DNA of 64,000 bases, taken from Jannaschia sp. Os4 (GTDB lineage Bacteria; Pseudomonadota; Alphaproteobacteria; Rhodobacterales; Rhodobacteraceae). The translations under genes and the position numbers were made by a program. Numbering within the stretch: the stretch's first letter is position 1; the number at the start of each line of letters is the position of its first letter. The stretch lies in assembly GCF_016820245.1 (NCBI RefSeq), contig NZ_JAFCAR010000005.1, positions 62,001 to 126,000 on the forward strand, written 5' to 3'. Below the pieces are notes generated by a model that was given only the letters and a program-made list of their open reading frames with translations, was not told where the DNA came from and did no database searches. Shown here in pieces: positions 1 to 64,000 of the stretch.

Positions 1-66
1 CTCGGGACGCACCCGCCCAACGCCCAGCGCGTCGAGATCGTGCGACGCACGGCCGCCTCGCTGTAG
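1..66 (+). CDS. C-terminal end of a probable M48-family metallopeptidase (partial)
   Basis: The first 22 codons of the window are open in frame 1 and end with TAG at 64-66. The decoded end contains THPPNAQRVEIVR. A T/S-H-P-P-x-x-x-R pattern followed by a short helix is typical of the extreme C-terminus of M48 (HtpX/Oma1-type) zinc peptidases, where it lies well after the HExxH helix. The catalytic part is outside the window, so the family call rests on this short tail and is tentative. Confidence 0.5.
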   Translation, partial: LGTHPPNAQRVEIVRRTAASL

Positions 67-184
67 CATGCGCGCGGGACGCGGGGTGCGGGCCGAGCCG
101 GCCCCCGCGTCCACCGCCCACGGGCGCGCGCGGGTGACGGATCCGTCATTGGACCGCGCGCGCCCGTCGGAGCAGGAACGGGGG

Positions 185-961
185 ATGCGAACGCTCCTGC
201 TGCTGCTGGCCCTGACCCTCCCGACGCCCGTCCTCGCCTGCGTGGGCCTGCAGGAATGCCCCGGCCCGCCGGGCTTCGAGGCGCGGGGCTACCACGTGGT
301 GCCGCCCGAAGGCTGGGACGGCGCGACGCCGCTGCCGGTGATGCTGCACTTCCACGGCTGGGGGCGGCAGGGCGAGACGATCGTCAACCATCCGCGCATC
401 GCCGGGGCGACGCGCCCGCGCGGCGTGCTGCTCGTGGCGCCCGACGGGCTCGGGCGGTCGTGGGACTTCCGCGCGCCCGGCTCGCGCGACACGTCGTTCG
501 CGACCGCCGTGCTGGCCGAGGTCGCGGCCCGCTACCCGACGGACGGGCGGCTCTTCGTGTCGGGCTACTCGTGGGGCGCGCTGATGGCCGCGCGCTTCGC
601 CTGCGAGGGGCCTGCGGTGGAGGCGCTGCTCCTCGTGGCCGGGGCGTTCCCCGGCGGGATGGCGTGCGACGCCACGGTGGGACGGGTGTCCCACGTCCAC
701 GGCACGGACGACACCGTGCTCGGCTTCCCCTACGGACCGGATGGCGAGGAGACGGCGGCGGTGGACCTGTGGCGACGCGACATGGGCTGCGGCGTGCAGG
801 ACCGCTCATTCAAATGGCAGGCGGTGTCCTGGCTCACCCATACCCGGCACGAGTGGGACTGCGCGGCGGGGCTGGTGACGATGGACGTGCATCCGGCCAG
901 CCACCTGATCCCGCGCGGCTGGTTCGCCCGGATACTGGACGAGGTGCTCGCGGCGGGCTGA
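185..961 (+). CDS. secreted alpha/beta hydrolase (PHB depolymerase/LpqC-like esterase)
   Basis: A 258-residue protein with an N-terminal signal peptide (MRTLLLLLALTLPTPVLA, predicted cleavage after LA), so it should act outside the cytoplasm. Serine-hydrolase features are visible: an HFHGWG oxyanion-type loop near residue 50, the nucleophile elbow GYSWGA (GxSxG) near residue 120, and HGTDDTV, which probably carries the acid residue. This arrangement fits the polyhydroxybutyrate depolymerase/feruloyl esterase-like (LpqC) group; the natural substrate cannot be told. The ATG at 185 is preferred over the upstream in-frame start at 68 because it begins directly with the signal peptide and has a G-rich Shine-Dalgarno stretch just upstream. 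Confidence 0.75.
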   Translation: MRTLLLLLALTLPTPVLACVGLQECPGPPGFEARGYHVVPPEGWDGATPLPVMLHFHGWGRQGETIVNHPRIAGATRPRGVLLVAPDGLGRSWDFRAPGSRDTSFATAVLAEVAARYPTDGRLFVSGYSWGALMAARFACEGPAVEALLLVAGAFPGGMACDATVGRVSHVHGTDDTVLGFPYGPDGEETAAVDLWRRDMGCGVQDRSFKWQAVSWLTHTRHEWDCAAGLVTMDVHPASHLIPRGWFARILDEVLAAG

Positions 962-978
962 CCCGCCGCGCCGCGCGG

Positions 979-1203
979 TCAGACCCGGCGGTGCTCGGCC
1001 TCGGTCTCGCCCTTGGGCGGATAGACCTCGGCGTGGGACGGCTCGACCTCGGTCCCCGTGGTGACGGAGTTCGGGTCGTGGGTCGTGCCCTGCGGGCCGT
1101 GGGTGTGGACGCCTGCCGCCACGCGCGCGCCGGGAGAGGCGGGATGGGCGGCGGTGACGGGCTTCGGCGTGGGCGTGTAGGGGTCGCGGTCGGTATGGGC
1201 CAT
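979..1203 (-). CDS. small hydrophilic protein of unknown function
   Basis: A 74-residue protein rich in His, Pro and Thr, without a signal peptide, membrane segment or recognised motif. The gene is supported by a good ribosome binding site (AAGGAGA about 7 bases before the ATG) and by its tight fit between the hydrolase stop at 961 and the rimO stop at 1262. The composition suggests an intrinsically disordered protein. No function can be assigned. Confidence 0.55.
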   Translation of the reverse strand: MAHTDRDPYTPTPKPVTAAHPASPGARVAAGVHTHGPQGTTHDPNSVTTGTEVEPSHAEVYPPKGETEAEHRRV

Positions 1204-1261
1204 TCGAGGTCTCCTTCGGGGCGTGAATCCCCGAAGGCCGCCGTTCGTTCCGATCCCCCCC

Positions 1262-2629
1262 CTACCGGACCGGCGTCCCCCAGAGGTCGTAGTCGGACGC
1301 CTCGTCCACCTCGACCTCGACCAGATCGCCGGGGGCGAGGCCGTCCGCGTCCGCGGCGTCGACGAAGAGGTTGCCGTCGATCTCGGGGGCGTCCTTGGCC
1401 GTGCGGCAGGTCGCCCCGTCCTCGTCCACGGCGTCCACGATCACCGTCTCGCGCCCGCCGACCCGCGCGGCCAGCTTCTCGGCGGAGATGCGCTGCGACA
1501 CCTCCATGAAGCGGGCGTAGCGCTCCTGCTTCACCTCGTCGGGCACGTGGTCGGGCAGGGCGTTGGAGCGCGCGCCGGCCACGTCCTCGTAGGTGAAGGC
1601 GCCCACCCGGTCCAAGCGCGCCTCCTCCAGCCAGTCGAGCAGGGTCCGGAACTCGGCCTCCGTCTCGCCGGGATAGCCGACGATGAAGGTCGAGCGGATC
1701 GCCATGTCAGGGCAGATCGAGCGCCACTCTGCGATGCGGTCCAAGGTCTTCTCGGCGGCGGCGGGGCGGGCCATGCGCCGCAGCGTGTCGGGATGGGCGT
1801 GCTGGAACGGCACGTCGAGATACGGGAGCACCAGCCCCTCGGCCATGAGCGGCACGAGGTCGCGCACGAACGGGTAGGGATAAACGTAGTGCAGCCGCAC
1901 CCACGCCCCGAGCGAGCCGAGGTCGCGGGCGAGCGGCACGATGGCCCGCGCGTCGCCCCGGTCGACGCCGTAGGCCGACGTGTCCTGGCTGATGACGAGC
2001 AGTTCCTTGACGCCCGCATCCACCAGACGCTCCGCCTCGCGCATCACGGCGGCATGCGGGCGCGAGGCGAGGCGCCCGCGCATGTCGGGGATGATGCAGA
2101 ACTTGCACTTGTGATTGCAGCCCTCGGAGATCTTCAGATAGCTGAAATGTCGTGGCGTCAGAGAGACTTGGCTGGCGGGCAGGAGGTCCACGAACGGATC
2201 GGGGCTGGGCGGCACGGCGGCGTGGACGGCGTCGAGCACCTGCTCGTATTGCTGCGGCCCCGTGACGGCGAGGACCTTCGGGTGCGCCCCCGTGACGAAC
2301 TCCGCGTCCGCCCCGAGGCAGCCGGTCACGATCACGCGGCCGTTCTCGCGCAGCGCCTCGCCGATGGCGTCGAGGCTCTCGGCCTTGGCCGAGTCGAGGA
2401 AGCCGCAGGTGTTCACGATCACCGCCTCGGCGCCCGCGTAGTCCGGCGAGATGGCGTAGCCCTCGGCCCGCAGCCGCGTGAGGATGCGCTCGCTGTCCAC
2501 CAGCGCCTTGGGACAGCCGAGCGAGACCATCCCGATCTTGGGCTGGCCCGGGCGCGCGTCGCCGGGCAGCACCGGGCGGGGGGCGAGGTCGGGGCGCAAA
2601 TCGGGCGGGTTCTGGGCGTCCTGTGGCAT
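1262..2629 (-). CDS. rimO: ribosomal protein S12 methylthiotransferase RimO
   Basis: A 455-residue radical-SAM methylthiotransferase that adds a methylthio group to the conserved aspartate of ribosomal protein uS12. Visible order: an N-terminal UPF0004 domain with [18 protein letters not shown] and TGCLGA (the three auxiliary-cluster cysteines), the radical-SAM core with CNHKCKFC (CxxxCxxC) near residue 170, then a C-terminal TRAM domain. MiaB-type tRNA enzymes are related, but [12 protein letters not shown] and the C-terminal acidic TRAM segment match RimO. The open frame continues far upstream opposite the AsmA gene. The ATG at 2629 is chosen because conserved sequence begins about 35 residues after it and the upstream extension is an antisense shadow. 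Confidence 0.95.
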
Positions 2630-2747
2630 GGGGGGTGCAGATAGGCGAGGCGGCGGGGCGGCGAAAGGGCGGGAACGGGGCGGTCCGTTGCCGGTGCGGG
2701 GACGGTCGCGGCATCGTCGGGGCAACTCTCCGCGCGCGAGGCTTCCC

Positions 2748-4709
2748 ATGTTCCGTTGGATCTTCAAGATCGTCTGCACCGTCGCGGTGCTGCTGCTGAT
2801 CGGCGCGGGCCTGCTGGTGACGATCCCGTCGGACAAGATCGCGCGGCTCGCCTCCGACCAGGTCGAGGCGGCGACCGGACGGACCCTGACGGTCACCGGG
2901 GAGATCGTGCCGACGGTCTGGCCGCATATCGGCGTCCGGGCCGAGGGGGTCACGCTGTCGGCGCCGTCATGGTCCGAGGCCGGGCCGACGCTGGAGGCGC
3001 GGTCGCTCGTCCTCGGGCTGGAGCCGCTGCGCCTGCTGCGGGGCGAGGTGGTGACAGCCGCGCTGGAGGTGACGGGCGCCAAGGTCGTGCTGGAGCGCCG
3101 GGCGGACGGCAGCGGATCGTGGGAGATGGCCGGGCCCGCCCCCGAGGCGGCGGACGGCGCGTCGGACCTGCCGCCGCTCTCGATCCCCTCGGCGGTGCTG
3201 CGCGACTCGACGCTGCGGTGGATCGACGCGGACGGCCCCGACCTGACCCTCACGGCGCTGGACCTCGTCCTGTCGGCGCCCGCGCTGGACGGCCCGGTCA
3301 CGGTCGCGGCCTCCGCCCTGCTCGACGGGGCGCCCGCCAAGCTGGACGCGCGCGTGGCCGGCCTGACCGGGTTCCTCGACGGCGCGCTGACGGCGGTGGA
3401 CGCGGAACTGGTGTCGGCCGGCACGCGGCTGCTGATCGACGGGCGCGCCGACCTCGACCCCTTGTCGTTCGACGGCTCGGTCGACGTCGAGAGCACGGAC
3501 GGCTTCGCGCTGCTGGGCCGGTTGGGGCAGGAGCGCCCCGACCTGCCCGAAGGACTCGGCGCGGGGCGCGCGGCGCTCGCCGCCAAGGTGACCTTGGCCC
3601 CCGAGGGGACGATCCACCTGCGCGAGATGGTGCTCGCGCTCGACGGCAACCGCCTGACGGGCGGGATGGACGTGGACCCGACGCGGGCCGACCGGCCCCA
3701 CGTCGCGGCGACCTTGGCGGCGGAGGCGCTGGACCTGACGGCGCTCGCCCCGGACGACGCGGCCGCGGAGGCGTCGGGGTGGTCGACCGAGAAGATCGAC
3801 GTGTCGGGCCTCTTCGCGGTGGATGGGCGCTTGTCGCTGGCCGCCGGGCGCGTGGCGCTGCCCGACCTCGTCCTGGACGAGGTCCGGACCGACGTGACCT
3901 TGGACCGGGGCCGGGCCGTGGCCGCGCTGCGCCCGGTGCGCCTGCAGGGTGGGACGGTGACGGGCGAGGTCGTGGTGAACGGGCGCGGCGGCCTGTCCGC
4001 GCGGGCCAACCTCGACGTGCGGGAGATGGACTTGGGCGGGCTGGCCGAGGAGTACGCCGGATTCGACCGGCTCGTCGCCACCGGCGGGGCGGCGGTGTCG
4101 CTGCTCGGCGTGGGCGACAACATGGCCGCGCTCATGCGCTCGCTGGACGGACGCGTCGCGCTCCGCACGGGGCAGGGCGAGATCGAGGGGCTCGACGTGG
4201 CCGGCATGATCCGCAACCTCGACGCCTCCTACGTGGGCGAGGGCCGCAAGACCGTGTTCGACGGGCTCTCCGCCACCTTCGCGGTGACGGACGGGGTGGC
4301 GCGGTCGGACGACTTCGCGCTGGCGTCGCGGCACGTGGACGTGGCCGGGACGGGGACCGTCGACCTCGGGGGGCGGACGCTCGACTGGCGCATGATCCCC
4401 TCGCTCCAGGCGGGCGACCGGAGCCTCGAGGTGCCGATCCTCATCAAGGGGCCATGGGACGACCCGTCGATCCGGCCCGACCTCGAGCTGCTCGCGCGGC
4501 GTGAGCTGGCCGCCGAGCGGGAGCGCCTGGAGGCGCGGGCCAAGGCCGAGATCGAGGAGAAGCTCGCCGCCGCCGAGGCCGACCTGCAGTCCCGCCTGGC
4601 CGACGAGCTGGACGTGGAGCCGGTGGAGCTGTCCTCGCGCGAGGAGGTCGAGGACGCGATCAAGCAGCGGGTCGAGAGCAAGCTGATGGAGGCGTTGCTC
4701 GGCGACTGA
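2748..4709 (+). CDS. AsmA family protein
   Basis: A 653-residue protein with one N-terminal membrane segment (about residues 8-27, [20 protein letters not shown]) followed by a long, beta-rich periplasmic region. The beginning ([22 protein letters not shown]) and the C-terminal AsmA_2-like stretch ([32 protein letters not shown]) are typical of AsmA proteins, which belong to the repeating beta-groove class implicated in lipid transport between the membranes. The last 70 residues form a charged helical tail. It is divergent from rimO. The ATG at 2748 gives the expected signal-anchor; the open frame upstream is antisense to rimO. Confidence 0.85.
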
Positions 4710-4755
4710 GGGCGGGGCGGCGCTCCGCCGCGCTGGACCCCGCGTCGCGACCGGT

Positions 4756-4760
4756 CTAAC
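4756..4760 (+). promoter_or_regulatory. possible -10 element upstream of psd
   Basis: CTAAC lies 30 bp before the psd start in an otherwise extremely GC-rich spacer, with CTGGAC (4733-4738) 17 bp upstream as a -35 candidate. The same CTAAC pentamer sits upstream of murE, lpxC and bamD at similar spacing to a TTG/CTG-like block. This is a weak prediction taken from the shared pattern only. Confidence 0.3.
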
Positions 4761-4789
4761 TCCGCGCGACCCCGACCGGAGTGCCGCAG

Positions 4790-5485
4790 ATGGGCGTGAA
4801 GCTGTCCGAGACCGTCATCAAGCCCCTCCACCGCGAGGGTCCGAAGTTCGTGGCGATCTTCGCCGCCGTGACCTTGCTGCTGTTCCTCTTCGAGGCGGAG
4901 CTGGGCCTCCTCGGCCTCGGGCTCACGGTCTGGTGCTACTACTTCTTCCGCGATCCCGTCCGCACGCTCCCCGAGGGCGAGGGCCTCGTGACCTCGCCCG
5001 CCGACGGGCTCGTCTCGCTGATCGAGCCCGCCGTTCCGCCCGCCGAACTGGGTCTCGGGACCGCGCCGCTGACGCGGGTGTCGGTGTTCATGTCGGTCTT
5101 CGACGTGCACGTGAACCGCGCGCCCATCGCGGGGCGCGTGACGACCGTGGCCTACCGCCCCGGCAAGTTCCTGTCGGCCGAGCTGGACAAGGCGTCCGAG
5201 GAGAACGAGCGCAACGGCATCGTGCTGGAGGCCGGCGACGGCACCCGCATCGGCGTGGTGCAGATCGCAGGCCTCGTCGCGCGCCGCATCCTCTGCGAGG
5301 TGTCCGAGGGGGCCGAGCTGCGCCGCGGCGAGCGGTTCGGGATCATCCGGTTCGGGTCGCGCCTCGATACCTACCTGCCCGAGGGCACGGCCCCGCAGGT
5401 GGCGGTGGGTCAGACGATGCTGGCCGGCGAGACGGTGATCGCGCGGCTGGGCGTGGCCGAGCCGCTGCTGTCGCGGGACGAGTAG
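4790..5485 (+). CDS. psd: phosphatidylserine decarboxylase proenzyme
   Basis: A 231-residue short-form (archaeal-type) phosphatidylserine decarboxylase, which makes phosphatidylethanolamine at the inner membrane. Two hydrophobic N-terminal segments (about residues 20-52) precede the conserved FFRDP and ADG blocks, FDVHVNRAP, and the self-cleavage site FGS (Gly189-Ser190), whose serine becomes the pyruvoyl group. A GTG at 4781 is also possible. The ATG at 4790 is preferred because GGAG at 4778-4781 is correctly spaced for it. The next gene, pssA, starts 1 base after the stop, so the two consecutive enzymes of the pathway form an operon. Confidence 0.93.
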
Positions 5486-5486
5486 G

Positions 5487-6221
5487 ATGGCCGAGCCGCG
5501 CCGCTTCGCGCTGACCGCGCTCCTGCCGAACCTCGTGACGATCCTCGGGCTGTGCACGGGGCTGACGGCGGTGCGCTTCGCCTTCGACGGGCAGATGCGG
5601 ACGGCGGCGGTGCTCTTGGTGGTGGCCGCACTCCTGGACGCCACGGACGGGGCGCTCGCGCGCAAGCTGGACGCGGCGTCGCCGTTCGGGGCCGAGCTGG
5701 ACTCGCTGTCGGACTTCGTCTGCTTCGGCGTCGCGCCCGCGCTCCTCGTCTACGCGTTCGCGCTGTCGGACGTGTACGGGCTGGGCTGGGTCGCGGCGCT
5801 GTTCTTCGCGATCTGCTGCTGCCTCCGGCTGGCGCGGTTCAACGTGGCCGCCAAGGATCCGGACGTGCAGGGGGACGGCTCGTTCCAAGGCGTGCCGGCG
5901 CCGGCGGGCGCGATGCTCTGCCTCTTCCCGGTCTTCCTCGACCACGCGGACGTCGTGGACCTGCGCGAGGTGCCGCTGGTGATCGCGCTGTGGGTGCTGT
6001 TCGTCGGCGGCCTGATGGTCGCGTCGTTCCGCACGGTCTCGCTCAAGTCGATGCGGGTGAGCCGGGAGAACGCCATCTGGGTCCTGCTCGCCGCCGCCGT
6101 CGTCATCGGGCTGATGCTCACCCGCCTATGGCTGTTCTGCGTGCTGGCGAGCGTCCTCTACATGGCGTTGCTCGCGTGGGGCGCGGTGAAGGGGCGGCGG
6201 CGTCCGCAGGCCGAGCCGTAG
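5487..6221 (+). CDS. pssA: CDP-diacylglycerol--serine O-phosphatidyltransferase
   Basis: A 244-residue integral membrane enzyme that makes phosphatidylserine from CDP-diacylglycerol and serine, the substrate for Psd encoded just upstream. The CDP-alcohol phosphotransferase signature DG-x2-AR-x8-G-x3-D-x3-D is complete (Asp54, Gly55, Ala58, Arg59, Gly68, Asp72, Asp76). About six to seven hydrophobic helices follow. The spacing of one base to psd implies co-transcription and translational coupling. Length and the NLVTILGLCTGL start match type-II (Bacillus-like) PssA. Confidence 0.93.
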   Translation: MAEPRRFALTALLPNLVTILGLCTGLTAVRFAFDGQMRTAAVLLVVAALLDATDGALARKLDAASPFGAELDSLSDFVCFGVAPALLVYAFALSDVYGLGWVAALFFAICCCLRLARFNVAAKDPDVQGDGSFQGVPAPAGAMLCLFPVFLDHADVVDLREVPLVIALWVLFVGGLMVASFRTVSLKSMRVSRENAIWVLLAAAVVIGLMLTRLWLFCVLASVLYMALLAWGAVKGRRRPQAEP

Positions 6222-6286
6222 CGCGCCGCGACGACGGGCCGGCGGTGCGCGCGCCGGGCCCACATCTCGCGCATGAGTCTGCGTGC

Positions 6287-6313
6287 GGAGGGGGCGGCGA
6301 CAGGCCGCCCTCC
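6287..6313. terminator. bidirectional hairpin between convergent pssA and gcrA
   Basis: GGAGG-GG-GCGGC (6287-6298) pairs with GCCGCCCTCC (6304-6313), leaving a two-G bulge and a 5-base loop. It lies in the 96-bp gap between the two convergent stop codons, where a shared terminator is expected. There is no T tract, so intrinsic termination strength is uncertain. Confidence 0.45.
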
Positions 6314-6317
6314 TAGG

Positions 6318-6935
6318 TCACCGCCGCCGGTCGCGGCGCGACGACATCGGCTGGAACGCGACCGACACGTGCGCCTCGCAGTAGGGCTTGCCCGTCTGCG
6401 TGGGCAGGCCGCAGAACCAGAACTTCGGCGTGGCGGGGTCGCCGATCGGCCATTTGCAGGTCCGCTCGGTCAACTCCATCAGGCTGATCTTGCGCGCGGT
6501 CTTCTCGACCGCGTTCACCTTGGCCAGCGCCTCGGGCGAGATCTCGTTGGCGGAGGGCTGCGGCGGCAGGGGCTGGCCCGCGGCCACGAGCGCCTTGCGC
6601 AGCGGCGTGATGTTCGGACCGCGCGGCACGGCGGCCATGGTCCGCGGCTCGTCGTCGTCGTCCTCTTCCTCGACCGCCGGCTCCGGCGCGGGCTCGGGGG
6701 CCTTCGCCTCGGCCTTCTCGGGCTTGGGCTTCGTCTCGGCCTTGGGCGCGGCGGAGGCCTTGGCCGGCTCGGCAGGGGTCTCCTCGCCCTTGCGGTTGGA
6801 CAGGCCGAGGCGGTGCACCTTGCCGATCACGGCGTTGCGGGTCACGCCGCCCAGCTCCTTGGCGATGGTGGAGGCCGAGGCGCCCTCGGCCCACATGCGC
6901 TTGAGCGTCTCGACGCGGTCGTCGGTCCAGGCCAT
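6318..6935 (-). CDS. gcrA: GcrA cell cycle regulator
   Basis: A 205-residue transcriptional co-activator of the alphaproteobacterial cell cycle. In Caulobacter it binds sigma-70 and adenine-methylated promoters together with CcrM. The N-terminal helix-turn-helix block is clear (MAWTDDRVETLKRMW, then RNAVIGKVHRLGLSNR). It is followed by a long Ala/Pro/Glu/Lys linker with an acidic stretch (about residues 50-105) and by the C-terminal Cys/His block with TCKWP, FCGLP and YCEAH. The ATG at 6935 gives the canonical MAWTD start. A good promoter is visible upstream at 7030-7057. Confidence 0.95.
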   Translation of the reverse strand: MAWTDDRVETLKRMWAEGASASTIAKELGGVTRNAVIGKVHRLGLSNRKGEETPAEPAKASAAPKAETKPKPEKAEAKAPEPAPEPAVEEEDDDDEPRTMAAVPRGPNITPLRKALVAAGQPLPPQPSANEISPEALAKVNAVEKTARKISLMELTERTCKWPIGDPATPKFWFCGLPTQTGKPYCEAHVSVAFQPMSSRRDRRR

Positions 6936-7029
6936 GCGAAAACTCTCCAGTCTGCCCGTGCCGGACCCTCGGACGGGTCCGTGCGTTGGCGCAGGGGAGC
7001 GTCGCGGCCCCGCCCTTGCGCGAGGCCCT

Positions 7030-7057
7030 ATCATAAGTCCCGCCCCCGCGGTTACAA
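7030..7057 (-). promoter_or_regulatory. predicted sigma-70 promoter of gcrA
   Basis: On the minus strand the 28-bp unit reads TTGTAA (-35, plus coordinates 7057-7052), a 16-bp spacer, then TATGAT (-10, 7035-7030). It is one of the few AT-rich patches in the region. Transcription would start near 7023, giving a leader of about 85 nt before the gcrA ATG at 6935. The divergent ABC permease starts at 7095. Confidence 0.6.
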
Positions 7058-7094
7058 GCCGCGCCACCCCGCACCGCCCTCCCGGAGCCCGCCC

Positions 7095-7910
7095 ATGTCC
7101 GCCACGTCACACCTCTCCCGCGACCAAGGCGTCCGCCGCTTCGGGCGGGTCAACTGGCTGGGGATGTACACGCTGGCCCTGCGCGAGGTGCGACGCTTCA
7201 TGGCGGTGTGGACGCAGACCCTGCTGGCGCCGCTGGTGACGGCGGCGCTGTTCCTCCTGATCTTCGACCTCGCCATCGGCCCGTCGCGGGAGGCCGTGAT
7301 GGGCGTCCCCTTCGCCCACTTCCTCGCGCCCGGCATCCTGATGATGACGGTGATCCAGAACAGCTTCGCCAACGTGTCCTCCTCCATCGTGATCTCGAAG
7401 GTGCAGGGCAACATCGTCGACACGCTGATGCCGCCGCTCTCGGCCACGGAACTGGTGGTGGGCTACCTCGCCGGGGGCATCCTGCGCGGCGTCGTGGTGG
7501 CGGTGGCGGTCGTCGCGGTGATCTTCCCGTTCATCGGGCTGGGCGTGGCGCACCCGTTGGAGGCGCTGCTCTTCGTGGTCCTCGGCGGCGCGTTCCTCGG
7601 CGCGCTGGGGATCGTCGCGGCGGTCTTCGCCAACAAGTTCGACCAGATCGCCGCTATCACGAACTTCATCGTGACGCCGCTGTCGTTCCTGTCGGGCACG
7701 TTCTACTCGATCGAGGCGCTGCCGCCGGTGATGCAGGCGCTGTCCCACGCGAACCCGGTCTTCTACCTGATCGACGGGCTGCGCCACGCGGTGCTGGGCG
7801 TGTCGGACAGCGACCCGGCCTTCGGGGCGCTGGTGGTGACCGGCTCCACCTTGGTCATCTGCGCGGTGGCGTGGTGGATGTTCCGCACCGGCTACCGCCT
7901 CAAGTCCTGA
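7095..7910 (+). CDS. ABC-2 type transporter permease
   Basis: A 271-residue inner-membrane protein with six hydrophobic helices and the ABC-2 membrane-domain pattern (FxIFDLAIG near the first helix, FLAPGILMM, and FLSGTFYSIEALPP before the last helices), similar to the YadH/NodJ group of exporter permeases. No ATP-binding subunit gene is adjacent, so it is an orphan permease here and the cargo is unknown. Its start lies 159 bp from divergent gcrA. Its last 11 bases overlap the end of the convergent EamA gene. Confidence 0.85.
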   Translation: MSATSHLSRDQGVRRFGRVNWLGMYTLALREVRRFMAVWTQTLLAPLVTAALFLLIFDLAIGPSREAVMGVPFAHFLAPGILMMTVIQNSFANVSSSIVISKVQGNIVDTLMPPLSATELVVGYLAGGILRGVVVAVAVVAVIFPFIGLGVAHPLEALLFVVLGGAFLGALGIVAAVFANKFDQIAAITNFIVTPLSFLSGTFYSIEALPPVMQALSHANPVFYLIDGLRHAVLGVSDSDPAFGALVVTGSTLVICAVAWWMFRTGYRLKS

Positions 7911-8811
7911 CCCGCCCCTCCCGCCACGCGAGCAGGGCCGCCCCCGCGAGGATCGTCGCGGCCCCGGCCCAGCCGACCGCGTCGGGCACCGTGCCGAACA
8001 GGGCGGCGTCGTAGAGGCCCGCGAACACGAGGGTGAGGTAGCTGAACGGCGTCACGAAGGACGCGTCGGCGCGGGCGATGGCGTTCACGTAGAAGCCCTG
8101 CGCCGCGACCATCGTCACCCCCAGCGCGGCCATCGCGCCCCATTGCGCTTGGGTGGGCGGCTGCCAGACGGACAGGGCGACGGCCGTGGCCACGATCAGG
8201 GCGAGGCCGTTGGCCCAGACGATGGTGGCGAAGGGGCTCTCGGTGCGGGTGAGGCGCTTCATCACCAAGACCTCCAGCGCCAGCAGGACGGCGGCGCCGA
8301 GCGCCACCAGCGCCCCCGTCGAGACCACGCCGCCGCCGGGGCGCAGCAGCAGGGCCGCGCCGCCCAGCGACACGGCAGCGGCGAGCCAGCGCCAGCGTCC
8401 GACCCGTTCCCCCAGCAGGGGGATGGCCAGCAGCATCGCCACGACCGGGTTGAGGAAGGAGATCGCCGTCGCCTCGGCCAAAGGGATCATCGTTGTCGCC
8501 GCGAACATCAGCGTGACGCCGCCCCAGCCGCAGGCCACGCGCAGCGCATGGACCGGCGCGCGCTTGGCCGAGAGCCGGGGGCGCAGGATCGCGGCGACGG
8601 CGAAGACGGCCAGCGCGCCGAAGAGGTAGCGCCCGAAGGTCACCTGCACGATCGGCAGCGCGGGGCCGAGCGCGTCGGTCCCCAGCGCCTTGGACATCAG
8701 CGTCGTGGCCGCGATGAGGACGGTCGCGCAGACCATCAGCGCGGCGGCGAAGGCGGGGGCCTGCCGGGCGGGCGCGGGGGTGGCGGTCGCGAGGGGGGCG
8801 GGGGCGGCCAT
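7900..8811 (-). CDS. EamA/DMT family transporter
   Basis: About 303 residues with ten predicted membrane helices arranged as two EamA repeats. The first runs from about residue 20 to 145; the second includes TESPFATIVWANG and FVTPFSYLTLVFAGLYDAALFG. These drug/metabolite transporters usually export amino acids, nucleotide-related compounds or other small molecules; the substrate is unknown. The ATG at 8811 was chosen, although a GTG five codons upstream at 8826 is also in frame. The stop lies inside the last codons of the convergent ABC permease gene. Confidence 0.82.
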   Translation of the reverse strand: MAAPAPLATATPAPARQAPAFAAALMVCATVLIAATTLMSKALGTDALGPALPIVQVTFGRYLFGALAVFAVAAILRPRLSAKRAPVHALRVACGWGGVTLMFAATTMIPLAEATAISFLNPVVAMLLAIPLLGERVGRWRWLAAAVSLGGAALLLRPGGGVVSTGALVALGAAVLLALEVLVMKRLTRTESPFATIVWANGLALIVATAVALSVWQPPTQAQWGAMAALGVTMVAAQGFYVNAIARADASFVTPFSYLTLVFAGLYDAALFGTVPDAVGWAGAATILAGAALLAWREGRVRT

Positions 8812-8850
8812 GGGCGATGCCTGCACCCGCCGATCCGGACGCGCCAGTCC

Positions 8851-9165
8851 CTAGGCCGACATCTTGAGCCCCGCGACGCCGCAGACGATGAGCGCGGCGG
8901 AGGCGATCTTGAGCGGCGTCAGGTCCTCGCCGAGGACCGCCCAGCCGAGCGCCACGGTTCCGAGCGTGCCGGCGGCGGTCCAGATCGGGTAGCCGATCGA
9001 GACGGGGAGGGTCCGCAGGGCCAGCGTCAGGAAGCCGATGCCGAATACCACGGCCACGACGGTCACGGCGGACCAGAGCGGGCGGGTGAACCCGTCCGAC
9101 AGCTTCATCGACAGGGCGAAGGCCACCTCGAAGGCCGCGGCGAGGGCGAGGTAGATCCAGTGCAT
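8851..9165 (-). CDS. small multidrug resistance (SMR) family exporter, Gdx/SugE-like
   Basis: A 104-residue, four-helix membrane protein that should act as an antiparallel dimer. The essential membrane glutamate lies in helix 1 (AAAFEVAFALSMK), and helix 3 carries the conserved YPIWTAAGTLG, with GEDLTPLK before helix 4. The K-x-S-D-G-F segment and LALRTLPVSIGYPIWT resemble the guanidinium exporter (Gdx/SugE) branch more than EmrE, but no guanidine riboswitch is evident in the short upstream region. The ribosome binding site GGAGG precedes the ATG at 9165. Confidence 0.83.
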   Translation of the reverse strand: MHWIYLALAAAFEVAFALSMKLSDGFTRPLWSAVTVVAVVFGIGFLTLALRTLPVSIGYPIWTAAGTLGTVALGWAVLGEDLTPLKIASAALIVCGVAGLKMSA

Positions 9166-9211
9166 CGCATGCCTCCGTCCGTGATCCGGCCGGGTCGCCC
9201 CGCCGACGCCC

Positions 9212-10138
9212 TCACACCCCGAGGCACCACCGCATGACCGCCTTCTGCGCGTGCAGCCGGTTCTCCGCCTCGTCGAAGATCACCGAATGCGGGCCGTCCA
9301 TGACCTCGGACGTGGCCTCCTCCTCGCGGTGGGCGGGCAGGCAGTGCATGAAGAGCGCGTCGTCCGCGGCGTGGGCCATCAGCGCGGCATTAACCTGATA
9401 GGGGCGCAGGAGGTTGTGGCGCCGCTCCCGCGCGGTCTGGCTGTCGTGCATCGACACCCACGTGTCCGCGACCACAAGGTTCGCGCCCTCCACGGCGGTG
9501 GCGGCGTCGCGCTCGATCCGCACGGGGCGCCCGGCCTGCGCCGCGAAGCGCATCGGCGCGTCCTCGGGGTCCAGCTGCGCGGGGCCGGAGAAGGTGAGGT
9601 CGAAGCCCAGCCGCCCGGCGGCGTGGGCGAAGGAGGCGAAGACGTTGTTGCCGTCGCCGCACCACGTGACGCGCGCGTCCGCGATGGGGCCGCGATGCTC
9701 CTCGTAGGTCATGACGTCGGCTATGATCTGGCAGGGGTGGGACTGGTTGGTCAGCCCGTTGATGACCGGTACGTCCGCGTACTCCGCCATCTCGTGGAGC
9801 GTGTCCTCCTCGAAGGTGCGGATCATGATGAGGTCGACGTAGCGGCTGAGCACGCGGGCCGTGTCGGCGATGGTCTCGCCGTGGCCCAGCTGCATGTCCG
9901 CGCCGGACAGGACCATCGTCTCGGCCCCCATCTGGCGGGCGCCCACGTCGAAGGAAATTCGCGTGCGGGTCGAGGGCTTCTCGAAGATCAGCGCGACCAT
10001 GCGTCCTGCGAGCGGGGTTTCGTCGTCGGGCGTGCCCTTGGGGCGCCCGGCGCGGGCGGCCTTCATGGCCGCCGCCCGGTCGAGCATGGCGCGGATGTCG
10101 CCGGTCTCGGTGTTCGAGATGTCGAGGAAATGGGTCAT
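9212..10138 (-). CDS. argF: ornithine carbamoyltransferase
   Basis: A 308-residue anabolic OTCase that joins carbamoyl phosphate and ornithine to give citrulline. The carbamoyl-phosphate loop [11 protein letters not shown], the HPCQIIAD segment, the DTWVSM block and the ornithine-site HCLPAHR near the C-terminus are all present. The ATG at 10138 has a GGGAGG-like ribosome binding site. It follows argD on the same strand with a 72-bp gap that holds a strong hairpin and a repeat element, so the two may be only partly co-expressed. Confidence 0.95.
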
Positions 10139-10160
10139 CGGGAACCTCCCGTGGAGAGGG

Positions 10161-10208
10161 CCGGGGGCTCTGCCCCCGGACCCCCGGGATATTTCAGGCA
10201 AGAGGAAG
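10161..10208. repeat. intergenic palindrome plus GATATTT repeat between argD and argF
   Basis: A perfect 8-bp stem (CCGGGGGC, 10161-10168, and GCCCCCGG, 10172-10179) with a TCT loop is followed by CCCCCGGGATATTT and, after a few bases, an AAGAGGAAG tail (10200-10208). The GGGA(G)TATTT...GAAG block recurs at 17008-17027 and 36246-36267 in this window. From general knowledge, similar GGGAGTATTT intergenic repeats are common in Rhodobacteraceae. Here the hairpin could attenuate read-through from argD to argF. Confidence 0.55.
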
Positions 10209-10210
10209 GA

Positions 10211-11389
10211 TCAGGCCGCCGCGGGCGCGAGCGTCGCCGCCGCGCGGTCGAGGCGGCTCAGCGCCTCGCGGATGTCCGCGTCCTCGATGTTGAGCGCGGG
10301 CAGCAGGCGCACCGTGTTGTCCGCCGCGGGCACTGTCAGCAGCTCGGCCCCGTAGCCCGCCTTCACCACGTCGGCGGCGGGCACCTTGCACTTCAGGCCG
10401 AGCATCAGGCCGCTGCCGCGCACCAGCTCGAACACGTCAGGATGCGAGGCGACGAGCCCCTCCAACCCTTGCCGCAGCAGCGCGCCCTTGCGCCGGACCT
10501 CCGCCAGGAAGTCCTCGGTCGCGACCTCGCGCATCACCGCATTGCCCACCGCGCAGGCGAGTGGGTTGCCCCCGTAGGTCGAGCCGTGGGTGCCCGCCGT
10601 CATGCCCTGCGCGGCGCCCTCGGTCGCCAGCACCGCGCCCAGCGGGAAGCCCCCGCCGATGCCCTTGGCCACCATCATGATGTCCGGCGCCACGCCCGCC
10701 CATTCGTGGGCGAAGAGCTTGCCCGTCCGGCCCATCCCGCACTGCACCTCGTCGAAGATGACGAGCGTGCCGTGCGCGTCGCAGAGGTCGCGCAAACCCT
10801 TCAGGCAGACGTCGGGCACGGGCACGATCCCGCCCTCGCCCTGCACGGGCTCGAGGATCACGGCGGCCACGTCCGGGCCCATCGCGGCCTTCAGCGCCTC
10901 GTGATCGCCGAAGGGGACATGGGTGAAGCCGGGCAGCAGTGGGCCGAAGCCCTTCGTCATCTTCTCGGACCCGGCGGCGGCGATGCCCGCGCTGGAGCGC
11001 CCGTGGAACGAGCCGGTGAAGGCCACGATCCGCGTCCGCTCCGGGTCGTTCTCGCTGAACCGCTTGCGTGCCATCTTCACCGCCAGCTCGCACGCTTCGG
11101 TGCCCGAGTTGGTGAAGAAGCAGGTGTCGGCGAAGGTCGCCTCGACCAGCCGCTCGGCCAGCTCCTCCTGCGCGGGGATGCGGTAAAGGTTGGATGTGTG
11201 CCACAGCGCGCCCGCCTGCGCCGTCAGCGCCTCGGTCAACGCGGGATGGGCGTGGCCAAGGACGTTGACCGCGATGCCGGAGCCCAGGTCGAGGAAGCGT
11301 CGCCCCGCGTCGTCCACCAGCCACGAGCCGCGGCCCGAGACGAACGCGAGGTCGGCCCGGTTGTAGGTGGGAAGGACGGGGGGGATCAT
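10211..11389 (-). CDS. argD: acetylornithine aminotransferase
   Basis: A 392-residue class-III PLP aminotransferase that converts N-acetylglutamate semialdehyde to N-acetylornithine, and may also serve the succinyl-diaminopimelate step. FTNSGTEACE (phosphate-binding region), FHGRSSAG, the FDEVQCGMGRTG aspartate block and the Schiff-base lysine in MVAKGIGGGFPLG are present. A perfect TTGACA on the minus strand (11463-11458) is a -35 candidate, but no good -10 follows at normal spacing. It is followed by argF. Confidence 0.93.
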   Translation of the reverse strand: MIPPVLPTYNRADLAFVSGRGSWLVDDAGRRFLDLGSGIAVNVLGHAHPALTEALTAQAGALWHTSNLYRIPAQEELAERLVEATFADTCFFTNSGTEACELAVKMARKRFSENDPERTRIVAFTGSFHGRSSAGIAAAGSEKMTKGFGPLLPGFTHVPFGDHEALKAAMGPDVAAVILEPVQGEGGIVPVPDVCLKGLRDLCDAHGTLVIFDEVQCGMGRTGKLFAHEWAGVAPDIMMVAKGIGGGFPLGAVLATEGAAQGMTAGTHGSTYGGNPLACAVGNAVMREVATEDFLAEVRRKGALLRQGLEGLVASHPDVFELVRGSGLMLGLKCKVPAADVVKAGYGAELLTVPAADNTVRLLPALNIEDADIREALSRLDRAAATLAPAAA

Positions 11390-11568
11390 GGTCTCTCTCC
11401 TCGAAGGCCCGGCGACCGTCGCCGGGGTCCGCCCGGCGTGACGTCTCGGGCCGCGCCTGTCAACGCGGGGCGCGTCTCACGCGGACGTGTCCGCCCGTGG
11501 CCGCCCCGCCCCTCGACCCGCGGCCCCCCGCCGCGCCACACCGGGCGCGCAACCCAAGGGAGACCACC

Positions 11569-12147
11569 ATGAGACCGACCGCCGCCCTCCTCGCCTGCGC
11601 CGCGCTCGTCGCGCCCGCCGCCCCTGCCGCCGCGCAGGAGGCCTGCGCACTGCCGGCGGACCGCTACGACATGACCGCCGCGCAGGTCGACGCGCTCTAC
11701 GACTGCATGGAGGGGCGCATGATTGACGGCTACCAAGCACAGGGCGACGCCGTCGCGATGGCCTACCGCGGCTGGACGCAGGCCTCGACCCGCCCGGCCG
11801 TCGCGGGCGTGCACGGCGAGCGGTTCCTCAACACCTTCGTCAACGACGTCGCCGCCGAGCAGTACCTCAGGTTCGAGGAGGGCACGTTCGAGATGCCGGT
11901 GGGCTCCGTGCTGGCCAAGGAGATGATCGGCGTGCGCGGGAACGGCGAGGCGCGCCGCGCGCCGCTCCTCATCATGACGAAGGTGGAGGACGCGCCCGAG
12001 ACGGACGGCTGGCGCTACTCCGGCGTCCAGCCGACGGGGCAGGCCCTCAACGTCAGCCAGTCCTTCTGCCACGACTGCCACGGCGGCTACGACGCCAGCG
12101 ACTCGATGGGCTACCCGCTGGAGGAGGTCCGCGCCTCCGCCGAGTGA
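11569..12147 (+). CDS. cytochrome P460 family protein (periplasmic c-type haem)
   Basis: A 192-residue protein with a signal peptide (MRPTAALLACAALVAPAAPAAAQ) and a single CxxCH haem-attachment site near the C-terminus (SFCHDCHGG). The core FVNDVAAEQY, GTFEMPVGSVLAKE, PLLIMTK and WRYSGVQPTG follows the P460 fold known from hydroxylamine- and NO-oxidising P460 and from cytochrome c'-beta. The activity is unknown here; NO or hydroxylamine chemistry is the family expectation, not shown by the sequence. AAGGGAG precedes the ATG at 11569. The last 37 bases overlap the convergent methyltransferase gene. Confidence 0.82.
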   Translation: MRPTAALLACAALVAPAAPAAAQEACALPADRYDMTAAQVDALYDCMEGRMIDGYQAQGDAVAMAYRGWTQASTRPAVAGVHGERFLNTFVNDVAAEQYLRFEEGTFEMPVGSVLAKEMIGVRGNGEARRAPLLIMTKVEDAPETDGWRYSGVQPTGQALNVSQSFCHDCHGGYDASDSMGYPLEEVRASAE

Positions 12148-12917
12148 GGCCGCCGGCATAGGAAGAGGGTCTGGCGCCGCCCCGTGACGAGGATGCCGCC
12201 AGCCCCCGCGATCCGCTCCGCCGCGAGGTCGGCGACGCGGGCGCGATCCGCCTCGCCCAAGCCGGGCCCGGGCGGGATCGACAGGACGTGCGCCGCCAGC
12301 GCGTCCGCATCCTCGATCCGGTAGGTGTCCGCGTGGTCGTGCCGCTCGACGGCGGCGAACCGCGCTGCCAGCAGCGGCGCGGCCACGTCCGCGGCGAAGC
12401 GATCGTGCAGGGGCGCGACGGGGTCGTGGCCGTACGCGTCGCGGGTCAGGGCGTTGACCTTCGGCAGGTCGTTCCGGCGGATCGTGGTGACCACGAGCGC
12501 GCCGCCGGGAGCGAGCAGCGCCGCCAACGCGTTCAGCGCCGCCCCCGGATCGTCGGCGTGATAGAGGACGTGGGTGCAGGCGATCAGGTCGAACGACCCC
12601 GCCGGAAGCCCTGGATCCGCCACGTCCGCCACGACGCCGACGGGCCTCGGCTCGCGGTGGGCGAGCCGCTCCTCGGCGGCCCGGACCATCGCCGGCGACC
12701 TGTCGAGCAGCGTCAGCGCCGCACCCGGCGCCACGTCCGCCCCGCCCGCGCGCCACAGCCACCCCGGCCCGCAGCCTGCGTCCAGCACCCGCGCGCCCGG
12801 TCCTGCCGCGGGCAGCCGCGCCGCCACCCAGTCCAGCCACCCGACCGTCGCGTGACGGGCGTTGAAGTCCGCCCGGGCGCCCAAGGGGGCGGTCGTCGCG
12901 TAGTTGTCCTCGGCCAT
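12111..12917 (-). CDS. class I SAM-dependent methyltransferase
   Basis: A 268-residue soluble enzyme. The SAM-binding motif I is VLDAGCGPGWLW, followed by the acidic motif LTLLDRSPAM, the DVADPGLPAGSFDLI block and the THVLYHADDP region of the Methyltransf_11 type. The substrate is unknown; S-adenosylmethionine-dependent methylation of a small molecule is likely. The ATG at 12917 starts the conserved part. The C-terminal codons overlap the end of the cytochrome P460 gene by 37 bp in convergent orientation, so the stop used is slightly uncertain. Confidence 0.8.
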   Translation of the reverse strand: MAEDNYATTAPLGARADFNARHATVGWLDWVAARLPAAGPGARVLDAGCGPGWLWRAGGADVAPGAALTLLDRSPAMVRAAEERLAHREPRPVGVVADVADPGLPAGSFDLIACTHVLYHADDPGAALNALAALLAPGGALVVTTIRRNDLPKVNALTRDAYGHDPVAPLHDRFAADVAAPLLAARFAAVERHDHADTYRIEDADALAAHVLSIPPGPGLGEADRARVADLAAERIAGAGGILVTGRRQTLFLCRRPHSAEARTSSSG

Positions 12918-13026
12918 GCCCCGACCCTCGCACGCGGGCGGGCGGACGGGGAGGGGCGCAACAGGCGGGCGGCGGATCGGCGCCCCTCCCTCGACACGCC
13001 CGCGCGGCTCGGGCACGACCCGCCGC

Positions 13027-13722
13027 ATGTGGCCCCGGACCCGCGCCCTCTCCGTGCATCTGCTGACCGCGACGGGCGCGGTCTTCGCGATGTTCGCCCT
13101 GCTCGCCGCCGTCGAGGCGAACTGGGCGTGGATGTGGCTCTGGCTGCTGGCGGCGCTCTTCGTGGACGGCATCGACGGCCCGCTCGCGCGCCGCTACGAC
13201 GTGACCGTGCTGGCGCCGCGCTTCGACGGGGCGCTGCTGGACCTCATCATCGACTACCTCACCTACGTCTTCATCCCGACCTATGCGCTCTACGCGTCCG
13301 GCCTCGTGGACGGCTGGGCGGGCTGGGGGATCGTGGCGGTCGTGCCCTTCGCCTCCGCGCTCTACTTCGCGGACGTGCAGATGAAGACGGAGGACGCCTC
13401 GTTCGAGGGCTTCCCCGGCTGCTGGAACATGGTGGCGCTCGCCGTCTTCATCCTCACCCCGCCCGCATGGCTGACCCTTCTCTTCGCGGTGGCCCTGTCC
13501 GTCGCGATGTTCCTGCCGCTGCGCTTCGTGCATCCCGTGCGGACGGCGACGTGGCGGCCCGTGACGCTGGGGCTGACGGCGGCATGGATGCTCTTGGCGA
13601 CGTGGGCCACGTTCCGCGCGTTCGACCTGCCGGGCTGGGGCGACGCGCTGTTCGGGCTGGCGACGGTGTGGCTCCTGCTGGCGGGGCTCGCGCAGCAGGT
13701 GCTTCAGCGCGGGAGGGCGTAG
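13027..13722 (+). CDS. pcs: phosphatidylcholine synthase (CDP-alcohol phosphatidyltransferase)
   Basis: A 231-residue membrane enzyme that condenses choline with CDP-diacylglycerol to give phosphatidylcholine directly. The motif FVDGIDGPLAR, then RFDGALLDLIIDYLTYVFIP is the Pcs version of the CDP-alcohol phosphotransferase signature, with its extra conserved aspartates. About eight hydrophobic helices and the length match Pcs of Rhizobium and Rhodobacter relatives. The product is common in alphaproteobacteria. It is divergent from the methyltransferase gene and overlaps the convergent small secreted gene by 19 bp. Confidence 0.85.
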   Translation: MWPRTRALSVHLLTATGAVFAMFALLAAVEANWAWMWLWLLAALFVDGIDGPLARRYDVTVLAPRFDGALLDLIIDYLTYVFIPTYALYASGLVDGWAGWGIVAVVPFASALYFADVQMKTEDASFEGFPGCWNMVALAVFILTPPAWLTLLFAVALSVAMFLPLRFVHPVRTATWRPVTLGLTAAWMLLATWATFRAFDLPGWGDALFGLATVWLLLAGLAQQVLQRGRA

Positions 13723-14051
13723 GGCACCCCGTCGCCCCAGCCGTGGACCGAGTCGCGGGCCCGGACGATCACCGTCCCCGTCCCGTCCGGGATCGCCACG
13801 CCGGAGAGCGAACGGGTGAAGGGCTGCTCCTCGACATGCGGGTGGTGGAGGATCCGCAGGCCGAGCTCCGTGCCGTTCTCGGCCTCCACCCGCCACGCGT
13901 CGGCGTAGTGGTCCCAGCCTTCGTCCGCATGGGCCACGGTGACGTCGAAGCGCCACGTCTCGCCGGTGCGGGCGGCGGCGATCTCGGTGACGACGGCCTC
14001 GCCGGCGAGGGCGGGGACGGGCAGCAGCAGGGCGAGGATCAGGGCACGCAT
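13704..14051 (-). CDS. small secreted protein of unknown function
   Basis: A 115-residue protein with a clear signal peptide (MRALILALLLPVPALAGEA), so periplasmic. The mature part is beta-rich with conserved-looking HADEGWDHYADAW, HPHVEEQPFTRSLSGV and DSVHGWG segments. No catalytic motif is recognised. The many His/Trp/Asp residues could bind metal, which is inference only. The strong internal conservation pattern and signal peptide argue that it is a real gene despite overlapping the end of pcs. Confidence 0.65.
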   Translation of the reverse strand: MRALILALLLPVPALAGEAVVTEIAAARTGETWRFDVTVAHADEGWDHYADAWRVEAENGTELGLRILHHPHVEEQPFTRSLSGVAIPDGTGTVIVRARDSVHGWGDGVPYALPR

Positions 14052-14097
14052 GTCCGCAGCCTAGCGGGCGCGGTCGCGCCCGTCACGGGCGCGGCGG

Positions 14098-14514
14098 TCA
14101 CAGCGGCTTGACCACCACGACCCACAGCACCGCGATCGCGCCGAGGACGGAGACCTCGTTGAAGACCCGCAGCCAGCGGTCGGATCGGTCGAACCGCCCG
14201 TGCCGGGCATGGGCGACCATCACGCCGGTGTAGGCGTAGTGCCCCGCCAGCAGCGCCACGAGGCCCAGCTTCAGCCAGACCCATGGGTCCATCGCCCAGA
14301 CCGCGACCCCCATCCAGAGCCCGGTGATCAGCGCGATCACCCCAAGCCCGGCCGAGAACCGGTAGAGGCGGAAGGTCAGGTCGCCCAAGGGCGACAGCGC
14401 CTCGCCCGAGGCGGCCCAGTCGCGACGCCAGTAGATCAGCGCGCGCGGCACGGCGAAGATCGACGTCATCCATCCCATGACGCAGAGCAGGTGGATGATC
14501 TTGACCCAGTCCAT
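14098..14514 (-). CDS. HemJ/CopD-like four-helix membrane protein
   Basis: A 138-residue protein with four hydrophobic helices. HLLCVMGWMTSIFAVPR in helix 1, WLKLGLVALLAGHY in helix 3 and FNEVSVLGAIAVLWVVVVKP at the end parallel HemJ, the haem-bound protoporphyrinogen IX oxidase (UPF0093), including the helix-1 histidine and the K-L-x-L lysine. It may be HemJ itself or a paralogue; haem context genes are absent nearby. The MDWVKIIH start at 14514 is chosen, since the longer frame would need a TTG. Confidence 0.6.
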   Translation of the reverse strand: MDWVKIIHLLCVMGWMTSIFAVPRALIYWRRDWAASGEALSPLGDLTFRLYRFSAGLGVIALITGLWMGVAVWAMDPWVWLKLGLVALLAGHYAYTGVMVAHARHGRFDRSDRWLRVFNEVSVLGAIAVLWVVVVKPL

Positions 14515-14563
14515 GCCGCGACGGGTGCCGCGCCGGGGGAGGGGGGTCAATCCACCCCCTGCG

Positions 14564-15256
14564 TCAATCCTCGGTCAGCACCTCGCGCGCGCCGGGGCCG
14601 AACTCGCGCCAGCCGATGACCGCCGCGAACCCCGCGAGCGCGACCAGCAGCGCCTCCCACCCCAGCAGCCATGCCAGCGTGACGAGCGCGAGGTAGATGG
14701 ACCGCAGCCCCCGGTTCAGGACGTGCGCCGCGCGGACGTTCAGCCGCGCGGCCTGGGTGGCGCAGCGGGGCGCGCGGGGGTCCGCGTGGTCCTCGGGCGT
14801 CGCGGCCATGATCACCGCGCAGTAGCCGAACAGCCGGTTGGACCAGACGAAGGAGAGGAAGGCGTGGGTCAGCAGCAGCGCCGAGACCACCAGCTTGACC
14901 TGCCACGCCCCCGCGCTGCCCGCCGCCACGGGGACGTTCTCGATCAGCATCGCGACGCGGTCCGAGTTGCCCGCCAGCGCCAGCACGCCGCCCAGCGCGA
15001 AGAGCGAGCCGGACGCGAAGAACGCCGTGCCCTGCCGCAGGTTGCCCACGATGGCCGCGTCGAAGTTGCGCCCGTCCCGCGTGAGCATCTGGCGCATCCA
15101 TGCGTGGCGGTGCCGGTCCATCAGCGTCGTGACAGAGGGCCGCCGTCGCGGCGGGTGCTCCACGATCCAAGTCGCGCCCCACCACACCATCGTCAGGACC
15201 GTCAGCCCCGCCCAGTCGCCGGGCGTCAGCAGGGGGAGGGACTCCATCATGTCCAT
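14564..15256 (-). CDS. DUF599 family membrane protein
   Basis: A 230-residue protein with four to five membrane helices, matching the DUF599 pattern: W-x-x-Y/H-R-x-x-W-M cytoplasmic segment (RHRHAWMRQML), NLRQGTAFFASG at the second helix, and the C-terminal FNRGLRSIYLAL-like NRGLRSIYLAL block. The function of DUF599 is unknown. The ATG at 15256 is used; ATG 15250 and 15247 are alternatives three codons later. It is divergent from glcD, so the 120-bp region between them holds promoters for both. Confidence 0.78.
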   Translation of the reverse strand: MDMMESLPLLTPGDWAGLTVLTMVWWGATWIVEHPPRRRPSVTTLMDRHRHAWMRQMLTRDGRNFDAAIVGNLRQGTAFFASGSLFALGGVLALAGNSDRVAMLIENVPVAAGSAGAWQVKLVVSALLLTHAFLSFVWSNRLFGYCAVIMAATPEDHADPRAPRCATQAARLNVRAAHVLNRGLRSIYLALVTLAWLLGWEALLVALAGFAAVIGWREFGPGAREVLTED

Positions 15257-15318
15257 CGGGGGATCATGGGGCGGGGCGGGGTGGGATTCGAGGGAAATCG
15301 GGGCGGGCGCGCTACATC

Positions 15319-15354
15319 TTGCCGTGAGGGGGATTGGTAATATAATCTTACCAA
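15319..15354 (+). promoter_or_regulatory. glcD promoter overlapped by an inverted-repeat operator
   Basis: TTGCCG (15319-15324), a 16-bp spacer and TATAAT (15341-15346) form a strong sigma-70 promoter. The -10 box lies at the centre of an inverted repeat with perfect 7-bp arms: TTGGTAA (15334-15340) and TTACCAA (15348-15354), separated by 7 bp. The TTGGT/ACCAA arms resemble the sites of GntR/FadR-family regulators such as GlcC and LldR. A repressor bound here would block RNA polymerase. No glcC-like gene is in the window. Confidence 0.65.
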
Positions 15355-15376
15355 ATCGACGCCGGAGGCCCGTCCC

Positions 15377-16804
15377 ATGGAAATGCCCGTCCCCCGCGAC
15401 TTCGTCCTCGCGCGCCGCGCAGAGGTGATCGAGCGACTGCGCGCCGTGCTGCCCGCCGACGCGGTGGTGTCGGACGAGACGGAACTGGTGGCCTACGAGT
15501 GCGACGCGCTGACCGCCTACCGCTGCCCGCCCTTGGCCGCCGTGCTGCCGCGCTCGACGGCGGAGGTCGCGGCCGCGCTGCGGGTCTGCCACGACCTGAG
15601 GGTGCCGGTGGTGCCGCGCGGGTCGGGGACGTCGCTCGCGGGGGGCGCGCTGCCGACGGCGGACAGCGTGATCATAGGCACCGCGCGGCTGACGGACGTG
15701 CTGGAGGTGGACTACGACGACCGGCTGATCCGGGTGCAGACGGGGCGCACGAACCTCTCCGTCACGGGCGAGGTGGAAGCGGACGGGTTCTTCTACGCGC
15801 CGGACCCGTCGTCGCAGCTGGCCTGCGCCATCGCGGGCAACATCGGGATGAACTCCGGCGGAGCGCACTGCCTCAAGTACGGGGTCACGACCAACAACCT
15901 GCTGGGCGTCACGATGGTCCTGATGGACGGCACGGTCGTGGAGCTGGGCGGGGGCGAGATGGACGCGCAGGGCCTCGACCTGCTGGGCGTGGTCTGCGGC
16001 TCGGAGGGGCAGCTGGGCGTCGTGACGGAGGCGACGCTGCGAATCCTGCCCAAGCCCGAGGGGGCGCGGCCCGTGCTGATGGGGTTCGACAGCAACGAGG
16101 TGGCGGGCGCCTGCGTGGCCGACATCATCGAGGCGGGCGTCCTGCCCGTGGCCATCGAGTTCATGGACCGCCCGATCATCCGCATCACCGAGGACTTCGC
16201 GCAGGCGGGCTACCCCGATTGCGAGGCGCTGCTGATCGTGGAGGTCGAGGGGTCCGAGGACGAGATCGAGGAGCAGCTGGCGACCATCGAGGCCATCGCG
16301 CGCCGCCACGACCCGGTCGAGCTGCGCCGGGCGGCGAGCGCGGACGAGAGCGCGGCCATCTGGCTGGGGCGCAAGTCGGCCTTCGGCGCGACGGGGCGGG
16401 TGGCGGACTACATCTGCCTCGACGGGACGATCCCGGTCAGCGAGTTGCCGCGCGTCCTCAAGGGGATACGCGACCTGTCGGAGAAGTACGACCTGAAGGT
16501 CGGCAACGTGTTCCACGCGGGCGACGGGAACATGCACCCGCTGATCATGTACGACGCGAATGGGGACGGCCAGTTGGAGAAGGTCGAGGCGATGGGGGCC
16601 GAGATCCTGAAGCTCTGCGTCGACGTGGGCGGCTGCCTGACGGGCGAGCATGGCGTGGGCGTGGAGAAGCGGGACCTGATGTCCCATCAGTTCGCGCCCG
16701 CCGACATGGAGGCGATGATGCGGGTAAAGGACGTGTTCGACCCCGCGTGGCTGCTCAACCCGGCGAAGGTGTTCCCGCTGGCCACCTCGGAGGCGCGGCG
16801 GTGA
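15377..16804 (+). CDS. glcD: glycolate oxidase subunit GlcD (FAD-linked)
   Basis: A 475-residue flavoprotein that oxidises glycolate to glyoxylate within the GlcDEF complex. The PCMH-type FAD domain is clear: PVVPRGSGTSLAGGA near residue 78, FFYAPDPSS, and IAGNIGMNSGGAHCLKYG. The C-terminal FAD-oxidase_C domain carries the metal-site motifs HAGDGNMHP and GEHGVGVEK. GGAGG sits 9 bases before the ATG. The promoter/operator at 15319-15354 lies immediately upstream. About 30 bp after the stop begins an unusual repeat element that separates it from glcE. Confidence 0.95.
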   Translation: MEMPVPRDFVLARRAEVIERLRAVLPADAVVSDETELVAYECDALTAYRCPPLAAVLPRSTAEVAAALRVCHDLRVPVVPRGSGTSLAGGALPTADSVIIGTARLTDVLEVDYDDRLIRVQTGRTNLSVTGEVEADGFFYAPDPSSQLACAIAGNIGMNSGGAHCLKYGVTTNNLLGVTMVLMDGTVVELGGGEMDAQGLDLLGVVCGSEGQLGVVTEATLRILPKPEGARPVLMGFDSNEVAGACVADIIEAGVLPVAIEFMDRPIIRITEDFAQAGYPDCEALLIVEVEGSEDEIEEQLATIEAIARRHDPVELRRAASADESAAIWLGRKSAFGATGRVADYICLDGTIPVSELPRVLKGIRDLSEKYDLKVGNVFHAGDGNMHPLIMYDANGDGQLEKVEAMGAEILKLCVDVGGCLTGEHGVGVEKRDLMSHQFAPADMEAMMRVKDVFDPAWLLNPAKVFPLATSEARR

Positions 16805-16834
16805 GCACCCCGCGCGTCAAGGGCGCAGGTGGTC

Positions 16835-16943
16835 CGGTATCCTTACCGCGCGGTGGGGGGGCGCCCCCTGTGCATCCCCCGTGCACCCCCCGTACACCCC
16901 CCGTGCATACGCGCGTGCATACGCCCGTTCATATCTCGTTAAT
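16835..16943 (+). repeat. modular repeat element 1: small palindrome, G/C palindrome and GTGCAT tandem array
   Basis: Three modules in order. First, CGGTA-TCCT-TACCG (16835-16848). Second, GGGGGCGCCCCC (16857-16868). Third, seven cores starting at 16870 (GTGCAT), 16881 (GTGCAC), 16892 (GTACAC), 16903 (GTGCAT), 16915 (GTGCAT), 16927 (GTTCAT) and 16938 (GTTAAT), so spacings are 11, 11, 11, 12, 12 and 11 bp. Cores decay away from the palindrome. A second copy with the same order is at 63555-63638. It lies in the glcD-glcE gap and codes for nothing plausible. Confidence 0.8.
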
Positions 16944-17007
16944 TCCTCGGTCGTGGTCGAACCGCCTGATCGCCGATGCGGATCGGGTCGGTCCGGGCGC
17001 CTCCGGC

Positions 17008-17027
17008 GGGAGTATTTCGGCCACGAA
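17008..17027 (+). repeat. GGGAGTATTT intergenic repeat before glcE
   Basis: GGGAGTATTTCGGCCACGAAG-type block preceded by GCCTCCGGC (about 16999-17007), just upstream of glcE. It shares the (G)AG/ATATTT core and GAAG tail with elements at 10186-10208 and 36246-36267. Confidence 0.5.
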
Positions 17028-17042
17028 GACGGGGGCGGCGCC

Positions 17043-18110
17043 GTGCTGAGACCGGAGAGCGAAGATGCGCTGGCCGAGATCGTGCGCGGGGCGAACGGGC
17101 TGCTCGCGGTGCGTGGGGGCGCGACGCGGCATGTGCCCGGCGCGGGCGAGCCGCTGACGACGGCCGGGATCGCGGGGATCGAACGCTATGAGCCGGGCGC
17201 GCTGACGCTGGTGGCGAAGGCGGGGACGCCGGTGGCGGAGATCGAGACCGCGCTGGCCGGGAAGGGGCAGCGGCTGGCTTTCGAGCCGATGGATCATCGG
17301 AGGCTGCTGGGGACGGACGGCGCGCCGACGATCGGCGGGGCGGTGGCGATGAACGTCTCGGGGCCGCGCAGGGTGGTGGCGGGGGCGTGCCGGGACTTCC
17401 TGCTCGGGTGCCGCTTCGTGGACGGGGAGGGGACCGTCGTCGTGAACGGCGGGCGGGTGATGAAGAACGTGACGGGCTACGACCTGACCCGGCTGATGGC
17501 CGGGGCGCGCGGGTCGCTTGGGGTGCTGACGGAGGTGGGGTTCAAGGTGCTGCCCGCGCCGCAGGCCTCGGCGACGCTGACGCTTCCCGTGGCGGATGCG
17601 GGGGCCGCCGTGGCGGCGATGTCGGCGGCGCTGACCTCGCCCTTCGAGGTGACGGGCGCCGCGTGGGACGGAACGTCGGTGCTGCTGCGGCAGGAGGGGC
17701 TGCCGGGGTCGGTGGACTACCGCGTCGGCGCGCTGTCCGCGCATCTGGCCGCCCACGGGGCCGTGGCCGTCGAGCGCGACCCGGAGGCGGTGGCGGCGAC
17801 ATGGGCCGAGGTGCGGGACGTGGCCGCGTTCCACGGGGGGGACGATGAGGTGTGGCGCGTGCACGTGCGGCCGTCGCGGGCGGCGGAGGTGGTGGCGGCG
17901 ATGCCGGGACGGGCGGTGATGGACTGGGGCGGGGGGCTGGTCTGGCTGGCCGTGCCACCGGGGACGGAGGTGCGCGGGGCGCTGCCCGCAGGCTATGCGA
18001 CCTTGGTCCGAGGGCAGGGCGCGGCGCTGCACCCGACGGCGCCGGAGGTGGCGACACTCGAGGCGGGGCTGCGTGCGAGGTTCGACCCCAAGGGGTTGTT
18101 CGCGGCCTGA
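17043..18110 (+). CDS. glcE: glycolate oxidase subunit GlcE (FAD-binding)
   Basis: A 355-residue FAD-binding subunit of glycolate oxidase, needed together with GlcD and GlcF. It has a shorter PCMH domain than GlcD (VRGGATRHVPG, FEPMDHRRLLG, TIGGAVAMNVSGPRR) and the diagnostic VMKNVTGYDLTRLMAGARGSLG. The GTG at 17043 (LRPESEDALAEIV) is taken as start because conserved sequence begins there. An earlier in-frame start would translate through the GTGCAT array and the GAGTATTT repeat, giving an implausible Val-His-Thr-rich leader. Its stop overlaps the next start (TGATG). Confidence 0.9.
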   Translation: MLRPESEDALAEIVRGANGLLAVRGGATRHVPGAGEPLTTAGIAGIERYEPGALTLVAKAGTPVAEIETALAGKGQRLAFEPMDHRRLLGTDGAPTIGGAVAMNVSGPRRVVAGACRDFLLGCRFVDGEGTVVVNGGRVMKNVTGYDLTRLMAGARGSLGVLTEVGFKVLPAPQASATLTLPVADAGAAVAAMSAALTSPFEVTGAAWDGTSVLLRQEGLPGSVDYRVGALSAHLAAHGAVAVERDPEAVAATWAEVRDVAAFHGGDDEVWRVHVRPSRAAEVVAAMPGRAVMDWGGGLVWLAVPPGTEVRGALPAGYATLVRGQGAALHPTAPEVATLEAGLRARFDPKGLFAA

Positions 18111-18451
18111 TGGAGATCGCGGCGATCCTACTCGGCCCCGCGATCCTCGGCTTCGTGCTGACCGCGGCGATGCCCGATCCGCGGCTCGGGCTGGCGGTGG
18201 GCGTCTTCGCTATCGTCCTGTCGGGGCTTATGGCTGCCGCGCCGCTGCCGCCGCCTTCGCCGCCGGACGACTGGTACCGCGGCATTGGGCGCGCGGGCGG
18301 CGTGATGGGGCTCGTCGGCGCGGCGGCGGCCACCTCGGCACAGGGCGTCCGGGCGTGGCGCGGCCTCCGACCGGTCGCCTACCTACTCACCCTTCTCGGG
18401 CTGACCGTGGTGGCCATCGTGGTGGCGATCGCCCTGCTCAACCGCCTCTAA
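18110..18451 (+). CDS. small membrane protein between glcE and glcF, unknown function
   Basis: A 113-residue protein whose ATG overlaps the glcE stop. It has three to four hydrophobic segments (about residues 3-20, 25-42, 60-75 and 90-110) and a Pro-rich loop LPPPSPPDDWYRG in the middle. No family is recognised. Its position inside glcDEF suggests a membrane partner or passenger of the glycolate oxidase operon, but this is inference. Confidence 0.6.
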   Translation: MEIAAILLGPAILGFVLTAAMPDPRLGLAVGVFAIVLSGLMAAAPLPPPSPPDDWYRGIGRAGGVMGLVGAAAATSAQGVRAWRGLRPVAYLLTLLGLTVVAIVVAIALLNRL

Positions 18452-18471
18452 TTCCGTTCGGGAGACCCGAC

Positions 18472-19878
18472 ATGCAGACGCTCTTCACCCCCGATCAGCT
18501 GCGCGACCCGGATACCGCCCGGTCGAACGAGATCCTGCGGGCCTGCGTGCATTGCGGGTTCTGCACGGCGACTTGCCCGACCTATCAGGTGCTGGGCGAC
18601 GAGTTGGACAGCCCTCGGGGGCGCATCTACCTCATCAAGCAGATGCTGGAGGAGGGGCGGCCCGCCGACGAGGGCACGGTCAAGCATATCGACCGGTGCC
18701 TCTCCTGCCTCGCCTGCATGACGACCTGCCCGTCGGGGGTGCACTACATGCATCTCGTCGACCATGCCCGGGCGCATATCGAGGAGACGTATCGGCGGCC
18801 CTTCGTGGAGCGGGCGCTGCGGGAGGTGCTGGCGCGGGTGCTGCCCTATCCGGGGCGGTTCCGGCTGGCGCTGCTGGGGGCGAAGATCGCCAAGCCGTTC
18901 CGGGGTCTGGTGCCGGACGCGCGGCTGCGCGCGATGCTGGAGATGGCGCCGAAGCAGGTGCCGCCCGTCAGCCGCAACGACGATCCGCAGGTGTTTCCCG
19001 CGCCCGAGCGGAAGATGCGCGTGGCGCTGATGACGGGCTGCGCGCAGAAGGCGCTCAACACCGATATCAACGACGCGACGATCCGCCTGCTGACGCGGCT
19101 GGGGGCGGAGGTGGTGGTCCCCGAGGGGATGGGCTGCTGCGGGGCGCTGACGCATCACATGGGGAAGACCGACAGCTCCCACGCCTTCGCGGCGGCCAAC
19201 ATCCGGGCGTGGACGCGCGAGATGGACGGGGACGGGCTGGACGCCATCGTCATCAACACGTCGGGCTGCGGGACGACGGTGAAGGATTACGGGCACATGT
19301 TCCGCAACGACCCCTTGGCGGAGGACGCGGCGCGGGTGAGCGCGGTGGCCAAGGACGTGTCGGAGGTGCTGCTGGACCTGCTGCCGGGGGACTTCCCCTT
19401 CGTGGAGACGCCGCGCCCCGCGCGGGACGGGGTGGGGTGCGTGCCGCTCGGGCGGGTGCCGGAGGACGCGGGGACGGGGCCGCTGCGGGTGGCGTATCAC
19501 GCGGCCTGCTCGCTCCAGCACGGGCAGCAGGTGAAGGCGGCGCCCAAGACGCTGCTGAAGCGGGCGGGGTTCGCCGTGGTGGAGCCGCGCGACGCGCATC
19601 TGTGCTGCGGGTCGGCGGGGACGTACAACCTGATGCAGCCGGAGATCAGCGGGCAGCTGAGAGCGCGGAAGGTGGCCACGCTCATGGAGCGGCGCCCGGA
19701 CGTGATCGCGGCGGGCAACATCGGCTGCATGATGCAGATCGGGCGCGATGCGGGCGTGGCGGTGGTGCACACGGTTGAGCTGCTGGATTGGGCGACGGGG
19801 GGGCCGGTTCCCCCGGCCTTCGCCACATTCGACGCGGACGCGCCCGAATTGACCCCGGAACCGCCCCGACTGCGGTGA
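18472..19878 (+). CDS. glcF: glycolate oxidase iron-sulfur subunit GlcF
   Basis: A 468-residue electron-transfer subunit. Two ferredoxin-type [4Fe-4S] motifs are complete: CVHCGFCTATCP (Cys25, 28, 31, 35) and CLSCLACMTTCP (Cys76, 79, 82, 86). Two CCG domains follow (GCCGALTHHMGK and CCGSAGTYN), as in heterodisulfide-reductase-like proteins. It carries electrons from the GlcD/GlcE flavins to the quinone pool at the membrane. GGAGA precedes the ATG. The length is slightly over the usual 400-440, with extra residues around 310-335 (PRPARDGVGCVPLGRVP). Confidence 0.95.
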   Translation: MQTLFTPDQLRDPDTARSNEILRACVHCGFCTATCPTYQVLGDELDSPRGRIYLIKQMLEEGRPADEGTVKHIDRCLSCLACMTTCPSGVHYMHLVDHARAHIEETYRRPFVERALREVLARVLPYPGRFRLALLGAKIAKPFRGLVPDARLRAMLEMAPKQVPPVSRNDDPQVFPAPERKMRVALMTGCAQKALNTDINDATIRLLTRLGAEVVVPEGMGCCGALTHHMGKTDSSHAFAAANIRAWTREMDGDGLDAIVINTSGCGTTVKDYGHMFRNDPLAEDAARVSAVAKDVSEVLLDLLPGDFPFVETPRPARDGVGCVPLGRVPEDAGTGPLRVAYHAACSLQHGQQVKAAPKTLLKRAGFAVVEPRDAHLCCGSAGTYNLMQPEISGQLRARKVATLMERRPDVIAAGNIGCMMQIGRDAGVAVVHTVELLDWATGGPVPPAFATFDADAPELTPEPPRLR

Positions 19879-19946
19879 TCCCCCGCCCCCCTCGCGCCCG
19901 ACTCCGGGATGAGTAAGGTCTCCGACGCTGGGACGGAGGACGGGGC

Positions 19947-20741
19947 ATGAACAGGTGGACGAGAGTGGCGATCAGCGCCGCCGTCTTCGTGGCGACCCTC
20001 GCCACGCCCGCGACGTCGCAGGGCCTGCGCCAGTTGCAGACCGCCGACGACAGCCGGGGGCTGGAGGCGGTGGGGCGGCTTAACTTCTCGGACACGGGGT
20101 TCTGCACGGGCGCGCTGATCACCGCCGAGGTGGTGCTCACGGCGGCGCACTGCCTCTACGACAAGATCACCGGGCGGCGCATCCCTTCCCACGAGATCAG
20201 CTTCCACCCCGGCTTCCGGCACGGGCGCGCGGAGGCGGTGCGGTCGATCCGGCGGATCGTGATCCATCCCGACTACGACTTCCACGCCGCCGACCGGCTG
20301 AGCCGGGTCGCCGCCGACATGGCGCTGATCGAGCTGGACCATCCCGTCCGCAACGGGCGCGTCCTGCCGTTCCGCACCGCCGAGAGCGTCGGCGCGGGGC
20401 AGGCGGTGCAGGTCGTCTCCTACGCGAAGGACCGGGCCGAGGCCCCGTCGGTCGAGGAGGCGTGCCAAGTGCTCACCCGCGACGTGGAGGTGCTGGTGCT
20501 GTCCTGCGACGTGGACTTCGGGGCGTCGGGCGCGCCGGTCTTCCTGATGGACGACGGGCGGCGGCGGATCGTTTCGGTGATCTCCGCCAAGGCGGAGTGG
20601 GACGGGCGCCCCGTGGCGCTGGCCGCGTCGATGGAGGGCGAGATCGCCAAGCTGATCGACACCTTCGCCCGGACGCCCGCGCTGGGGCCGGTGGCGAAGT
20701 CGATCAAGCCGGACACCGTCGAGGACACGGCGACCGAATAG
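19947..20741 (+). CDS. secreted trypsin-like serine protease (S1 family)
   Basis: A 264-residue protein with a signal peptide (about residues 1-24). The complete catalytic triad of the chymotrypsin fold is visible: His68 in VLTAAHCL, Asp124 in ADMALIELD, and Ser194 in FGASGAPVF. Cys53/Cys69 flank the histidine and Cys173/Cys187 may form a second disulfide. Unlike true trypsins, GASGAP replaces GDSGGP, resembling V8-like/glutamyl endopeptidase or HtrA-type sites. It probably acts in the periplasm or outside. A strong hairpin follows the gene. Confidence 0.82.
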   Translation: MNRWTRVAISAAVFVATLATPATSQGLRQLQTADDSRGLEAVGRLNFSDTGFCTGALITAEVVLTAAHCLYDKITGRRIPSHEISFHPGFRHGRAEAVRSIRRIVIHPDYDFHAADRLSRVAADMALIELDHPVRNGRVLPFRTAESVGAGQAVQVVSYAKDRAEAPSVEEACQVLTRDVEVLVLSCDVDFGASGAPVFLMDDGRRRIVSVISAKAEWDGRPVALAASMEGEIAKLIDTFARTPALGPVAKSIKPDTVEDTATE

Positions 20742-20780
20742 GGACACGCGCGGCGGGGGCCTGGCCCCGACCGGCGCGAC

Positions 20781-20810
20781 GACGCCGCCCCGCTGCCACG
20801 GGGCGGCGTC
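20781..20810 (+). terminator. strong hairpin after the serine protease gene
   Basis: A perfect 12-bp stem, GACGCCGCCCCG (20781-20792) and CGGGGCGGCGTC (20799-20810), with a 6-base loop, 40 bp after the stop. CTTCGTCT follows rather than a T run. The next gene is convergent, so a terminator is expected here. Confidence 0.6.
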
Positions 20811-20927
20811 CTTCGTCTGCGTCCAGGGCGCAGGTCCGGCGTCCGGCCGGGGGGGGCATCCGCCCGGGCATCGTGCGGATCGCGCGGGCGGCCGGGCCAT
20901 GACCGGCCGCGCCCGGCCCACGGAGCC

Positions 20928-21836
20928 TCACCCCTCCGCGACGGCCTCCCAAGGCACCTGCGCGGCCCAGTCCGCGATGGAGGCGGGCGTCACGCCAAGC
21001 TCGCCCGCTCCGTTCGCCCGTCCGCCGCGGGCGAGATCGAGATGACCGGACCCCGGTCCCGACAGCCAGCGGTAGAGAGCCGCGATCTCGGTTCCGACCG
21101 GCGCGCCGAGCGCGCCGTTCAGCCCCGCCTCGAACGCGTCCAAGGGCACGGCGGCATATACGTGCTCGACGCCCCTCGCTTGCGTGAACGCCGCCGCGAG
21201 CGCGACACCGTCCAGGGCCTCCGGCCCGCCGATGTCGAACGTCCGGCCCACCAAGGCCGGGTTCGCCACCGCCGCCGCGACGCAGGCGGCCGCATCTTCC
21301 CATGTGATCCACGCGCAGGGGACGTCCGCCGCCAGCGGATAGGCGATGGTGCGGCTCTGGACGATGCCCGGCGCGGTCCACGGCGCGGCGAGGTTGCCGG
21401 CGTAGATCGTCGGCCGCACGGTGACGACGGGCAGCCCGGAGGCGGCGAGCAGGGCGGAGGCCTCGACCTTCACGTCCACGGCCGCCACGCCGACCGGCGC
21501 GTCGGGCACGGGCGCGGAGGTGTCGAACGCGATCAGGTCGATCTCGGCCGCGCGCGCCGCCTCGATGACGTTGGCGACGTAGCCGCGGACCAGCGCGGCG
21601 TCGAAGGCGAGGGGCAGCAGCAGGACCAGGCGGTCGATCCCGGCGAACGCCGCGTGGAGGCTCGCCGCGTCGTCCATGTCCCCCCGCGCGACCTCCACGG
21701 CGGGCGGCAGGCCCGGATCGGATCGTCGCGTGAGGGCCCGGACGGCGAAGCCGCGCGCGAGGAGGGCATCCACGATCGGGCGGCCCTGCATGCCGGTCGC
21801 GCCGGTGACGAGAATGCGGACGGGTCCATCGGTCAT
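20928..21836 (-). CDS. NmrA-like NAD(P)-binding protein (atypical SDR)
   Basis: A 302-residue Rossmann-fold protein. The nucleotide-binding motif VTGATGMQGRPIV (GxxGxxG) is at the N-terminus, followed by ALTRRS, GDMDD and the VRPTIYAGNL block. This is the NmrA/QorB-type group, which either reduces quinones or senses NAD(P) redox state. It lies 31 bp downstream of the SnoaL-like gene and both are divergent from an HxlR regulator, a common arrangement for HxlR-controlled redox genes. The ATG at 21836 has a GGGAG ribosome binding site. Confidence 0.83.
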   Translation of the reverse strand: MTDGPVRILVTGATGMQGRPIVDALLARGFAVRALTRRSDPGLPPAVEVARGDMDDAASLHAAFAGIDRLVLLLPLAFDAALVRGYVANVIEAARAAEIDLIAFDTSAPVPDAPVGVAAVDVKVEASALLAASGLPVVTVRPTIYAGNLAAPWTAPGIVQSRTIAYPLAADVPCAWITWEDAAACVAAAVANPALVGRTFDIGGPEALDGVALAAAFTQARGVEHVYAAVPLDAFEAGLNGALGAPVGTEIAALYRWLSGPGSGHLDLARGGRANGAGELGVTPASIADWAAQVPWEAVAEG

Positions 21837-21867
21837 GGTCAGGATCTCCCTTGGGGCGTCATGGGGC

Positions 21868-22371
21868 CTAGCGGGCGTCGATCTGGGCGAAGAGCTGGGC
21901 CAGCTCCTCGACATGCCACTGCTCGACGAACCGGCCGTCCCGCGCGGCGAAGACGTCGATGCCGGTGATCGAGACCGCGTTGCCGGAGGCGGAAATGCCG
22001 AAGAAGGCGCCCTTGTGGTCCCCCTCGAACGTCCAGCGCACCATGGCGCGCGGGTTGCCGTCCGCGTCGGGCGAGATCGGCTCGATCAGGTCGAGCGTGT
22101 GGACCGCGCCGGGGAAGCCGGTGGCGAGTTCGGAGAACAGGTCCAGGACGACCTGCGCGTCGCTGGCGGCGGGGGGCGCGGCGGCGGGGCGGTCGTGGTC
22201 CTCGAACCCGTCGTCGATCATCGCGGCGTAGGCATCGCGGTCGCCGCGGTCGACGGCGGCGTAGAAGGCCCGGATCATCTCGGCCGCCTCGTTGGCGAAG
22301 GCGGGGACGGGGGCCATGAGGCCGAGGCCGAGGACGGATGCGGCGAGGGCGGGGGACGACGGGAGGGACAT
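21868..22371 (-). CDS. secreted SnoaL-like (NTF2 fold) protein
   Basis: A 167-residue protein with an N-terminal signal peptide ending near AFA-NEA. The mature part begins AAEMIRAFYAAVDRGDRDAY and has VVLDLFSELATGFP, MVRWTFEGDHKGAFFG and DVFAARDGRFVEQWHVEE, the standard SnoaL/ester-cyclase layout of the NTF2-like fold. Family members are polyketide cyclases or stress proteins; the ligand is unknown. A signal peptide on this fold is unusual but seen. It is probably the first gene of a two-gene unit with the NmrA-like gene. Confidence 0.75.
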   Translation of the reverse strand: MSLPSSPALAASVLGLGLMAPVPAFANEAAEMIRAFYAAVDRGDRDAYAAMIDDGFEDHDRPAAAPPAASDAQVVLDLFSELATGFPGAVHTLDLIEPISPDADGNPRAMVRWTFEGDHKGAFFGISASGNAVSITGIDVFAARDGRFVEQWHVEELAQLFAQIDAR

Positions 22372-22441
22372 GGGCGGAAGGCTCCGGAGGGAAGGGCTCT
22401 CCGCTCCTCGCCCGTCCTGCCGCCCGCCCGCTACCCGCGCC

Positions 22442-22460
22442 GGTGTGGGTCACGCACACC
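22442..22460. promoter_or_regulatory. candidate HxlR operator
   Basis: A 19-bp near-perfect palindrome with arms GGTGTG (22442-22447) and CACACC (22455-22460) and an almost symmetric centre (G-GT-C-AC-G). It sits in the 132-bp gap between the divergent SnoaL-like gene and the HxlR gene, where a regulator of both would bind. Confidence 0.45.
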
Positions 22461-22503
22461 CGTGTCCGTGGACCGCCTTCCTGCGGGCGTGTACCGTGCC
22501 GCG

Positions 22504-22869
22504 ATGACACGGCGGACCGCCCTCCCGGGGGATGACCTCCCCGCAACCGCAGGCCCGCGCCGGGAAAGCGACTGCGCCGTCGAGGTGACGGTCGCGCTGA
22601 TCGGGGGGAAGTGGAAGCCGATCCTGCTGTTCCACCTGCTGGAGGGGCCGCGGCGCTACTCGCAGCTGCAGCGCCTCGTGCCTCGGGCGTCCGACCGGAT
22701 GCTCACCCGCTCGCTGCGCGAACTGGAGGGCGACGGCCTCGTCCGCCGGACCGTGTTCGCCGAGGTGCCGCCGCGCGTCGAGTACGGTCTGACGTCCCAT
22801 GGCCGGTCGCTCGTGCCGATCCTCGAGGCGATGTCGGTTTGGGGGACGTCGCGGGAGGCCGCTCGCTGA
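22504..22869 (+). CDS. HxlR family transcriptional regulator
   Basis: A 121-residue winged helix-turn-helix regulator. The diagnostic HxlR sequence is clear: a cysteine before helix 1 (SDCAVEVTVALIGGKWKP), LLFHLLEGPRRYSQLQR, and SDRMLTRSLRELEGDGLV, then the wing VPPRVEYGLTSHG. The N-terminal cysteine suggests a redox or electrophile (quinone, aldehyde) signal. It is divergent from the SnoaL/NmrA-like pair and likely controls it through the palindrome at 22442-22460. Confidence 0.9.
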   Translation: MTRRTALPGDDLPATAGPRRESDCAVEVTVALIGGKWKPILLFHLLEGPRRYSQLQRLVPRASDRMLTRSLRELEGDGLVRRTVFAEVPPRVEYGLTSHGRSLVPILEAMSVWGTSREAAR

Positions 22870-22901
22870 GGCGCTCGAGACGGCCCCCCGTTCCGACGCG
22901 C

Positions 22902-22916
22902 CGCTCGTTCCGAGCG
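22902..22916. terminator. short hairpin between convergent HxlR and plsC genes
   Basis: CGCTCG-TTC-CGAGCG forms a 6-bp stem 33 bp after the HxlR stop. A second small stem, TAGCCC (22939-22944) and GGGCTA (22954-22959), reaches into the plsC stop codon. Both lie in the 87-bp convergent gap. Confidence 0.35.
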
Positions 22917-22956
22917 CGAAGCCATCCTGCGCCGCGGTTAGCCCTCCCTTCGCGGG

Positions 22957-23700
22957 CTAGGCCGCCGCGCGCCGCCCCGCCTCGGTCGCGGCGATGTCGA
23001 AGCCGGCCTCGGCCATGAGGCGGTTCGAGCCCTCCTCGATGCGGCGCTCGAGGGTGGCCATGAAGGTCTCGCGGTCGAGGCCCGGCGGGATCGGCTCGAG
23101 GAACTCGATGACGGCCGTGCCGGGTCTCCGGGTGATCCCGCGCTTGGGCCAATAGAGCCCCACGTTGCCCGCCACGGGGACGCAGGGCTGTCCGAGCTGC
23201 TCGTAGAGGGCGAACGTGCCCGCCTTGTAGGGCAGGTGCGCGCCGGGCGCGGTGCGGGTGCCCTGCGGGTAGATCACGAGCTGGCCGGGGTCGCGGGTGC
23301 CGTCGCGGACCTTGGAGACCATGGCCTTCACCGCCTCGGAGCGGCGCCCGCGCTTGACGGTGAGCGTGCCCATCCGCAGCGCGTACCAGCCGACGAAGGG
23401 CGTCCACTTGAGCACGTCCTTCATGATGAAGAAGGCGCGCGGCAGGGCCGTGAAGATCATGAACACGTCGAGAAAGGACTGGTGCTTGGCGGCGACGAGG
23501 ACCTGCCCGGTGGGGACGGGGCCGCGGATCTCGGTGTCGAGGCCGACGATGACGCGGAGCATCCACAGGACGCCGTCGCAGTAGACCTTGCAGACGGCCC
23601 ACGCCCAGCGGGGCTTGAGCAGCGCGGGCAGGGGCACGGCCACGACCAGCATCCACAGGTACATCAGGACGTTGAAGAGGAGCGAGCGAAGGAACTGCAT
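22957..23700 (-). CDS. plsC: 1-acyl-sn-glycerol-3-phosphate acyltransferase
   Basis: A 247-residue membrane-associated acyltransferase that makes phosphatidic acid. The catalytic HX4D motif is KHQSFLD (His73, Asp78). The acceptor-binding block is YPQGTRTAPG, and FIMKDVLKWTPFVGW and VPVAGNVG match other conserved PlsC blocks. An N-terminal hydrophobic segment (about residues 8-26) anchors it. GGGGAG precedes the ATG at 23700. It follows ftsX by 21 bp on the same strand, so it may be co-transcribed with ftsEX. Confidence 0.92.
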   Translation of the reverse strand: MQFLRSLLFNVLMYLWMLVVAVPLPALLKPRWAWAVCKVYCDGVLWMLRVIVGLDTEIRGPVPTGQVLVAAKHQSFLDVFMIFTALPRAFFIMKDVLKWTPFVGWYALRMGTLTVKRGRRSEAVKAMVSKVRDGTRDPGQLVIYPQGTRTAPGAHLPYKAGTFALYEQLGQPCVPVAGNVGLYWPKRGITRRPGTAVIEFLEPIPPGLDRETFMATLERRIEEGSNRLMAEAGFDIAATEAGRRAAA

Positions 23701-23721
23701 GGGCGCTCCCCTAGCGCGGGA

Positions 23722-24615
23722 TCACTCGAACCGCGAGAGGGCGCGCAGGGTCGCGGCGCGCGTCGCGGCGAAGGCCACGCCCCCCACCAGCGGCACGAGG
23801 AGCAGCGGCAGGATCCACGACGCGCCGCCGAAGGACAGGCCCGTGAGGAAGCCGCCCGCGTCGTCGGCGTCGGGCAGGAACACGATGGCGGCGATGCCGA
23901 GCACCGCGCCGACCAGCGCGCCCGCAGCGGCGCGGAGCGTGAAGCGACGGGTGAAGGCGCGGGCGACATAGGCGTCGCGGGCCCCGATCAGGCGCAGCAC
24001 GCGGATCACCTCGGAGTTGGCGGCGAGCGCGGCGCGCGCGCCCAGCGTGACCATGGCCGCCGTGGTGCCGAGGATCAGGAGCAGCGCGGTCCAGCCGATC
24101 AGGCGCAGGCGCGCGGCGGCGGCCACCAAGGGCTCGCGCCAGCGGGTGTGGTCGTCGAGCACGGCGCCGGGCACCTCGGCCCGCAGGCGGGCGCGCAGGC
24201 CCTCGAGGTCGAGGTCGCCGTCGTCCACCACCTCGATCAGGCCGGGCAGCGGCAGGGCGTCGAGCGGCAGGTCGGGGCCGAGCCACGGCTCGAGCAGGCG
24301 CGCCTGCTCGGACTCGTCGATGACGCGGGTGTCGGCCACGCCGGGGGTGCCCGCGAGGATGGTGGTCACGGCCTGCACCTGCGCGGCCATCTGCTCGGGC
24401 GGGGCCGAAAGGCGGATGGTCGAGGCCTGCGCGAGGCTGTCGGCCCAGCGGTCCGCGAGGCGGCCCGTGGCCAGCGTGAGGGCGAGGGCGAAGACGGCGA
24501 GGAAGGTCATCGCGGCGGCCGTCGCGACGGTGAGCCAGACGGTGAAGCCCGTGGGCGGGACGACGCGGTCGCCCTGCGCGTCCCCGATGGCGAGGTCGGC
24601 GGCGGCGCGGAGCAT
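23722..24615 (-). CDS. ftsX: cell division protein FtsX (permease of FtsEX)
   Basis: A 297-residue protein with one membrane helix near residue 30, a periplasmic domain (about 50-165) and three C-terminal helices, the FtsX topology. FtsEX couples ATP hydrolysis to activation of periplasmic murein hydrolases at the septum. Sequence is divergent from enterobacterial FtsX, as usual in alphaproteobacteria, but ANSEVIRVLRLIGARDAYVARAF is the conserved cytoplasmic FtsX loop. The ATG at 24615 is used. A TTG at 24633 overlaps the ftsE stop (TTGA) and would add six residues. Confidence 0.85.
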   Translation of the reverse strand: MLRAAADLAIGDAQGDRVVPPTGFTVWLTVATAAAMTFLAVFALALTLATGRLADRWADSLAQASTIRLSAPPEQMAAQVQAVTTILAGTPGVADTRVIDESEQARLLEPWLGPDLPLDALPLPGLIEVVDDGDLDLEGLRARLRAEVPGAVLDDHTRWREPLVAAAARLRLIGWTALLLILGTTAAMVTLGARAALAANSEVIRVLRLIGARDAYVARAFTRRFTLRAAAGALVGAVLGIAAIVFLPDADDAGGFLTGLSFGGASWILPLLLVPLVGGVAFAATRAATLRALSRFE

Positions 24616-24629
24616 CGCGGCGGCGCGGC

Positions 24630-25307
24630 TCAAAGGTCGGCCCCCGCGACTTGGAGCGATCCGCCCGTCAGGCGCAGGACGCGGGTCTGGGCCTGCTGCT
24701 TGGCGGCGCGGATGAGGGCGAGGTCGTGGGTCGCCACGAGGATCGTCTTGCCCATGCGGTTCAGCTCCAGCAGCAGCGCGAGCAGGCGCTGGGACATCTG
24801 CCAGTCGACGTTGCCCGTGGGTTCGTCGGCGACGATCACCTCCGGGTCCATGATGACGGCGCGGGCGAGGGCCGCGCGCTGGCGCTCGCCGCCCGACAGT
24901 TCGGGCGGGCGGGCGTAGAACCGCTCGCGCAGGCCGACCCAGTCGAGCAGCGCGCCGAGGTTTTCGCCGGTCGAGGCGTCGAGGCGGCCGGCGACGGTGA
25001 GGGGCAGGGCAATGTTCTCGTGCATGGGCAGGTGGTCGAGGAAGCGGCAGTCCTGGTGCACCACGCCGATGCGGCGCCGCGCGCGGGCGAGGTCGTCGCG
25101 GGTCACGTGGCGGCTGTCGGCGCCGAACAGGCGGACCTCGCCGCCGGTGGGCTTGAGGTCGCCGTAGCAGAGGCGGAGCAGCGTCGTCTTGCCGGTGCCG
25201 GACGGGCCGGTGAGGAAGTGGAACGAGCCGGGCGCCAAGGTCAGCGACACGGCGTCGAGCAGCGGCCCGTCCCCGTAGCTGAAGCTCGCCCCGTCCAGTT
25301 CGATCAT
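24630..25307 (-). CDS. ftsE: cell division ATP-binding protein FtsE
   Basis: A 225-residue ABC ATPase. Walker A is GPSGTGKTT (near residue 34), the Q-loop VVHQDCRF, signature LSGGERQR, Walker B VIVADEPTG, and the H-loop ATHDLAL. NVDWQMSQRLLALL is the FtsE-specific stretch after Walker B. It is encoded directly upstream of ftsX on the minus strand, and its stop is within 15 bp of the ftsX start. The neighbouring divergent zinc-ribbon gene is a usual companion in Rhodobacteraceae. Confidence 0.92.
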   Translation of the reverse strand: MIELDGASFSYGDGPLLDAVSLTLAPGSFHFLTGPSGTGKTTLLRLCYGDLKPTGGEVRLFGADSRHVTRDDLARARRRIGVVHQDCRFLDHLPMHENIALPLTVAGRLDASTGENLGALLDWVGLRERFYARPPELSGGERQRAALARAVIMDPEVIVADEPTGNVDWQMSQRLLALLLELNRMGKTILVATHDLALIRAAKQQAQTRVLRLTGGSLQVAGADL

Positions 25308-25484
25308 CGCCCGTCCCCCGTGGTCCGCGCGGTGCTAGCGGGGCGGCGGCACCCGCGCAATCGGGCGGCGCGCGGCTGCAACAGGTGTGGCCCGCAGGCC
25401 CCGCAGCGGCGTCCCGTGCTTGGCCGCCGGGGCGCGGGGGGACTAGTCTGCCCGGCGACCCGGGCACCCGAGAGGTCTGACAGG

Positions 25485-26477
25485 ATGCGACTGATCTGCC
25501 CCGACTGCGGGGCGCAGTACGAGATCGCGGCGGAGATGATCCCGCCGGAGGGCCGCGACGTGCAGTGCTCCAACTGCGCGACGACGTGGTTCCAGATGCC
25601 GCCCGCGCCGGAATCCGACGCGGCGGAGGCGCCCGAGGGGGCCGCCGATACGCTGGACGCGCAGGAGCAGGACGACGCGGACCTCGGCGACGGCGAGGCG
25701 ATCGACCCCGACTTCGTGGCCGCCGGGACGGCCCCGCGCCGGGGGCCGGACGCGCGGACGCTGGAGATCCTGCGGCAGGAGCGCGAGTTCAACCGCCGCG
25801 CCGCCGAGGCCGCCGCGCGCGGCGCGCCGCCGCCGGAGATGGACGCCGGGCCGGAGGAGGCGCCCGAGCCGGAGGAGGCCGCGCCCGACGCCGCCCCCGC
25901 GGCGGAGGCCGCCGAGGCGCAGGACGCGGCGCCGGAGGCGGATGCGCCGCCCGAAGTCGAGCCGGAGGACGACACCCCGGAGGCACGCGCCCGGCGGGAG
26001 CGCGACCGCATGGCCGCCGCCGCGGCCTTGGCCCGCGCCCGCGACAAGGCGGCGGAGGCCTCCGCCGATGCCGATGTGGGGGCATCCCCGGCCACGACCC
26101 CCCCGACCGCGACGCCTCCCGCCCCGCCAGCGGCGCGGACGGAGCCGACCCCGCCGCCCGCCCAGAAGGCCCGCGTCAGCCGGGCGGGCCGCCTGCCGGA
26201 GATCGGCGAGGTGGACGACGACGCGGCCGCGCCGGATCCCGAGCCGGAGGACGACGCGGTCGCGCCGCGCAAGCGCGGGTTCCGCACGGGCTTCGCCGTG
26301 GCGCTGCTCGTGCTCGCGCTGGCGACGCTGGTCTACGTGTACGGGCCGCGCCTCGGCACGGCGGTGCCCGGCTTGGCCGACGGGCTGCGCGACTACCGGA
26401 CGTGGGTGGACGGTCGCCGGGCGGCCTTCGCGCAGGCGGTCGACGGGCTCACCGAGCGGATGCAGATCGAGCGCTGA
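25485..26477 (+). CDS. zinc-ribbon (MJ0042-type) domain membrane protein
   Basis: A 330-residue protein. The N-terminus carries two CxxC pairs (Cys5/Cys8 in ICPDCGAQY and Cys28/Cys31 in CSNCATTW), the MJ0042 zinc-finger domain. A long Ala/Pro/Glu-rich low-complexity linker (about residues 40-260) leads to one membrane helix (about 269-287) and a 43-residue tail. The domain layout suggests a cytoplasmic zinc-bound head tethered to the membrane; the role is unknown. It is divergent from ftsE and ends 3 bp before the convergent stop of the TIGR02302 gene. Confidence 0.8.
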   Translation: MRLICPDCGAQYEIAAEMIPPEGRDVQCSNCATTWFQMPPAPESDAAEAPEGAADTLDAQEQDDADLGDGEAIDPDFVAAGTAPRRGPDARTLEILRQEREFNRRAAEAAARGAPPPEMDAGPEEAPEPEEAAPDAAPAAEAAEAQDAAPEADAPPEVEPEDDTPEARARRERDRMAAAAALARARDKAAEASADADVGASPATTPPTATPPAPPAARTEPTPPPAQKARVSRAGRLPEIGEVDDDAAAPDPEPEDDAVAPRKRGFRTGFAVALLVLALATLVYVYGPRLGTAVPGLADGLRDYRTWVDGRRAAFAQAVDGLTERMQIER

Positions 26478-26480
26478 GGC

Positions 26481-29108
26481 TCAGAACCGGTCGAGCAGCC
26501 GGTCGATGTAGTCGAGTTCCACGTCCGGGCGCCCGCGCTCGCCGGAGCGGCGGCGGAGCTCCTCCAGCAGATCGCGCGCGCGGCGCGCGGCGTCGGGGCC
26601 GTCGAGATAGCTCTCCTCGGTGCCGAGCGGTCCGCCCTGTCCCGCGTCGCGGCCCAGCGGGTCGCGGCGGAAGCCGTCGCCGGGGGTGGTCGACGCTTGG
26701 CCCTGCCCCTGCTGGGAGGGCGGCTGCTCGCCGGCGAAGGCGCGCCCGAGGGCCTGCATCCCGTCGCGCAGCGCGTCCATCGCCTCGGCTTGGTCGTCGA
26801 GCGCGCCGCCGAGGTTGCCGTCGGCGAGGTCGCGCTCGGCCTCGTCCATGGCGCGGCCCGCGCGGCCCAGCGCCTCGCGCGCGGCGTCGCCGTCCGCGCC
26901 GCCGGGCACCTGCCGCTCCAGCCCTTCGAGGGCGCGGCGCAGCTCGCGCTGGCGCTGGGCCAGCTCGGAGGGGGAGGTGCCTTGGCCGCTCTCGCCCTCG
27001 CCCTCGCCGGCGCCCGACTGCGCGCCCGGCTGGTCGCCGCGGCCCGGCTGCTCGCCTTGGCCCTGCGGCTGGCCGGGCTGCTGGCCCTGACCCTGCTGGC
27101 CCTGACCCTGCTGCTGTCCGGGCTGCTGGCCGCCTTGGGGCTGCCCTTGCTGGCCTTCTTGGCCCTGCTGCCCCTCTTGCCCGTCCTGCCCCTGCTCGCC
27201 CTGCTGCGGCTCGAACTGCTCCTGCAGCTCGCGGAAGCTGTCGTCGCTCAGCTCCTGCTGCTCGCGCAGCGTGTCGCGCAGGTCGTCCATCGCCTGCTGG
27301 CCGGGCTGGGGCTGGCCCTGTCCGCCCTGTCCTTGGGCCACCTGCAGGTTCTCCATCATCTCCTGCAGCTGACGCAGGAGTTCCTGCGCCTCGGCGGTCC
27401 GGCCCTGGCGCATCAGTTCCTCGATGCGCTCCATCATCTCGTCGAGCATGTCGGGCGTGACCTCTTGGGTCTCGCCTTGGTTGCCCGCCTGCTCCTGCCC
27501 CTGCTGGCCCTGCTGCTGCTGCGCGAGCTGCCGGGTGTAGTCGTCCATCGCACGGCGCATCTCCTCGGTCAGGCGCGCGATCTCCTCCTCCGAGGCGCCG
27601 TTGCGGATCGCCTCGGACAGGCGCTCCTGCGCTTGGCGGAGCCGTTCGAGGGCGCCGTCGAGCGAGCCGTCCTCCAGCCGCGTGGCGGCCTGCCAGAGCA
27701 TGTCGGCGATCTCGTCGCGCGCCTCGGTCGTCAGGTCGCCGTCCGAGAGGCGGCGGATGGCCATGCGGACGATCAGGAAGGCCGAGGGCGCGCCGTCGAA
27801 GGCGCCGTCGGCCTGCCACGTCACGGCGCGCAGCACCTGCGCGGTGCGGACGCGGTTCTCGCGCGACCAGAGCAGGTCGCGGCGCATCTCGACCAGGGCG
27901 GCAGCGGTGGGGTCGTAGAAGGGGCGTGCCGGAAGGACCATCGCCTCCTCGGTCGTGCCCTCCTGCTCGGCGGCGTCGATGGCCGAGAGCCGCGCGGTCA
28001 CGGGCAGGCCCGCGAGCGGGTGGAGCGTCAGGTCCTCGCGCAGCACCTCGTGCAGGTCCGACCGGTCGCCGGAGATCGGCAGCGGCAGCTCGAGGTCAAG
28101 GGGGGCGTAGCCCTCGGGCTCGACGGCGAGGCCGTGGCGCCGCTCGACGGCGGCGAGGTCGAGGGTCAGCGTGGCGCGGGCGGAAAGAACGCCGAAGTCG
28201 TCCGCCGCCTGCCACGGGATGACGGTGGTGTCGGGATGCTCGTAGTCGGGCGTGCCGTCGAGCGCGATCGTCGGCGGCGCGTCGGGCGTGGCGGCCAGCG
28301 ACCACGTCGGGTCGTCGTCGCCCGGCCCGTCGATGGTAAGCGTGCCGGAGCGGGTGACGGTGAAGTCCTGCAGCGGCTCGGTCGGGTCGGTGACGGCGCG
28401 GCCCGAGACGGTCTCGGTGACGGATTGCGCGCCGACCTCGCCGTAGAGGCGCAGGGTGACCTGCGTGCCCTCGGGGATCTCCACCGGGCCGGGGTCGATG
28501 TCGTTGAGGTAGAGCGTCGGCAGGCCGGTGTGGCGCGGGGGCTCCAGCCACGCCTCCCACGCGGGGCCGGTGGCGACTTGGCTGGCGACGCCGGGCAGGG
28601 CGGGGGCCTGCGGGACGCGGAAGAGCGTGCCGAAGGGCAGGGCGAGAAGCAGCAGGAGCAGGGCGACGTAGCGCAGCGCGTAGGGGTCTCGTCGGCTGAC
28701 GCGCAGGTCAGGGGCGACGGCGCGGGCGGCGGCGGCGCGCTGGGCCATGCGCCGGCGGTGCGCGGCCCAGACCTCGGCGCTCGCGGGGTCGGCGGCGCCC
28801 ACGGCCTGGTCGTCGTGGAGCGCGGCGAGGGGGCGGCCGGGAAGCGTGGCGTCGAGGCGGTCCCGCGCGTCCTGCGCGGTGGGCACGCGGAAGGACCGGA
28901 GGCCGAGGACCGCGAAGACGAGGGCGACCAGCCCGGCCGCGATCAGGGCGGAGCCTTCCCACAGCGGCGGGATCAGGCCGGAGGCGTGGGCGGCGAGGCC
29001 CACGAACAGGGCCGTCCACGCGGGCCAGAAGGCACGCGTGAGACGTTCCGCCCAGAGCCCCGCGCGGGTGAGGGCGATCTGGCGGTGGGCCGGGGTCCGG
29101 TCGCTCAT
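26481..29108 (-). CDS. TIGR02302 family (DUF4175) membrane protein
   Basis: An 875-residue protein. Three membrane helices lie in the first 170 residues, followed by a large beta-rich region (about 190-440), helices, and then a Gln/Gly-rich low-complexity stretch (about residues 526-706) made of short GQQGQ and GQ-P units, and a charged helical C-terminus ending LDYIDRLLDRF. The family is found in alphaproteobacteria, usually beside lysA as here. Its function is unknown; its envelope location is inferred from the helices. The ATG at 29108 starts MSDRTPAHRQI. The ribosome binding site is weak. Confidence 0.85.
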   Translation of the reverse strand: MSDRTPAHRQIALTRAGLWAERLTRAFWPAWTALFVGLAAHASGLIPPLWEGSALIAAGLVALVFAVLGLRSFRVPTAQDARDRLDATLPGRPLAALHDDQAVGAADPASAEVWAAHRRRMAQRAAAARAVAPDLRVSRRDPYALRYVALLLLLLALPFGTLFRVPQAPALPGVASQVATGPAWEAWLEPPRHTGLPTLYLNDIDPGPVEIPEGTQVTLRLYGEVGAQSVTETVSGRAVTDPTEPLQDFTVTRSGTLTIDGPGDDDPTWSLAATPDAPPTIALDGTPDYEHPDTTVIPWQAADDFGVLSARATLTLDLAAVERRHGLAVEPEGYAPLDLELPLPISGDRSDLHEVLREDLTLHPLAGLPVTARLSAIDAAEQEGTTEEAMVLPARPFYDPTAAALVEMRRDLLWSRENRVRTAQVLRAVTWQADGAFDGAPSAFLIVRMAIRRLSDGDLTTEARDEIADMLWQAATRLEDGSLDGALERLRQAQERLSEAIRNGASEEEIARLTEEMRRAMDDYTRQLAQQQQGQQGQEQAGNQGETQEVTPDMLDEMMERIEELMRQGRTAEAQELLRQLQEMMENLQVAQGQGGQGQPQPGQQAMDDLRDTLREQQELSDDSFRELQEQFEPQQGEQGQDGQEGQQGQEGQQGQPQGGQQPGQQQGQGQQGQGQQPGQPQGQGEQPGRGDQPGAQSGAGEGEGESGQGTSPSELAQRQRELRRALEGLERQVPGGADGDAAREALGRAGRAMDEAERDLADGNLGGALDDQAEAMDALRDGMQALGRAFAGEQPPSQQGQGQASTTPGDGFRRDPLGRDAGQGGPLGTEESYLDGPDAARRARDLLEELRRRSGERGRPDVELDYIDRLLDRF

Positions 29109-29127
29109 GGGAGCGAACGTAGGGCGG

Positions 29128-30393
29128 TCAGAGCCAATCGGGAACCGTCTCGCGCCGCAACATATCGTCATAGGTGGGACGCGGGCGGATCACCGCCCAG
29201 TCCGCGCCGTCCACCAGCACCTCGGGCACCATGGGGCGGGAGTTGTATTCCGAGGACATGACGGCCCCGTAGGCCCCCGCCGAGCGGAAGGCGACGACGT
29301 CGCCCGCGCCCACGGCGGCCATGGTGCGGCCCTTGGCGAAGGTGTCGCCGCTCTCGCAGACGGGGCCGACCACGTCGTAGGTCGCGGGTTCGGCGCCGGG
29401 GGCGGGCTCGCGCAGGGGGACGATGTCGTGGTGGGCGCCGTACATGGCCGGGCGGATCAGGTCGTTCATCGCCGCGTCGAGGATCAGGAAGTCGCGGCCC
29501 TCGCCCTGCTTCACGTAGGTGACGGAGGCGAGCAGGATGCCCGCGTTCCCCGCGATCAGGCGCCCCGGCTCGATCTCGATCTCGCAGCCGAGATGGCCGA
29601 CCTCGTCGCGGATGACCTGGCCGTATTCGGACGGCACCGGCGGGGCCGCGTTGGAACGCGCGTAGGGGATGCCGAGTCCCCCCCCGAGGTCGAGGCGCTC
29701 GATGGAATGGCCGTCGGCGCGCAGGCTCTCGGTCAGGTCGGCCACCTTGCGGTAGGCCTGCCGGAACGGGTCGAGGTCGATCAGCTGGCTGCCGATGTGG
29801 ACGTCGATGCCGACCACGCGCAGGCCGGGCAGGGCGGCCACCTCGGCATAGGTCTCGCGGGCGCGCGCGATGGGGATGCCGAACTTGTCCTCCTTGCGGC
29901 CCGTGGCGATCTTCTCATGGGTCTTGGCGTCGACGTCGGGGTTCACGCGCACGGTCACGGGCACCTCGACGCCCATCTCGGACGCCACGCGGGAGAGGAG
30001 GCGGTACTCCGGCTCGGACTCGAGGTTGATCTGGCGGATGCCGTTCCCGAGGACGTGGCGCATCTCGCCTTCCGTCTTGCCGACGCCGGAGAAGACGATG
30101 CGCTCGCCTGGCACGCCGGCGGCGCGGGCGCGGCGGTACTCGCCCTCGGACACCACGTCCATGCCCGCGCCCGCGTCGCCGAGCAGCTTGAGCAGGGCCA
30201 CGTTCGACGCCGCCTTGACCGCGTAGCAGACGAGGTGCGGCCCCCAAGCGAGGGCGTCGTCGAACAGGCGGTAGTGCCGCAGTAGCGTGGCCGCCGAGTA
30301 GACGTAGGCGGGGGTGCCGACGACTCGGGCGATCTCGGGCAGGGGGACGTCCTCGGCCTGCAGGACGCCGTCGCGGTAGAGGAAGTGGTCCAA
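29128..30393 (-). CDS. lysA: diaminopimelate decarboxylase
   Basis: A 421-residue PLP enzyme, last step of lysine synthesis (meso-diaminopimelate to lysine). The Schiff-base lysine is Lys60 in CYAVKAASN, with the conserved DVHIGSQL, LDLGGGLGIPY, EPGRLIAGNAG and GPVCESGDTFAKGR blocks. The start codon appears to be TTG at 30393 (MDHFLYRDG), with GGAGG 6 bases before it; no ATG or GTG fits the conserved N-terminus. It competes with MurE, encoded at 43108, for meso-diaminopimelate. The TIGR02302 gene starts 19 bp downstream. Confidence 0.94.
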   Translation of the reverse strand: MDHFLYRDGVLQAEDVPLPEIARVVGTPAYVYSAATLLRHYRLFDDALAWGPHLVCYAVKAASNVALLKLLGDAGAGMDVVSEGEYRRARAAGVPGERIVFSGVGKTEGEMRHVLGNGIRQINLESEPEYRLLSRVASEMGVEVPVTVRVNPDVDAKTHEKIATGRKEDKFGIPIARARETYAEVAALPGLRVVGIDVHIGSQLIDLDPFRQAYRKVADLTESLRADGHSIERLDLGGGLGIPYARSNAAPPVPSEYGQVIRDEVGHLGCEIEIEPGRLIAGNAGILLASVTYVKQGEGRDFLILDAAMNDLIRPAMYGAHHDIVPLREPAPGAEPATYDVVGPVCESGDTFAKGRTMAAVGAGDVVAFRSAGAYGAVMSSEYNSRPMVPEVLVDGADWAVIRPRPTYDDMLRRETVPDWL

Positions 30394-30456
30394 GGCGGCC
30401 TCCGGGTCGGGACGCGGGGGCCTTAGCGGGACGGGGCGCGCGGGGGAAGGGCGCCG

Positions 30457-31206
30457 CTACGCGGCCAAGGGGATCTCGCCCGCGACCATGCCGCGGTGCA
30501 GCACGCGCTCGCCCACCGTGCGGGAGTGGTCGCCGCGGTGCAGCGTGCAGCGGTTGTCCCAGATCAGCACCTCGCCGCCGCGCCAGCGGTGGCGCCACTG
30601 GTGGGCGGGATCGGTGGCGTGGGCGTAGAGGCGGGGGACCAGGTCGTCCGCACGGGTCCCGTCGGCCAGCGCCAACGCCACGCAGCGTTCGGGCGTGGAC
30701 AGCCACAGGGCGGTCTTGCCGCTGACCGGGTGGCGGCGGAGCAGCGGGTGCCACGTCTCCGTCTCCTTGCCCTCGCCCGGGTCCACGCCGGTGACGCGGT
30801 GGAGGAGGCGGGCGCCGCGGAGGCGGTCGCGGAGATCCGCGTCGAGGCGGTCGTGGGCGTCGAAGAGGTTGGTGAACACGGTCTCGCCCCCGCTCTCGGG
30901 GATGCGGTGCCCCTTGAGCGCGGTGAAGGCGGGCGGGGCGGAGACGTAGGACGTGTCGGTATGGAAGACCGAGCGGGGCGGCGTCTTTCGGCCCACGTTG
31001 GTGACGAAGTTCAGGCGCGGCTCGCCCTCCAAGGGGGTCTCGCCGTCGGTGAAGGTCAGAGGCCCGAGCGTCTCGAGGAAGTCGGCGAAGGCGCGGTCGG
31101 ACATCTCCGCACCCTCGACCACGACCACGCCCACGTCGCCCAAGGCCGCGAGCACGGCGTCGGCGCCTGCGCCCGCGTCGAGGCGGGCGGCCTCCCAGTC
31201 GCTCAT
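30457..31206 (-). CDS. TauD/TfdA family Fe(II)/2-oxoglutarate dioxygenase
   Basis: A 249-residue oxygenase. The iron ligands are His82 and Asp84 (FHTDTSY) and the distal histidine in TLHRGDHSR near residue 223; the 2-oxoglutarate arginine is probably the Arg that follows in the same block. TauD-like proteins hydroxylate taurine, 2,4-D, trimethyllysine or other small acids; the substrate here is unknown. Its ATG overlaps the stop of the HAD-like gene (ATGA), so the two are translationally coupled. Confidence 0.87.
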   Translation of the reverse strand: MSDWEAARLDAGAGADAVLAALGDVGVVVVEGAEMSDRAFADFLETLGPLTFTDGETPLEGEPRLNFVTNVGRKTPPRSVFHTDTSYVSAPPAFTALKGHRIPESGGETVFTNLFDAHDRLDADLRDRLRGARLLHRVTGVDPGEGKETETWHPLLRRHPVSGKTALWLSTPERCVALALADGTRADDLVPRLYAHATDPAHQWRHRWRGGEVLIWDNRCTLHRGDHSRTVGERVLHRGMVAGEIPLAA

Positions 31207-31862
31207 TCGGCGGCCAGCGGCTCGGAGAACACGGCGCGGTCGAGGTTGCCGTCGACGACCCGCGCCTCGCCGAACTCGTGCCCTTCGGTGTTCGCGTTGG
31301 GCCACGCCATCACCGTCATGCCCGCCGCCATCGCCGCGGCCACGCCGTCCTCGTTGTCCTCGATCGCGGTGCAGGATTCGGGCGCCACGGCGAGGGTCGC
31401 GGCGGCGAGGTGGTAACAGTCGGGCGCGGGCTTGGGCGCGGTGACCTGCTCGGCGGTGACGACCACGTCGAACGCGTCCTCCATCCGCAGCGCGGCGAGG
31501 AGGCGGTCGACATTCGCCTTGGAGGTCGTCGTCACGAGGCCCACGGGCATGCCCATCCGGCGCGCGTGCTCGATGGCGTCGGCCACGCCCTCGCGGATCG
31601 ACGCGCGCCCCTGCGCGAGGTCGTCCTGGAAGATCAGCGACTTGGTGGCGTGCACCGCGTCGGCGTCGACGTCGCGCCCCTCGGCCTCCGCCTGCGCGGC
31701 GATGCGCGCCGCGCCGCCCGCGTGGCGGAGCATCCCGCGGTAGGCGTCGCGCTCCCAGACCCACGGGAGCCCGTGCTGGCGGAAGGCGGCGTTGAACGCC
31801 TCGCGCTGCAGTTCCGACGTGTCCGCGAGGGTCGAGATGGATCCGAGGAGGAGGGCTTTCAT
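31203..31862 (-). CDS. HAD-like (CbbY type) protein lacking the motif I nucleophile
   Basis: A 219-residue protein with the fold of CbbY/beta-phosphoglucomutase HADs: cap helices follow the first strand, motif II is LVTTTS, motif III is the lysine in APKPAPD, and motif IV is AIEDNEDGV. Motif I, normally DxDGTL, reads LGSISTL at residues 6-12, so both catalytic aspartates are missing. It is therefore probably not a classical phosphatase. Similar sequences may exist in relatives, which could not be checked here. It is coupled to the TauD-like gene downstream. Confidence 0.8.
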   Translation of the reverse strand: MKALLLGSISTLADTSELQREAFNAAFRQHGLPWVWERDAYRGMLRHAGGAARIAAQAEAEGRDVDADAVHATKSLIFQDDLAQGRASIREGVADAIEHARRMGMPVGLVTTTSKANVDRLLAALRMEDAFDVVVTAEQVTAPKPAPDCYHLAAATLAVAPESCTAIEDNEDGVAAAMAAGMTVMAWPNANTEGHEFGEARVVDGNLDRAVFSEPLAAE

Positions 31863-32059
31863 GGCGACGGTCCCTGTTGGGAGGCCGCCCCGGGGGCGGC
31901 GGGAGGGGGGGCGCCCGGATGCAGCCGGGGCGGGTGCGACGACTTAGCGCGGGGGCGGCGGGTTCAAGGGGCGCGCGGGGCCGGACCGGTGCGTTTCCGC
32001 GCGCGGCCTTGCGCCCGCGCGCGGGCCTGCACATCCTCCGGACGCAAGGGGGAGCCGCC

Positions 32060-33346
32060 ATGACCGACAGACGCGAGCAGGGCAGCGTGGGCCTGCGACA
32101 CGCCCGCGAGGTCGAGGGGCACCTCGGCTGGCTCGACAGCTTCACCTCGGCCGCCTTGGGCGTGCTCGCGGTGGCGAGCGGGATCTACACCTATCTCGGG
32201 GTGCGGGGCCTGCTGGACGACGGCGGGGCGCTCTCGCTCTTCGCCGCCGTGGCCTACTCGGCGGCGGTCTCGACGGGGGTCTTCGTGTTCTGGTCCTACC
32301 TGCTGCGCCTGCTGCCCGCGATGCGGACGGCGGCGACGCGGCTGTGGCTCTTCGTGGCGATGGTGATCGGGTCGCTCGCGATCATCGCCATGTCGTCGTG
32401 GCTGAACGCCGCCGCGCTGGCCGGGTCGGCGGCGGTGGAGCGGCATCTGGCGGCGACCGTGCAGGACTACCAAGCGTCGCTGGAGCGGGCCCACGAGGTC
32501 ACGCTGCAGGCGCAGGCGCTGGGCCGCGACGTGGGCCGGACCCGGCAGGGGTTCGAGGACCTGTCGGAGCAGGAGGCGGTGGGCAACCTGTCGGGCCTCG
32601 CGGGGCGCGGGGCGGTGTTCCGCGTGCTCCGCCAGAAGTCCGACGAGCTGACCGCCTTGGAGGAATTGATCGCTGCGCAGGAGGCGCCGGTCGCGCTGGC
32701 CTTCGCCGAGGGCAACGCGATCCTGAGCCGGATGCGCGCGCTCACCGTGGCGCCGGGGGCCGTGGAGGACCGCTCGGTCGAGTTCTCGGAGGAGGCGGTA
32801 CGCCTCGCGGGGGTCATCACGACCCTGCGCCAGCTCTCGGTCGCGCCCTTGGTGGACCGGGCCGCCTCGGACCTCGCGCAGTCGGTGGTGCTGCCCCGGC
32901 TCGACGCGTCGGACGCGGGCGGGCAGGCGGCGCAGCAGGCGACGATCACGTCGCTGCTGCAGGTGCTGGGCCAGCGGGCCGAGACGCTGCAGGCCGCCGC
33001 CGCGCAAGTGCTCGCGCTGGAGCCGCCCGCCGAGGTCGTCTACACGCCGATCTCCACCGCCGACGCGGTGATCCTCTACGCGCGCAACTTCGGCCCCTCG
33101 TGGGCGGGCGCGATCGCCATCGACCTCCTGCCGGCGGTGCTCGTGCTGATCGTCGCGGTCGCGCAGGCCGCGATCCGCGCGGGCCGCGACCCGGCCGAGG
33201 CCGAGGACGCGATGACCGTGGCCGAGCTGCGCGCCGCCGTGCTGGCGCTGCGCGAGATGGAGGGGGCGGCGGCCCTGCCGGGCGCGCGCGTGCTCGGCGC
33301 GGAGCCGAGGCCCGGCCCGCCGCCCAAGATCGAGGCCGCCGAGTGA
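32060..33346 (+). CDS. membrane protein with coiled-coil domain, unknown function (module gene 1)
   Basis: A 428-residue protein with three N-terminal membrane helices (about residues 30-50, 57-80, 94-114), a 230-residue, largely helical soluble region rich in Ala, Gln and Glu that looks coiled-coil (for example RQKSDELTALEELIAAQE), a fourth helix (about 349-370) and a Pro-rich tail. No known family is recognised. GGGGGAG precedes the ATG at 32060. Its stop overlaps the start of the next gene (GTGA), which encodes a membrane-anchored ClpP-fold protein; the pair likely works together. All neighbours on both sides run on the minus strand. Confidence 0.72.
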   Translation: MTDRREQGSVGLRHAREVEGHLGWLDSFTSAALGVLAVASGIYTYLGVRGLLDDGGALSLFAAVAYSAAVSTGVFVFWSYLLRLLPAMRTAATRLWLFVAMVIGSLAIIAMSSWLNAAALAGSAAVERHLAATVQDYQASLERAHEVTLQAQALGRDVGRTRQGFEDLSEQEAVGNLSGLAGRGAVFRVLRQKSDELTALEELIAAQEAPVALAFAEGNAILSRMRALTVAPGAVEDRSVEFSEEAVRLAGVITTLRQLSVAPLVDRAASDLAQSVVLPRLDASDAGGQAAQQATITSLLQVLGQRAETLQAAAAQVLALEPPAEVVYTPISTADAVILYARNFGPSWAGAIAIDLLPAVLVLIVAVAQAAIRAGRDPAEAEDAMTVAELRAAVLALREMEGAAALPGARVLGAEPRPGPPPKIEAAE

Positions 33347-34119
33347 GCGACGCGCGCCCCGCGGGCGGCCCGCCGCCCCCGCCCGACCGGCAGGCCTTCG
33401 GCGCGCGGCGCACGCTGCGGTGGCTGCTGTCGCTGCAGCTCGCGCTGGCGCTGGTCCTCGTGCTGCTCGACCTCGGGCCGACGCTGCCGCAGCTCCTGCG
33501 TCCCTCGCAGGCGCCGGAGCTGGACCGGCCCGTCTCGCCGGGCGACCAGACCCGCCGCTACCGCCCGCGCCGCCCGGCCCAGCCGGGGCCGGGGGTGGAC
33601 CCGGACATGCCGCGCCGCCTCGTGACGGTGGCCGACACGGTGGACGGCGCGCGGGTCCTGCGGGTGCGCGGCGCGATCGAGCCGGGGGACGGCGCCCGGG
33701 TGGCCGAGGAGGTCATCGCCCGCGCCCCGGCCCGCGTCCTGCTCGACAGCCCCGGCGGCAGCGTCTTCGACGCGCTGGAGCTGGGCCGCGCGATCCGGGA
33801 GGCGGGCGCGGACACGGCGCTGGAGGCCGGGGCGGTGTGCCTGTCGGCCTGTCCCTACGTCTTCGCGGGGGGCGTGTCGCGCGGCGTGGACGAGGACGCG
33901 CGCATGGGCGTCCACCAGCACAGCTTCGGCGAATCCTCGGTCCTGCCCGCGTTCCTCGCCGTCGAGGACGTGCAGCGGGGGCAGGCGGAGGTGCTGGTGC
34001 ACCTCGCGCGGATGGGGATCGACCTGCGCGTGATGGGGCCGGCGATGGCGACGCCGGCGGACGAGATCTACATCCTCACCCCCGCCGAGATGGCGGAGTG
34101 GGACGTCGTCACGGAGTAG
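33343..34119 (+). CDS. membrane-anchored ClpP/SDH-fold (COG3904-like) serine peptidase-like protein (module gene 2)
   Basis: A 258-residue protein: Pro-rich N-terminus, one membrane helix (about residues 25-44), a Pro/Arg linker and a ClpP/crotonase-type domain. LLDSPGGSVFDALELGRAI (135-153) is the GG-x oxyanion region, CLSAC (166-170) carries a candidate nucleophile Ser168, and GVHQH (189-193) a candidate catalytic histidine. This is the periplasmic COG3904 pattern, related in fold to SppA and NfeD peptidases. The start is a GTG whose last two bases overlap the stop of the upstream membrane-protein gene. The end overlaps the convergent lipoprotein gene by 11 bp. Confidence 0.75.
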   Translation: MSDARPAGGPPPPPDRQAFGARRTLRWLLSLQLALALVLVLLDLGPTLPQLLRPSQAPELDRPVSPGDQTRRYRPRRPAQPGPGVDPDMPRRLVTVADTVDGARVLRVRGAIEPGDGARVAEEVIARAPARVLLDSPGGSVFDALELGRAIREAGADTALEAGAVCLSACPYVFAGGVSRGVDEDARMGVHQHSFGESSVLPAFLAVEDVQRGQAEVLVHLARMGIDLRVMGPAMATPADEIYILTPAEMAEWDVVTE

Positions 34120-34330
34120 CGCCCGCGGCGCGGCGGGCGAGGCGCTCCAGCTCGCTCTCCTCGTCGAACTCCACCGTCTCCAAGCCGTCCACGGCGTCGT
34201 CCTCCTGCTCCACCGCGTCGACGGGCAGGGGTGGGGCGGGGGCCGCGGCGGGCGCCTGCGACGGGGGGATCGGGGCGCCGTCGGCCCCGCAGGCGGCGAG
34301 GAGCGCCGCGAGGATCCATGCGTGCCTCAC
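34109..34330 (-). CDS. small lipoprotein of the argH-lysA neighbourhood
   Basis: A 73-residue protein with a lipoprotein signal: [18 protein letters not shown], lipobox LLAAC with Cys14. The mature part is Pro/Ala-rich then acidic ([21 protein letters not shown]). The GTG start at 34330 overlaps the argH stop (GTGA), so expression is coupled to argH. In related genomes such a lipoprotein usually lies between argH and lysA; here 3.7 kb of other genes separate it from lysA. The function is unknown. Confidence 0.7.
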
Positions 34331-35706
34331 CGCGCCCTCCACCGCTCGACCTGCGCCCGCACCTGATCCGGCGCGGTGCCGCCGTAGGAGGTGCGCGACG
34401 CGACGGAGTTCTCGACGCCGAGCACGCCGTAGACGGCTTGGGTGATGCCTGGATGGGCGTCCTGCATCTCGACGAGGGTGAGGTCGGGCAGGTCCAAGCC
34501 CCGCGCCTCGGCCTTCGCCACGAGCGCGCCCGTCACGTGGTGCGCCTCGCGGAAGGGCAGGCCCAGCTCGCGGACCAGCCAGTCGGCGAGGTCCGTGGCG
34601 GTGGAGAACCCGGTCGCCGCCGCCGCCGCCAGCGCGTCCCGGTTGGCGGTCATGTCGCGGACCATGCCCTCCATCGCCGCGAGGCCGAGGAGGAGCGAGT
34701 CGGCGGCGTCGAAGACCTGCTCCTTGTCCTCCTGCATGTCCTTGGAATACGCGAGCGGCAGCCCCTTCATCACCGTCAGGAGTGCTACGTTCGCGCCCAC
34801 GATCCGCCCGACCTTGGCGCGCAGCAGCTCGGCCGCGTCGGGGTTGCGCTTCTGCGGCATGATGCTGGAGCCGGTGGACCAGCGGTCCGACAGCCGCACG
34901 AAGCGGAACTGGGCCGAGGACCAGACGACCAGCTCCTCGGCCAGCCGGGACAGGTGCATCGCGCAGATGCTGGCGGCGGCGAGGAACTCCAAGGCGAAGT
35001 CCCGGTCCGACACGGCGTCCAGCGAGTTGGCGCAGGGCCGGTCGAAGCCGAGCGCCTCCGCCGTCATCTCCCGGTCGATGGGGAAGCCCGTGCCGGCCAA
35101 GGCGGCCGCGCCCAAGGGCGACTCGTTCATGCGCGCCCGCGCGTCGCGCAGGCGCCCCCGGTCGCGGTCGAACATCTCGGCGTAGGCCAGCATGTGGTGG
35201 CCCCACGTCACCGGCTGCGCGACCTGCAGGTGGGTGAAGCCCGGCATCGGCCAGTCCGCCCCCGCCTCGGCCTGCCCGACCAGCGCGTCGATCAGCTTGT
35301 CCAGTGCGGTCACGGCGAGGTCCACGTGGTCCCGCACCCACAGGCGGAAGTCCGTCGCCACCTGGTCGTTGCGCGACCGACCCGTGTGCAGCCGCCCGGC
35401 CGGCTCGCCGATCAGCTCCTTCAGCCGGGCCTCCACGTTCATGTGGATGTCCTCCAGCGCGGTGGAGTAGGCGAAGGTCCCGCCCTCGATCTCCGACAAT
35501 ACCGTGAGGAGCCCTTCCCGGATCGCCTCGGCGTCGCTACCCGAGATGACGCCGGTGGCCGCCAGCATGGCGGCGTGCGCGCGGGACGCCTCGACGTCCT
35601 GCCGCGCCATGCGCCGGTCGAACCCGATCGAGGCGTTGATCGCCTCCATCACCTCGTCCGGGCGGTCCGCGAACCGTCCGCCCCACATCGCGTTGGAGTC
35701 CGTCAT
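34327..35706 (-). CDS. argH: argininosuccinate lyase
   Basis: A 459-residue fumarase/aspartase-superfamily enzyme, last step of arginine synthesis. Conserved blocks: [12 protein letters not shown] at the start, [31 protein letters not shown] (catalytic base region), and the signature [12 protein letters not shown]. Its ATG (35704-35706, complement) and the ATG of the divergent tlpA share the tetranucleotide CATG, so there is no intergenic region and the argH promoter must lie within tlpA coding sequence. Confidence 0.95.
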
Positions 35707-36247
35707 GCCCCGCCTCTCCGTCGTCTCCGCCCTCGCCTATCTCGCCGCCCTCCTGCTCGCCACCCCCACGGCGGCCGGGGTGGAGGAGGCCCGCGCCGTC
35801 GCCGAGGCCGAGGGCGTGCCCTTGGTCTGGCTGGAGCCGACCGTCCCGGCGGTCACGACCTTCGAGGCCGCCGAGGGCGAGGGCGACCTGTCGCGCTATG
35901 CCGGGCAGGTCGCGGTGGTGAACTGGTGGGCGACGTGGTGCGCGCCCTGCCGCGAGGAGATGCCGTCCTTCCAAGCCCTCGCGGACGCCATGCCCGACGT
36001 CGCGGTCGTGCCCTTGGCCTTCGGGCGTCACAACCCGGCGGCGATGCAGCGGTTCTGGGACGAGGCGGGCATCACCTCGCTGCCCCTGCACCGCGACGCG
36101 GGCGACCTCGCCCGCTCGGTCGGGGTCAAGGGCCTGCCGCACACGGTCGTCTTGGATCCCGAGGGCCGCGTGGTGGCCGAACTGATCGGCATCACCGACT
36201 GGGCCGCGCCGTCCATGCAGGCGGTGCTGGCCGCGTTGGCGGAATGA
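35705..36247 (+). CDS. tlpA: TlpA-like thioredoxin-fold protein
   Basis: A 180-residue periplasmic thiol-disulfide protein: a signal peptide or anchor (about residues 1-24), then a thioredoxin fold with the active site [16 protein letters not shown] (CxxC) and the cis-proline region [12 protein letters not shown]. TlpA/ResA-like proteins reduce cysteines during cytochrome c or CuA maturation; the exact partner is unknown. It is divergent from argH with overlapping start codons, an arrangement often retained in Rhodobacteraceae. Confidence 0.88.
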
Positions 36248-36267
36248 GTATTTGGGGAACATCGAAG
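36246..36267 (+). repeat. GAGTATTT intergenic repeat after tlpA
   Basis: GAGTATTTGGGGAACATCGAAG begins inside the tlpA stop codon. It shares the GAGTATTT core and GAAG tail with the elements at 17008-17027 and 10186-10208. It lies in the gap before mcl1. Confidence 0.5.
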
Positions 36268-36341
36268 GGCAGGGGGTTGTGAGGCGGCGGGACACGATCT
36301 AGCGGTCCCGCCATCCCCTCGCGCAACGAAGTTACCCGCTC

Positions 36342-37295
36342 ATGTCCTTCCGCCTCCAGCCCGCCGCCCCCTCCGTGCCGAACCGCTGCCAGCTCTTCGG
36401 CCCCGGCTCCAACCCCAAGCTGTTCCCGAAGATGGCGGCCTCGGCGGCGGACGTGATCAACCTCGACCTCGAGGATTCCGTCGCCCCCGACGACAAGCCG
36501 CAGGCCCGCGCCAACGTCTGCGCGGCCCTGTCCGGACAGGACTGGGGCGCCAAGACCGTCTCCGTCCGCATCAACGCGCTCGACACGCCCTACTGGCACC
36601 GCGACGTGATCGACGTGGTGGCGGCAGGGGGCAAGCTGGACCGCATCATGATCCCCAAGGTGGGCTGCGCGGCGGACGTCTACGCCGTCGACGCGCTGCT
36701 CACCGCCTGCGAGCGCGAGGCGGGGCGCGACACGCCTGTCGCGCTGGAGGTCATCATCGAATCGGCCGCCGGCATCGCCCATGTCGAGGAGATCGCCTCC
36801 GCCTCGCCCCGCCTCGTGGCGATGTCGCTGGGCGCGGCCGACTACGCGGCCAGCATGGGGATGAGGACGACCGGCATCGGGGGGACGCAGGCCGACTACT
36901 ACATGCTCCACGAGGGCGCCCGCCACTGGTCCGACCCATGGCACTGGGCGCAGGCGGCCATCGTCGCGGCCTGCCGCACCCACGGGCTGCTGCCGGTGGA
37001 CGGCCCCTTCGGCGACTTCTCGGACGACGAGGGCTACCGCGCGCAGGCGCGCCGCTCCGCCGTGCTGGGCACGGTGGGGAAGTGGGCCATCCACCCCAAG
37101 CAGATCGCGCTTGCCAACGAGGTGTTCACGCCCTCCGAGGAACAGGTCGCCGAGGCGCGCGAGATCCTCGCCGCGATGGAGGCCGCCAAGGCGGCGGGGG
37201 CGGGCGCCACGACGTGGCGCGGCAAGCTGGTGGACATCGCGTCGATCCGGCAGGCGGAGGGGATCGTCCGGCTGGCCGAGAGCGTCGGCGCGTAA
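36342..37295 (+). CDS. mcl1: (3S)-malyl-CoA / beta-methylmalyl-CoA lyase
   Basis: A 317-residue HpcH/HpaI-citrate lyase-family enzyme. MSFRLQPAAPSVPNRCQLFGPGS, VINLDLEDSVAPDDK, VSVRINALDT, IESAAGIAHVEEIA, and GKWAIHPKQIALANEVF are near-identical in pattern to Rhodobacter Mcl1. In the ethylmalonyl-CoA pathway it splits beta-methylmalyl-CoA into glyoxylate and propionyl-CoA and condenses glyoxylate with acetyl-CoA. This links acetate assimilation with the glyoxylate made by GlcDEF. The ATG at 36342 gives the conserved start. Confidence 0.93.
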   Translation: MSFRLQPAAPSVPNRCQLFGPGSNPKLFPKMAASAADVINLDLEDSVAPDDKPQARANVCAALSGQDWGAKTVSVRINALDTPYWHRDVIDVVAAGGKLDRIMIPKVGCAADVYAVDALLTACEREAGRDTPVALEVIIESAAGIAHVEEIASASPRLVAMSLGAADYAASMGMRTTGIGGTQADYYMLHEGARHWSDPWHWAQAAIVAACRTHGLLPVDGPFGDFSDDEGYRAQARRSAVLGTVGKWAIHPKQIALANEVFTPSEEQVAEAREILAAMEAAKAAGAGATTWRGKLVDIASIRQAEGIVRLAESVGA

Positions 37296-37307
37296 GATTC
37301 GCCCGAT

Positions 37308-37336
37308 TTGACGGGGCGGCGTCAACGTCCCGTTAA
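37308..37336 (+). promoter_or_regulatory. predicted promoter of the 5TM/degenerate-GGDEF gene
   Basis: TTGACG (37308-37313), a 17-bp spacer and CGTTAA (37331-37336), 46 bp before the ATG at 37382. The -35 box is close to consensus and the -10 weak. Confidence 0.4.
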
Positions 37337-37381
37337 GGGGGGTGGGCGACACGGGGCCCGCAACCATGACGCGAGGCCCCC

Positions 37382-38452
37382 ATGCTGACCCTGAACGTCG
37401 CGGCGGACTTCGCGTCCTCCTACGCCCTCCTCATGGTCCTCGCGTGGTGGACGAAGCCGCTGCGCGCGCGCCTCCCCGACCTCGCCGTCGGCGTGCTCTA
37501 CGGGGCGGTCGCGGCGCTGCAGATGCACCTCCCCATCGAGATGCAGTCCGGCGTGCTCATCGACATGCGCGCGGTCTCGGTCGCGCTCGCCGGCGCGCTG
37601 CTCGGCCCCAGCGGCCTCGCCGCGTGCCTGGTCATCGCCGTCTCGACCCGCTGGGGCCTCGGCGGGGCGGGCGCGCCCGCGGGGATCGGCGCGATCGTGA
37701 TCGCGGGCACCATGGCGCGCATCTGGGCGGTGACCCTGTCGCGCCGTGCCATCGTGCCGGGGCCTTGGGCCTTCCTCCTCCTCGGGGCGGCGATGTCGCT
37801 GCACCTCGTCTCGACGCTGCTCCTCCCGCGCGACGCGGCTTGGGCCTTCGCCACCTCCCTCGCGCCGCTGATGCTCCTGATGAACCTCGCCACCGTGCCG
37901 CCGCTCGCCGCGCTCGGGCTGCGCGGATCGCAGGCACCCCTCGACCGCGACGCGTGGCTCGATGCGGCGACGGGCCTGCTCTCGGGCGCGGGCCTGCGCC
38001 GGGCGTTCCGGCAACGTCTCTCGGCGAACCTTCCGTCGCGGGGGACGGGGCTGACGGTGCTGCGCCTGCGCCACGGCACGTGGGTCATCCGGACCTTCGG
38101 CCACGGGACGCTGGACGCGGCGGCGGGGGCGCTGCGCGCCCGGCTCGACGCCGCGTTGCCGCGCGACGCGATGGTCGCCCGGCTCGGCCCGACGGAGGTG
38201 GCGGTCCTGTGGCCCGACGTCGACATGGCGACGCACCGGACGACCTCCATGGGCCTCGCCCGGCAGGTCGGATCCGAGCCGGTCGACCTCGTCGGCGCGC
38301 ACCGCCTGACGGTCGCGCTCGAGAGCGGCTCCGCGTGGAGGCAAATCGATCCCGACCTCGACGCCCTGCTCCAAGAGGCGCGGCAGGAGGCGCGGCCCCA
38401 GCGCGCCCGGTCCGGGACCGGGCTTCCGGCCGCGGGGCGCCGGGCCGCCTGA
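37382..38452 (+). CDS. LytS-type 5TM sensor protein with degenerate GGDEF domain
   Basis: A 356-residue protein. The first 180 residues hold five or six membrane helices of the 5TMR-LYT sensor kind ([20 protein letters not shown] is the diagnostic segment). From [16 protein letters not shown] (about 194-209) the C-terminal half follows a GGDEF-domain layout, but the active-site loop reads [10 protein letters not shown] (267-276) in place of RxGGDEF, and the first half is short of the usual metal aspartates. It is unlikely to make c-di-GMP; it may bind nucleotide or act as a pure sensor. The function is unknown. Confidence 0.72.
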
Positions 38453-38501
38453 GGGGCCGCCCCGGGCGGGACGCGGCCCGGCCCGGCGGGGGCGCGCGCC
38501 G

Positions 38502-38530
38502 TTGCGTCCGGACCGGGCCGGGGTCATATG
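38502..38530 (+). promoter_or_regulatory. predicted accA promoter
   Basis: TTGCGT (38502-38507), a 17-bp spacer and CATATG (38525-38530), 29 bp before the accA ATG. The -10 hexamer is the only AT-rich patch in a stretch of about 100 bp. Confidence 0.5.
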
Positions 38531-38558
38531 GCCACCGACGCCGCGTCCGGAGGCCCCG

Positions 38559-39511
<953 letters not shown>

Positions 39512-39515
<4 letters not shown>

Positions 39516-40426
39516 TCGATCACGGGCAGGTCCGGCCGCGCGAGGCCCGCCGGGCGGTCCGCCCAGCGCGCCAGCCGCGTCGACCAGACCGACCAGTCCC
39601 GCGCGAGGTCCGACAGCTCCGCGGCGAGGTCCGGCGCGTCCCGCTCCCGGCGGAAGAAGGCCGCGTCGAACCAGTCCGGCGTCAGCGCCGCCAGCGCCGC
39701 CTCCCCCGCCCGGGCCTCCATGACGCGCGCCATCGCGGCGCAGGCTTCGGCGTAAGGCTTGGACGCGCCAGCCGGCCCCGTCTCGGCGGCCACGTAGAAG
39801 GGCGGCTCCACCGCCAGCCCGTGCGCGGCGAGCGTCATGCCCGCATCCGCCTCCACGGTGTGCAGCCCCGCCAGCCACGCGACCACCGCCGCCGGGTCCA
39901 CCTGCGCCACGCCGAGCAGGTGCAGCAGGTCGTCCGCCACGTGGTCCACCGGCGCCTCCGCCGGGTGCCACGCGCGGCGCCCCGCCTCGAAGAAGTCCCG
40001 CGCCAGCCGCAGCGCCACGTCCCGCAGCGCCGCGCGCTGGGCCGCGGGCCAGTACCACAGCCCCGCCCGCAGCGCCGTCCCCAGCACCTCCGCGTCGCGC
40101 AGCCACCGGGGCGCGTCGGCCGGGTCGGCCCAGAGCCGCAGCCCCGGGACCAGCACCAGCCGGACCACCCCTTCGCCGCCGACGCAGTCGGGATGCTCGA
40201 AGAAGACCTGCGCCCAGGCCGCCGTCTCCGGCACGGCGCCCCGCTCCAGTGCGCGCAGCGCGGCGAGCGTCTTCGCGGCGAAGGGCGGGTCGAAGCACTG
40301 CGCGCACAGGTGCGGCGGCGCGTCCCCGCCCAGCGCCTCCGACAGCGCCGCCACCGCCGCGTCCAAGGGCGGCGCCTCGCCCAGCGGCGCCAGCCAGCCG
40401 GGCGGCGGGAGGTCAGCCGTCGCCAT
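39512..40426 (-). CDS. conserved-looking hypothetical protein downstream of pepN
   Basis: A 304-residue soluble protein rich in Ala, Trp and Leu; no signal peptide or membrane helix. A CAQC pair near residue 42 and several Trp-containing helical stretches ([37 protein letters not shown]) are visible. No family is recognised. Its ATG lies 14 bp inside the end of pepN, so it is translationally coupled to the peptidase. The stop codon overlaps the accA stop in convergent orientation. Confidence 0.65.
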
Positions 40427-42968
40427 CGCCCCGCATCCGCTCCACCATCTCGCGCAGGTCGCGGCTGATCGAGGCGGCGGCGATCCGGTCCAAGGCACCG
40501 CGCATCCCCGCCTGCCGGTCCGCGTCGTAGCGGCGCCACGTCTCGAAGGCGGTGGACATGCGCGCCGCGGCCTGCGGGTTGCCCGCGTCCAGTTCCAGCA
40601 CGCGGTCCGCGACCCAGTCGTAGCCCGCCCCGTCCGCGCGGTGGAACCCGGCGGGGTTCGCGCCGGTCAGCCCGCCGACCACCATGCGGAAGCGGTTGGG
40701 GTTGGTCACGGGCACGTCGTCCCGCGCCGCGAGCCGGGCGGCGACGTCGACGGCTACGGCAGGCTCGGCATGGGCGACCTGCGCCATGAACCACTTGTCC
40801 ATCACCAGCCGGTCGTGCCGCCAATCCCGCTCGAACGCCGCCGCCGCGTCCGGGTCCCGGGCCTCCAGCAGGCAGGCGAAGGCGGCCATCCGGTCGGTCA
40901 TGTTGTCGGCCGCGGCGAAGGCGGCGCGGGCGGCGTCGCCCCCGTCCAGCATCGTCATGAGGCGGAGCAGGGTGGCGGCCCATGCGCGCTTGCCCGCGTC
41001 CCCGGCCTCGGGGCGGTAGGGACCGGGCGTGGCGGCGGCGGCGCGGAGCGCGGGCAAGTCGGCCTCCAGCCGCCGGGCCACGGCGCGGCCCGCGTCCCGC
41101 CGCGCCGCCCAGATCGCGTCGGGGTCGGGGGTCGCGCCACCCGCGTGGAGCGAGGCGGCGAGGTCGTCCTCGGAGGGCAGCGCGAGGGCGAGGGCTTTGA
41201 ACGCGGGATCGGCGCCGCCGGTGGCGAGGGCGTGCACCGCGTCGAGCCAGCCGTCGTCGAAGGCGGCCCCGTCGACCACCCGGCGCGCGAGCCGGTCCTT
41301 CGCCAGCGCGCGCCCCGCCTCCCAGCGGGCGAAGGGGTCGGGGTCGTGGGCGAGCAGGACGAGGCGGTCGGCGTCCGTGAGCGGCGCGTCGAGGACGACC
41401 GGCGCGGAGAAGCCGCGCAGCAGCGACGGGACCACGTCGTCCGACGGGCAGGGGAGGACGAACTCGGCCTCCGCCTCCGTCAGCACCAAGGTGTCCGACG
41501 CCACCTCCGCGCCGTCCCGGTCGAGCAGGCCGAGCGCCACGGGGATCGGCATGGGCCGCTTGTCGGGCTGGCCCGGCGTGGCGGGCACCTCTTGGCGGAG
41601 CGTCAGGCGGCACTCGCCGCCGTCGGTGACCCACGAGGCCGAGAGGCGCGGCGTGCCGGCCTGGGTATACCAGAGCCCGAACCGCGACAGGTCGTGGCCG
41701 GTCGCGTCCTCGAAGCACCGGAGCCAGTCCTCGATGGTGCAGGCCTGCCCGTCGTGCCGCTCGAAGTAGAGGGCGACCGACGCGTCGTAGCCCGCCTCGC
41801 CGACGATGAGGCGGAGCATCCGGATGACCTCCGAGCCCTTCTCGTAGACTGTGGCGGTGTAGAAGTTGTCGATGGCAACGTACGCGCTGGGCCGCACGGG
41901 GTGGGCCAGCGGGCCCGCGTCCTCGCGGAACTGGCGCGCGCGGAGGGTCAGCACCTGCCCGATCCGCTCGGTGGCCGCCGAGCGCATGTCCTCCATGAAC
42001 TGGTGCTCGCGGAAGACCGTCAGGCCTTCCTTGAGGCACAGCTGGAACCAGTCGCGGCAGGTGATGCGGTTGCCGGTCCAGTTGTGGAAGTACTCGTGCG
42101 CCACGATCCGCTCGACGTTGGCGTAGTCGCCGTCGGTGGCGGTGGCGGGGGAGGCGAGGACGTAGCGGGAGTTGAAGACGTTGAGGCCCTTGTTCTCCAT
42201 CGCGCCCATGTTGAAGTCGTCGACGGCGACCACGTTGAACACGTCGAGGTCGTAGGCGCGCCCGTAAGCCTCCTCGTCCCACCTCATCGAACGCTTCAGC
42301 GCGTCGAGCGCGTAGGCCGTCCGGTCCTCGTCGCCGGGGCGGGTCCAGACGTTGAGCGCGACCTCGCGGCCCTCGGAGGTGGTGAAGCGGTCGGACGACG
42401 CCCGCAGGTCGCCCGCCACGAGGGCGAAGAGGTAGGTGGGCTTCGGCCACGGGTCGCGCCAGTGGCCGGGCGCGACCTCGTCGCCGTTGGACAGGCGGAC
42501 GGGGAGGTCGGATTCGATGCGCACCTCGTAGGTCGCCATCGCGTCGGGGCGGTCGAGCATCCACGTGATGCGGCGGAAGCCCTCGGCCTCGCACTGGGTG
42601 CAGTACATCCCGTTCGACAGGTAGAGGCCCGAGAGCTCGGTGTTCGCGGCGGGCGCGATCTCGACCTCGGTCTCCAGCGTGAAGGCGTCTGGCAGGTCGT
42701 GCAGGATCATGCGCTGGCCGCCGCGCGCGTCCTCGATCTCCGGCGTGACCTCCGCACCGTCCACCGCGACCCGGCGGGTGGTCAGTCCCTCCCCGTCGAG
42801 GACCATGTCGCCCGCGCCGCGCCGCTCGCAGGTCAGGCGCGCGGTCACGGCGGTCGCATCGGGGTCGAGGCGGAAGCGGAGGTCCACGTGGGTCACGGCC
42901 ACCGGCGGCGGGGCGTAGTCCTCCAGCCGGGTGACGGTCTGGGTCGTCTCGGGGGCCGCGTCGCGCAT
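40413..42968 (-). CDS. pepN: aminopeptidase N
   Basis: An 851-residue M1-family zinc aminopeptidase of the proteobacterial (alanyl aminopeptidase) type. The exopeptidase motif GAMEN is at residues 255-259, and the zinc site HEYFH at 291-295 with the downstream glutamate, positions very close to E. coli PepN. The N-terminal beta domain, catalytic domain and long helical C-terminal domain are complete in length. It acts in cytosolic peptide turnover. It is divergent from murE across a 139-bp gap. Confidence 0.95.
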   Translation of the reverse strand: MRDAAPETTQTVTRLEDYAPPPVAVTHVDLRFRLDPDATAVTARLTCERRGAGDMVLDGEGLTTRRVAVDGAEVTPEIEDARGGQRMILHDLPDAFTLETEVEIAPAANTELSGLYLSNGMYCTQCEAEGFRRITWMLDRPDAMATYEVRIESDLPVRLSNGDEVAPGHWRDPWPKPTYLFALVAGDLRASSDRFTTSEGREVALNVWTRPGDEDRTAYALDALKRSMRWDEEAYGRAYDLDVFNVVAVDDFNMGAMENKGLNVFNSRYVLASPATATDGDYANVERIVAHEYFHNWTGNRITCRDWFQLCLKEGLTVFREHQFMEDMRSAATERIGQVLTLRARQFREDAGPLAHPVRPSAYVAIDNFYTATVYEKGSEVIRMLRLIVGEAGYDASVALYFERHDGQACTIEDWLRCFEDATGHDLSRFGLWYTQAGTPRLSASWVTDGGECRLTLRQEVPATPGQPDKRPMPIPVALGLLDRDGAEVASDTLVLTEAEAEFVLPCPSDDVVPSLLRGFSAPVVLDAPLTDADRLVLLAHDPDPFARWEAGRALAKDRLARRVVDGAAFDDGWLDAVHALATGGADPAFKALALALPSEDDLAASLHAGGATPDPDAIWAARRDAGRAVARRLEADLPALRAAAATPGPYRPEAGDAGKRAWAATLLRLMTMLDGGDAARAAFAAADNMTDRMAAFACLLEARDPDAAAAFERDWRHDRLVMDKWFMAQVAHAEPAVAVDVAARLAARDDVPVTNPNRFRMVVGGLTGANPAGFHRADGAGYDWVADRVLELDAGNPQAAARMSTAFETWRRYDADRQAGMRGALDRIAAASISRDLREMVERMRGDGDG

Positions 42969-43042
42969 GGGGGTGCTCCTTCGGAGAGGGGCGTAGCGCG
43001 GGCGCCGGGGGAGGGGAACCGCCGACCCGGCGGGCCGGGGCG

Positions 43043-43071
43043 TTGCGCCGCCCGCGCGCGCGTCCTAACCG
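43043..43071 (+). promoter_or_regulatory. predicted promoter at the start of the mur cluster
   Basis: TTGCGC (43043-43048), a 17-bp spacer and TAACCG (43066-43071), or CTAACC with 16 bp. It lies 37 bp before the murE ATG. The CTAAC core is shared with the gaps upstream of psd, lpxC and bamD. Confidence 0.4.
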
Positions 43072-43107
43072 GCGGTCCGATCGCGCGTGCCGGATCGGAG
43101 GGGTTCG

Positions 43108-44547
43108 ATGCTGATTTCTGACCTAGGCCTGCCGGGCCTGCCCGGGATCGACGTGTCCGCCCTGTCGGTCGACAGCCGCTTGGTCGGGCCGGGCACGCTG
43201 TTCTTCGCGCTGCCGGGATCGAACGCCCACGGCGCGCGCTTCGCGGACTCCGCGCTGGCCCAGGGAGCGGTGGCGGTGGTGACCGATCGCGAGGGCGCCG
43301 CGATGATCGAGGGCCGACCGGTGGTCGTCGTGGCGGATCCCCGCGCCGCGCTCGCCTTCGCCGCCGCGCTCCACGCGGGCGGGCAGCCCGAGACGATGGT
43401 CGCGGTGACGGGGACGAACGGGAAGACCTCCGTGGCGGCCTTCACCCGCCAGCTGTGGGAGGCGCTGGGCCACCGGGCGGTCAACATCGGGACCACCGGG
43501 GTCGAGGGAGGCTACGTCGCGCCGTCCGCGCACACCACGCCAGAGCCAATCACGCTGCACCGGCTGCTCGCGGACATGGCGGCGGCGGGTGTGACGCACG
43601 GGGCGATGGAGGCGTCGTCCCACGGGCTGGACCAGCGGCGGCTGGAGGCGGTGCGGCTGGCCGCCGCCGGCTTCACGAACCTGAGCCAGGACCATCTCGA
43701 CTACCACGGCACGATGGCGGCCTACCGCGAGGCGAAGGCGGGGCTGTTCTCGCGGCTGCTCGGCGACGGGGTCGCGGTGATCGACCTCGACGACGACGAG
43801 GGGCCGCGGCTCGCCGCCGAGTGCGCGGCGCGGGGGCAGGAGGTGATCGGCACGGGGCGTCATGCGGATGCGCGGCTGCAACTGGCCGGTCAGCGGTTCG
43901 ACGCCACGGGGCAGGAGGTCTTGGTCCGCTGGCAGGGCCGGACGCATTCGGCGCGGCTGGACCTCGTGGGCGGGTTCCAAGCGGGCAATGCGCTGGTGGC
44001 GGCCGGGCTGTGCATCGGGGCGGGGGACGACCCGGAGGCGGTGCTCGCCGCGCTGCCCAAGCTGCGGGGCGTGCGGGGCCGGATGGAGAAGGCGGCGCAG
44101 TTCGAGGGGGGCGCGGCGGTGTTCGTGGACTACGCCCACACGCCCGACGCCATCGAGACGGCGCTGGCCGCGCTGCGCCCGCACGTCATGGGGCGGATCG
44201 TGGCGATCGTCGGGGCGGGCGGGGACCGGGACCGGACGAAGCGCCCGCTGATGGGGAAGGCGGCGCAGAGCGCGGACGCCGTGATCGTGACCGACGACAA
44301 CCCGCGCTCGGAGGATCCGGCGGCCATCCGGGCCGCCGTGCTGGAGGGCGCGCCGGCGGCCGTGGAGGTGGGCGACCGGGCGGAGGCGATCCTGCGGGGG
44401 GCCGCGATGCTGGAGCCGGGCGACGCGCTGCTGGTGATGGGCAAGGGGCACGAGACGGGGCAGACCGTGGGCGACGTGGTGCATCCGTTCGACGACGCCG
44501 AGCAGGCATCCATCGCGGTGGCGGCGTTGGAGGGCCGGGGGGCATGA
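43108..44547 (+). CDS. murE: UDP-N-acetylmuramoyl-L-alanyl-D-glutamate--2,6-diaminopimelate ligase
   Basis: A 479-residue Mur ligase that adds the third stem residue. The ATP loop is VTGTNGKTSVAAF (near residue 100), with MEASSHGLDQ, the DYAHTPDAIE block, and DDNPRSEDP, whose DNPR motif marks meso-diaminopimelate specificity. A good ribosome binding site (GGAGGGG) precedes the ATG at 43108. It is the first gene of the plus-strand cluster; mraZ, rsmH, ftsL and ftsI, which usually precede it, are not here. Its stop overlaps the murF start (ATGA). Confidence 0.96.
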   Translation: MLISDLGLPGLPGIDVSALSVDSRLVGPGTLFFALPGSNAHGARFADSALAQGAVAVVTDREGAAMIEGRPVVVVADPRAALAFAAALHAGGQPETMVAVTGTNGKTSVAAFTRQLWEALGHRAVNIGTTGVEGGYVAPSAHTTPEPITLHRLLADMAAAGVTHGAMEASSHGLDQRRLEAVRLAAAGFTNLSQDHLDYHGTMAAYREAKAGLFSRLLGDGVAVIDLDDDEGPRLAAECAARGQEVIGTGRHADARLQLAGQRFDATGQEVLVRWQGRTHSARLDLVGGFQAGNALVAAGLCIGAGDDPEAVLAALPKLRGVRGRMEKAAQFEGGAAVFVDYAHTPDAIETALAALRPHVMGRIVAIVGAGGDRDRTKRPLMGKAAQSADAVIVTDDNPRSEDPAAIRAAVLEGAPAAVEVGDRAEAILRGAAMLEPGDALLVMGKGHETGQTVGDVVHPFDDAEQASIAVAALEGRGA

Positions 44548-45929
44548 GCATCTGGACGGCACGGGACGCGGCCGCCGCCACGGGCGGGACGGTGGCCTCC
44601 GACTGGGAGGCCGGCGCACCGTCGATCGACAGCCGGGCCATCCGTCCGGGCGAGATGTTCGTCGCGCTCAGGGCCGCGCGGGACGGACATGATTTTGTCG
44701 GCGATGCCTTGGCCAAGGGCGCGGGCGCCGCGCTGGTCTCCCGCGTGCCCGAGGGCGTGGCGCCGGACCGGCTGCTGGTCGTGGACGACGTGCAGGCGGG
44801 GCTGGAGGCCTTGGGCCGCGCCGGGCGGGCGCGGAGCGGGGCGCGCGTCGCGGCGATCACCGGGTCGGTGGGCAAGACCTCGACCAAGGAGATGCTGCGC
44901 CACGTGCTGGCGCGGCAGGGCACGGCCCACGCGGCCATCAAGTCCTACAATAACCACTGGGGCGTCCCGCTGACGCTGGCGGGGCTGCCGCCCGACGCGG
45001 ACTTCGCCGTGATCGAGATCGGGATGAACCATCCCGGCGAGATCGCGCCGCTCGCCGTCCAGGCGCGGCCCCACGTGGCCATCGTCAACACGGTGGCGCC
45101 CGTGCACTTGGAGGCGTTCGAGGACGGCTTGGAGGGCATCGCGCGCGAGAAGGCGTCGATCTTCGAGGGGCTGGAGCCGGGGGGCGTGGCGCTGTGGAAC
45201 GCGGACGCCCCGCACCAGGACATGCTGCGGCGCGGCGACGGCGAGGGCTTCGGCCATGCCGAGGACGCGGCGTGGCGGCTGACCCGCGTGGCGGCGGGGG
45301 CGGACTCGGTCGCCTGCGAGGCGGCGACGCCGGTGGGCGCGATCGCCTTCCGCATCGGCGCGCCGGGCGCGCATTTCGCGTCCAACGCGCTCGGGGTGCT
45401 GGCCTGCGTCCATCACCTCGGCGGCGACGTCGCGCGGGCGGCGCTGGCCCTGTCGGACTGGACCCCGCCGGACGGCCGGGGGGCGCGCCACGCCGTGCGG
45501 GTGGACGCCGATGCGCCACCCATCGAACTGTTCGACGACGCCTACAACGCGAACCCCGCCTCCGTGGGGGCGGCGCTGGACCTGCTCGCCGCGACCCCCG
45601 TGCCGAAGAGGGCGCGGCGCGTCGCCATCCTCGGCGACATGAAGGAACTCGGGCCGACCGGCCCGGCCCTCCACGCGGGCCTCGCCGGGCTCGACGCGGT
45701 GGACGCGCTGGATGCCGTGCACACGGTGGGTCCGCTGATGCGTCACCTGCACGACGCGCTGCCCGCCGCGACGCGCGGGCATCACGTGGACGACGCCGCC
45801 GCGCTGGCCGCCGAGATCCGCGACCTCGTGCGACCGGGCGATGCGGTCACGGTCAAGGGCTCCCTTTCGATGGGGATGGCGCGGATCGTTGACGCGATCC
45901 GGGCGCTCGGTCAGGACGGCCGGAACTAG
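44544..45929 (+). CDS. murF: UDP-N-acetylmuramoyl-tripeptide--D-alanyl-D-alanine ligase
   Basis: A 461-residue ligase that joins D-Ala-D-Ala to the UDP-MurNAc tripeptide, completing the pentapeptide. ATP loop [55 protein letters not shown]; and ILGDMKELG are the MurF hallmarks. It uses the dipeptide made by Ddl, encoded at 54753. The start overlaps the murE stop; mraY follows after 10 bp. Confidence 0.96.
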
Positions 45930-45939
45930 GAGACCCTGC

Positions 45940-47022
45940 ATGTTCTACTGGCTGACGGCGCTCTCGGATGGCGGCGATCTGTTCAACCTGTTCCGCTACA
46001 TCACCGTGCGCGCGGGGCTGGCCTTCTTCACGGCGCTCGTCTTCGGCTTCCTGTTCGGGCGCCCGCTGATCGACCTGCTGCGCAAGCGGCAGGGCAAGGG
46101 CCAGCCGATCCGCTCGGACGGGCCGGAGACGCACTTCGCCAAGCAGGGCACGCCGACCATGGGCGGGCTGCTGATCCTGTCCGCGATCCTCGTCTCGACG
46201 CTGCTCTTCGCGCGGCTCGACAACCCCTATGTCTGGCTCGTGCTGGGCGTGACGGCGGTCTACGGGGCGATCGGCTTCGTGGACGACTACGCCAAGGTGC
46301 GGGCGGGCAACCATGCGGGCGTGCCCGGCAAGGTGCGCCTCGCCTTGGGCTTCGCGCTGGCGGCCGTCGCAGCCGTCGTCGCCATCTGGATGCACCCGCC
46401 GGAGCTGGAGAACCAGCTGGCGCTGCCGGTCTTCGCGGACGTGCTGATCAACTTCGGCTGGTTCTACATCCCCTTCGTGATGGTCGTGATCGTGGGCTCC
46501 GCCAACGCGGTGAACCTGACGGACGGGCTGGACGGGCTGGCCATCATGCCGTCGATGATCGCGGCCGGAAGCCTGGGCGTCATCGCCTACGCGGTGGGCC
46601 GGACCGACTTCACGGAGTATCTGGGCGTCCACTACGTGCCGGGCACCGGCGAGCTTCTGGTCTTCTGCGCGGCGCTGATCGGCGGCGGCCTCGGGTTCCT
46701 GTGGTACAACGCGCCCCCGGCGGCGGTCTTCATGGGCGACACCGGATCGCTGGCCTTGGGCGGCGCGCTGGGCACGGTGGCGGTGGCGACCAAGCACGAG
46801 CTGGTCTGGGCCATCATCGGCGGCCTCTTCGTGGTCGAGGCGCTGTCGGTGATCATCCAGGTCGCCAGCTTCAAGATGACCGGCAAGCGGGTGTTCCTGA
46901 TGGCGCCGATCCACCACCACTTCGAGAAGAAGGGCTGGCCCGAGAGCCAGGTGGTGATCCGCTTCTGGATCATCGCGCTGGTGCTCGCGCTGGTCGGGCT
47001 GGCCACGCTGAAGGTGCGATGA
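45940..47022 (+). CDS. mraY: phospho-N-acetylmuramoyl-pentapeptide-transferase
   Basis: A 360-residue, ten-helix membrane enzyme that makes lipid I by transferring phospho-MurNAc-pentapeptide to undecaprenyl phosphate. Conserved acidic and His motifs: [44 protein letters not shown] and the [13 protein letters not shown] loop. The stop overlaps the start of the ACT-domain gene (ATGA). Confidence 0.96.
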
Positions 47023-47396
47023 CCGTCTCCGGCACGTCCGAGATGATCGCGGGCATGTCCCCGCGGCTGCGCGACGGCGCGTGGGTGTTTTCCGGCGATG
47101 CCGCACGGCATGGCGAGGCCATCGCCACGATCGCCGAGGACGCGCCCTCGCTGATCGTCCCCGCGCGGGACGGCGAGGGGCCGCGCATGGCGTGGATCAC
47201 CCTCGACGTGTTCTCGGATCTGGAAGGCGTGGGCCTGACCGCCGCCGTGTCCACGGCCTTGGCGAACGCGGGGATCGCCTGCAACGTGGTGGCGGGGCGG
47301 TCGCACGACCACCTCTTCGTCCCCGAGGCGCGCGCCGCCGAGGCGATGGACATCCTGCGGGCGCGGGCCATGCAAGAGACGGGGGCGGAGCGATGA
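47019..47396 (+). CDS. ACT domain-containing protein (COG3602/DUF2241-like)
   Basis: A 125-residue protein made of tandem small ACT-like units. [20 protein letters not shown] and [26 protein letters not shown] match the COG3602 pattern, a group proposed to bind amino acids but without a known role. It overlaps the mraY stop and the next start (both ATGA), so it is built into the cell-wall operon. Amino-acid sensing in precursor synthesis is an attractive guess, but unsupported by anything else here. Confidence 0.78.
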
Positions 47397-48037
47397 CGCG
47401 GGCACTCGTGACGGGCGGCAACCGGGGGATCGGCTTCGCCGTGGCGGCGGCGCTGGCGGCGGAGGGGCTGGACGTGGTGATCGCCGCCCGCTCGGGCGGG
47501 GCGGAGGCTGCGGCCGAGATCGGATGCGACTGGGTGGCGATGGATCTGACGGACGACGCGTCCATTCAGGCGGGGCTGGCCGATGCGGGCCGGATCGACG
47601 TGCTGGTCAACAACGCGGGCGTGCTCTGGGACGAGGGGCTGTTCTCCTCGGTCGATCACTTTGATGCGACGATGGCCGTGATGGTCCGCGCGCCGTGGCT
47701 GCTGATGCGCGCGCTCCTGCCCGGCATGGGGCCGGAGGGGCGGGTGGTGAACATGTCGTCGGGCTGGGGCAGCTTCGCCGAGGGGATCGGCGGCGGGGGG
47801 GCCTACGGGCCGGCCAAGGCGGCGCTCAACGCGCTGACGGTCCGCGCCGCTGGGGAGGCGCCCGTGGGCGTGAAGGTCAACGCGATGTGCCCCGGCTGGG
47901 TGCGGACGCGGATGGGCGGGGCAGGCGCCACGCGCTCGCCCGAGGAGGCGGCGGACACCGCCGTCTGGCTGGCCACGCTGCCCGAGGACGGGCCGACGGG
48001 CGGCTTCTTCCGCGACCGCAGGCCGATCCAATGGTGA
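47393..48037 (+). CDS. short-chain dehydrogenase/reductase
   Basis: A 214-residue classical SDR. Cofactor motif [13 protein letters not shown] (TGxxxGIG), AMDLTDD, NNAGVL, catalytic serine in NMSSGWGSF and the YxxxK pair in [12 protein letters not shown], then [11 protein letters not shown]. The substrate is unknown. It is coupled to the ACT gene upstream (ATGA) and overlaps the small gene downstream by 7 bp. An SDR is not a normal member of a division and cell-wall cluster. Confidence 0.88.
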
Positions 48038-48312
48038 GGCCTTCGGACGAGGAGATGGACGCCGCCTTCGACGCCGCGCGCGACCGCGCCCCGTGGGCGA
48101 TGAAGGGGACGCGCTGGGCGCGCTGGGGCGCGATGGCCGCGCTCGTGGGCGCGATCGCCCTCGCCGTCCCGTTCCTGCGCGGGTGGGCCGACGCCGAGGC
48201 GCGGCTGGCCGCCGATCCCACGCTCTGCGGACGCGGCTTCACCGCCGCGCCCGACGACCGCTCCGAGTTCCGCCGCGCGGCGGAGGCCTTCTTCGTAGAG
48301 CGCTGCGAATGA
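48031..48312 (+). CDS. small single-pass membrane protein, unknown function
   Basis: A 93-residue protein with one membrane helix (about residues 31-50, [20 protein letters not shown]), a short cytoplasmic N-terminus and a C-terminal domain with two cysteines (TLCGRGF and the final ERCE), which could form a disulfide if periplasmic. No family is recognised. ATG 48031 or GTG 48034 may be used; both overlap the SDR stop. The stop overlaps the murD ATG. Confidence 0.6.
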
Positions 48313-49700
48313 TCCCCGTGCGCGGCCTCGCGGGGGCCAAGGTGGCCGTGCTGGGCCTCGGCCGCTCGGGCCTGACGGCGGCGCGGGCGCTGCGGGCCGG
48401 GGGTGCCGACGTCGTCGCGTGGGATGACGGCGCGGCGGGGCGCGATGCGGCCGAGGCGGAGGGCTTCGCCACCGCCGACCTCGCGCGCGGCGGGCTGGAG
48501 GGCTGCGACCTGCTGATCACGAGCCCCGGCATCCCGCACCTCTTCCCCCAGCCACACCCCGCGATCCGCGCGGCGTGGGACGCGGGCGTGCCGGTCGACA
48601 ACGACATCGGCCTTTTCTTCCGCTCGCTGGGCCATGACGGCCCGCCGCCCAAGGTGGTCGCGGTCACCGGGTCGAACGGCAAGTCGACCACCTCGGCGCT
48701 GATCCACCACGTCCTCACCCATGCGGGCCGCACCGCGCACCTCGCGGGGAACATCGGGCGCGGCGTGCTGGACCTCGACCCGATGGGCGAGGGGGAGGTC
48801 GTGGTGCTGGAACTGTCCTCCTACCAGACGGAACTGGCCCGCGCGCTCACGCCCGACGTTGCCGTGTTCACCAACCTCTCGCCCGACCATCTCGACCGGC
48901 ACGCGGGCTTCGGCGGCTACTACGCGGCCAAGCGCCGCCTGTTCGCCGAGGGCGGGCCTGACCGCGCGGTGATCGGCTGCGACGAGGACACGGGCCGCTT
49001 CCTCGCCAACCAGATGGCAGAGGCGCCGGGCGACGACCGCGTGATCCGCGTGGCGACAGGGCGTCCGAACGGCACCGCGTGGCAGGTGACGGCGCGCAAG
49101 GGCTGGCTGTCGGAGACGCGCAAGGGGCGGCAGATGGCGTCCGTCGACCTGCGCGACGTCGCGGGCCTGCCGGGGCACCACAACCACCTCAACGCCGCCT
49201 GCGCGTGGGGCGTGGCGAGGGCGCTGGGGCTGGGCCCGCACGAGATCGAGGCGGGCCTGCGGGGGTTCGGCGGCTTGCCACATCGCTCGCAAGTGCTGGG
49301 AGAGGCGGGCGGCGTGCGCTTCGTCAACGACAGCAAGGCGACGAACCCGGACGCGGCGGCGCAGGCTCTGGCCGCCTTCCCGCGCATCCGCTGGATCGTC
49401 GGCGGGCTGGCCAAGGACGGCGCGTCGCTCGACGGGCTGCGCCCCCACTACGGCAACGTCGCCAAGGCCTACGTGATCGGGCGCGAGGCCGCGTCCTTCG
49501 CGGTCGCGCTGGGCGAGGTGGAGGCGGAGGTCTGCGGCGACATGGGCACGGCGGTGGCGCGCGCCGTGGCCGAGGCGGAGCCGGGCGACGTGGTGCTGCT
49601 GGCGCCCGCGGCGGCGTCCTTCGACCAGTACGACAGCTTCGAGCGGCGCGGCGAGGATTTCGCGCGTCACGTGGCCGGGGTCGCGGGCGTCGGCGCATAG
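48309..49700 (+). CDS. murD: UDP-N-acetylmuramoylalanine--D-glutamate ligase
   Basis: A 463-residue Mur ligase adding D-glutamate. The N-terminal Rossmann-like domain has [20 protein letters not shown] loop [54 protein letters not shown]; and [19 protein letters not shown] are typical of MurD. The ATG overlaps the stop of the small membrane gene. A 130-bp gap follows before ftsW, the largest break in this part of the cluster. Confidence 0.96.
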
Positions 49701-49830
49701 GCCGCGCGCGAGTCTTTCCCGTCACGCCCGGTCGCCCGCCGCATCTCGGCTGTGGACCGAACGCCCCCGCGTCGCCTACACGTCGTTCCAGAGCCGGACC
49801 AACCGGCCGGGCAGTGACGCAGGCGTACCC

Positions 49831-50994
49831 ATGACCGAGATCGCGCACGGCACCGTGATGGTGTCCCCGGGCGAACCCATCCTGTCGCGCTGGTGGCGCA
49901 CGCTGGACAAGACCGTTCTGGGCAGCCTCGTGCTGCTCTTCGCCTGCGGGCTGCTGCTGGGCCTCGCCGCCTCGGTGCCCTTGGCCGAGCGCAACGGGCT
50001 GGACCCGTTCCACTACGTCTACCGGCAGGCCTTCTTCGGCAGCCTCGCCTTCGTCGTCATGCTCGCGACCTCGATGATGTCGCCGCACCTGATCCGCCGC
50101 CTCGCGGTCCTCGCCTTCTTCGGCGCGTTCCTCGCGGTGGCGCTGCTCCCGGTGCTCGGCACCGACTTCGGCAAGGGGGCCACGCGCTGGTACTCGCTCG
50201 GCTTCGCGTCCGTGCAGCCGTCCGAGTTCCTCAAGCCCGTCTTCGTGGTCCTGACGGCATGGCTGATGTCCGCCGCCGCGCAGCCGAACGGCCCGCCGGG
50301 CAAGTCCATCTCGCTCGCCGTCCTCCTCGTGATCCTCGCCTTCCTCGCCACCCAGCCCGACTTCGGGCAGGCGATGCTGCACGTCATCGCGTGGTCGGCG
50401 ATCTACTTCGTCGCCGGCGCGCCGATCCTGCTGCTGACCGTGATCGCGGTCGCCGTCGGCCTCGCCGGGATCGCGTTCTACAACTCGTCCGAGCACTTCG
50501 CCCGCCGCATCGACGGGTTCCTCACCCCCGACGTCGATCCCCGGACCCAGCTCGGCTACGCCACCGAGGCGATCCGCGAGGGCGGCTTCCTCGGGGTCGG
50601 CGTCGGCGAGGGGCGGGTGCGCTGGACGCTGCCCGACGCGCACACGGACTTCATCATCGCCGTGGCCGCCGAGGAGTACGGCCTGATCCTCGTATTCCTG
50701 ATCGTCGGCCTCTTCGCCACGATCACCGTGCGCTCGCTCGCCCGGCTGTCCAAGGAGCGGGACATGTTCATCCGGCTGGCCGGCACCGGCCTCGTTGTGC
50801 TCCTCGCCAGCCAAGCGTTCATCAACCTCGGCGTCGCCGTCCGGCTGCTGCCGGCGAAGGGCATGACGCTGCCCTTCGTGAGCTACGGCGGCTCTTCGCT
50901 CATCGCGATGGGGGCCTTGACCGGGATGCTGCTGTGCTTCACCCGGTCGCGGCCCCAAGGGGACTTGGGCGACCACATCCTGACCCGCCGCTGA
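49831..50994 (+). CDS. ftsW: putative peptidoglycan glycosyltransferase FtsW
   Basis: A 387-residue SEDS-family protein with about ten membrane helices. FtsW polymerises lipid II at the septum with FtsI. Diagnostic segments: [57 protein letters not shown], and [17 protein letters not shown] near the C-terminus. The partner ftsI is not in this window. The alternative ATG at 49858 would shorten the N-terminus by nine residues. Confidence 0.94.
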
Positions 50995-51004
50995 GAGGAC
51001 CCGC

Positions 51005-52099
51005 ATGGACGCGCCCCTGTTGGTGATCGCCGCCGGGGGCACCGGCGGCCACATGTTCCCGGCGCAGGCCTTGGCCGAGGCGATGATCGCGCGCGGCTGG
51101 CGGGTGAAGCTCTCGACCGACGAGCGCGGCGCGCGCTACTCCGAGCGCTACCCCGAGGCCGTGGCCCGCGAGGTGATCCCCGCCGCGACCTTCGCGGGCG
51201 GCGGCCTCGTGGCGAAGGCGAGGGCGCCGTTCAGCATCGGCGCGGGGGTGTGGCGGGCGGTCCGCTCCATGCGCCGCGACCGGCCCGCGCTGGTCGTGGG
51301 CTTCGGCGGCTACCCGACCATCCCCGCGCTCTCGGCGGCGGAGCTGCTCAAGATCCCGCGCCTCCTGCACGAGCAGAACGGCGTGCCGGGCAAGGTGAAC
51401 CGACTCTTCGCCGAGCGCGTCGGCACCGTCGCCTGCGGCACGTGGCCGACCACGCTCCCCGAGGGGGTCGAGGCGATCCATGTCGGCAACCCCGTCCGCG
51501 CCGCCATCGCGCACCGGGCCGCGGCCCCCTACATCCCGCCGGGCGACCATCCGATGAAGCTCCTCGTGCTCGGCGGCAGCCAAGGCGCCCGGATCATGTC
51601 GCAGGTCGTCCCCCGCGCGGTCGCCGCCCTGCCGGACGCGATGAAGCGCAACCTCCGCGTCGACCATCAGGCGCGCGAGGAGGACTACGACTACGCCACC
51701 GAACTCTACGACGAGGCGGGCGTGCGGGCGCATGTGGACACGTTCTTCGAGGACGTGCCCGACCGGCTCGCCGACGCGCAGCTCGTCATCGCCCGGGCCG
51801 GCGCCTCGACGCTGGCCGACCTCACGGTGATCGGGCGGCCCTCGATCCTCGTCCCCTACGCGGCCGCGGCGAACGACCATCAGGCGGCCAACGCGCGCGG
51901 CCCCGCCGAGGCGGGCGCGGCCATCGTGATGCCCGAGGGCATGTTCACGCCCGAGAGCCTGCGCGAGCAGATGGAGACGGTGCTGACGAACCCGCAGGGC
52001 GCGCAGATGATGTCGCGCGCCGCGCTCGGCCTCGCGGTGCCCGACGCGACGGAGCGGCTCGTGGAACTGGCGGAGCACATGGCGGGAGCGGGACGATGA
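51005..52099 (+). CDS. murG: UDP-GlcNAc--undecaprenyl-pyrophosphoryl-MurNAc-pentapeptide transferase
   Basis: A 364-residue GT-B glycosyltransferase that makes lipid II at the inner face of the membrane. [17 protein letters not shown] and [10 protein letters not shown] are the N-terminal G-loops; [24 protein letters not shown] and the C-terminal donor-binding [11 protein letters not shown] with [15 protein letters not shown] are conserved. It starts 10 bp after ftsW; murC follows closely. Confidence 0.96.
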
Positions 52100-52116
52100 A
52101 GGACTTGGAGACCACG

Positions 52117-53517
<1,401 letters not shown>

Positions 53518-53520
53518 GCG

Positions 53521-53757
53521 ATGGGGCTGATTGCGCTCTGCCTCTGGATCCTCGCGGCGGCGGTCCTGCAATGGGTCACGACCGCCAAGCAGTCGTGGCC
53601 CGCCGCCTACGGGCTGATGGTCGTGGCGGTCCCGGTCCTCTGGCTGCTCTGGCAGCAATCCCCGGCCCACGCGCTGCTCGGCCTCGCTGCGATGTGCGCC
53701 GTCCTGCGCTGGCCGGTCCGCTACGGCTGGCGCCGCATCAAGGGCCTGATCCGATGA
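53521..53757 (+). CDS. DUF2484 family small membrane protein
   Basis: A 78-residue protein with two or three hydrophobic helices, [18 protein letters not shown] and AALLRWP-like [16 protein letters not shown] at the end. DUF2484 proteins are typically found between murC and murB in Rhodobacteraceae, exactly as here. The role is unknown; the fixed position suggests a link with precursor synthesis. It starts 3 bp after murC and its stop overlaps the murB ATG. Confidence 0.8.
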
Positions 53758-54671
53758 CCTATCCCGACCTCCGCGGCACGCTCACCGAAAGGCGCGACCT
53801 CGCCTCGCTCACGTGGCTGCGCGTCGGCGGCCCCGCGGACGCGCTGGTCCAGCCCGCCGACGAGGCGGACCTTTCCGCGTTCCTCGCTGCGCTGGACCCG
53901 AACGTTCCGGTCTTCCCGATGGGCGTCGGCTCGAACCTCATCGTCCGCGACGGGGGGCTGCGGGCCGTGGTGATCCGCCTCGGGCGCGGCTTCAACGGGA
54001 TCGTGGTCGAGGGCGAGCAGGTCCACGCGGGCGCCGCCGCGCTGGATGCCCACGTGGCGCGCAAGGCCGCGCAGCGGGGCCGCGACCTCACCTTCCTGCG
54101 GACCATCCCCGGCAGCGTGGGCGGCGCGGTGCGGATGAACGCGGGCTGCTACGGCAGCTACGTGGCCGACGTGCTGGAGGAGGTGCGGGTGGTCCTGCGC
54201 GACGGCACTGTCCGCGACCTGCCCGCCGCCGACCTCAACCTCGCCTACCGCTCCTCCGACCTGCCCGAGGGCGCCGTCGTCATCCGCGCCACTTTCCGCG
54301 CGCCCGCGGGCGACCCGGCGGCGCTGGAGGCGCGGATGGAGGAGCAGCTGGCCAAGCGCGACGCGACCCAGCCGACCAAGGACCGCAGCGCGGGCTCCAC
54401 CTTCCGCAACCCGGCCGGCTTCTCCTCGACGGGCCGTGCGGACGACGTGCACGACCTCAAGGCGTGGAAGGTGATCGACGACGCCGGGATGCGCGGCGCG
54501 ACCCGGGGCGGGGCGGTGATGTCGGAGAAGCACTCAAACTTCCTCGTCAATGCGGGCGGCGCGACGGCGGCAGATCTGGAAGGCTTGGGCGAGGAAGTGC
54601 GCGCCAAGGTCTTGGCCCATAGCGGCATTTCGCTAGAGTGGGAGATCATGCGGGTCGGAGAGCCCGCCTGA
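53754..54671 (+). CDS. murB: UDP-N-acetylenolpyruvoylglucosamine reductase
   Basis: A 305-residue FAD enzyme, second committed step of peptidoglycan synthesis (NADPH-dependent reduction to UDP-MurNAc). [20 protein letters not shown] binds [24 protein letters not shown] contains the substrate site; [10 protein letters not shown] carries the catalytic serine of the proton relay; and [10 protein letters not shown] is the C-terminal conserved block. It belongs to the type II (short) MurB class. The start overlaps the DUF2484 stop. Confidence 0.95.
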
Positions 54672-54752
54672 CGCCGAGGACCGCCGACAGACGCGGCCCG
54701 GCACGAGGCAGATGAGAGGGCGGCAGCGCCCCGAACAGGCAAGGGATTGGTG

Positions 54753-55655
54753 GTGTCGGGCAGGACTCCCCAACATGTGGTCGTCGTCATGGGCGGCCCG
54801 TCGAACGAGCGGGAGGTCTCCCTCTCGTCCGGATCGCAATGCGCGGCGGCGCTGCGGGCCGAGGGCTACCGCGTCACGGAACTGGACGTGGGCCCCGATC
54901 TGGCCGCGCGGCTGGCCGCGGAAAAACCCGACGCCGTGTTCAACGCGCTACACGGGCGCTGGGGCGAGGACGGCTGCGTGCAGGGGCTGCTGGAATGGCT
55001 GCGCATCCCCTACACCCATTCCGGGGTGCTGGCCTCGTCGCTGGCGATGGACAAGACGCGCACCAAGGACGCCTTCCGCGCGGCGGGCCTGCCCGTGGTG
55101 GAGAGCCGCCTCGTGCCGAGGGACGCGGCCGGGTCCGCGCTGCCCGCGCCCTACGTGGTGAAGCCCAACGCGGACGGCTCGTCGGTGGGCGTGCACATCG
55201 TGCGGGAGGGGTCGAACCTGCCGCCGCTCGACGACATGCCCGCCACCGTGATGGTCGAGGCCTACGTTCCGGGCCGCGAGCTGACGACGACGGTGCTGGA
55301 CGGGCGCGCGCTGGGCGTCACCGAGATCGTCACCGACGGCTGGTACGACTACGACGCGAAATACGCCGAGGGGGGGTCGTCTCACATCGTCCCCGCCGAC
55401 GTGCCCGCGGAGATCGCGGAGGCCTGCACCGATTTCGCGCTGCGCGCCCATGCCGTCCTCGGCTGCCGCACGCTGAGCCGCACGGACTTCCGCTGGGACG
55501 ACGCGCGCGGGCTCGACGGCCTGATCCTGCTCGAGACCAACACGCAGCCCGGCATGACCCCCACCTCGCTCACCCCGGAGCAGGCGGAGCACGCGGGCAT
55601 CCCCTTCGGACGCCTCTGCGCGATGCTGGTGGAGGACGCCTCGTGCGACCGCTGA
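54753..55655 (+). CDS. ddl: D-alanine--D-alanine ligase
   Basis: A 300-residue ATP-grasp ligase that makes the D-Ala-D-Ala used by Mur[44 protein letters not shown] (ATP grasp), [10 protein letters not shown], and [15 protein letters not shown], with the usual NTLPGMT block here as NTQPGMT, are all present. The start is probably GTG 54753 (MSGRTP), 6 bases after AAGGGA; TTG 54747 and GTG 54750 are also in frame. The end overlaps the ftsQ start by 13 bp. Confidence 0.94.
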
Positions 55656-56542
55656 TCCGCCTCAGGGCCGTGGCCCGCGCCGTGCGCGCCGACGCGAAAT
55701 GGGCGTGGCGGGCCGAGCGGCTGTGGCTCACCCCGTCCTTCCGGCGCCTCGTGCGCGTCGGCATCCCGCTTCTCGCGACGGCGGGCGCGATCCACCTCTG
55801 GCTCGGCGACCCCGCCCGCCTCGCCGCCGTGCAGGACCGCATGGCCGAGGTGCGCCGCTCGATTCAGGACCGGCCCCAGTTCATGGTCACGCACGTCTCG
55901 ATCGAGGGGGCGTCCGCGCAGCTGCGCGAGGACATTGCCGAGGCGATGCCGGTGGACCTGCCCCTGTCGCAGTTCGCCCTCGACACCGCCGCGATCCGCG
56001 CCGGGCTCGAAAGCCTCGACCCGGTGGAGCGGGCCGAGGTGCGCGTGGCCCCGGGCGGCATGCTCGCCATCCGCATCACCGAGCGCGACCCCGCCGTGGT
56101 GTGGGCGCATGCCGACGGCGTGGACGTGCTCGACGCGACGGGCCACCGCATCGCCACCGTCGCGGACGTCGACGCCGCCGGCCCCTTGCCGCGCGTGGCG
56201 GGCGAGGGCGCGGGGGACCGGGTCGAGGAGGCACTACGCCTGATGGCGGCCGCCGGCCCGGTGGCCGAGACGCTCGTGGGCCTCGTGCGCGTGGGCGAGC
56301 GCCGCTGGGACGTGGTCTTGGCCGACGACAAGCGCATCCTGCTGCCCGAGGTCGCGCCCGCGCAGGCGCTGGACCGGGCGCTGGCGCTGCACGCGGCCAC
56401 GGACGTGCTGTCGCGCGACGCGGTGGCCTTGGACATGCGGGTCGCGGGGCGGCCCACGGTGAGGATGGGGCCGGAAGCGGTCGCCAAGCTGCGCGCCGTG
56501 CGCGCCGAGGCCCGCGCCGCCCGAGAGGAGGACGAAGGATGA
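55643..56542 (+). CDS. ftsQ: cell division protein FtsQ
   Basis: A 299-residue bitopic divisome protein: cytoplasmic N-terminus, one helix (about residues 35-52), then the periplasmic POTRA domain ([20 protein letters not shown]) and the beta domain with [11 protein letters not shown] and [11 protein letters not shown]. FtsQ links FtsA/FtsK to the late proteins FtsB/FtsL/FtsI. The start is taken as GTG 55643 inside the end of ddl. The stop overlaps the ftsA ATG. Confidence 0.9.
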
Positions 56543-57867
56543 GCCGCCTGTTCCAGGCCCAACGCACCATGCGCCGCAAGCGGCAGGCCGCGCTGCAGCG
56601 CGGCGTCGTCGCCGTGCTCGACGTCGGCACCTACAAGACCTCCTGCCTCGTGCTGCGCTTCGAGGAGAACGCGCCGCAGGGCGAGGGCGTGGGCCAGATG
56701 GCGGGGCAGTCGAACTTCCGGGTCATCGCCCATGCCACGACCCGTTCGCGCGGGGTGCGCGCGGGCGAGGTGGACGCGATGCCCGAGGTGGAGCGCGCCA
56801 TCCGCAGCGCCGTGCAGGCCGCGCAGCGCGGTGCGGGCGTCCGGGTGGACCATGTCGTCGCGTGCTTCTCGGGCGGGCGCCCGGTTTCCTACGCGACGCA
56901 GGGCGAGATGCCCCTGATCGGCGAGGCCTGCACCGTCGCGGACGTCTCTGACGTGCTGTCGCGTGTCGATACCCCCGACCTCGGGCCGGGCCGCGAGGTG
57001 CTGCACGCCCAGCCCGTGAACTTCGGCCTCGACCACCGCACGAACATGCGCGACCCGCGGGGCCAGTCCGGCGAGCGGCTGCGCGCGGACGTCCACATGC
57101 TGACTGTTGACGACCACGCGATCGCGAACCTCCTCGCCTGCATCCACCGCTGCGACCTCGAATGCGCGGGCCTCGTCTCGGCGCCCTACGCGGCGGCGAC
57201 GGCGGCGCTGGTCGAGGACGAGAAGGAACTAGGCGCGGCCTGCATCGACATGGGCGCGGGCACGACGGGCCTGTCGATCTGGATGCGCCGCCACATGGTC
57301 TGGGCCGACACGGTGCCGATCGGGGGCGACCACGCCACCACCGACGTCAGCCAGCTGCTGCGCGTGCCGTGGGCCACCGCGGAGGGGATCAAGACGCGGT
57401 TCGGCGGGGTCCACGCCACGGGCGCCGACGACCGCGAGATGATCCCGCTGCAGGCCGAGACCGGCGATTGGCACCACGACCGGCGAGAGGTCAGCCGCTC
57501 GGACCTCATCGGCATCCTGCGCCCGCGCCTCGAGGAGATCCTCGAGGAGGCCGCCGCGCGGCTGGAGGCGGCGGGCTTCGCCTCGCTGCCCTCGCAGCGC
57601 ATCGTGCTCACCGGCGGCGCCAGCCAGATGCCCGGCCTCGACGGCCTCGCGGCGCGGGTGCTCGGCCCGTCGGTCCGCCTCGGGCGGCCCCTGCGGGTGC
57701 CCGGCCTGCCCGAGCGGGCGGCGGGGCCGGAGGGCGCGGCCTGCGTGGGCCTGTGCGTCCAGGCGGCCGAGCCGCAGGACGAGTTCTGGGACTTCGACGC
57801 CGCGCCCGCGCGCGCGGGCGGGCAGGGGCTGCGCCGCGTCGCGCGCTGGTTCCGCGACAACTGGTGA
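56539..57867 (+). CDS. ftsA: cell division protein FtsA
   Basis: A 442-residue actin-like membrane tether of the Z ring. Phosphate-binding loops VAVLDVGTYKTSCLV and AACIDMGAGTTGLSIW, the adenosine motif VLTGGASQMPGL, and a C-terminal amphipathic helix (RRVARWFRDNW) that serves as membrane anchor are visible. The 1C domain lies around residues 90-180. The ATG overlaps the ftsQ stop. A 190-bp gap with a striking inverted repeat separates it from ftsZ. Confidence 0.95.
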   Translation: MSRLFQAQRTMRRKRQAALQRGVVAVLDVGTYKTSCLVLRFEENAPQGEGVGQMAGQSNFRVIAHATTRSRGVRAGEVDAMPEVERAIRSAVQAAQRGAGVRVDHVVACFSGGRPVSYATQGEMPLIGEACTVADVSDVLSRVDTPDLGPGREVLHAQPVNFGLDHRTNMRDPRGQSGERLRADVHMLTVDDHAIANLLACIHRCDLECAGLVSAPYAAATAALVEDEKELGAACIDMGAGTTGLSIWMRRHMVWADTVPIGGDHATTDVSQLLRVPWATAEGIKTRFGGVHATGADDREMIPLQAETGDWHHDRREVSRSDLIGILRPRLEEILEEAAARLEAAGFASLPSQRIVLTGGASQMPGLDGLAARVLGPSVRLGRPLRVPGLPERAAGPEGAACVGLCVQAAEPQDEFWDFDAAPARAGGQGLRRVARWFRDNW

Positions 57868-57925
57868 GCGGGGCGAGGATCATGGCGGAAATGTGGCACG
57901 CACGACTCACCCGAAGGCGAGCGGG

Positions 57926-57956
57926 CCCCTGATTCCGCCGATGCGCGAATCAGGGG
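57926..57956. promoter_or_regulatory. perfect inverted repeat in the ftsA-ftsZ gap
   Basis: CCCCTGATTC (57926-57935) and GAATCAGGGG (57947-57956) form perfect 10-bp arms around an 11-base centre, 102 bp before the ftsZ ATG. No T run follows, so a simple terminator is less likely than an operator or RNA structure controlling ftsZ. The function is unproven. Confidence 0.55.
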
Positions 57957-58057
57957 AGTGACGTGGCGGCGCGGGCCGGGCTAGGCTCCCGCCCAATCAA
58001 TAACAGGGCGACGCGGGCCAACCCGCGCGCCGGGCGGAACTTACAGGTGGACATCAG

Positions 58058-59626
58058 ATGACCTTGACCCTCTCCATGCCGGGGTCCGCGCACGAAGCGG
58101 ACCTCAAGCCCCGGATCACCGTTTTCGGCGTCGGCGGCGCCGGCGGCAACGCCGTCAACAACATGATCCAGCAGGACCTCGAAGGGGTCGAGTTCGTCGT
58201 CGCGAACACCGACGCCCAAGCCCTCGTGCAGAGCCAGGCGCAGCACCGCGTGCAGCTCGGCGTGCGGGTGACCGAGGGCCTCGGCGCGGGCGCCAAGCCC
58301 GCGGTGGGCGCGTCGGCCGCCGAGGAGACCATCGAGGAGATCGTGGACCGCCTCGCGGGCGCCCACATGTGCTTCATCACCGCCGGGATGGGCGGCGGCA
58401 CCGGGACCGGCGCCGCGCCGATCATCGCCCAGGCCGCGCGCGAGCTCGGCATCCTGACCGTCGGCGTGGTGACCAAGCCGTTCCAGTTCGAGGGGACCAA
58501 GCGGATGCGCCAGGCCGAGGAGGGCCTCGAGGCGCTGCAGAAGGTGGTCGACACCCTCATCATCATCCCGAACCAGAACCTGTTCCGCCTCGCCTCCGCG
58601 CAGACGACCTTCACCGAGGCGTTCCAGATGGCGGACGACGTCCTCTACCAAGGCGTAAAGGGCGTGACCGACCTGATGGTCCGTCCGGGCATGATCAACC
58701 TCGACTTCGCCGACGTCCGCTCGGTGATGGACGAGATGGGCAAGGCCATGATGGGCACCGGCGAGGCGAACGGCGACGACCGCGCCAAGATCGCCGCCGA
58801 GAGCGCCATCGCGAACCCGCTGCTCGACGAGATCAGCCTCAAGGGCGCCAAGGGCGTGCTGATCAACATCACCGGCGGCTACGACATGACGCTGTTCGAG
58901 ATGGACGAGGCCGCGAACTCCATCCGCGAGCAGGTGGACCCGGACGCCAACATCATCGTGGGCAGCACGCTGGACCCGACCATGGAGGGCACGGTCCGCG
59001 TCTCGGTCGTCGCCACGGGCATCGACGCGCAGGCCTCCGAGGAGGCGCCCGCGCCGCGCCGCCGCCTGTCCGACCCGTTCGAGGCCGCCGCGCCCGCGCC
59101 CGCGCCGGCGCCCGCCGTCGAGGAGGCCCCGCGCTTCGAGCGCCCCGCCGCCGCCGTCGCGCCGGAGCCGGCCCCCGAGCCGGTCGCCTACGCGCCCGCG
59201 CCCGCGCCCGCGCCGGCCCCGGCCGTCGCCGCCGAGGCCGAGAGCTTCTTCGACGCGCGCGCCGCGCAGGAGGCGGAGGCCCCCGAGGCCGCGCCGATGG
59301 CGACGGCGCACGAGGCCCCGGGCGACGACTTCTTCTCCCGCCGTCCCGCCGCGCCGGAGCCGGAGGCGATCGACCGCCTGAAGCGCGCCGTGCTCAACGG
59401 CGAGCGCCGGGCCGAGGCGGCGCCCGCCGCCGCGCCGACGGCGCCCGAGGCCGGGGGCCGGTTCGGCCTCGGCGGGCTGCTGGGCCGGATGTCCGGCACG
59501 CCCGAGGGTGCCGCGATGCGCGCCCCCGCGCCCCAGCCGACCCCGGTGGCGCATCCCGCCGCCGAGGCCGCCCCGGAGGAGGAGCGGATCGAGATCCCCG
59601 CCTTCCTCCGCCGCCAGGCGAACTGA
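58058..59626 (+). CDS. ftsZ: cell division protein FtsZ
   Basis: A 522-residue tubulin-like GTPase that forms the Z ring. The nucleotide-binding [14 protein letters not shown], tubulin signature GGGTGTG (112-118), NQNLFRLA and the T7 loop [11 protein letters not shown] are conserved. The globular core ends near residue 325; a long Ala/Pro/Glu linker (about 190 residues) leads to the C-terminal peptide [10 protein letters not shown], which binds FtsA and other partners. The long linker is typical of alphaproteobacteria. AGGTGG precedes the ATG at 58058. A strong terminator follows. Confidence 0.97.
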
Positions 59627-59687
59627 CGCAACCCGCGGGCCGGACCGGCCCGCGCCTCCACCGCCCTCCCGCCATCGAGGGCCGTGC

Positions 59688-59717
59688 GGCGGCGTCCGGT
59701 GCCCACCGGACGCCGCC
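59688..59717 (+). terminator. strong hairpin terminator after ftsZ
   Basis: A perfect 13-bp stem, GGCGGCGTCCGGT (59688-59700) and ACCGGACGCCGCC (59705-59717), with a GCCC loop, 61 bp after the ftsZ stop and followed shortly by GTTT. It marks the end of the mur-fts transcription unit. Confidence 0.75.
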
Positions 59718-59991
59718 GCCGCGTTTCATGACCCCGCGTCACGCCCCGGGACCCTGTCACGTCCTCGTCGCGCGCCGCCGGAACCCGCGCCCGCGGCAGG
59801 GATGAAATCCGAACGGAATCAGCTGGATGCGGGGGCTCCGACGGGGTCGGCGGACGGGCGCCCATCGCCGTCATGGTCCCGTTACATCCTGCAACCGTGG
59901 TTGATTTGTGGGGCGCGCGGGCTGTGCCTAACTCACCGTCGAACCAATGGAGCACGGCCACGGGGCCGGATGCCTGACGGGGGTGGACGAC
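59718..59991 (+). other. non-coding gap upstream of lpxC
   Basis: No gene is seen between the ftsZ terminator and lpxC. The part from about 59877 to 59935 is the least GC-rich and probably holds the lpxC promoter: TTGTGG (59906-59911), 16 bp, CTAACT (59928-59933), 59 bp before the start. A small CAACC-GT-GGTTG palindrome lies at 59892-59903, just upstream of that box. All assignments are tentative. Confidence 0.4.
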
Positions 59992-60903
59992 ATGCAGACG
60001 ACGCTGAAGCGCACCATCGCGTTCTCCGGGATCGGCCTCCACTCGGGCCGCCCCGTTCGCCTGTCGCTGCGTCCCGCCCCCGCCGGCCACGGCATCGTGT
60101 TCCGCCGCACCGACCTCGGCGGCGCCGCGATCCCCGCCGCGTTCGACCGGGTCGAGCCGTCGCCGCTCTGCACCCTGCTCGTGAACGACGACGGGGTCTC
60201 GGTCTCCACGGTCGAGCATGTAATGGCCGCGCTCGCGGGCTGCGGCGTCCTCAACGCCATCGTCGAGGTGGACGGCCCCGAGGTCCCGATCCTCGACGGC
60301 TCGGCGGCGCCCTTCGTGTCGGCGATCCTCAAGGTGGGCGTGGCCCGGATGCGGGCGCCCGTGCAGGTGATCGAGGTCCTCCGCCCGGTCGAGGTGCGGC
60401 GCGGCACCGCCAGCGCGGCGCTCGCCCCGGCCGACGAGTTCGAGGTCGACTTCAGCATCGACTTCGCCGACGCGGCCATCGGGCGCCAGTCCAAGGCGCT
60501 GCGCCTGTCGAACGGCACCTTCGTGCGCGAGCTCTGCGACTCGCGGACCTTCTGCCGCCAAGCGGACGTCGAGGCGATGCAGGCGGCGGGCAAGGCGCTC
60601 GGCGGGACCTACGACAACGCGGTCGTGGTGGACGGGGCGAAGGTCCTGTCGCCCGGCGGCCTGCGCCATGCCGACGAGGCGGTGCGCCACAAGATGCTCG
60701 ACGCGGTGGGCGACCTCGCCCTGGCCGGGATGCCGATCTTCGGCCGGTACACCGGCGTGCGCGCGGGCCACGCGATGACCAACGCCGTGCTGCGCGAGCT
60801 GCTGTCGGATCCGGCCAACTACCGCATCCGCACGCTCGCCCCCGAGGAGTGCGCCCGCCTCCCCGGCGCGGGGCTGGAGCGTGACGTGTTCGCCCACGTC
60901 TGA
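59992..60903 (+). CDS. lpxC: UDP-3-O-acyl-N-acetylglucosamine deacetylase
   Basis: A 303-residue zinc deacetylase, the committed step of lipid A synthesis. MQTTLKRTIAFSGIGLHSG is the canonical start; zinc ligands lie in TVEHVMAAL and in HKMLDAVGDLAL (H-x3-D); the catalytic histidine is in RAGHAMTNAV. ATG 59992 is preferred over the in-frame ATG at 59947 because the family N-terminus begins there and GGGGGTGGA precedes it. The usual position after ftsZ is kept. Confidence 0.96.
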   Translation: MQTTLKRTIAFSGIGLHSGRPVRLSLRPAPAGHGIVFRRTDLGGAAIPAAFDRVEPSPLCTLLVNDDGVSVSTVEHVMAALAGCGVLNAIVEVDGPEVPILDGSAAPFVSAILKVGVARMRAPVQVIEVLRPVEVRRGTASAALAPADEFEVDFSIDFADAAIGRQSKALRLSNGTFVRELCDSRTFCRQADVEAMQAAGKALGGTYDNAVVVDGAKVLSPGGLRHADEAVRHKMLDAVGDLALAGMPIFGRYTGVRAGHAMTNAVLRELLSDPANYRIRTLAPEECARLPGAGLERDVFAHV

Positions 60904-61006
60904 CGCCGCGTGCCGCGCGGGTCTGGCGCGGCGGGCGCGGGGCCGCTAACGAGAGGGCGTCCGACCGGGGAACCCGGCGGGCGGGTCCGGACGGACGGGG
61001 GACACG

Positions 61007-61825
61007 ATGACGGGCAAGGGTCTGGGAACGGTGGCTTTGGTCGCGACGCTCGCCGCGTGCGGCGGCTCGTCCGAGGTCGCGCTCGAGGACGCCGCGCCCG
61101 AGACGATCTACCAGCAGGCCGAGCGCGAGATCGCGGCCGGCGATCCCGACGACGCCGCCGTGCTCTTCGCCGAGGTCGAGCGGCTCTACCCCTACAGCGA
61201 ATGGGCGAAGCGCGCGCTCATCATGCAGGCCTTCGCCTATCACGAGGACCGCGACTACGAGGCGGCGCGCGACGCGGCGCAGCGGTTCATCGACTTCTAC
61301 CCCGCGGACGAGGAGGCGGCCTACGCGCAATACCTCCTCGCGCTGTCCTACTACGACCAGATCGATCAGGTGGGCCGGGATCAAGGCCTCACCTTCCAAG
61401 CCCTGCAGGCGCTCCGCACCGTCGTCGAGCGCTACCCGGAATCGCCCTACGCCCGCTCCTCGATGCTGAAGTTCGACCTCGCCTTCGACCACCTCGCGGC
61501 GAAGGAGATGGAGATCGGGCGCTACTACCTGAAGCGCGGGCACTACGCCTCATCGATCAACCGCTTCCGCGCGGTGGTCGAGGACTACCAGACCACCACG
61601 CACACGCCCGAGGCGCTGATGCGGCTGGTCGAGGCGTACCTGTCGCTGGGCCTCACGAACGAGGCGCAGACCGCGGGCGCGATCCTCGGCCACAACTTCC
61701 AGTCCTCGCCCTTCTACGACGACGCCTACCGGACGCTCACGGGCCGGGGCCTGACGCTGGAGGCGCAGGGGTCGTCGTGGCTGCGCTCGATCTACGACCG
61801 CACGATCCGGGGCCGCTGGCTGTAG
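61007..61825 (+). CDS. bamD: outer membrane protein assembly factor BamD
   Basis: A 272-residue lipoprotein with lipobox LAAC (Cys18) and a set of TPR-like helical repeats (AEREIAAGDPDDAAVLFAEV, ALIMQAFAYHEDRDYEAAR, YYLKRGHYASSINRFRAV). BamD is an essential part of the BAM complex, which inserts beta-barrel proteins in the outer membrane. RYPESPYARSSMLKFDLAFDHLAAKEMEIGRYY-type segments are conserved in BamD. The ATG at 61007 gives the lipoprotein signal. Confidence 0.93.
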   Translation: MTGKGLGTVALVATLAACGGSSEVALEDAAPETIYQQAEREIAAGDPDDAAVLFAEVERLYPYSEWAKRALIMQAFAYHEDRDYEAARDAAQRFIDFYPADEEAAYAQYLLALSYYDQIDQVGRDQGLTFQALQALRTVVERYPESPYARSSMLKFDLAFDHLAAKEMEIGRYYLKRGHYASSINRFRAVVEDYQTTTHTPEALMRLVEAYLSLGLTNEAQTAGAILGHNFQSSPFYDDAYRTLTGRGLTLEAQGSSWLRSIYDRTIRGRWL

Positions 61826-61847
61826 ATGGGCTGAAACCCCATCCTAC
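61822..61847 (+). repeat. imperfect intergenic palindrome overlapping the bamD stop
   Basis: GTAG-ATGGG, a 7-base loop, then CCCAT-C-CTAC: two 4-5 bp arms with one bulged C, starting in the bamD stop codon. It resembles the GTAGG-TGGG...CCCA-CCTAC palindromes scattered in many proteobacterial genomes. It may shape the 3' end of bamD or slow read-through to recN. Confidence 0.45.
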
Positions 61848-61885
61848 GGGTGGCGGTGGGCCGGTCCCGACGCTATTTCCCGGCG

Positions 61886-63541
61886 ATGCTCCGCACCCTC
61901 GACATCCGTGACATGCTCATCATCGACCGCCTCGGGCTGGAGCTCGGGCCGGGGCTGAACGTGCTGACCGGCGAGACCGGGGCGGGCAAGTCGATCCTGC
62001 TGGATTCGCTGGGCTTCGTGCTGGGCTGGCGGGGCCGCGCGGCGCTCGTGCGGTCGGGTGCCGACCGGGGCGAGGTGTCGGCCGAGTTCGACCTGCCGCC
62101 CGGCCACCCGGCCCGCACGGTGCTCGACGAGGCGGGGATCGCGGTCGAGGACGACGCGGTCCTGCTGCGCCGGGTCAACACCGCCGACGGGCGCAAGACC
62201 GCGTGGATCAACGGCAGCCGCGCCTCCGGCGAGGTGCTGCGCCAGCTCGGGGACGCCCTGCTCGAACTGCACGGCCAGCACGACGATAAGGGCCTGATGG
62301 ACATCCGCGGCCACCGCGCGCTGCTCGACGCCTTCGCCGGCGCGGGCCCCGCGCGCGAGGCGGTGGGGGCGGCGTGGCGGGATTTGTCGAAGGCCGCCAA
62401 AGCGTTGCGGGCGGCGCGGGCGCAGGTCGAGGCGACCAAGGCCGAGGAGGATTTCCTCCGCCACGCCGTGGCCGAGTTCGACGACCTCGGCCCCGAGGCG
62501 GGCGAGGACGAGGCCTTGGACGCCCGCCGCCGCCTCATGCAGGGGGCCGAGCGCATCCGCGAGGACGTCGCCAAGGCCCTGCAGGCGATCGGGCCGAACG
62601 GGGCGGAGGCGCAGATGCTCGACGCGACCCGATGGCTGGAGGACGCGGGCGAGGCAGCGGACCAGCTCGCGGGCGCCATCGACGCGCTCGGGCGCGCGAT
62701 GACCGAGCTGGGCGAGGCGCAGGCGGGGGTGGAGGCGGTGCTCGACGCGCTGTCCTTCGACCCGCACGAGCTGGAGGCGGTGGAGGAGCGGCTCTTCGCG
62801 ATCCGGGCCTTGGCGCGCAAGCACGGCGTGGCGCCGGACGAATTGGGCGCGTTCGGGGACGACCTGCGCGCGCGGCTGGACCTGCTGGACGCGTCGGGGC
62901 CGGGGATGCGCGCGCTGGTCGAGGCGGAGGCCGAGGCGCGCAAGGCCTACGACGCGGCGGCGGCCTCGCTGACGACGCTCCGGACCGATGCCGCCGGGCG
63001 GCTGGACGCGGCGATGGCGGCGGAACTGGCACCGCTCAAGATGGAGCGGGCGGTCTTCGTCACCCGCGTGACCGAGGGGTCCGAAGGACCGGAGGGGCGC
63101 GACGACGTGGCCTTCGAGGTGGCGACCAACCCCGGCGCGCCGCCCGGGCCGCTGAACAAGATCGCGTCGGGGGGCGAGCTGTCGCGCTTCCTCTTGGCGC
63201 TGAAGGTCTGCCTGACGGGCGGGGACCGGTCGATGACCCTCATCTTCGACGAGATCGACCGCGGCGTGGGCGGCGCCACCGCCGACGCGGTGGGGCGGCG
63301 GCTCAAGGCGCTGGCCGAGGGGGGGCAGGTGCTGGTCGTCACCCACTCGCCGCAGGTGGCCGCGCTGGGGGCGCATCACTGGCGGGTCGAGAAGCGGGTC
63401 GAGGGCGAGGTCACGACCTCGACGGTGGTGCCGCTGGGCGAGGGCGAGCGGGTGGACGAGATCGCCCGGATGCTGGCCGGGGACACGGTGACGGAGGCCG
63501 CACGGGGCGCGGCGAAGGCGCTCTTGGACGCGGCGGCGTAG
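61886..63541 (+). CDS. recN: DNA repair protein RecN
   Basis: A 551-residue SMC-like ATPase of double-strand break repair. Walker A is GETGAGKS (29-36), ELHGQHDDKGLMD follows in the N-terminal lobe, a central coiled-coil (about 155-370) comes next, then the C-terminal ABC signature SGGELSRFLLAL, Walker B LIFDEIDRGVGG and the H-loop VVTHSPQVAA. ATG 61886 (MLRTLDIRDM) is the family start; an in-frame upstream start at 61850 lacks support. A repeat element identical in design to the one after glcD follows the stop. Confidence 0.95.
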   Translation: MLRTLDIRDMLIIDRLGLELGPGLNVLTGETGAGKSILLDSLGFVLGWRGRAALVRSGADRGEVSAEFDLPPGHPARTVLDEAGIAVEDDAVLLRRVNTADGRKTAWINGSRASGEVLRQLGDALLELHGQHDDKGLMDIRGHRALLDAFAGAGPAREAVGAAWRDLSKAAKALRAARAQVEATKAEEDFLRHAVAEFDDLGPEAGEDEALDARRRLMQGAERIREDVAKALQAIGPNGAEAQMLDATRWLEDAGEAADQLAGAIDALGRAMTELGEAQAGVEAVLDALSFDPHELEAVEERLFAIRALARKHGVAPDELGAFGDDLRARLDLLDASGPGMRALVEAEAEARKAYDAAAASLTTLRTDAAGRLDAAMAAELAPLKMERAVFVTRVTEGSEGPEGRDDVAFEVATNPGAPPGPLNKIASGGELSRFLLALKVCLTGGDRSMTLIFDEIDRGVGGATADAVGRRLKALAEGGQVLVVTHSPQVAALGAHHWRVEKRVEGEVTTSTVVPLGEGERVDEIARMLAGDTVTEAARGAAKALLDAAA

Positions 63542-63554
63542 GCGCAGAGCGCGC

Positions 63555-63638
63555 GGGAAATCTTCCCTCTTTCGCCCCGCACGGTGGGGGGCGCCCCCCG
63601 TGCATATGGCGTGCATACACCGTGCATACATCGTTCAT
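63555..63638 (+). repeat. modular repeat element 2: small palindrome, G/C palindrome and GTGCAT tandem array
   Basis: The same order as the element at 16835-16943. GGGAA-ATC-TTCCC (63555-63567) comes first, then GGGGGGCGCCCCCC (63586-63599), then four cores at 63600 (GTGCAT), 63611 (GTGCAT), 63622 (GTGCAT) and 63633 (GTTCAT), exactly 11 bp apart. Both copies share the junction CGGTGGGGGG-CGCCCCC-n-GTGCAT and begin 14-31 bp after a stop codon in the same orientation, here that of recN. Confidence 0.8.
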
Positions 63639-63920
63639 ACCGACTGGCGCACGGTCCGGGTGGAAACCGTGCGTTCGTGGAGGATGGACGGGTTGGCGCT
63701 CGGTGATCTCGGCGGTTCCGCGTCGTCGGACGGGCAAAGCACCATGTGCGATACGACCGCGCAGCGCCAGGCTGCCGTGCCACGGGCCGGCGATGCGCTG
63801 GTATGGTCGTCGCGCGACCGCCACCATTGCGGGTCTCCCCCGTTCGGAGCCTTTCTCTCGGCTCGGATCGACGAGAGGGCACGGAGGCCCCCATCAGGTC
63901 GGGGGCGTCGAGGGAGGGCC
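63639..63920. other. non-coding gap after recN
   Basis: About 280 bp with no convincing gene. One plus-strand frame is open from an ATG at 63684 to the window edge, but its ribosome binding site abuts the ATG, its product is low-complexity Arg/Pro-rich, and it runs over the minus-strand gene end at 63921. A weak CTCTCG...CGAGAG stem lies near 63855-63880. Nothing else was recognised. Confidence 0.4.
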
Positions 63921-64000
63921 TCAGGCGTGCTCCTCCGCCGCGCGGGCCGCCAAGGCCCGGTTGAACGCCCGGAAGGCGTCCACGGCGAGCAGGACCGCGA
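63921..64000 (-). CDS. C-terminal end of an unidentified minus-strand gene (partial)
   Basis: The complement of the last 80 bases reads as an open frame ending in TGA (63923-63921), with residues LLAVDAFRAFNRALAARAA before the last four and the stop. Every third codon position is G or C, matching local coding style. The fragment is a plain amphipathic helix and no family can be named. The rest is outside the window. Confidence 0.4.
   Translation of the reverse strand, partial: AVLLAVDAFRAFNRALAARAAEEHA

Follow-up and report, generated by a model that had tools for sequence, protein, structure and literature searches.

Phased repeat arrays spaced along Rhodobacteraceae chromosomes: putative binding sites of a small RHH protein with a possible role in chromosome organization

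Arrays of a short word repeated at a period of 11 bp form a family that is dispersed along the chromosomes of Jannaschia sp. Os4 and other Rhodobacteraceae. The period is kept, the arrays are widely spaced, an array lies upstream of the gene for a small ribbon-helix-helix (RHH) protein, and the repeat word changes between lineages together with residues 54 and 58 of that protein. From these sequence patterns we infer binding, cooperativity, autoregulation, and purpose. It is very probable that the arrays are the binding sites of the RHH protein. The best explanation overall, which we consider probable, is that the arrays bind an autoregulated RHH protein and that chromosome organization is the likeliest purpose of the binding. 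The choice of chromosome organization as that purpose, rather than control of neighboring genes, is tentative when judged by itself and could well be wrong.

An array of phased hexamers between glcD and glcE

The window, by which we mean the whole stretch of DNA that was analyzed (64,000 nucleotides), contains two arrays. The features that bear on them are:

15377 to 16804, plus strand: glcD-like gene, upstream of the array; best NCBIfam matches are GlcD models, below cut-off
16835 to 16848: inverted repeat CGGTA-TCCT-TACCG, upstream of the array and outside the family
16857 to 16868: G/C palindrome GGGGGCGCCCCC, head of the element, an optional feature
16870 to 16943, plus strand: array of seven hexamers, proposed to be bound by the RHH (BrnA-domain) protein
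17043 to 18110, plus strand: glcE-like gene, downstream of the array; best NCBIfam match is GlcE, below cut-off; start codon provisional
63586 to 63599: G/C palindrome GGGGGGCGCCCCCC, which heads the second array of the window
63600 to 63638, plus strand: second array (GTGCAT, GTGCAT, GTGCAT, GTTCAT) with an 11-bp period, 58 bp past the recN stop codon

The hexamers of the first array start at 16870 (GTGCAT), 16881 (GTGCAC), 16892 (GTACAC), 16903 (GTGCAT), 16915 (GTGCAT), 16927 (GTTCAT), and 16938 (GTTAAT), exactly the seven hexamers at steps of 11, 11, 11, 12, 12, and 11 bp that had been described in an earlier note on this DNA. The placement between glcD and glcE given in that note agrees with the best models of the flanking genes, GlcD and GlcE, both of which score below the NCBIfam curated cut-offs. 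The G/C palindrome that the note had reported ahead of the array was located at 16857 to 16868; its core GGGGCGCCCC is present in 8 of 26 own-genome copies and is therefore not a constant part of the element. A "14-bp palindrome" that had been proposed at 16835 is instead an inverted repeat, CGGTATCCTTACCG, with 5-bp arms and a 4-base loop, and it was seen in 1 of the 26 own copies. The pattern GTGCAT-N5-6-GTGCA occurs 4 times in the window, compared with 0.05 occurrences expected from shuffles. A scan of the whole window with Rfam returned no family at gathering scores. The second array (63586 to 63638, after recN) has the same orientation as recN. We predict that the first array exerts no specific control of glcD-glcE.

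A family of arrays in Jannaschia and related genera

A search of the genome of strain Os4 (3.54 Mb in 10 contigs) with the element identified 27 places at an E value of ≤1e-4, the query included. A profile of 26 copies yielded 47 rows at E ≤ 1, corresponding to about 29 distinct strong places when rows under 1e-4 were counted and split matches were merged by hand. The copies have a common phase and a graded order of words, with GTGCAC or GTGCAT near the head and GTTCAT and GTTAAC in the tail, and their flanks are mostly unlike. Some of them have common tails past the array.

When the same profile was run against 60 genomes (E ≤ 0.01), 10 had matches: 9 of 20 within the genus, counting the own genome, with 1 to 68 matches each; 1 of 16 from other genera of the family; and 0 of 24 from other families. 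The earlier note had made its reading depend on further copies in the genome and on conservation in relatives, and both were found, in about 29 own copies and in relatives with up to 68 matches. The number of matches swings from 0 to 68 between congeners. Such a range within one genus is odd for a vital architectural system, and other repeat words (see below) explain part of it.

A pattern scan of 84,980 species genomes found at least 120 stretches, and the 80 loci among the matches listed all came from organisms whose names, by our reading of the titles, belong to Rhodobacterales. A profile built from 48 loci (R2) had matches in 9 of 149 genera of the family, and a short profile of three repeats (R3) had matches in 31 of 295 genera, with per-genome counts that are lower bounds from the best 23 candidates scored in each genome. 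The spacers vary in other genera (CCCCC, ACCCC, AACCC, CGCCC, and others) and GTRCAY at 11 bp is retained; the invariance of the word is by construction in R3 and its alignment, which were built by choosing GTRCAY, and the word-free tests described below are free of that choice.

The own element had no match in the plasmid collection PLSDB, and a Nioella element matched 8 Leisingera plasmids, on which the arrays (H1 to H8) lie at spots without annotated features. A single IMG/VR contig had a match; this viral contig (L237) carries a three-repeat GTGCAC array. Among the open-licence papers listed, no description was found of the element (letters GTGCACCCCC) or of a named Rhodobacteraceae repeat of its kind.

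Several minor features of the arrays were also observed. At loci L343, L356, and L465 of the congener G005, a longer common sequence follows the arrays, which suggests composite repeats of several hundred bases. Eight draft contigs of G015 (C12, C27, C32, C33, C42, C72, C73, and C81) end within about 150 bp of an array, and arrays thus seem to break assemblies. GTTAAC(C), which resembles a CtrA half-site, often follows arrays at a short distance, and in many genomes it is found before the RHH gene as well. The alphaproteobacterial LexA box is GTTC-N7-GTTC and the CtrA box is TTAA-N7-TTAA. Both have the 11-bp direct-repeat period, and GTTC and GTTAA are present in the tail of the array between glcD and glcE. 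However, the core word here is GTRCAY, and a LexA or CtrA reading of the tail was set aside because most arrays shown from other genera lack such a tail within the array.

A small RHH protein encoded next to an array

One gene family recurs beside arrays with side and strand unchanged. It encodes a small protein and follows an array in each of Jannaschia, Nioella, Planktomarina, Leisingera, and Roseovarius, where it lies downstream. All three of the proteins scanned matched the Pfam domain BrnA_antitoxin (PF14384), with 48, 49.3, and 51.5 bits against a gathering score of 26.1. NCBIfam gave no match above cut-off for the RHH protein. The AlphaFold model was poor (mean pLDDT, 54.5), too poor for a fold search, and the RHH assignment rests on Pfam. 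No homology to MatP was found in the protein, for which Pfam gives BrnA and no PDB chain was matched at E ≤ 1. The five neighboring proteins scanned at three RHH loci (G000, which is the own genome, G008, and G193) were ACP synthase III, an MGS domain protein, ALAD, an AAA protein, and an HD protein. Neither a BrnT-like toxin gene nor an actin-like motor gene (parM) was present among these five, a scan that left small neighbors aside. When the own protein was compared by tblastn with 72,556 plasmids and 50,697 phages, nothing matched at 1e-5.

A profile search with the protein in 80 chosen genomes found a match in 53 (E ≤ 1e-4): 16 of 20 Jannaschia genomes, 20 of 25 GTRCAY-positive genera, 4 of 4 genomes reached through loci, and 13 of 31 GTRCAY-negative genera. 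The positive sample comprised 25 of 30 array-positive genera besides the own (all but G093, G190, G244, G259, and G279) and the negative sample 31 of 264. In all 11 genomes that had both an array list and the gene (G000, G001, G005, G008, G013, G015, G030, G192, G193, G194, and G195), an array is located 60 to 290 bp upstream of the best gene match and on the same strand. Second copies of the gene have no GTRCAY array in G005 and G001 and have one in G193. Eight rows of protein matches contain in-frame stops, and four of these are among the 30 proteins compared below.

No protein match at E ≤ 1e-4 was found in 5 of the 25 GTRCAY-positive genera (G024, G091, G182, G290, and G296), and G290 has at least 6 array matches. 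G019 has one weak array match and no match to the RHH gene. Array-positive genomes of this kind either count against the pairing of protein and array or represent missed or lost genes.

Repeat words change together with residues of the protein

In genomes negative for GTRCAY, other words at the same 11-bp period were found upstream of the RHH gene. By eye, the word upstream of the gene is GGGTGAYC in G004, G011, G016, G014, and G018, GTGTTAY in G012 and G017, and GTTCRTGCA in G066, with further words elsewhere. In a word-free test, lags 7 to 17 were compared over 330 to 420 bp upstream of each of 50 gene copies, and lag 11 ranked first outright in 41 and shared first place in 2 (26 plus 1 tie in a batch of 30, 15 plus 1 tie in a batch of 20). 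Lag 11 was not unusual relative to other stretches of the same locus in 4 of the first 30 (G010, G134, G035, and G113), and the best lag was 12 in G010 and G035. The gene copy of G022 lacks a convincing upstream array, those of G028, G035, and G113 and the second copy of G001 have weak ones, and in G194 the best lag-11 window differs from the array. The helical phasing pointed out in the earlier note extends well beyond the one array, with the 11-bp period kept across genera while spacers and word change.

If another word stands before the gene, further arrays of that word are predicted in those genomes. At least one array of the genome's own word was found away from the gene in 5 of 5 genomes sampled at 100 to 200 kb each (G004, G011, G012, G017, and G066), and the 15 off-word combinations in these samples gave 0 matches. 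Of all spacings up to 20 bp, pairs of the own word in the five genomes show 11 bp exclusively. Sequences simulated 20 times for each genome never contained the own word and gave one off-word match, in G066. A word-free scan of seven gene-positive samples returned 11 windows, all at known arrays, and recovered 11 of 15 known arrays; the four missed were both arrays of G004, one of G008, and one of G066. The same scan over 200 kb of G002, which is without the gene, found no lag-11 window. Lags 9, 12, and 15 gave 0 to 3 windows per sample, and lag 11 is distinguished by its matching words more than by number.

Comparison of 114 columns in 30 aligned proteins (19 from GTRCAY genomes and 11 from genomes with other words) ranked position 58 best, with R in 19 of 19 versus 2 of 11, and position 54 second, with R in 19 of 19 versus 3 of 11; T56 ranked fifth. 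This test counts related genomes as separate, and they are not independent. In a second batch of 20 proteins, the 11 with R-T-R all had GTRCAY upstream and the other 9 were without it (by eye). G134 and G075, which have R-T-G and R-T-A, read ATGCAC, the other strand of which is GTGCAT, and they were counted with the other words. Alternate residues of the RHH strand touch bases. Residues 54, 56, and 58 alternate on the strand before the first RHH helix, which is presumed to be the DNA-reading strand. Such strands are paired in the RHH fold, as set out in the part of PMC5016525 cited here.

Genomic position of the arrays

The copies are mostly intergenic and occur in either orientation to transcription. 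Junction classes were assigned with a simple codon-scored gene caller. In 120 loci of three Jannaschia genomes (G000, G008, and G005), 109 sites were scored, once 7 loci in which fewer than two hexamers were chained, 2 that fell inside a predicted gene, and 2 that lacked a full pair of neighbors had been removed. There were 60 tandem, 33 convergent, and 16 divergent junctions among the scored sites, compared with 86 tandem, 20 convergent, and 40 divergent among all remaining junctions of 60 bp or longer in these loci (convergent versus divergent, P = 0.0005). The 80 loci of other genomes gave the same preference: 67 sites with both neighbors were 34 tandem, 19 convergent, and 14 divergent, compared with 156, 38, and 68 (P = 0.04), with 5 loci flagged inside a gene and 8 without both neighbors dropped. 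Seven loci were flagged inside a predicted gene in the two sets. At tandem junctions 43 arrays run along transcription and 51 against it, so no fixed orientation to the upstream gene was found. Where the upstream gene shares the strand of the element, the median distance from stop codon to array is 27 to 60 bp in the three genomes.

The junction before glcE can be compared between species. An array precedes glcE in 3 of the 19 congeners that have this gene (the own genome, G005, and G008), with a gap of 230 to 477 bp; in the remaining 16 the gap is 39 to 76 bp, without an array. Arrays are thus gained or lost. These gaps extend from the upstream stop codon to the glcE protein match, and the upstream gene in G005 is only presumed to be glcD. 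Many congeners (for example, L297, L307, and L296) have a leader, GCCTCCGGCGG...TATTT, ahead of glcE. The array lies before this leader in G000 and after it in G008, and thus the two arrays occupy different points of one junction.

Among 27 own scored sites, 9 have a flanking gene in common with one of 40 scored G008 sites, and 3 have both, a count that omits a weak pair (L016-L274, 32% identity). Rough numbers of sites and genes give an estimate of about 0.5 common-flank sites by chance. Where junctions are orthologous, only the array can be recognized from one species to the next, and its flanks, compared by eye, do not align. On a wider scale, 14 clusters of neighbors span two or three genera, and one site has both flanking genes common to Jannaschia and Nioella.

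Spacing of the arrays along chromosomes

Spacing was evaluated in nine genomes picked by copy number rather than by spacing. The first and last arrays of each contig were fixed and the others scattered; contigs with fewer than three arrays were dropped, matches within 500 bp were merged, and 150 candidates were scored per genome, so that weak arrays may be missing from the lists. Short gaps were fewer than expected in 9 of 9 genomes. In the pooled data, 17 gaps were below a quarter of the genome mean, compared with 50 expected, and 0 of 20,000 simulations were as low. The deficit is marked in G008, where 1 of 45 gaps was under 20 kb (11.4 expected), and in Nioella (G193), where 0 of 40 gaps fell short of a quarter of the mean (7.1 expected). 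Taken alone, the own draft genome and the closed chromosome of Roseovarius (G192) show weak over-dispersion, with shortest gaps of 9.0 and 3.6 kb, respectively. The usual distance between arrays is ten or more kilobases. On the G008 and G192 chromosomes, where origin and terminus were roughly placed by sampled skew, the sites are spread out and are not clustered at the terminus.

Two further observations concern the Roseovarius chromosome. Array strands occur in blocks (16 runs versus 24 expected, P = 0.01), and no array was listed in the approximately 520 kb that span the start of the record. The sampled GC skew gave no clear two-arm pattern from which to read replication polarity.

Proposed role and alternative explanations

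In the simplest reading, each repeat word would be read by one unit of the RHH protein, and the period of about one helical turn would stack several units along one helix face, much as ParR of plasmid R1 stacks on 11-bp repeats in the part of PMC9426499 cited here. The array before the RHH gene probably provides autoregulation, and the protein-array nodes would be spaced along the chromosome. The cooperative binding of a protein that the earlier note had suggested gains support from the conserved period and from the candidate cognate protein found by sequence comparison. A role at the level of the chromosome rather than of single genes is suggested because the arrays are widely spaced, indifferent to strand, and avoid divergent promoters. 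It is quite possible, if far from assured, that this is an undescribed chromosome-architecture system of Rhodobacteraceae, in which one small RHH protein would act on mutually repelling phased arrays across the chromosome, each lineage having a private word set by residues 54, 56, and 58, such that lineages could not read each other's marks.

Known systems offer partial likenesses. ParR/parC (type II partition) also pairs an RHH protein, assigned as such here through Pfam, with tandem direct repeats upstream of its gene. According to the cited portions of these sources, ParR of R1 needs at least two 11-bp repeats and repeat families and proteins pair specifically (PMC9426499), and parC repeats surround the operon promoter or precede it, and the operon is repressed (PMC5016525). 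Unlike in ParR/parC, no motor gene is present among the neighbors scanned at three loci, the sites are dozens of short (3 to 7 repeats) dispersed arrays, and the own protein has no plasmid match. MatP, in the portion of PMC12756933 cited here, binds DNA through an RHH domain and organizes the Escherichia coli Ter macrodomain from more than 20 sites on the chromosome, and by analogy MatP/matS may serve as the nearest working model for the arrays (RHH protein, many sites). The MatP sites are confined to Ter, in contrast to the spread of the arrays, and Pfam gives BrnA rather than MatP for the protein studied here. The matS site is also a single short site with no phased array, unlike the arrays described here. 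BrnT/BrnA shares the Pfam domain PF14384, above the gathering score, in an RHH protein, but no BrnT-like gene was found among the five neighboring proteins scanned at three loci, and the arrays number in the dozens across the genome. REP and BIME elements are likewise dispersed, intergenic, in either orientation, and often at gene 3' ends; however, the arrays are phased direct repeats, not palindromic units, and have a co-varying protein.

RHH proteins are commonly repressors, and the arrays might be the operators of an ordinary repressor or activator at 30 to 70 target genes. The array upstream of the protein's own gene, the flanking genes common to 9 of 27 own sites and G008 sites, and the neighbor clusters that recur across two or three genera, including the Jannaschia-Nioella site with both flanks in common, would all fit such a regulon. 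So would the tandem layout, which is like that of ArcA boxes, two to five direct repeats mostly 11 bp apart from center to center in the part of PMC3798270 cited here; sites of the ArcA/OmpR/PhoB family, however, belong to another protein family, the arrays are not promoter-linked as a rule, and nothing in the present data points to a response regulator. Operators would not be expected to prefer convergent over divergent junctions (33:16 versus 20:40, and 19:14 versus 38:68), to be about equally oriented with and against transcription, or to repel one another along the chromosome, and we regard a regulon as unlikely. A mobile intergenic repeat of the REP, BIME, or MITE kind, spread by transposition machinery, is more improbable still. 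It would account for the range of 0 to 68 matches among congeners, the long glcD-glcE gap where an array is present, and the tails common to some own copies, and over-dispersion would be expected from target immunity, which would produce wide spacing. Yet neither constant boundaries nor target duplications were noticed by eye, the copies have phase and word in common but not full-length sequence, sites recur at one junction between species while their flanks diverge, no plasmid or phage matches the own protein, and mobility alone leaves the matched change of residues 54 and 58 unexplained.

Two further explanations fare worse. The earlier note had raised the possibility that the element stops, pauses, or processes the glc transcript, and a terminator, Rho-loading site, or processing site at gene 3' ends would be consistent with the short distance to stop codons on the element's strand, the C-rich strand, and the G/C palindrome of some copies. 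The nearly equal orientation at tandem junctions (43 with and 51 against transcription) and the many arrays at convergent junctions speak against that proposal, and a transcript element was set aside on mixed orientation. The window also contains no Rfam family, other words are less C-rich, and an RNA-level element would leave the 11-bp phasing and the correlation with the protein unexplained, all of which makes this reading highly improbable. The least credible alternative is a DNA structure formed without a dedicated protein, such as a G-quadruplex, i-motif, or Z-DNA. Several G tracts are present on the G-rich strand of some copies, and GTRCAY alternates purine and pyrimidine. However, a pattern of four C tracts, each 3 or longer and separated by loops no longer than 8, was seen in just 3 of 26 own copies, on which basis a G-quadruplex was set aside; 4 of 5 other-word arrays tested were without the four-tract pattern on both strands; by inspection, the alternation needed for Z-DNA is broken by spacers and by other words; and word and protein change together.

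Site-specific systems known to mark an entire bacterial chromosome are few, and the binding of the arrays by the RHH protein, with chromosome organization as its likeliest purpose, would add a candidate in a large, abundant marine family. The natural series of matched proteins and DNA words presents a recognition code that can be tested by direct swaps. If correct, this explanation would also account for intergenic repeats being spaced widely and nonrandomly, and it would assign a function to a group of "antitoxin" proteins without an adjoining toxin gene.

One genome may run two protein-word pairs. The second RHH gene of G005 (L562, G005:C40:176272-177280), the strand of which reads K-T-R, has its own upstream array, GTCTGC at 11 bp.
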